A stretch of 19,829 nucleotides of DNA from Candidatus Altarchaeota archaeon (GCA_016931955.1 JAFGDV010000032.1:1-19829); one strand, 5' to 3'. Positions 1 to 19,829 are shown, numbered from the stretch's first letter. Numbers and translations: made by a program. The notes: generated from the sequence alone by a model not told the origin.

Positions 1-94
1 AACCAAACACCAAAGAGATGAGCAAAACAAAAGAGAACAGCAAAGCTAAGACAAACCACCTACCACCAACCATGGACTTACACCCAATATTCAT
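1..94 (-). CDS. N-terminus of a membrane or secreted protein, cut by the window edge
   Basis: Reading leftward from an ATG at 94-92 gives 31 open codons before the window ends. After a short polar start (MNIGCKSMVGGR) comes an unbroken hydrophobic stretch, about residues 13-30 (WFVLALLFSF, then VLLISLVFG). This looks like a signal peptide or signal anchor. The start overlaps the stop of the upstream small ORF as ATGA, which is typical of translational coupling, so the two are probably co-transcribed. A second possible start is the Met at residue 8. Too little is present to assign a family. The call rests on the overlap geometry and the hydrophobic N-terminus only. Confidence 0.5.
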   Translation of the reverse strand, partial: MNIGCKSMVGGRWFVLALLFSFVLLISLVFG

Positions 95-243
95 TTAACC
101 AATGCCCCCAAGAATCGCATCCAGTATTTGGAAGCGGTTGGGTGGTTGACATTCATGGCAGAGGAAATCTCTTCTATGGTCAGGCCGTAGTTTTTCTCGG
201 ACAATAGGTCAAGAATGTGTTCCTTTAATCCGTTATTACGCAT
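91..243 (-). CDS. Small winged-helix/HTH protein, 50 aa
   Basis: An open frame of 50 codons starts at the ATG complementary to 241-243 and stops with TGA at 93-91. The protein has the pattern of an archaeal HTH: a first helix (LKEHILDLLSEK), then a helix-turn-helix reading GLTIEEISSAMNVNHPTASK followed by YWMRFLGALVK. The second half matches the recognition-helix pattern of MarR/ArsR-like winged helices (TASKY, then a hydrophobic helix). It stops just after that helix, so no wing or effector domain is present. It is either a complete mini-regulator or a truncated one. The downstream membrane ORF overlaps it by four bases. A 9-base direct repeat lies just before its start and could be its own operator (inference). 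Confidence 0.6.
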   Translation of the reverse strand: MRNNGLKEHILDLLSEKNYGLTIEEISSAMNVNHPTASKYWMRFLGALVK

Positions 244-249
244 ACCAAC

Positions 250-274
250 CCCCCAACGTTAATCGCCCCCAACG
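250..274. repeat. Direct repeat of CCCCCAACG, 16-base period; possible operator
   Basis: CCCCCAACG occurs at 250-258 and again at 266-274, with AACGTT forming a small palindrome at 255-260. The pair lies between the start codon of the HTH ORF (243) and the TATA-like box near 291-298 that would drive it, about where transcription should begin. That position suits a repressor site. That the HTH protein itself binds here is inference. Confidence 0.4.
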
Positions 275-284
275 GCGAACATCA

Positions 285-330
285 ATGATTATTATATAGA
301 CATATTTATATATAAATATATTTTTATAGT
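285..330. promoter_or_regulatory. Divergent AT-rich promoter region
   Basis: The interval between the two divergent genes (244-377) is mostly A/T from 285 to 330. ATTATATAG at 291-299 reads as TATATAAT on the minus strand and suits the HTH ORF. TTTATATATAAATATA at 305-320 and TTTTTATAG at 321-329 could serve the SpoIIM-like gene starting at 378, leaving a leader of a few dozen bases. No strong Shine-Dalgarno sequence is visible before 378. Confidence 0.5.
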
Positions 331-377
331 AGATGGATAAACAGATAAATAGGCGAACAAACATTTAACTAACAGAC

Positions 378-1256
378 ATGGTCCTCGAATCCGTCATAAT
401 ACCGTCAAGCATGGAGAAGACTCCAAAAAGCATGCTCTACGTGGGCTTCACATACGCCACCATCGGTCTGCTCCTGGCTTACTGGATCTTCGGAAGCTAC
501 AGCAGCCTATCAGGCGTCTTCATAACCTCCATGCCATTGGTGGTGATAATATACAACGTCCTAAAGCTGGAGGAGAGAAAAGACGAAGAATTCTGCATAT
601 ACGAGAGATACGGCAGACCGCTGAAGAGGACATTCCTGATAAAACAGCACGGTTACGCACTATCGATGTTCATGTTCCTCTTCATCGGGATGGTGATGGC
701 CTATTCACTATGGAGCACCATCCTGCCAGAAAATATGATAGACCGGCTATTCGGCTCACAGATAGAGACAATCAGGATCATAAACCCAAGCATACCGACC
801 GCAGACTTCGTGGACCCAAACAACCCGCTATTGAACATACTATACAACAACTTCAAGGTGTTGATGTTCTGCATCCTCTTCTCGTTCCTCTACGGCTCAG
901 GGGCCATATTCATCCTCACATGGAACGCATCCGTCCTAGGGGTCGCAGTAGGAAGCATCATAAGAAACTCACTGGTGAATTACACCCACTTGAGCAGGTC
1001 CAGCTTCCTATACAACTATCTGGGGTCGTTCTCCATAAGCTTCAGCTTCGCAATACACGGAATACCGGAGATAGCAGCATACTTCCTGGGTTCTTTAGGG
1101 GGCGGCATCATCTCCGTCGCGGTGGTAAACCATAAGCTTGGGTCACAGGAATTCAGGAGCATAGTAATAGATTCGATCGACTTAATACTGCTGTCGGCTG
1201 CGATCCTACTGCTCGCAGGGATAATAGAGATCTATATAACCCCCGCCCTGATATGA
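378..1256 (+). CDS. SpoIIM/DUF95-family integral membrane protein
   Basis: This 292-aa protein begins MVLESVIIPSSMEKTPKSM, which closely follows the typical opening of archaeal stage II sporulation protein M homologues (MVLES..NP..AEK.P), so the ATG at 378 is preferred over the internal Met 12. Hydrophobic segments lie near residues 20-60, 95-115, 155-180, 215-245 and 265-290. A conserved-looking C-terminal stretch (IHGIPEIAAYFLGSLGGG) carries the glycine- and proline-rich signature of the family. SpoIIM in Bacillus takes part in septal peptidoglycan remodelling. Archaea lack murein and sporulation, and the role of the archaeal members is unknown. The stop codon directly abuts the convergent small membrane gene, with no spacer between the two stops. 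Confidence 0.85.
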   Translation: MVLESVIIPSSMEKTPKSMLYVGFTYATIGLLLAYWIFGSYSSLSGVFITSMPLVVIIYNVLKLEERKDEEFCIYERYGRPLKRTFLIKQHGYALSMFMFLFIGMVMAYSLWSTILPENMIDRLFGSQIETIRIINPSIPTADFVDPNNPLLNILYNNFKVLMFCILFSFLYGSGAIFILTWNASVLGVAVGSIIRNSLVNYTHLSRSSFLYNYLGSFSISFSFAIHGIPEIAAYFLGSLGGGIISVAVVNHKLGSQEFRSIVIDSIDLILLSAAILLLAGIIEIYITPALI

Positions 1257-1535
1257 TCACCTGATGAAGACTACCGGTACATCAACTTCTTCCTCTGGAA
1301 TCTCCTTGTTCAACCTAACCGCAAGCCTGTAGGCATCGAAAGCGGCAATCAAACTCGCAACAAGACTCAACACAAAGCCTAAATCCCTGTTGTAGTGGAT
1401 ATACAGCGCACCTGTTAAGACCTCCAAGGAAAGGAATACAGCAGCCCTAAGATACTTACCCACGTATAGCTGACCAGTTCCAGCGATCAGGAAAGACAGG
1501 ATTGCTGCATGAACGGGGTTTCTTTTTTCAGCCAC
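1257..1535 (-). CDS. Small TM2-like membrane protein, 92 aa
   Basis: The frame opens with GTG at 1535 and encodes MAEKRNPVHAAILSFLIAGT followed by GQLYVGKYLRAA. The pattern of a short charged N-terminus, then a hydrophobic helix ending in G.GQ.Y.GK, then further hydrophobic helices, is that of TM2-domain and related small membrane proteins (TM helices roughly at residues 9-24, 30-46 and 52-66). The tail is charged and ends in VDVPVVFIR. No enzymatic residues are seen and the function is unknown. It is transcribed divergently from the NFACT-R gene 33 bases away and converges on the SpoIIM-like gene. The start codon call is moderate because no other in-frame start lies nearby. Confidence 0.7.
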   Translation of the reverse strand: MAEKRNPVHAAILSFLIAGTGQLYVGKYLRAAVFLSLEVLTGALYIHYNRDLGFVLSLVASLIAAFDAYRLAVRLNKEIPEEEVDVPVVFIR

Positions 1536-1568
1536 TTTATTACTTATTCATCGTCTGCGATAAAATAA

Positions 1569-2399
1569 ATGGAGACGATGGAATTCAAGATAGACACGAG
1601 GAAGAGCATACCAGAGAACGCAGAACACTACTACCAGGAGGCGAAGAAGGCGCAGAAGAAGGTGGAAGGCGCCAGAAAAGCACTACAGGATACGCTAAAG
1701 AAAAAAGAGAGACTTGAGGGGGAGAGAAAAAACATCAAGGAAACCAATATCCCAGAAAAAAAAGAAAAAAAGGAGAGGAAATGGTATGACTCATTCAGGT
1801 GGTTCACTTCAAGCGACGGATTCCTCGTAATCGGAGGAAAAGATGCTGCAACCAATGAAATCCTAATCAAGAAACACCTGGAGAAAGGGGATCTTGTATT
1901 CCATGCCGACGTGCAGGGTGCGCCATTCTTTGTGGTGAAGAATCCAGAGAACAAAGAGATACCCACCTCTACGTTAGATGAGGCGGCGGAGATGGCAGCA
2001 TCCTATTCAAAGGCCTGGCAGGCAGGTTGGGGAAGCTGCGACGTCTACTACGTGAATCCAGAACAGGTATCCAAGACGACGAAGGCTGGAGAATACCTCA
2101 CAAAGGGTGCGTTCATGATCTACGGGAAAAAAAACTGGTTCAAGCGGACAGAGCTTAAAATAGGCATAGGATCCAAGGGAGAGGAAATCATCGGCGGCCC
2201 GGTCTCCATGATAGAGAAGGGGGCAAAATACTCTGTTAAGATAGGCCCCGGAGAGAAGAAATCAAAACAGCTAGCAGAGGATATAAGGAAGAAGCTGCTC
2301 GAGAAAGCGGGGAAAGAAGAAAGGGAAAAGATCAAAGCAACCGGCCTTGAGGAAATCCAGAAATGGATTCCGGCAGGAAAGGGGAGGGTTAAAGAATGA
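1569..2399 (+). CDS. NFACT-R (DUF814) RNA-binding protein lacking the NFACT-N half
   Basis: The 276-aa product carries a coiled coil with the family sequence NAEHYYQEAKKAQKKVEGA at residues 17-35, a lysine-rich linker, and then a full NFACT-R domain (about 70-235). Visible NFACT-R marks are GGKDAATNE (89-97), KGDLVFHADVQGAP (106-119) and a late basic, glycine-rich stretch. Full archaeal and bacterial NFACT proteins (RqcH/Rqc2, ribosome-associated quality control) are about 550-680 aa, with NFACT-N and helix-hairpin-helix domains ahead of this coiled coil. Here the gene starts inside the coiled-coil region, and the DNA just upstream belongs to another gene, so this is a stand-alone C-terminal half. 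The initiator may be Met 1 (1569) or Met 4. TTTATTA at about 1541-1547 could be a TATA box. The stop overlaps the next gene by four bases. Confidence 0.85.
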   Translation: METMEFKIDTRKSIPENAEHYYQEAKKAQKKVEGARKALQDTLKKKERLEGERKNIKETNIPEKKEKKERKWYDSFRWFTSSDGFLVIGGKDAATNEILIKKHLEKGDLVFHADVQGAPFFVVKNPENKEIPTSTLDEAAEMAASYSKAWQAGWGSCDVYYVNPEQVSKTTKAGEYLTKGAFMIYGKKNWFKRTELKIGIGSKGEEIIGGPVSMIEKGAKYSVKIGPGEKKSKQLAEDIRKKLLEKAGKEEREKIKATGLEEIQKWIPAGKGRVKE

Positions 2400-2887
2400 A
2401 GAAAAAGATTGATGAAGTGGTGGACTTTTTCGTGAAAGAGGTCAAGGATCTCCCGAAGATAGAGGGGGAAGTCAACGTATTACTTGATGTATTGGATAAA
2501 CCGCTTAATCTATCAGGTGATTGGAGGAGAGACTACCAGAGTATATCGGATCTTGAAATCAACGCAAAAAAGGCCCTGGAGGTCCTCACACCATTGGCGG
2601 AGGTTCCAGTAGGATTGGGGGACAGCTTCATCTCCCTCAGAACGGCATGCGAAAAAGTAAAAGGGGATTTAATGGAGAAAAAAATGGCAGATGAAGAACA
2701 GATAAAGACCATCGAATTAAACAGGAGAAACCTAGTGTTCAGGCTAAGGAACTTCATCAAGGACATCGAACCCAGGGAGAGGAAAGCATTGAAGAGGATA
2801 CTCGCCATGTTAGAAGAAAACAAGAAGCTGAAGAAGAGGGTTCAGAGGCTGGAAGCCGAAAACAAGAAGCTGAAGAAATCGATGTAG
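2396..2887 (+). CDS. Hypothetical protein with a C-terminal coiled coil, coupled to NFACT-R
   Basis: This 163-aa protein is not recognised. It is soluble and highly charged, with no membrane segment. The last third (about residues 105-163) is strongly helical, and its end has a leucine-spaced coiled-coil pattern (LKKRVQRLEAENKKLKKSM). The N-terminal two thirds contain a mix of helices and a proline/glycine-containing stretch (VPVGLGDSF). Its ATG overlaps the NFACT-R stop (ATGA), and GGAGG at 2383-2387 sits eight bases before the start, so the two are very probably co-translated and may work together. A role in binding nascent-chain or ribosome complexes with NFACT-R is only a guess from context. 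Confidence 0.75.
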   Translation: MKKKIDEVVDFFVKEVKDLPKIEGEVNVLLDVLDKPLNLSGDWRRDYQSISDLEINAKKALEVLTPLAEVPVGLGDSFISLRTACEKVKGDLMEKKMADEEQIKTIELNRRNLVFRLRNFIKDIEPRERKALKRILAMLEENKKLKKRVQRLEAENKKLKKSM

Positions 2888-2946
2888 GAGAGTGCACAAA
2901 AAGAGGGTAGCCAATACTATGGGCATCAAAGAAGTTCATTACCCCT

Positions 2947-2955
2947 ATAAAAAAT
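2947..2955 (-). terminator. Oligo-T terminator for the DUF5752-like gene
   Basis: A run of six A on the plus strand (2949-2954) reads as T6 on the minus strand. It begins five bases past the stop codon at 2960-2962. Oligo-T tracts without a hairpin are normal archaeal terminators. Confidence 0.5.
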
Positions 2956-2959
2956 CCTC

Positions 2960-3280
2960 TCAGACCTCTTCGAGAAGGGTAAGCGTGTAGTCCAATATCT
3001 TAACTAGCTGCTTTCTGGTCTCCTCTGGGTGTTTCTCGTTAAGCCTAACCTTCGCGAACTCCATGCTCAAGGCCTTACAGCCGACTACGTCATTAATCCA
3101 GGCTGCAAAGTCGTTTCTCCCATCCATGTGGAATATCAGAGAAGTGTCTGGTACTCCCTCTATCGCCGTCTTCAGAGCAGTCAGTGTCAGTATCTCAACT
3201 ATGACATCGTCGTGGTCGTTCTTCAGTTTGAAGGACGCTTCAAGATCAACTGGTCTAAGATAGGGATGCTGCTGTTCCAT
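2960..3280 (-). CDS. Small DUF5752-like protein, 106 aa
   Basis: I chose the ATG at 3280 (MEQQHPYLRPVDLEA) because a palindromic TATA-like box (GTATATATAC, 3305-3314) lies 25-34 bases upstream. An extension to 3544 would run back through the neighbouring metalloprotease gene in another frame. The middle of the protein reads TALKTAIEGVPDTSLIFHMD followed by GRNDFAAWINDVVG. That resembles the DUF5752 pattern, in which a conserved FH..GRNDF..WI segment precedes a short helix and a charged tail. The function of that family is unknown to me, and the assignment is from memory of the motif, not a search. No membrane segment is seen. It ends at an oligo-T terminator. Confidence 0.65.
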   Translation of the reverse strand: MEQQHPYLRPVDLEASFKLKNDHDDVIVEILTLTALKTAIEGVPDTSLIFHMDGRNDFAAWINDVVGCKALSMEFAKVRLNEKHPEETRKQLVKILDYTLTLLEEV

Positions 3281-3304
3281 GTGATAAATAATATAAAGAT
3301 TCGG

Positions 3305-3314
3305 GTATATATAC
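3305..3314 (-). promoter_or_regulatory. TATA-like box for the 106-aa gene
   Basis: GTATATATAC lies 25-34 bases before the ATG at 3280, the spacing expected for a leaderless archaeal transcript. It sits in the 35-base gap after the metalloprotease stop at 3316-3318, so the small gene probably has its own promoter. Confidence 0.5.
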
Positions 3315-3315
3315 T

Positions 3316-4293
3316 TTATCCTTGTTTGATGAACAACCAAGAATACCTTATACTGAACAAGACTAGTAGAAAGGCTGCGAGAACTAAAAACGGATTCCTG
3401 GTCACAAAGTAGATTAGTGCTGAGACGATCAAGACGGCAAGTTTGCTTCTTATGGACAAGAGCGCGAAATTCGCCCCAACATAGATCAAAGGAATAGAAG
3501 ACAGCAGCAGGGAAATCGAAACCAATAAGATGAACAGAATCCACCTGAACGCGAGAACCACGTAATGGGCTGTTAGAGGATACTCTGACAGATAGAACAC
3601 TGCCGCCAGAAAAAGAAGCAGAACTATAGTTCCAAGAGGGCGCCTTAGCAGTGAGGAAAACACGCCCTTAAAGTCCACGCTGCTCGGAGCCGACCCTAAG
3701 CCAAAGCAGACCTGCAGATACAGGAGTAGAAACACAATAGGTTTAGAGGCGACGTAGGAAAACTGCTGATAGAATGCCTTGACTATGGAATACATGGAGT
3801 CTAGGATGGGGGAAAGGTTGTTGGCTTCAACAAGCGCGGGTGTGATAAATCCCCCAGAATGGTATTCCAGGGTAAAGTTCATCAAGGCTACGAGGACGAT
3901 GCCGCAGCCGAAGAATGGGGCGAATCCGACGACGAAGCACCTTATCACTGAAAGGCTGTCTCTGGGCTGCTCATACTCAACAGAGCCAAGGTTTCCGTCA
4001 TGGGACCTGAAGCGGAATAATGACAGGGAGGTGATCTGGCAGCCGGTAAGCTTCGCAGCCACGGCATGGGAGACCTCATGCAGTATCGTTCCTGGAGCGA
4101 TTAACAGCCTGAACCAGACCGCCTTAAGTTTAGCGTAGAGGTAGACCTCGATGAAGTCGTTCAACAGTATCTGGATAGCAAATAATAAGGGAATCAAGGC
4201 GACATAGTTCCTAAGAACGAAGCCATCTAAAAAGTGCCAGGCTACAATAGATAATAAGACAAACACTGATACTATAAGAGCCCTGTATTCCAT
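3316..4293 (-). CDS. Putative integral-membrane zinc metalloprotease (HEVSH)
   Basis: The 325-aa protein is mostly hydrophobic, with segments near residues 5-20, 30-50, 125-145, 185-205 and several more from 225 to the end. The sequence APGTILHEVSHAVAAKLTGC puts an HExxH zinc-binding motif at residues 72-76 (His72, Glu73, His76), within a helix that could lie in the membrane. PGTILHE.SHA..AKL is the pattern of archaeal and bacterial membrane metalloproteases of the M50-like or Zn-peptidase type. A third zinc ligand cannot be placed with confidence, and I do not see a clear NPDG motif. The substrate is unknown, although intramembrane cleavage of a regulator is a common role for relatives. The gene is divergent from the DRG GTPase, with 42 bases between them. 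Confidence 0.75.
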   Translation of the reverse strand: MEYRALIVSVFVLLSIVAWHFLDGFVLRNYVALIPLLFAIQILLNDFIEVYLYAKLKAVWFRLLIAPGTILHEVSHAVAAKLTGCQITSLSLFRFRSHDGNLGSVEYEQPRDSLSVIRCFVVGFAPFFGCGIVLVALMNFTLEYHSGGFITPALVEANNLSPILDSMYSIVKAFYQQFSYVASKPIVFLLLYLQVCFGLGSAPSSVDFKGVFSSLLRRPLGTIVLLLFLAAVFYLSEYPLTAHYVVLAFRWILFILLVSISLLLSSIPLIYVGANFALLSIRSKLAVLIVSALIYFVTRNPFLVLAAFLLVLFSIRYSWLFIKQG

Positions 4294-4335
4294 GGTATTT
4301 ATCTATTCTCATATAACGCAAAAAGTATTAATGAA
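4294..4335. promoter_or_regulatory. Shared divergent promoter, metalloprotease and DRG GTPase
   Basis: The 42-base gap holds CATATAACG at about 4310-4318. This box lies about 18-26 bases from each start codon, so one TATA-like site could serve both directions and give leaderless or near-leaderless transcripts. Confidence 0.4.
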
Positions 4336-5433
4336 ATGGCTTCACTGGAGGAAAAAATCAGAGAGATCGAAGAAGAAATACAGAAGACTCCATACAATAA
4401 GGCGACACAGCACCACATAGGCAAACTGAAGGCTAAAATAGCCAGGCTCCGGGAGAGCGCGGAGAAGAGGGGCGGCAAAGGGAAAGGGGCTGGGTTCGCA
4501 GTCAAGAAGAGCGGAGACGCTACCATAGCATTGGTTGGATTCCCTTCAGTAGGCAAGTCCACCCTCCTCAACAAGCTGACGGATGCTAGATCAAGGGTAG
4601 GAGACTACGATTTCACGACAGTAGACGTCATACCCGGCGTCATGTTCCACCAGGGGGCGAAGATCCAGGTACTGGACATACCGGGGGTTATCACCGGCGC
4701 GTCCTCTGGTAGGGGGCGGGGCAGGGAAATCCTCTCGATAATAAGGAACGTCGAACTCATCCTAATACTTGTAGATGTGCTGCACCCAGAACACCTCAAG
4801 GTCATAGAGAAGGAATTATACGACGTCGGAATAAGATTGAGTCAGAACCCGCCGAAGGTGGGCATAAAGAGGATCTTCAAGGGCGGCCTGAAGGTGGTGT
4901 CAAGCATCCCCCTCAAGAGGATTAACGTGGAAACGATCAGAGAGATACTGAACGTTAACGGCATACATTCAGCAGAGGTTACCCTTCATGAGGACCTAGA
5001 CGAGGAACGATTCATCGATGCCGTCATGAAGAACCGCGTCTATCTGCCCTGCATCATAGCACTAAACAAGATGGACACAGTAGATGAACACCTGATTATG
5101 GAACTGACGGAAAGAATTGGGAAAAAAGCCATACCCATCTCGGCTGAATCGGGGAAAAACCTCGACATCCTGCGAGAAGAGATATTCAGTAAACTGGGGA
5201 TCATGAGGTTGTACATGAAGCCCCAAGGCGGCGAACCAGACTACAAGGAACCCTTGATCATGAGAAAGAATTCCTCAGTCGGCGAAGTATGCGATTTACT
5301 CCACAAAGACATGAGAAAGAAATTCAAATATGCGATAGTCAACGGAAGATCCGCAAGATTCAAGGACCAGATTGTCGGCTTAGAGCATATATTAGATGAC
5401 GAGGATATCTTAACAATAGTCAAGAAGAGATAA
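4336..5433 (+). CDS. drg: DRG-family (Obg/HflX superfamily) GTPase with TGS domain
   Basis: The 365-aa protein has every mark of archaeal DRG GTPases. There is a charged, helical N-terminus (SLEEKIREIEEEIQKTPYNK). The G1 motif GFPSVGKST is at residues 68-76, followed by YDFTT. The G3 motif DIPG is at 114-117, with the glycine- and arginine-rich stretch that follows it. The G4 motif NKMD is at 244-247, and SAE serves as the G5. A C-terminal TGS domain spans about 290-365. An insertion near 175-230 corresponds to the S5D2L-type subdomain of DRG proteins. DRG proteins associate with ribosomes and translation in archaea and eukaryotes. The length is normal and all motifs are intact. The stop is one base from the start of the next gene. 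Confidence 0.95.
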   Translation: MASLEEKIREIEEEIQKTPYNKATQHHIGKLKAKIARLRESAEKRGGKGKGAGFAVKKSGDATIALVGFPSVGKSTLLNKLTDARSRVGDYDFTTVDVIPGVMFHQGAKIQVLDIPGVITGASSGRGRGREILSIIRNVELILILVDVLHPEHLKVIEKELYDVGIRLSQNPPKVGIKRIFKGGLKVVSSIPLKRINVETIREILNVNGIHSAEVTLHEDLDEERFIDAVMKNRVYLPCIIALNKMDTVDEHLIMELTERIGKKAIPISAESGKNLDILREEIFSKLGIMRLYMKPQGGEPDYKEPLIMRKNSSVGEVCDLLHKDMRKKFKYAIVNGRSARFKDQIVGLEHILDDEDILTIVKKR

Positions 5434-5434
5434 A

Positions 5435-6337
5435 ATGGGGTTCATGAAGAATGCCTTCATCGTATTTCTCGCTTTCACGCTAGTATTCGACATCCTGCTG
5501 ATTGCAGCAATCAATATGATAAACTCCACACTACTGAATCCCGACTTCATAGTGAGGGAGCTTGACAGATTAGGTTTCTATTCCATGATACAGGACCACT
5601 TTGCAGAGTCCGCCGGCAGCCCTGAGTTCGCTGACGTTATCAGGAAGTCCATACCCGAATCCTGGATCCGAGAAAACTTTAAGCGGGTTTTATGTAACAC
5701 ATTCAACTACTTGAACTCTGAAACCGCTTCACTGAATGCGACAATTTCACTGATCGAGGTCAAAGAGAAACTGTTGGCTGAATTACCTGCTTCCTCAATA
5801 AATTTGGGCCCTGTCAAGATCGAATTAGATGAGCAGATCCCGGACAGCATCGACTTATCAGAGGGAATCAACTCATCAGGCCTGCTTACGCAGCTTAAGG
5901 CTTTCATAGGATACCTCAGGCTCTTCTACAGTATCCTAATACTGGCTGCTTTTGTTATTGTCTCACTGATCGTGGTGATTTCCAAGGATCTGAGGAAGAT
6001 AAGCCTCACACTCTCATCTGCGTTGTTAGCTTCTGGATTGCTGGCCTATTGTGCTCCCATGATAGCATCCATCCTCTTATTCAACCGAATAAAGGGGATG
6101 GATTTACCTGCCTTCCTTCCGGCTGATTCTCTCATAACGATGCTCGATGAGGGGATGCAGCCCATGAGAGACCAAGGAGTGCTTCTTTTCTCAGCGGGAA
6201 TAATCCTATTCGCCTCATTCATCCTGTTGAAGACCCACGAAGCCAGAAGAGAAATCAAAAAAGAAGAAGAAACAGAACAACTCTTGCTGGAGGAGGTCTG
6301 CGGAGAAACCGGAGAAGACGACTTTGATGAAATGTAG
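5435..6337 (+). CDS. Hypothetical membrane protein, four predicted TM helices
   Basis: This 300-aa protein is not recognised. It has an N-terminal hydrophobic helix (about residues 7-28). A large extracytoplasmic or soluble domain of about 135 residues follows, with short helices, several Asn-X-Ser/Thr sites and one Cys. Then come three more helices (about 167-188, 196-218 and 246-266), ending in a very acidic cytoplasmic tail (KKEEETEQLLLEEVCGETGE). The topology of one TM, a large loop and three TMs is seen in uncharacterised membrane proteins of bacteria and archaea. It begins one base after the DRG stop, so it is translationally linked to that GTPase. It ends three bases before the convergent NTPase gene. 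Confidence 0.75.
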   Translation: MGFMKNAFIVFLAFTLVFDILLIAAINMINSTLLNPDFIVRELDRLGFYSMIQDHFAESAGSPEFADVIRKSIPESWIRENFKRVLCNTFNYLNSETASLNATISLIEVKEKLLAELPASSINLGPVKIELDEQIPDSIDLSEGINSSGLLTQLKAFIGYLRLFYSILILAAFVIVSLIVVISKDLRKISLTLSSALLASGLLAYCAPMIASILLFNRIKGMDLPAFLPADSLITMLDEGMQPMRDQGVLLFSAGIILFASFILLKTHEARREIKKEEETEQLLLEEVCGETGEDDFDEM

Positions 6338-6340
6338 TGC

Positions 6341-6865
6341 CTAACCCTCGATCTTTCCGACCAGTTCCTGAACCAATTGGTTTCTGTTCTGGAAGCTTAC
6401 TTCTATTATTTCCGTGTCCTGTCTCTTCCTTATCCCCTCAGTGAAGCCGTCACGGGAAAGCTTAATTGTTCCGAAGACCCTGCCGGTGTCTAATGCCTTC
6501 AGAACGGCATCTTTGAATCTTTCAGAAAACAACTCCATCTTGCCGATCTCGTCTACTACGATCAAGTCCTTACCCAGGGAATCAAGGACGCTCTTGACTC
6601 CAATATTCTCTAAGTCGCTAATATTGACTCCGTATCTGCCGACCCTGAATCCGCTGACAAGGTCTACGTGGGATAAAACGCCCTGTTTTCCGTCCAAGGA
6701 CACGATCCGGAATCCAACCCTAAGCCCTCTTTCACGGATCTCTTCAGTATAGAAGCCGCCTACATTCACGATCTTGAGTTCCTCCAAGACCCTCATGATC
6801 AAGGAGGTCTTCCCAACCCTGGGAGGACCCGCCAACAAGATATTCGCCCTTATTTTCTGTGTCAT
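6341..6865 (-). CDS. THEP1-type nucleoside-triphosphatase
   Basis: The 174-aa product matches the NTPase_1/THEP1 family in length and motifs. The Walker A motif GPPRVGKTS is at residues 13-21, GGFYTEEIRERGLRVGF (36-52) is characteristic of the family, and the Walker B motif DLIVVDEIGKMEL is at 100-112. THEP1 proteins hydrolyse NTPs to NDPs in vitro, and their biological role is unclear. The domain is complete. The start codon at 6865 lies 16 bases from the divergent TraB start. A short CCTATAATAC stretch in that gap is too close to either start to act as a TATA box, so the promoter for this gene must lie inside traB. Confidence 0.93.
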   Translation of the reverse strand: MTQKIRANILLAGPPRVGKTSLIMRVLEELKIVNVGGFYTEEIRERGLRVGFRIVSLDGKQGVLSHVDLVSGFRVGRYGVNISDLENIGVKSVLDSLGKDLIVVDEIGKMELFSERFKDAVLKALDTGRVFGTIKLSRDGFTEGIRKRQDTEIIEVSFQNRNQLVQELVGKIEG

Positions 6866-6881
6866 CCTATAATACTAACGT

Positions 6882-8039
6882 ATGCTGAATGAGGTAATAA
6901 AGCTCGGGGTTGATGGAAGAGAGATCTTCCTAATTGGGACAGCGCACGTCTCAAAAGAGAGCGTCGACTTGGTGAAAAAGGTCATCGAAGAAGAAGATCC
7001 TGACGTTGTTGCGGTCGAACTCGACGAGCAGAGATACGAGTCACTGATGAACAAAAAAAAGTGGGATGAGACAGAGATTCATAAAGTCATAAAAGAGAAA
7101 AAGACACACCTCTTTCTTCTACAACTGCTGCTGACAAACTTCCAACGAAAGATAGGGGACGAGCTCGGAATAAAACCAGGGTCAGAGATGCTTAAGGCAG
7201 CTGAGACCGCCAGAGAAAAAAACATCAGGATAGCGTTAGTGGACAGGGATATTAGGATTACATTGAAGAGGGCATTCAACAGGATGGGCCTCAAAGAAAA
7301 ATTCTCAATATTCTACAGCCTCTTCTCGGGAGTATTTGAACGAGAAGAGATCACCGAAGATTTACTGGATAGATTGAAGGACAAGGATGTGATGACTGAG
7401 ATGATGCAAGAACTCGCAAAAGAAATACCCTCAATAAAGGAGGTCCTACTGGATGAGAGAGACAAATACATAGCGCAGAAGATACGCGAATTAGAGGGAA
7501 GAAAGATCGTCGCCGTGGTGGGAGCAGGACACGTTGGAGGGATAAAAGAGATCATAGAATCAGGGAAGAAAGAGGATGTAAGCGAACTGAAGAGCATACC
7601 AGAGAAGAAAAGCTTGTGGAGGTATGCAGGCTACCTGATACCTTTAATCTTCTTCTCATTGGTTGTGTGGGGGTTCCATACCAATGGAGCAGATCTTACA
7701 TTGGAGATGCTGGAGAAGTGGTTCCTGATAAATGGAGTACTGTCTGCTTTGGGGGCCGCGTTAGCCCTAGGCCATCCCCTGTCTGTGCTCACGGCTTTCC
7801 TTGCCGCACCATTCACCTCACTTAATCCGACGGTTGCAGCCGGCTGGTTTGCCGGCTTAACGGAAGCCTGGTTGAGAAAACCGAAGGTCAAAGACTTCGA
7901 CAACCTATTCAAGCTGGACAGCATAAGAGACTACTGGAGTAATGGGGTGACGAGAATCCTCTTAGTGATAATATTCGCAAACCTGGGAAGCTCAATCGGC
8001 ACATTCATCGCATTACCTTATCTTGCAACCTTGATCTAA
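6882..8039 (+). CDS. TraB/PrgY-family membrane protein
   Basis: The 385-aa protein has the TraB domain in its first 225 residues: LIGTAHVSKESV with GTAHVS at 19-24, VAVELDEQRY at 43-52, LVDRDI at 119-124, and GAGHVGG at 214-220. The two histidine-glycine motifs resemble the TIKI/EreA-like fold of putative metal-dependent hydrolases. The C-terminal part is hydrophobic, with helices near 247-265, 285-300, 305-325 and 362-383, typical of archaeal members. In Enterococcus, PrgY and TraB reduce pheromone activity, but the archaeal function is unknown. The start is set by the usual short beta strand before LIGTAHVS. CTTATTTTC at about 6849-6857 could be a TATA box for a leaderless message. aroE follows one base after the stop. 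Confidence 0.93.
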   Translation: MLNEVIKLGVDGREIFLIGTAHVSKESVDLVKKVIEEEDPDVVAVELDEQRYESLMNKKKWDETEIHKVIKEKKTHLFLLQLLLTNFQRKIGDELGIKPGSEMLKAAETAREKNIRIALVDRDIRITLKRAFNRMGLKEKFSIFYSLFSGVFEREEITEDLLDRLKDKDVMTEMMQELAKEIPSIKEVLLDERDKYIAQKIRELEGRKIVAVVGAGHVGGIKEIIESGKKEDVSELKSIPEKKSLWRYAGYLIPLIFFSLVVWGFHTNGADLTLEMLEKWFLINGVLSALGAALALGHPLSVLTAFLAAPFTSLNPTVAAGWFAGLTEAWLRKPKVKDFDNLFKLDSIRDYWSNGVTRILLVIIFANLGSSIGTFIALPYLATLI

Positions 8040-8040
8040 G

Positions 8041-8886
8041 ATGGAAGAGAAAACCAGACTCTTTGGAGTTATTGGTCACCCGATAAAGCATTCCCTGTCG
8101 CCGATAATGCACAACGCAGCATTCAAGAAGCTCGGATTAAGGTGCAGCTACTCCGCCTTTGACGTGGCTCCGGAAGACCTCGAAGCCTTTGTTGAAAGAT
8201 GCAGAGAAAACAACTTCTCCGGCTTTAACGTGACCGTTCCCTATAAGGAAAAGATCATGGAATACCTGGATTCAGTGGACGAAAACTCTAAGCTGATTAA
8301 CGCAGTGAACACGGTAAAGCTCGAAGGCAGGCTTTTAGTGGGATATAACACAGACGGCTTAGGTTGCGTAAAGGCCTTAGGGGAAGCTGGGGAAAAAATC
8401 AAGGGAAAACGCGTGCTCTTATTGGGTGCTGGAGGTGCTGCCCGCGCTATTTCATTCCAGTGCGTCTTGGAGGGCGCAGAACTTATGATCTCGAACAGGA
8501 CCATGATGAAAGCGATGGACCTCTCAAAGGAGATAAAAGAAAAACTAGGTAGAAGGGTCTTGGTCGTGAACTACTCGGAAAAATCGCTGAAAGACATAAT
8601 GCCCTGCGTGGATGTTCTAGTAAATACAACAACGGTGGGAATGCACCCCAAGATACATAGTAGCCCAATATCCATGGAGGCCTTAAGGAAGGAGGTCACC
8701 GTAATGGATATAATATATAATCCACTGGAAACACAGCTACTGAGGAACGCTAAGAAGAAAGGCTGCAAGACAATCAACGGAGTGGGGATGCTAGTCCACC
8801 AAGGAGCTGAGTCATTGAGGATATGGCTCAACACAAAACCGCCAACAGAAGAGATGAGGAAAGCGGTGATGGAAAAACTCGGATGA
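8041..8886 (+). CDS. aroE: Shikimate dehydrogenase
   Basis: AroE reduces 3-dehydroshikimate to shikimate with NADPH. The 281-aa protein is full length. The substrate-binding part has FGVIGHPIKHSLSPIMHN with Ser18 and Ser20, NVTVPYK ending in the catalytic Lys69, NAVNT around Asn90, and GYNTDGLG with catalytic Asp105. The nucleotide-binding half has LLLGAGGAARA at about 126-136 and SNRT shortly after. Near the C-terminus, GVGMLVHQGAESL supplies the conserved Gln. It follows the TraB-family gene by one base, so it is likely co-transcribed with it, an association with no obvious biochemical reason. The previous pathway enzyme (aroD) is in a separate operon about 1.8 kb downstream on the other strand. 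Confidence 0.97.
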   Translation: MEEKTRLFGVIGHPIKHSLSPIMHNAAFKKLGLRCSYSAFDVAPEDLEAFVERCRENNFSGFNVTVPYKEKIMEYLDSVDENSKLINAVNTVKLEGRLLVGYNTDGLGCVKALGEAGEKIKGKRVLLLGAGGAARAISFQCVLEGAELMISNRTMMKAMDLSKEIKEKLGRRVLVVNYSEKSLKDIMPCVDVLVNTTTVGMHPKIHSSPISMEALRKEVTVMDIIYNPLETQLLRNAKKKGCKTINGVGMLVHQGAESLRIWLNTKPPTEEMRKAVMEKLG

Positions 8887-8896
8887 TTGATGTTTA

Positions 8897-8931
8897 CATT
8901 TATATACATAAAAAGCTAACATGTTAACATG
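8897..8931 (+). promoter_or_regulatory. VapBC promoter with overlapping palindromes (candidate autoregulatory operator)
   Basis: ATTTATATACATA at about 8898-8910 is a strong TATA-like box 20-30 bases before the vapB ATG (8929). Between box and start lie two overlapping palindromes: TAACATGTTA (8917-8926) and ATGTTAACAT (8921-8930), giving AACATG twice with an 8-base period. Ribbon-helix-helix antitoxins usually bind such short repeats at their own promoter, so this is a good candidate operator, and it runs into the start codon. Confidence 0.6.
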
Positions 8932-9183
8932 AGCTACATTACCGTTAGAGTAGACAAAAAACTAAAGGAGGAAATAGAAAAATTCCAAGACATCAATTGG
9001 TCTGAGGTGGTCAGGCAGTCTATAAAGGAGAGAATAGAGCACGAAAAAACCAGGCAAAGAAAGAGAACCCTAGACGTTAAGAGAATCAAAAAGGCTGTTA
9101 AAGCCCAAGACGAGTTAAGCGATAAAACCTCCGGCAGATGGTCCGGCACAGAAGAGATAAGAAAGTGGAGGAACCTGCTTTAA
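8929..9183 (+). CDS. vapB: VapB-type ribbon-helix-helix antitoxin
   Basis: The 84-aa protein starts with the classic ribbon-helix-helix signature: strand MSYITVRVDKKLKEEIEKF, then a second helix in WSEVVRQSIKERIEHEK. These would dimerise and bind DNA. The C-terminal part is basic, then polar (KAQDELSDKTSGRWSGTEEI), and would wrap the PIN toxin. Size and arrangement are typical of archaeal VapB. The stop overlaps the vapC start by one base (TAATG). It has its own TATA-like box and palindromic operator candidate, so it is probably independently transcribed and autoregulated, although it sits right after aroE on the same strand. Confidence 0.9.
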   Translation: MSYITVRVDKKLKEEIEKFQDINWSEVVRQSIKERIEHEKTRQRKRTLDVKRIKKAVKAQDELSDKTSGRWSGTEEIRKWRNLL

Positions 9184-9608
9184 TGCAAGATATGAGACTA
9201 ATCTGCATCGACGCCTCAGTAGGGGTAAAATGGTATAACCAGAAAGAACAACACTCTGAATACGCTCTGAAGATCAGAGACTCTTACGCAAGAAGGGAGA
9301 TAGAGATCATTGTTCCGGATTTATTCTTCTACGAAATCATAAACGCCCTCAGATACAATCCAGAATTCGGTCAGAGGGATGTGAAAAAAGCCGCACATGA
9401 GCTGCTAGAGATGCAGCTAATAGTCGGTAAAGACTACGGATTCCTTGAATCGGCTGCGGATATTGCCTTCTCCTACGGACTAACAATATATGATTCAAGC
9501 TATATCGCCTTAGCGCAGGAAAAAGAATGCGAACTCTACACATCAGACCAGAAAACACTATCCAAAGTAGACCTAGGATTCGTAAAACACGTCAAAGAAT
9601 TCATCTAA
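9183..9608 (+). CDS. vapC: VapC-type PIN-domain toxin ribonuclease
   Basis: PIN-domain toxins are Mg-dependent RNases that cut tRNA, rRNA or mRNA when freed from VapB. With the start at the ATG overlapping the vapB stop (9183), the protein is 141 aa. It shows the acidic quartet: Asp10 (LICIDASV), Glu51 (FFYEIINAL), Asp104 (TIYDSSYIALA) and Asp122 (TSDQKTL). An upstream in-frame ATG at 9138 would add 15 residues unlike a PIN domain and lies inside vapB, so I reject it. A start at Met 4 (9192) is also possible. All catalytic positions are intact, so the toxin is probably active. Confidence 0.92.
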   Translation: MQDMRLICIDASVGVKWYNQKEQHSEYALKIRDSYARREIEIIVPDLFFYEIINALRYNPEFGQRDVKKAAHELLEMQLIVGKDYGFLESAADIAFSYGLTIYDSSYIALAQEKECELYTSDQKTLSKVDLGFVKHVKEFI

Positions 9609-9631
9609 CACAAACCATACAATGCCCTAGC

Positions 9632-10057
9632 TCAGAGCTGCTCTTCCACCATCCTGAGTAAGTCTCTTAGAGGTATCCTGTATTTCTTAGCGATCCGTTG
9701 GAGGTCGCTGTATTCCGCCTTAGAGCCAAATTCGGATTTTTTTACATGGATTTTTTCCTTTCTGCCCTGAATCTCCACTTCGACTTCCTCTGTTTTGCGG
9801 TCAGCCTCGAAGCGCTCCACTTCCAGAAAACGGACTCCGAGGGTGCCGGTCTCCTCCATCAGTATTCTAGAAAATTTTTCAGGCTCATTGGTTAAGACAC
9901 GGATCAGATAGCCCAGACGACCCTTCTTCATCAGAACCTGAAGGACGTGAATGTCTAATGCACCCTCGTCCATGACATGCTCCATCAGATAAGACAATAC
10001 TTCCGGCGAACAATCATCCACGTTGGTCTCCAACAGATAGATCTTCTTAGACTTCAT
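9632..10057 (-). CDS. larC: LarC2: C-terminal part of the nickel-insertion protein LarC, stand-alone
   Basis: LarC inserts nickel into the pyridinium dithiocarboxylate mononucleotide to make the nickel-pincer cofactor. This 141-aa protein begins MKSKKIYLLETNVDDCSPEV. LLETN.DD.SPE..SYLME with DEGALD, then MKKGRLG, EETGTLGVR and finally EYSDLQRIAKKYRIPL, is the known C-terminal half of LarC (LarC2), and complete for that half. The N-terminal LarC1 half, with its DPFSGISGDM-type opening, is not found in the window. In Lactobacillus the two halves are joined by a programmed frameshift, while most fused LarC proteins are about 400 aa. Here the gene instead overlaps larB by 11 bases. LarC2 alone should not be sufficient if the bacterial model holds, so a larC1 gene is expected elsewhere. 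Confidence 0.85.
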   Translation of the reverse strand: MKSKKIYLLETNVDDCSPEVLSYLMEHVMDEGALDIHVLQVLMKKGRLGYLIRVLTNEPEKFSRILMEETGTLGVRFLEVERFEADRKTEEVEVEIQGRKEKIHVKKSEFGSKAEYSDLQRIAKKYRIPLRDLLRMVEEQL

Positions 10058-10712
10058 TTTTTGAAGATAAAATTTTATAGGCTAAGACTGCGGCTCCATA
10101 GCCGTTGTCTATGTTCACCACAGCCAAGGGAGAACAGGAATTCAACATCGTATAGAGCGCGGCCTTGCCGCCTTCACCGACGCCGTAGCCGATGGATGAT
10201 GGAACGGCTATAACTGGGGCATGGACCAAGCCAGCGACAACTGAGGGAAGAGCCCCCTCCATGCCCGCCACCACGATGAATACTGAAACATTCTTCAGAT
10301 TCTCTAAGGCAGAGAAGACACGATATATCCCTGATATTCCGACATCGTATTCTCGGACGACTACACAGCCCAGTTCCTCTGCTATAGCAGCCGCCTCCTC
10401 AGCTACTGGAATATCGGAGGTCCCGGCAGTTAACAATCCTACTCTGCCAACAGGCTCTACCGCGAAGTTTTTCTTCTTCACCACCAAGACGTTGCCTGTT
10501 TTGTTGTGGATTATATCGAATTTTTTCTCATCTATTGAAGAGATCACCTTCTCAGCCTTCTCTGGCGACACGCGAGTCAAAACAGCCCTCCCCAAGTCCG
10601 TCAGGAATTCATCCACTATGGAGGTTAATTCCTCGGCGGATTTACCTTCCCCGAAGACAACTTCCGGAACACCGCAGCGTTCCATGCGGGATCTATCATG
10701 CTTTACGTTCAT
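10047..10712 (-). CDS. larB: LarB: NaAD carboxylase/hydrolase of nickel-pincer cofactor synthesis
   Basis: LarB carboxylates the pyridine ring of nicotinate adenine dinucleotide and splits off AMP, the first step to the nickel-pincer cofactor. The 221-aa protein has the expected N-terminus (R.GVPEVVFGEGKS, matching the family's R.G.PEV..GE.K) followed by an AIR-carboxylase (PurE)-like domain. The motifs GLLTAGTSDIPVAEEAA, YDVGISGIYR and VAGMEGALPSVVAGL are visible, with VPSSIGYG and NSCSPLAVVNIDNGYGA near the C-terminus. The start at 10712 overlaps the aroD stop by 17 bases and the stop overlaps larC2 by 11 bases, so the three genes are one translationally linked unit. Nothing looks damaged. 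Confidence 0.93.
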   Translation of the reverse strand: MNVKHDRSRMERCGVPEVVFGEGKSAEELTSIVDEFLTDLGRAVLTRVSPEKAEKVISSIDEKKFDIIHNKTGNVLVVKKKNFAVEPVGRVGLLTAGTSDIPVAEEAAAIAEELGCVVVREYDVGISGIYRVFSALENLKNVSVFIVVAGMEGALPSVVAGLVHAPVIAVPSSIGYGVGEGGKAALYTMLNSCSPLAVVNIDNGYGAAVLAYKILSSKNEV

Positions 10713-11382
10713 TTTCCAAAACTCCTAAAATCCAATTTAGTTCATCAAAGGTAAGCTGACCTGGAGCAGAAGCTTTTCCTTTATCAACTGAAGCGTATGT
10801 GAGGTATGAGCCGAGTAATGGGGCAAGGATGCGAGATATTCTACCAAAATGACCCATAGAGACAACTATCACAGGAATTAGAAATGAGGGATCTTCTTTC
10901 ACATCTGTGAGTACCTCCATCAACGTCAGCACTTCTCTGTAGTTTTTTGCTGTGAATGCCACCTTTGCTATATCCGCTTCAGCCGCAACCTCTTTGTTCA
11001 ATGTTTTGATTATTTCCTTCCTCGGCGGCGTGGCTTTGAAGTCGTGATATGCCACAATTACTCCCACATCCCTTTTCTTGGCCGCCTCTACAAGAGAATC
11101 CCTCAGCTTAGGATCTGTATTCAATTCCACTGTGACAAAATCCGCGAAATCAAGTGATTTAGAGAGGATGCTGACCCTCTCATCTTCAGGTCCTGTGAAC
11201 TCACCGCCCTCCCAGGAGGGCATACAGGATATAATCTTTCTCTTCCCTATTTTACTCAATGCTTCGAGGTCGGAGAAATCACTCAAATAGTCAAGCCTCA
11301 ACTCGATAATCTCTGACGGTGCTAGGTTGGCTTTTTCGACCATGGAATCTACTGAGGATTCAATCAAAGAGACACAGATCAT
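10696..11382 (-). CDS. aroD: Type I 3-dehydroquinate dehydratase
   Basis: AroD dehydrates 3-dehydroquinate to 3-dehydroshikimate through a Schiff base. Starting at 11382 (MICVSLIESS) it is 228 aa. This start fits the family N-terminus and a TATA-like box 26-35 bases upstream. A Met at 11397 would lie too near the box, and 11565 would run into minD. Catalytic residues are present: IELRLD (Glu27, Arg29), AYHDF (His113) and IAKVAF (Schiff-base Lys140). SMGHFGRISR (about 175-184) and SAPGQLTF (Gln209) are also in place. The sequence IISCMPSWEGG has Met54 where many homologues have an Arg (cR/tfR..EGG) contacting substrate. The gene overlaps larB by 17 bases. aroE, the next pathway step, is in another operon. 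Confidence 0.93.
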   Translation of the reverse strand: MICVSLIESSVDSMVEKANLAPSEIIELRLDYLSDFSDLEALSKIGKRKIISCMPSWEGGEFTGPEDERVSILSKSLDFADFVTVELNTDPKLRDSLVEAAKKRDVGVIVAYHDFKATPPRKEIIKTLNKEVAAEADIAKVAFTAKNYREVLTLMEVLTDVKEDPSFLIPVIVVSMGHFGRISRILAPLLGSYLTYASVDKGKASAPGQLTFDELNWILGVLENERKA

Positions 11383-11400
11383 CTCATGAAAAACCATAGC

Positions 11401-11420
11401 ATTTATATTTATAAATAGTG
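11401..11420. promoter_or_regulatory. Bidirectional TATA box between aroD and minD
   Basis: ATTTATATTTATAAATAGTG is nearly symmetric. The TTTATAAATA core at 11408-11417 is about 15-24 bases before the minD ATG (11432), and TTTATATTTA (11402-11411) is 21-30 before it. On the minus strand the core is 26-35 bases from the aroD ATG at 11382. Both starts therefore fit leaderless transcripts from one AT-rich block. Confidence 0.55.
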
Positions 11421-11431
11421 ATTTATTACAT

Positions 11432-12187
11432 ATGACAAGAATAATTGGCATACTATCCGGGAAAGGCGGCGTGGGAAAGACTACACTGGTTTCTAATCTT
11501 GGTGTTACACTGGCGCAAGCTGGAAGGAAGGTGGGGATAATAGATGCGAACCTCTCTGGAGCCAACCTCGGGCTACACTTTGGACTGATATCCTACCCAA
11601 CATCAGTGCATGATGTCATGAGAGGGAACACGGCGTTAACAGATGCTATGTACAAGCATCCTTCCGGGGTTGACATAGTGCCCGCTTCTTTGTCCATTGA
11701 AGACCTCGACGTAGAGCCGACGAACATAAGACAACAGATCCTGGAACACATGAGCGACAAAGACTATGTGCTCATAGACTGCGCTACTGGATTGGACAGG
11801 GAAACAATGAAGGCCATGGAAATGGTAGACGACGTAATCCTCGTAACGCACCCAGAGCTTCCTACAATATCCGACGCACTGAGGACGAAGACTATAGCGA
11901 AAAAATACGACAAAAACATTCTCGGAATAGTCCTGAACCGGGTGAACAGAAGCGACGAACTTAAGAAGGAGAACATTTCAGCCTTCTTCGATCTGCCAGT
12001 GATAGGGGTGATCCCAGAAGACCACTTTATAAGGAAGTCAATAGAAGCGAAGAATCCGATAACCTTGGAATACCCTAAACACAAGATAAGCCATGAAATC
12101 AAGAGCATATCGCATTACCTGATGGGTAAGGAATACAGACACCAGCAGAGCCTCGTCGACAAGATCAAGTCATTCTTCAGGAAATAG
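11432..12187 (+). CDS. minD: MinD/ParA-family P-loop ATPase
   Basis: The 251-aa protein has a deviant Walker A motif KGGVGKTT (11-18, signature Lys11), followed by VGIIDANLSGANLGLHFG (switch I region, Asp near 39) and VLIDCATGLD (Walker B/switch II, Asp near 114). The C-terminus (LVDKIKSFFRK) looks like the amphipathic membrane-targeting helix of MinD. Bacterial MinD positions the division site. Archaeal MinD proteins have roles in polar organisation and motility in haloarchaea, and many are uncharacterised. DATGLD- and DAD-type consensus residues vary slightly (DAN, DCATGLD), which is common in archaea. The next gene starts two bases later, suggesting an operon. No archaellum or chemotaxis gene is next to it. 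Confidence 0.9.
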   Translation: MTRIIGILSGKGGVGKTTLVSNLGVTLAQAGRKVGIIDANLSGANLGLHFGLISYPTSVHDVMRGNTALTDAMYKHPSGVDIVPASLSIEDLDVEPTNIRQQILEHMSDKDYVLIDCATGLDRETMKAMEMVDDVILVTHPELPTISDALRTKTIAKKYDKNILGIVLNRVNRSDELKKENISAFFDLPVIGVIPEDHFIRKSIEAKNPITLEYPKHKISHEIKSISHYLMGKEYRHQQSLVDKIKSFFRK

Positions 12188-12189
12188 GT

Positions 12190-12579
12190 ATGCGTTTACT
12201 GAATAAGGCAAAAAAAGAAGTTATCGGCGAAAACGCTGAGACTGCTTGTTCTTTCTTATCTCGGACTAGAGGATTGATGCTCTCCAAGCCCAGAGACTTG
12301 GTTCTAGTATCCCCAAGAGAGGATATTGCATCATCGACCATACACATGCTCTTCATGCTCTATCCGATAGATGTAATCTGGTTGGACTCCGAGAAAAAGG
12401 TGGTTGACTTACAGAGGAATGTGAAACCCTTCAATCCATTGAAGCCGAAAACCTGGAGAACCTATAAGCCAAAGAAGCCGGCAAAATACGTAATCGAATT
12501 GGGAGCAGGCGTGATGGGAGAAACAGAGGTCGGTGATGAAATAAGTCTATATACCGACTCCCCCGAAGCGCTTCATTAA
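12190..12579 (+). CDS. DUF192 family protein
   Basis: The 129-aa product fits the DUF192 (COG1430) fold. Early residues ETACSFLSRTRGLMLSKP match the A.t...R..GLM pattern. STIHMLFMLYPIDVIWLD matches the conserved IHM.FM..PIDV.WLD core. VVDLQRNVKP..P and AKYVIELGAG complete it (a VIE.. strand precedes the G). No signal peptide is seen, so it is probably cytoplasmic. The family's biochemical role is not established. It sits two bases after minD and appears to be co-transcribed with it. Its last 33 bases overlap the 3' end of srp54 on the opposite strand, so the final residues (LYTDSPEALH) are weakly constrained. Confidence 0.9.
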   Translation: MRLLNKAKKEVIGENAETACSFLSRTRGLMLSKPRDLVLVSPREDIASSTIHMLFMLYPIDVIWLDSEKKVVDLQRNVKPFNPLKPKTWRTYKPKKPAKYVIELGAGVMGETEVGDEISLYTDSPEALH

Positions 12580-13863
12580 CTTCTTCAGCTTTCTTTCGTC
12601 TCCAAAGGACTTCATCATCTTCTTCATCTTCTTGTAGTGATTCAGAAGCTCTCGGACCTCCTCCGTTTTCTTACCTGAACCATGAGCTATCCTCTCCACC
12701 CTCGACCTCTTAATTAATTCAGGATTCTGCATCTCCTCCTCGGTCATGGAATCCATTATAATCCTGAAGGTCTGCAGCTTCTCCTCCTGCAAATCCATCA
12801 TGTCCCTGGGAATCTTGGAGCCGAACGGGAGCATCTCCATCAGCTTCGATAGAGAACCCATCTTCTTCATCTGCTCAATCTGCTGGTATAGGTCTTCCAG
12901 TGTGAACTTTCCGGAAACAAGCCTCTCCGCTGATTCCTCGTCGAATTCAACCTCCTTAGCCTTCTCCAACAAACCCTGAAGGTCTCCGAAACCGATAAGC
13001 CGGGAAACAAAGCGTTCCGGATCGAACTCCTCAAAATCGTCCGCGTGCTCCCCCACACCCATAAAGTAGACCGGTGCACCGGTCGTGGCACAGGCGGATA
13101 ACGCACCTCCGCCCTTGGCGGAACCATCCAATTTAGTGAGGATGACTCCGTCGACGTTGCATGCCTTCTTGAAAGCGGCTGCTTGCTCCCCAGCGCGTTG
13201 ACCAATCGTCGAATCCAGGACAAGGAGGGTTTTCTCCGGCTTTACTTCAGTATAGATCCGGTTTATGTCCCTCATCAGCTCATCATCCAAGCTGTGTCTC
13301 CCCTCAGAGTCTATTATCGTAAGACCCTTCCCCCTGAACTTCTCGAAGCCTTCTCCTATAATCTTCAAAGCGTCCTTCTCGCCAGGGCTACCATAGAAGG
13401 GTATGTGTATTTCATCGGAAAGCTGCTTCAGCTGCTCGTAGGCTGCGGGTCGGAAGGTGTCGGCGCATATTAGTCTTGAGTTGAAACCCTTCTTCTTCAA
13501 GTAGTTCGCAAGCTTAGCAGCAGTCGTGGTCTTACCAGAACCCTGGGTTCCCACCAAGAGGATCCGCTCGCCTTCCTGAATAGGCAGCTTCTCTCCCCTG
13601 CCCAGAAGTCCCACCAACTCCTCATACGTTATCTTTATGAGGTTTTCGCTCTTATCCAGAACCCCTGGAGGCTTCTCCAAGAAACCCCTCTCCTCGATAT
13701 TCTTCGACAACTTGAAAACCAGCTCCACGTTAACGTCGGCTGATAGAAGGGTCTTCTGTATCTCCTTAATGTATTCCCTGACGGTTTTTTTGTCGACTAC
13801 GACCGCCTTTCTAAGGGTTGTTATCGCAGCCTGTAAGCCATCTTTAAGCTTATCGAAGACCAT
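12547..13863 (-). CDS. srp54: Signal recognition particle GTPase SRP54
   Basis: SRP54 binds signal sequences and 7S RNA and delivers ribosomes to the SRP receptor. Starting at MVFDKLKDGL (13863), the length is 438 aa, normal for the family. An extension upstream to 13938 is hydrophobic and unlike the N domain, so I reject it. The N domain is followed by G1 GTQGSGKT (105-112), DTFRPAA (135-141), TKLDGSAKGGG (243-253) and an M domain (from about 300). The M domain carries MGSLSKLMEML and the RNA-binding signature RSRVERIAHGSG. One deviation is DSEGRH at 185-190 where DTAGRH is usual, putting Ser-Glu in the switch II DTAG motif. The 3' end overlaps the convergent DUF192 gene by 33 bases. It is divergent from a GT2 gene. 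Confidence 0.97.
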   Translation of the reverse strand: MVFDKLKDGLQAAITTLRKAVVVDKKTVREYIKEIQKTLLSADVNVELVFKLSKNIEERGFLEKPPGVLDKSENLIKITYEELVGLLGRGEKLPIQEGERILLVGTQGSGKTTTAAKLANYLKKKGFNSRLICADTFRPAAYEQLKQLSDEIHIPFYGSPGEKDALKIIGEGFEKFRGKGLTIIDSEGRHSLDDELMRDINRIYTEVKPEKTLLVLDSTIGQRAGEQAAAFKKACNVDGVILTKLDGSAKGGGALSACATTGAPVYFMGVGEHADDFEEFDPERFVSRLIGFGDLQGLLEKAKEVEFDEESAERLVSGKFTLEDLYQQIEQMKKMGSLSKLMEMLPFGSKIPRDMMDLQEEKLQTFRIIMDSMTEEEMQNPELIKRSRVERIAHGSGKKTEEVRELLNHYKKMKKMMKSFGDERKLKKLMKRFGGVGI

Positions 13864-13921
13864 TTTCTGAGAGAAGGGTACACAGATATATTGTAGACAT
13901 ACTAATAAATAATTCAGGAAA
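13864..13921. promoter_or_regulatory. Divergent promoter region, srp54 and first GT2
   Basis: GATATATTG at 13885-13893 lies about 22-30 bases from the srp54 start on the minus strand, fitting a leaderless srp54 message. It is about 29-37 bases before the GT2 start at 13922, fitting a very short leader there. ACTAATAAATAATTC at about 13899-13913 is a second AT-rich candidate nearer the GT2 gene. No strong ribosome-binding site is seen before either start. Confidence 0.5.
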
Positions 13922-15184
13922 ATGAATCCCATACACATAACACTCGTTTACCTGCTATGGATCATCATAACGTTCTTTTTCATGGTGATCTTCCTCACAC
14001 TGTTAAAGAACAGGAAAAGCATATACGAGGAGCCCAAGCCCTCAAATGAACAGCCTACTGTGAGCGTGGTCGTCCCAGCATACAATGAAGAGGGAACGAT
14101 CAGGGAGGCGATCGAATCCCTGACAGCAGTAGACTACCCAAAGGACCTGTATGAGATCATCGTCGTGAACGACGGCTCAACCGACAGGACGGCTGAAATA
14201 GTAAGCGAATACGAAAAAAAACACAACATAGTCTTCATAAACAACAAAGAAAATAGTGGAAAGGCAAGGGCGCTGAACATGGGCATAGGAAAAGCCAAAG
14301 GCGAACTGGTTGCTTGCCTGGATGCTGACACAACAATAAAGCCCGACACGATAAGGAAGGCAATAAAGCACTTTAACGGCGACCGAATCGGGGCAGTGAT
14401 CATTCGAGTGAGCGTCAAGGAGCCGAAAAACTGGCTTGAGAAGATAATAGCCGTAGAATACAACATGGGTTTAGGCTTCTATCTGAAGATATACTCGTTC
14501 CTAAACTGCCTCTATCTGACGCCTGGACAATGCAGCGTGTACAGGAGAAACATGCTGCTAGAGATCGGGGGATTCGACGAGAAAAGCATCGTAGAAGACA
14601 TGGAAATAGCCTACAGGATACAGAAAGCCCACTACAAGATCAAATGCTGCCTGTCCGCGGAAGCCCACACAAAGGTCCCAGACAATGTAAGATCCCTCTA
14701 CCATCAGAGGAAGAGGTGGTATTCTGGCTCCATAATGACGATCATACAACACAGGGACGTGTTCTTCGACCGCGACCTGGGTAATTTCGGGTTATTTTAT
14801 GTGCCAGTAAACTACGCCGGCATAATCATAGGCTTGCTGTTGTTCCTGTCAACGATCCATCTAATGGCCTCACTGATACTGCAAAACATCACCTGCCTAT
14901 CCTTGGTAGACTACGACATCTATGGCGTAGTTCAAGGATCCATCGAGAACCTTCGTATCGATCCACTATCGATAAACATCTTCTATATCTTATGCTCGAC
15001 TCCATTCATAATGAACTCCCTCATGAACTACGCGGGTTTTAAGGTTCTCGGGAAAAGGGTAAGGGAAAACCTGTTCGGGTTCGTTTGCTTCCTGTTCTTC
15101 TTCCTACCCTACCACATATTCTGGCTTATGTGCTTCTACTTCGTCATCTTCAAGAAGGAGGTAAAATGGAGAGAGTCGATGTGA
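13922..15184 (+). CDS. Processive GT2 glycosyltransferase A, membrane-bound
   Basis: The 420-aa protein transfers sugars from nucleotide-sugar donors, probably in a processive manner like hyaluronan, cellulose or poly-GlcNAc synthases. A TM helix (about 9-28) precedes the GT-A domain. Motifs are VVPAYNEE (50-57), NDGSTD (83-88), SGKARALN (112-119), CLDAD (132-136, metal-binding), TPGQCSVYRR (200-209), VEDMEIAYR (224-232, with the ED base) and QRKRW (262-266). Two or more C-terminal membrane segments follow. The start at 13922 gives the expected N-terminal TM. The last 19 bases overlap the start of the thioredoxin-like gene, which has a strong ribosome-binding site inside this gene. The acceptor (lipid or polysaccharide) cannot be read from sequence. 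It is closer to GT2-C at 17766 than to GT2-B. Confidence 0.93.
   Translation: MNPIHITLVYLLWIIITFFFMVIFLTLLKNRKSIYEEPKPSNEQPTVSVVVPAYNEEGTIREAIESLTAVDYPKDLYEIIVVNDGSTDRTAEIVSEYEKKHNIVFINNKENSGKARALNMGIGKAKGELVACLDADTTIKPDTIRKAIKHFNGDRIGAVIIRVSVKEPKNWLEKIIAVEYNMGLGFYLKIYSFLNCLYLTPGQCSVYRRNMLLEIGGFDEKSIVEDMEIAYRIQKAHYKIKCCLSAEAHTKVPDNVRSLYHQRKRWYSGSIMTIIQHRDVFFDRDLGNFGLFYVPVNYAGIIIGLLLFLSTIHLMASLILQNITCLSLVDYDIYGVVQGSIENLRIDPLSINIFYILCSTPFIMNSLMNYAGFKVLGKRVRENLFGFVCFLFFFLPYHIFWLMCFYFVIFKKEVKWRESM
15155..15162 (+). promoter_or_regulatory. Strong Shine-Dalgarno sequence of the thioredoxin-like gene
   Basis: AAGGAGGT lies three bases before the ATG at 15166, within the 3' end of the first GT2 gene. 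It fixes 15166 as the start and indicates independent or coupled initiation inside the GT2 gene. Most other starts in the window lack such a site. Confidence 0.7.
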
Positions 15185-15852
15185 AAACAATGCTGCTGGC
15201 AGCGCTATTCACCGTAATCCTGTTCCTGGGAGTCTACGGCCTAAGCACATTCATAGGGGAGAGAAGAGAACAAGTAGTGACTGAGAAGATGAACGAGATC
15301 ATCGAAGACTTTGAGGAAATAGAGACAACGGTTCGCCTGATAGAATTACTGAGCGAAAAAAACAACACATGCAATATCCTGACGCAGGAGCTGGAATACC
15401 TGGAATCAAAGCTATGGAAATTAGACGGCAGGATAACAGAATACAGGGAGATAACAAAGGACTTCGCAAGCGACGAATTCTATATAAGAGAAAAAAAGAG
15501 GTTGAATAGGAGGGAGATAATATACATGGCGATGCTCGAAAAAGTGAAGAAGATGTGCGACTACGAGCAGATGCTGATACTCTACTTCTACGGGGAATGC
15601 GAGAAAAACAGGGAATGCGATGAACAAGGCTTCGTCTTAAGTTACATAAACCAGAGGGCGGACCCGGAGATAGCAATACTGAGCTTTGATGCAGACCGCA
15701 ATGTCCAGTCGGTTAACTCCCTCATCAGTCTATACAACATAACCGAGTACCCCTGCGTTGTCGTGGACGAGCACACACACTGCGGCCTACACGACAAAGG
15801 GGATATGGAGGAAATACTATGCATGTACAGTAATCTGTCAATATGCACATAA
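15166..15852 (+). CDS. Membrane-anchored thioredoxin-fold protein A with degenerate active site
   Basis: The 228-aa protein has one TM helix (about residues 8-29), a helical or coiled-coil middle (30-130), and a C-terminal thioredoxin-like domain (about 136-205). That domain runs MLILYFYGECEKNRECDEQ, then a helix, an ILSFDAD strand, and YNITEYPCVVVDE with the conserved cis-Pro equivalent (Pro196). The usual CxxC position is replaced by Cys145 and Cys151 (CX5C), so classical disulfide exchange is doubtful. Cys197 follows Pro196, and six further scattered or tail cysteines, counting Cys69, Cys131, Cys206, Cys219 and Cys227, may form structural disulfides. The start comes from the AAGGAGGT site. 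The gene overlaps GT2-A by 19 bases and GT2-B starts after its stop. It is paralogous to the minus-strand protein at 17122. Confidence 0.85.
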   Translation: MERVDVKTMLLAALFTVILFLGVYGLSTFIGERREQVVTEKMNEIIEDFEEIETTVRLIELLSEKNNTCNILTQELEYLESKLWKLDGRITEYREITKDFASDEFYIREKKRLNRREIIYMAMLEKVKKMCDYEQMLILYFYGECEKNRECDEQGFVLSYINQRADPEIAILSFDADRNVQSVNSLISLYNITEYPCVVVDEHTHCGLHDKGDMEEILCMYSNLSICT

Positions 15853-15853
15853 A

Positions 15854-17125
15854 ATGATAGAAACAATCCTGTTCGTGTTTTTCATGGTAATGTCGGTATT
15901 GTATGCATCTTGGATAGTGCTGCTCCTCCTCCCTAGAAAAGAGACTGAGACCACATATACACCAAGCATGTCCGTGATCATCCCAGCGCACAACGAAGGA
16001 GGAAACATAGAAAGCACAATACGCTCCGTTCTGGAAGCAGAATACCCGAATGAGAGGGAAATCATTGTAGTAAATGACGGCTCAACCGACAACACAGATA
16101 ATATTGTGAGAAAAACCTCTGAGATAGATGAGAGGGTAAGGCTCTATACAGTAGAGCACGGCGGAAAAGCGAACGCAATAAATCAGGGAGTGAAGAAGTC
16201 GAAGAACGAATTGGTGGTTGTCTTAGACGCTGACTCACGGCTGGGAGAGGGTGCTCTGACAGAGATAAGCAGGCTGTTTTCTGACAAAGGCGTTGGCGCC
16301 GTCTCTGGAATAATAAGGGCCGCCGAAAACAACAATCCATTGACGTGGTTCCAGGACTTCGAATACGCGCTGTCTTCCGCTTGGAGATACATATGCAACA
16401 AGGTCGGAGGAACATACATACTCCCGGGCTTTGCGGCATTCAGGAGAGACGCCCTATTGAAGATCGGGGGCTTCAGTAGAGACACGTTATCAGAGGACTT
16501 CGAAATCGGTTTAAGGCTGAAGAAGGCAGGTTACAGTCTGTTGATGTCGAAGGCTGTGATGTACACGAAAGTCCCGCAGACCATAAAGGCGCTAGGAAGG
16601 CAGAGGATTAGATGGGGGTGTGGGACAGTACAGGTCATGAAGAAGCACTTCGACATACCGTTCAATGTAAAATACGGCGCAGTCGGCGTATATGGAATAC
16701 CTACGCAGATCTACTGGTTCATCCACGGACTGATATGCATCCCAATAACCCTGTACCAGATATTCGAAGGCTACCTAAGGTATTTCATAGCATACGACAA
16801 CTTCATATCCATGGATGTAGCAAGATACTTCTTCGGATGGTTCTCCGCGTATGGGATGGTAGAATACACCTATAGAACAATAACTGGGGAATACATAATG
16901 AGCATACTGTTCTTCCTGATCGTAGGATCCTTCTGCTTAAACATGATCTACATCATAGCCGCCATTATGAAGATGGCAGAATTCAGGCTAAGATACCTGT
17001 TCGTGGTATTCTTCTTCTTCCCATACTCACTGTTCATCCTTTCACTGTACGTCTTCCCCGCACTACAGGAGCTCTGCTCCAAGAGAGAAAACGTAAACAT
17101 ATGGGAGAAGACCATAGACGGTTAG
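15854..17125 (+). CDS. Processive GT2 glycosyltransferase B, membrane-bound
   Basis: The start at 15854 (MIETILFVFFMVM) supplies the expected N-terminal TM and follows the thioredoxin-like stop by one base. An extension to 15758 lies in another gene's frame and is rejected. The 423-aa protein has NDGSTD (74-79), GGKANAIN (103-110), VLDAD (123-127), LPGFAAFRR (190-198), LSEDFEIGLR (212-221) and QRIRW (250-254), the full processive GT2 set. A long C-terminal region with four or so hydrophobic helices follows. Compared with GT2-A and GT2-C it has G-F-A-A at the LPG loop instead of TPG..S.YR, and is the most divergent of the three, so it may act on another acceptor or sugar. Its stop overlaps the convergent thioredoxin-like stop by four bases. 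Confidence 0.93.
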   Translation: MIETILFVFFMVMSVLYASWIVLLLLPRKETETTYTPSMSVIIPAHNEGGNIESTIRSVLEAEYPNEREIIVVNDGSTDNTDNIVRKTSEIDERVRLYTVEHGGKANAINQGVKKSKNELVVVLDADSRLGEGALTEISRLFSDKGVGAVSGIIRAAENNNPLTWFQDFEYALSSAWRYICNKVGGTYILPGFAAFRRDALLKIGGFSRDTLSEDFEIGLRLKKAGYSLLMSKAVMYTKVPQTIKALGRQRIRWGCGTVQVMKKHFDIPFNVKYGAVGVYGIPTQIYWFIHGLICIPITLYQIFEGYLRYFIAYDNFISMDVARYFFGWFSAYGMVEYTYRTITGEYIMSILFFLIVGSFCLNMIYIIAAIMKMAEFRLRYLFVVFFFFPYSLFILSLYVFPALQELCSKRENVNIWEKTIDG

Positions 17126-17772
17126 CATCGAACATATTCCCCCAAGTCTGTCTTGCTCTGCAGGCCCTCCAGTTTCACTCTCTCATCGATGAGTATCGTT
17201 GGGGTAACGGTTATGTTATACTGTTTCTTGATTATGTCGATTGTCGCAATATCCAGGTCAATAGGAAGTGGAATAAGCATCATACCGCGCCCGCACTTTT
17301 CCTTCAAATCCATGAGAACCGCACTATGCACGTTTTCCTCCATCGACGTATTATAGTGAGAATAAAAGTACACAACGTTGGAGTAGCTGGCATTACAGTT
17401 CCTCTTCAATTCGATGCAGTTAAACCAAAACTGCAGCTTCAACAGAACATAGCGCCTCTTGTCAATGATAAGGGAGGGCGCGAGCTTGTTTACCTTCTCA
17501 TATTCGTCGATGCGCAAGCCTTCAGCGTACACCTTCTCCGAGAACCTCAGATTTTCTTGAATGGCCGGCTCACAGAAGTTAGAAGAATTCCTGAATATCT
17601 GATAGTAGAGGCTCTGCATCCTCGCATCGTTGGAGCTTATCTCCATCCCCTTATATTCCTCCCTGACCTCTTCCACACGAGAGTTATCAATCCACATACC
17701 GATAAAAACACCAATCACGAATATGATCAACGTCAAGACAAAAGCCTTCCAGAAAACATCCTGAGCTACCAT
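17122..17772 (-). CDS. Membrane-anchored thioredoxin-fold protein B, no active-site cysteines
   Basis: This 216-aa protein shares the plan of the protein at 15166. A TM helix (about 9-27) is followed by a charged helical section with a Trp-Ile-Asp-Asn-Ser stretch, then a C-terminal thioredoxin-like domain. That domain runs VVYFYSHYNTSMEENVHSAV (133-152) with no cysteine at the active-site position, followed by LIPLPIDLDIATIDI, and YNITVTPTILIDE (185-197) with Pro191 as the cis-Pro equivalent. Both paralogues share YFY, then YNIT..P...DE. It cannot do CxxC redox chemistry, so a scaffold or protein-contact role is more likely. Its start overlaps the end of GT2-C by 7 bases. The opposite strand carries a long but unsupported open frame. 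Confidence 0.83.
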   Translation of the reverse strand: MVAQDVFWKAFVLTLIIFVIGVFIGMWIDNSRVEEVREEYKGMEISSNDARMQSLYYQIFRNSSNFCEPAIQENLRFSEKVYAEGLRIDEYEKVNKLAPSLIIDKRRYVLLKLQFWFNCIELKRNCNASYSNVVYFYSHYNTSMEENVHSAVLMDLKEKCGRGMMLIPLPIDLDIATIDIIKKQYNITVTPTILIDERVKLEGLQSKTDLGEYVRC

Positions 17773-18983
17773 TTTTGTTTCCTATATACCAAAAGCCTCC
17801 AAAACGAATGGATTAATAATATAGGGAATAAGAAGAGATAGATTGATAAATAGATGAGCATCTCAAAGAAGTTGCTTAGACTGCGTATAGGCTTATCCAT
17901 CGCCTTCAAGCCCACGAAAAGATAAATCAAAGAAGTGAAGAATATGGTCAACCCAAAGACTGTGAACACGTTAGGCAACAGATTCAAAGAAAAATAGTTC
18001 ATTGGATTCACGCCAGCGATCTTGGCATAATACCAGAACTCCATAAAAGAGGAAAACCTCAGTATGAGAAGGTAGAGAAACAAGGCCAAGCCGACTAGGC
18101 TTAAGATTATTGAAACAGAAAAATACGGCACAATAAACAAACCAAAGACACCATATCGCTTACTTAAGAAGGCGTTCTTGTATGCGCTGGCTGTCTGTAT
18201 GCCGCCGATATCCCACCTCAGCCGCTGACGCCACCAGCTCCTGAAAGAGGACGGCGCCGTGGTGTAAACCTTCGCCGGAAGAGCCATCCGAATCCTATAA
18301 TGTGCTTTCTGCAGCCTCCAGGCAATCTCGATGTCCTCGGTCAGAACATTCTCATCAAAGCCACCTAATTTCTCCAAGACGCTCTTCCGGTATAAACTCA
18401 AAGGTCCAGGAGTAACGTAGACACTATTCAAGTAGTCTAAAAGCTTCCTATTCCATGCGATAAGCAGATACTCCATCTCCTGCAGCTTCTGCAGGAAGTT
18501 CCTCGCATCCCTAACAAGGATCGAAGAAGTCACCGCAGCCACCTTAGTATCACTAAAAAAGGTAATCATCTTCAGCAGAGCATCCTCGGCAGGATAAGAG
18601 TCAGCGTCAACGCAGCCAACGACCTCGCCCATCGCCTCAGAAATACCGCGATTAAGTGCGGCCGCCTTCCCCGCGTTATCCTGCCTGATAACCCTAACAC
18701 CCAACTCCTCAGCCCTCTCCGCCGTCTTATCAGTTGAGCCATCATCAACTACTATAACCTCAACACCCACAGGATAAGAGAGATTCTTAACCGCCTTAAT
18801 CGTTTCCCCTATATGTATCTCCTCATTGTATGCTGGAACAATCAAACTCAAGGAAGGAAACACCTCAGGCGAAGCCCCAGCAGACATCCTACCCCAGTTC
18901 TCCACGAAGAGGATCATAAAAAACACTATCAAGTAAAGAGAAATGAATGCAAAACCAAGGAACAAATAATCTATGAGGTACAT
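17766..18983 (-). CDS. Processive GT2 glycosyltransferase C, membrane-bound
   Basis: The 405-aa protein starts at MYLIDYLFLGFAF with a TM helix (about 8-27). Visible motifs are IVPAYNEE (48-55), DDGSTDKT (80-87), AGKAAALNRG (104-113), VDADS (125-129), TPGPLSLYRK (191-200), LTEDIEIAWR (214-223) and QRLRW (253-257). The TPG..S.YR... GGFDEN...EDIEIA.R.QKAHYRI stretch closely tracks GT2-A, so the two are recent-looking paralogues. C-terminal hydrophobic helices lie at about 270-297, 335-355 and 372-395. The thioredoxin-like partner starts inside its last 7 bases. The gene is divergent from the polyprenol kinase. Acceptor and sugar are unknown. Confidence 0.93.
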   Translation of the reverse strand: MYLIDYLFLGFAFISLYLIVFFMILFVENWGRMSAGASPEVFPSLSLIVPAYNEEIHIGETIKAVKNLSYPVGVEVIVVDDGSTDKTAERAEELGVRVIRQDNAGKAAALNRGISEAMGEVVGCVDADSYPAEDALLKMITFFSDTKVAAVTSSILVRDARNFLQKLQEMEYLLIAWNRKLLDYLNSVYVTPGPLSLYRKSVLEKLGGFDENVLTEDIEIAWRLQKAHYRIRMALPAKVYTTAPSSFRSWWRQRLRWDIGGIQTASAYKNAFLSKRYGVFGLFIVPYFSVSIILSLVGLALFLYLLILRFSSFMEFWYYAKIAGVNPMNYFSLNLLPNVFTVFGLTIFFTSLIYLFVGLKAMDKPIRSLSNFFEMLIYLSIYLFLFPILLIHSFWRLLVYRKQKW

Positions 18984-19040
18984 TCTTTAGGATATATCCA
19001 CGAAATACATACTATTACTAAATACCAAGGCTGGATTAAA
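18984..19040. promoter_or_regulatory. Divergent promoter region, GT2-C and polyprenol kinase
   Basis: GGATATATCC (18991-19000) is a palindromic TATA-like box. It is about 41-50 bases before the kinase start at 19041, allowing a short leader, but too near the GT2-C start (18983) to serve it. The minus strand has TATTTAGTA-like sequence at about 19014-19024, roughly 30-40 bases from 18983, as a candidate for GT2-C. Confidence 0.35.
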
Positions 19041-19643
19041 ATGCTCAAAGACCGGATCTTCGTCTTGGAGACAAAAAGACAGGCAGTGCATCTGTTTTTA
19101 GGACTCACCATCAGCGTAGCAGTATATCACCTAATGCCAATCGTAGGATACTACATCCTAGTCCCCCTCATGGTGGCGTTAATAGTGCTACTGCAGATGC
19201 AAAAACGATGCCCCAATCTACGGATAGCCAACCACCTAGTATGCCACTTCGAAAGAGACAACGACGCAATAAACTGCCCATTCAAGGGCTCAATCTTCTA
19301 CGGCTTCGGCATAATACCCCCAATCCTATTCCTGCCGCTAAACTACGCATGCGCAGTAATCGCAGTACTCAGCGTAGGAGACTCCACCTCCACCTGGATT
19401 GGAAAATTCTTCGGCAGAATAAGGATAGGACACAAAAGCCTTGAAGGAACCCTAACATTCTTCATATTCAGCAGCCTCGCCGTGTTATTATACGTACAAG
19501 ACTACCAAATAGCGCTAATCTTCGGCCTAGTCGGAGCAATACTAGAACTATTCACGCTCATAGACGACAACCTATTCATCCCCTTAGGATTAACAATACT
19601 ATACCACCTACTGAATATAATTACGCCAAATCTAATAGTTTAA
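19041..19643 (+). CDS. Dolichol/polyprenol or diacylglycerol/archaeol kinase-like membrane protein
   Basis: The 200-aa multi-spanning protein starts at MLKDRIFVLETKRQA. Family marks are CHFERDND (68-75), FKGSIFYGFGIIPP (81-94), LSVGDSTSTWIGKFFG (110-125) and HKSLEGTLTF (131-140). The D-S-T-S and KSLEGT signatures are those of CTP-dependent lipid kinases of the dolichol kinase/SEC59, phytol kinase and CTP:phosphatidate superfamily. Hydrophobic helices cover most of the rest. The substrate could be dolichol, another isoprenoid alcohol, or a diacylglycerol or archaeol-type lipid. Motifs do not separate these. It lies beside three GT2 enzymes, so supply of lipid phosphate for surface glycan synthesis is a reasonable inference. 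The farther 5' in-frame ATG (18813) lies inside GT2-C and is rejected. Confidence 0.85.
   Translation: MLKDRIFVLETKRQAVHLFLGLTISVAVYHLMPIVGYYILVPLMVALIVLLQMQKRCPNLRIANHLVCHFERDNDAINCPFKGSIFYGFGIIPPILFLPLNYACAVIAVLSVGDSTSTWIGKFFGRIRIGHKSLEGTLTFFIFSSLAVLLYVQDYQIALIFGLVGAILELFTLIDDNLFIPLGLTILYHLLNIITPNLIV
19613..19623 (+). promoter_or_regulatory. TATA-like box for the tRNA gene
   Basis: GAATATAATTA sits 38-48 bases before the tRNA 5' end, inside the 3' end of the kinase gene. It would place the transcription start some 20 bases before the mature tRNA. This is an inference from spacing only. Confidence 0.35.
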
Positions 19644-19662
19644 CCAACCTTCTAGAGGTTGG
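19644..19662 (+). other. Hairpin spanning the kinase-tRNA junction and tRNA first two bases
   Basis: CCAACCT (19644-19650) pairs exactly with AGGTTGG (19656-19662) with a five-base TCTAG loop. The last two bases of the stem are G1 and G2 of the tRNA. It could form in the precursor and compete with the acceptor stem, or be a terminator-like element for the kinase gene. Confidence 0.4.
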
Positions 19663-19758
19663 GCCCGTAGCCTAGCCTGGATAGGGCACCGGACTTCTAA
19701 TCCCAACAAACAAAGAGAAGAAATCCGGTGGTCGCGGGTTCAAATCCCGCCGGGTCCG
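19661..19758 (+). tRNA. tRNA-Arg (anticodon UCU) with a 23-base intron
   Basis: The acceptor stem GGGCCCG pairs with CGGGTCC (one G-U), with G73 as discriminator. The D stem is GCCT/GGGC, the anticodon stem CCGGA/TCCGG, and the T stem GCGGG/CCCGC around TTCAAAT. The anticodon loop, CTTCTAA once spliced, has T33 then TCT at 34-36, reading Arg codons AGA (and AGG by wobble). The intron is 19700-19722, between bases 37 (19699) and 38 (19723), the canonical archaeal position. CTTC (19694-19697) pairs with GAAG in the intron (19717-19720), giving a four-base central helix with three-base bulges TAA and AAA and a very weak inner helix: a bulge-helix-bulge/loop substrate for the splicing endonuclease. 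No CCA is encoded; the next bases are CT. Confidence 0.93.
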
Positions 19759-19761
19759 CTC

Positions 19762-19784
19762 ATAGCCCTTTCAAAAAGGGCTAT
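19762..19784 (+). repeat. Perfect 10-bp inverted repeat 3' of the tRNA
   Basis: ATAGCCCTTT (19762-19771) and AAAGGGCTAT (19775-19784) pair fully around a CAA loop. It begins three bases after the tRNA. It is not directly followed by a T run. It could be a 3' trailer processing structure, a transcription attenuation site or a small structured RNA. Confidence 0.55.
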
Positions 19785-19794
19785 CATCCCAAAG

Positions 19795-19824
19795 GAATTC
19801 CCTGCGGGAATTCTTCTTTCTTTT
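19795..19824 (+). terminator. 8-bp hairpin followed by T-rich tail
   Basis: GAATTCCC (19795-19802) pairs with GGGAATTC (19806-19813) around a TGC loop. The strand then continues T-rich (TTCTTCTTTCTTTT, to 19824). The combination looks like a terminator for the tRNA transcript, though archaeal termination usually needs only the T run. Confidence 0.5.
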
Positions 19825-19829
19825 CCGCC

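Follow-up and report, generated by a model that had tools for sequence, protein, structure and literature searches.

A conserved GT2–thioredoxin-fold gene unit in two paralogous copies on an archaeal contig: a candidate two-protein membrane polysaccharide synthase

Gene layout and relatedness of the encoded proteins

The window, i.e. the whole stretch of DNA that was analysed (19,829 nucleotides), is one contig of an archaeal assembly of 1.55 Mb (46 contigs, 92% complete). Its genes for three GT2 proteins and two thioredoxin-fold (Trx) proteins, together with that of a neighbouring membrane protein, are presented in Table 1. An ORF check located the five genes where a preliminary description of this DNA had placed them, along with the overlaps of 19 and 7 bases that it had reported. 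The 19-base overlap joins GT2-A and TrxA, with the ATG of TrxA at 15166, behind AAGGAGGT; the 7-base overlap of GT2-C and TrxB lies within AAATGGTAG, where the codon of the C-terminal Trp of GT2-C overlaps the start of TrxB. GT2-B and TrxB are convergent and overlap by 4 bases. The preliminary description also attached meaning to two GT2–Trx modules facing each other around a third GT2. This is not supported: GT2-B comes third in an operon, GT2-A/TrxA/GT2-B, that is found in nine genomes of the window's order, and among the loci compared the convergent arrangement of both units is seen in the window only.

Table 1. Features of the window, with positions counted from its first nucleotide
Feature	Position	Strand	Length (aa)	Description	Pfam match
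GT2-A	13922..15184	+	420	Membrane GT2, HAS/PgaC-like; partner of TrxA	PF00535, 5.9e-39
TrxA	15166..15852	+	228	N-terminal membrane helix, helical stalk, thioredoxin fold; C-x5-C in the active-site region	
GT2-B	15854..17125	+	423	Third GT2, outside the Trx-linked clade	
TrxB	17122..17772	-	216	Thioredoxin-fold partner of GT2-C; without active-site cysteines	
GT2-C	17766..18983	-	405	Membrane GT2, partner of TrxB; the conserved Trp is the last residue	
Neighbouring membrane protein	19041..19643	+		Possible CTP-dependent polyprenol/lipid kinase	

The Pfam GT2 models match GT2-A, GT2-B and GT2-C. In BLASTP comparisons, GT2-A and GT2-C (33% identity, 3e-73, 224 bits) score higher than GT2-A and GT2-B (2e-51, 167 bits) or GT2-B and GT2-C (3e-50, 164 bits), and TrxA and TrxB share 22% identity over 210 aa (5e-10). 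Based on these scores, TrxA and TrxB are homologous, and GT2-A and GT2-C are nearer to each other than to GT2-B, as first proposed. Orthologues of TrxB, 60–73% identical, are found in four related genomes.

Predicted folds, motifs and cysteines

The AF2 model of GT2-C (pLDDT 87.1) matches the Chlorella virus hyaluronan synthase (Z 30.8, 365 residues, rmsd 2.8) and BcsA (Z 27.7), in both cases with the membrane part included, and its membrane helices are arranged as in these solved synthases (HAS, BcsA). The DxD, ED and QxxRW motifs of the GT-A core are invariant in two GT2 alignments; QxxRW, which is a motif of processive synthases, is present in 108/108 of the GT2s that partner a Trx. According to NCBIfam, PgaC_IcaA is the best model for every GT2 tested (GT2-A: 1.4e-53, below cut-off), and it spans residues 29–404 of GT2-C. 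The cut-off of the PgaC/IcaA equivalog (TIGR03937) is 422.3 bits; GT2-A, GT2-B and GT2-C lie below it, with 182, 153 and 183 bits, respectively.

The top structural match of the GT2-C model is PcManGT (Z 31.4), which is annotated as a mannosyltransferase, and dolichol-phosphate mannose synthase appears as a sequence match to the GT2. Together with the GT-C neighbours described below, these matches would fit a GT2 acting as a single-step transferase (a polyprenyl-phosphate sugar or glycolipid synthase) that feeds donor to GT-C, with Trx as a regulator. We regard this as quite improbable, given that every partner GT2 contains QxxRW, that the membrane parts of both HAS and BcsA are matched and that PgaC_IcaA is the best family model over nearly all of GT2-C.

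The AF2 model of TrxA (pLDDT 85.3) contains a long N-terminal helix, the start of which is the membrane anchor; two further helices form a stalk with it, and the thioredoxin fold follows. In fold searches, the stalk matches helical bundles and the fold domain matches thioredoxins (Z about 9–10). In the family alignment, a hydrophobic helix and Cys69 are each present in 107/108 Trx proteins, Cys131 in 108/108 and the cis-Pro196 in 106/106 ungapped rows; the fold and this proline place the family in the thioredoxin-like superfamily. Cys69 and Cys131 are positioned at adjoining ends of the antiparallel stalk helices of the TrxA model, so a disulfide between them is likely, and this would suit an extracytoplasmic site. 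Most of the Trx family lies below the Pfam cut-offs. For PF13192 (Thioredoxin_3; gathering cut-off 24.8 bits), TrxB scores 18.9 bits, which is below it, and the family member of locus L077 27.2 bits; TrxA matches no Pfam thioredoxin model. In NCBIfam, TrxA and TrxB have no match, and none above cut-off was found for four family members tested.

Concerning the active-site cysteines, 78 of the 108 Trx proteins contain both (70 as CXXC and eight more widely spaced), one contains a single cysteine and 29 contain none. TrxA has C-x5-C and TrxB has neither cysteine; a redox-active CXXC is absent from both. The pair is retained or dropped as a unit: the tree shows about six changes, of which well-supported branches force at least three. 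The frequent CXXC or wider-spaced pair, and the thioredoxin fold itself, are also what would be seen in a general envelope thiol oxidoreductase that is merely co-transcribed with the GT2 and acts on other secreted proteins. Such a role is very improbable: the pair is missing in 29/108 proteins, with at least three forced changes, while the link to the GT2 is retained; the GT2 and Trx trees are congruent; and strong GT2 matches in genomes without Trx are nearly absent (see below).

Conservation, inheritance and distribution of the gene pair

For 95 of the 118 archaeal Trx genes with fetched regions, the gene directly upstream, on the same strand, is a GT2. The spacing of the two is most often an overlap of 7 bases (38 cases) and next most often 10 bases (10 cases). 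Of the remaining genes, most have a GT2 no more than three genes away, lie at a contig end or are separated from the GT2 by a GT-C gene. In the bacterial Paceibacterota phylum, a GT2 lies directly upstream of 14/14 full-length Trx genes. Both adjacencies of the window are far beyond chance; the repeated two-gene unit suggested from the window is kept in many genomes, and coincidence, which would have been the reading had the pairing not recurred, is ruled out. The C-terminal Trp is found in 51 of 56 Trx-linked GT2s (the rest being gaps) and often provides the overlapping Trx start codon; it is absent from GT2-B and the outgroups. A Shine–Dalgarno-like site precedes the Trx start in 20/64 cases vs 5.6% of internal ATGs, an enrichment that is far from universal.

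The two genes also occur together when genomes are compared. Trx is present in 61/63 genomes with a strong GT2 match (E<=1e-90). The two exceptions, G013 and G197, have a strong GT2 (E 2e-131 and 4e-101) and a negative Trx search; both assemblies are fragmented and one is 3.8 Mb in size. In genomes G045 and G162, GT2 and Trx are both present though far apart. When the GT2 profile was run against named genomes, at least six of the 80 loci among the matches listed had Trx directly downstream; these belong to Micrarchaeota, Woesearchaeota, Paceibacterota, Nomurabacteria, Kaiserbacteria and one unassigned bacterium, i.e. DPANN archaea, CPR bacteria and the unassigned one. No Trx lies directly downstream at the other listed loci; one of them, from Nanohaloarchaea, ends at the contig end, and the Trx of that genome is on another contig.

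A tree of 89 GT2s was built by a quick method with SH-aLRT support. All 56 Trx-linked GT2s sampled, plus two with a GT-C gene between GT2 and Trx, form one clade (SH-aLRT 100), which includes GT2-A and GT2-C and excludes GT2-B, in agreement with the grouping proposed at the outset. GT2-A falls within a seven-member subclade of the window's order and GT2-C in a separate subclade with four close orthologues, while GT2-B groups with its orthologues in a clade of its own with 12 members. As judged from these different subclades and the separate orthologues in other genomes, GT2-A and GT2-C are old paralogues, each with its own Trx, and the two units of the window would lie side by side by happenstance. 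The same two observations rule out a local event as the module duplication that the preliminary description had inferred, and the separate clade of GT2-B rules out its being part of the repeat. At two Woesearchaeota loci (L254 and L268), two GT2 genes that fall outside the Trx-linked clade follow one another, with no Trx beside them.

Over 108 pairs, the GT2 and Trx distances are correlated with r 0.79 (shuffled maximum 0.128), a value to which shared species history contributes. In this comparison, every Trx of the two-unit genomes follows its own GT2, and the bacterial pairs adjoin largely the same archaeal pairs in the GT2 and Trx trees. Despite the shared species history, these two observations argue for inheritance of GT2 and Trx as a cassette.

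Single-sequence searches detected Trx in 33 and 31 of 61 related genomes, and the family profile in 138/394 archaeal genomes (E<=1e-4), the weakest matches being short and covering the thioredoxin domain only. Based on the phylum groups of the search database itself, each named here by one member, Trx is found in 169/193 genomes (88%) of the phylum of the Woesearchaeota locus, in 80/196 of that of the Micrarchaeota locus, in 23/29 of the window's own phylum and, at full length, in 14/379 of the Paceibacterota phylum; it is found in 0/300 genomes of the phylum of Nitrosarchaeum. Trx was also not found in the four named genomes searched (haloarchaeal, thaumarchaeal, Thermococci and Brockarchaeota). 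Some groups of tiny archaea have the GT2–Trx unit in the majority of their genomes, and a few tiny bacteria also carry it; the unit apparently has no name. The literature searched contains no characterised system with a GT2–thioredoxin pairing, as had been anticipated, and the pair is not mentioned in the main text of papers on DPANN protein families, Undinarchaeota, Micrarchaeota gene transfer and archaeal dark matter.

Proposed function and comparison with known systems

Since GT2 and Trx are nearly always paired, they probably make a surface sugar chain jointly; joint function had been suggested from the window, and co-inheritance and co-occurrence now back it. On balance, we consider it rather probable that the two paralogous GT2–Trx pairs of the window are copies of a conserved unit whose two genes together encode a membrane polysaccharide synthase, with the thioredoxin-fold protein as its accessory subunit. 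The GT2 would polymerise the sugar at the cytoplasmic side, and the chain would probably be passed through its own membrane helices, as in hyaluronan synthase or PgaC. Trx, which the overlapping gene encodes and a single N-terminal helix anchors, would assemble with the synthase, its stalk and its thioredoxin domain being at the cell exterior close to where the chain emerges; this location is based on the one hydrophobic helix, on the invariant pair of cysteines and on analogy. It could then serve assembly, gating or hand-on of the chain, a role comparable to that of PgaD/IcaD or BcsB. The active-site cysteine pair kept in most lineages may form a redox-sensitive contact; for a Trx that has neither cysteine, such as TrxB, the role would be structural only. 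Two points speak against a polysaccharide synthase: PcManGT is an equally good structural match, and GT-C genes are found in the neighbourhood.

Several known systems resemble the unit in part. PgaC depends on PgaD and IcaA on IcaD, two membrane partners that are non-homologous to each other (PMC7112194). Like these poly-beta-1,6-GlcNAc synthases, the unit combines a membrane GT2 of similar size with a separate small membrane partner; however, the GT2s of the window reach only 153–183 bits against the cut-off of 422, and the partner consists of a one-helix anchor, a stalk and a thioredoxin fold and, having no NCBIfam match, falls outside the PgaD/IcaD family. Class I hyaluronan synthases (Chlorella virus HAS, Xenopus HAS1) share QxxRW and the predicted fold over nearly the whole chain, but HAS is a single polypeptide chain, whereas the synthase proposed here has two proteins. 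BcsA/BcsB are similar in the GT2 core with membrane helices (Z 27.7 and lower) and in the membrane-anchored extracytoplasmic partner; the GT2s of the window, however, have about half the length of BcsA, the alignment stops before its C-terminal region, and the partner is thioredoxin-like, unlike BcsB. The new part would be the kind of accessory subunit, the synthase itself being of a known kind.

A membrane-anchored thioredoxin fold also accompanies a glycosyltransferase in the eukaryotic oligosaccharyltransferase (Ost3/Ost6, TUSC3/MAGT1), on the non-cytoplasmic side, as suggested for the window. The partner there is STT3 instead of a GT2, and the membrane topology differs. No Ost3/Ost6 chain is among the sequence and fold matches listed for Trx, a listing that does not exclude homology. 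The thioredoxin domain of Ost3/6 faces the STT3 active site (PMC8191290), which is a precedent for a protein-glycosylation helper: the GT2 and GT-C neighbours would build lipid-linked sugars or transfer them to surface proteins, while Trx holds the acceptors, as do Ost3/Ost6 in the eukaryotic enzyme.

The neighbouring genes bear on this possibility. GT-C genes of the PMT_2 type are located within three genes of 48/118 Trx genes, and in G045 and G162 Trx is directly behind a GT-C gene instead of a GT2, which makes a larger glycosylation system a possible partner. In 14 genomes belonging to the window's phylum, homologues of the membrane protein at 19041–19643 are found near the GT2–Trx module, a probable association. 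The protein has no Pfam or NCBIfam match; its SVGDSTSTWIGKFFGR...KSLEGT stretch is, we presume, reminiscent of CTP-dependent dolichol or lipid kinases, and the protein is possibly a CTP-dependent polyprenol/lipid kinase. Such a kinase and the active-site cysteines kept in 78/108 Trx proteins, across most lineages, would also suit glycosylation. We nevertheless think a glycosylation helper unlikely: the tightest and most conserved partner is a HAS/PgaC-like GT2, not an oligosaccharyltransferase; no GT-C is near 70/118 Trx genes; the cysteines required for mixed disulfides are lost in 29/108; and one N-terminal helix with a stalk is a topology unlike that of Ost3/6. At L078:7617-9038 and L142:8428-9846, from two genomes of one genus, Trx directly follows a PMT_2-type GT-C gene and the GT2 lies elsewhere in the genome.

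Little is known about the envelope sugars of DPANN archaea and CPR bacteria. Returning to the two-protein synthase with a thioredoxin-fold subunit, we suggest tentatively, and with some doubt, that it makes a surface glycan of most DPANN archaea, as a hallmark of these organisms, and that Paceibacterota-type bacteria acquired it from them, with a possible use in attachment or in building the envelope. If so, the unit would be common to two radiations of tiny, mostly host-attached cells, pointing to gene transfer between them and to a new type of synthase subunit. The occurrence of Trx in 88% of the genomes of one DPANN phylum and in some CPR, set against 0/300 in the Nitrosarchaeum phylum, provides a concrete gene pair for study.

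Trx proteins also vary in length. The Micrarchaeota protein at L216:6128-7207 has an extra ~130 aa at the C-terminus. Long forms of about 700 aa (L083:10740-11879, L086:6389-8515 and L188:2371-4500) contain an additional stretch of ~400–500 aa without a Pfam match, and in L083 a stretch related to this extension is encoded on its own, two genes further downstream. Open frames of 700–737 aa recur in the Woesearchaeota phylum.
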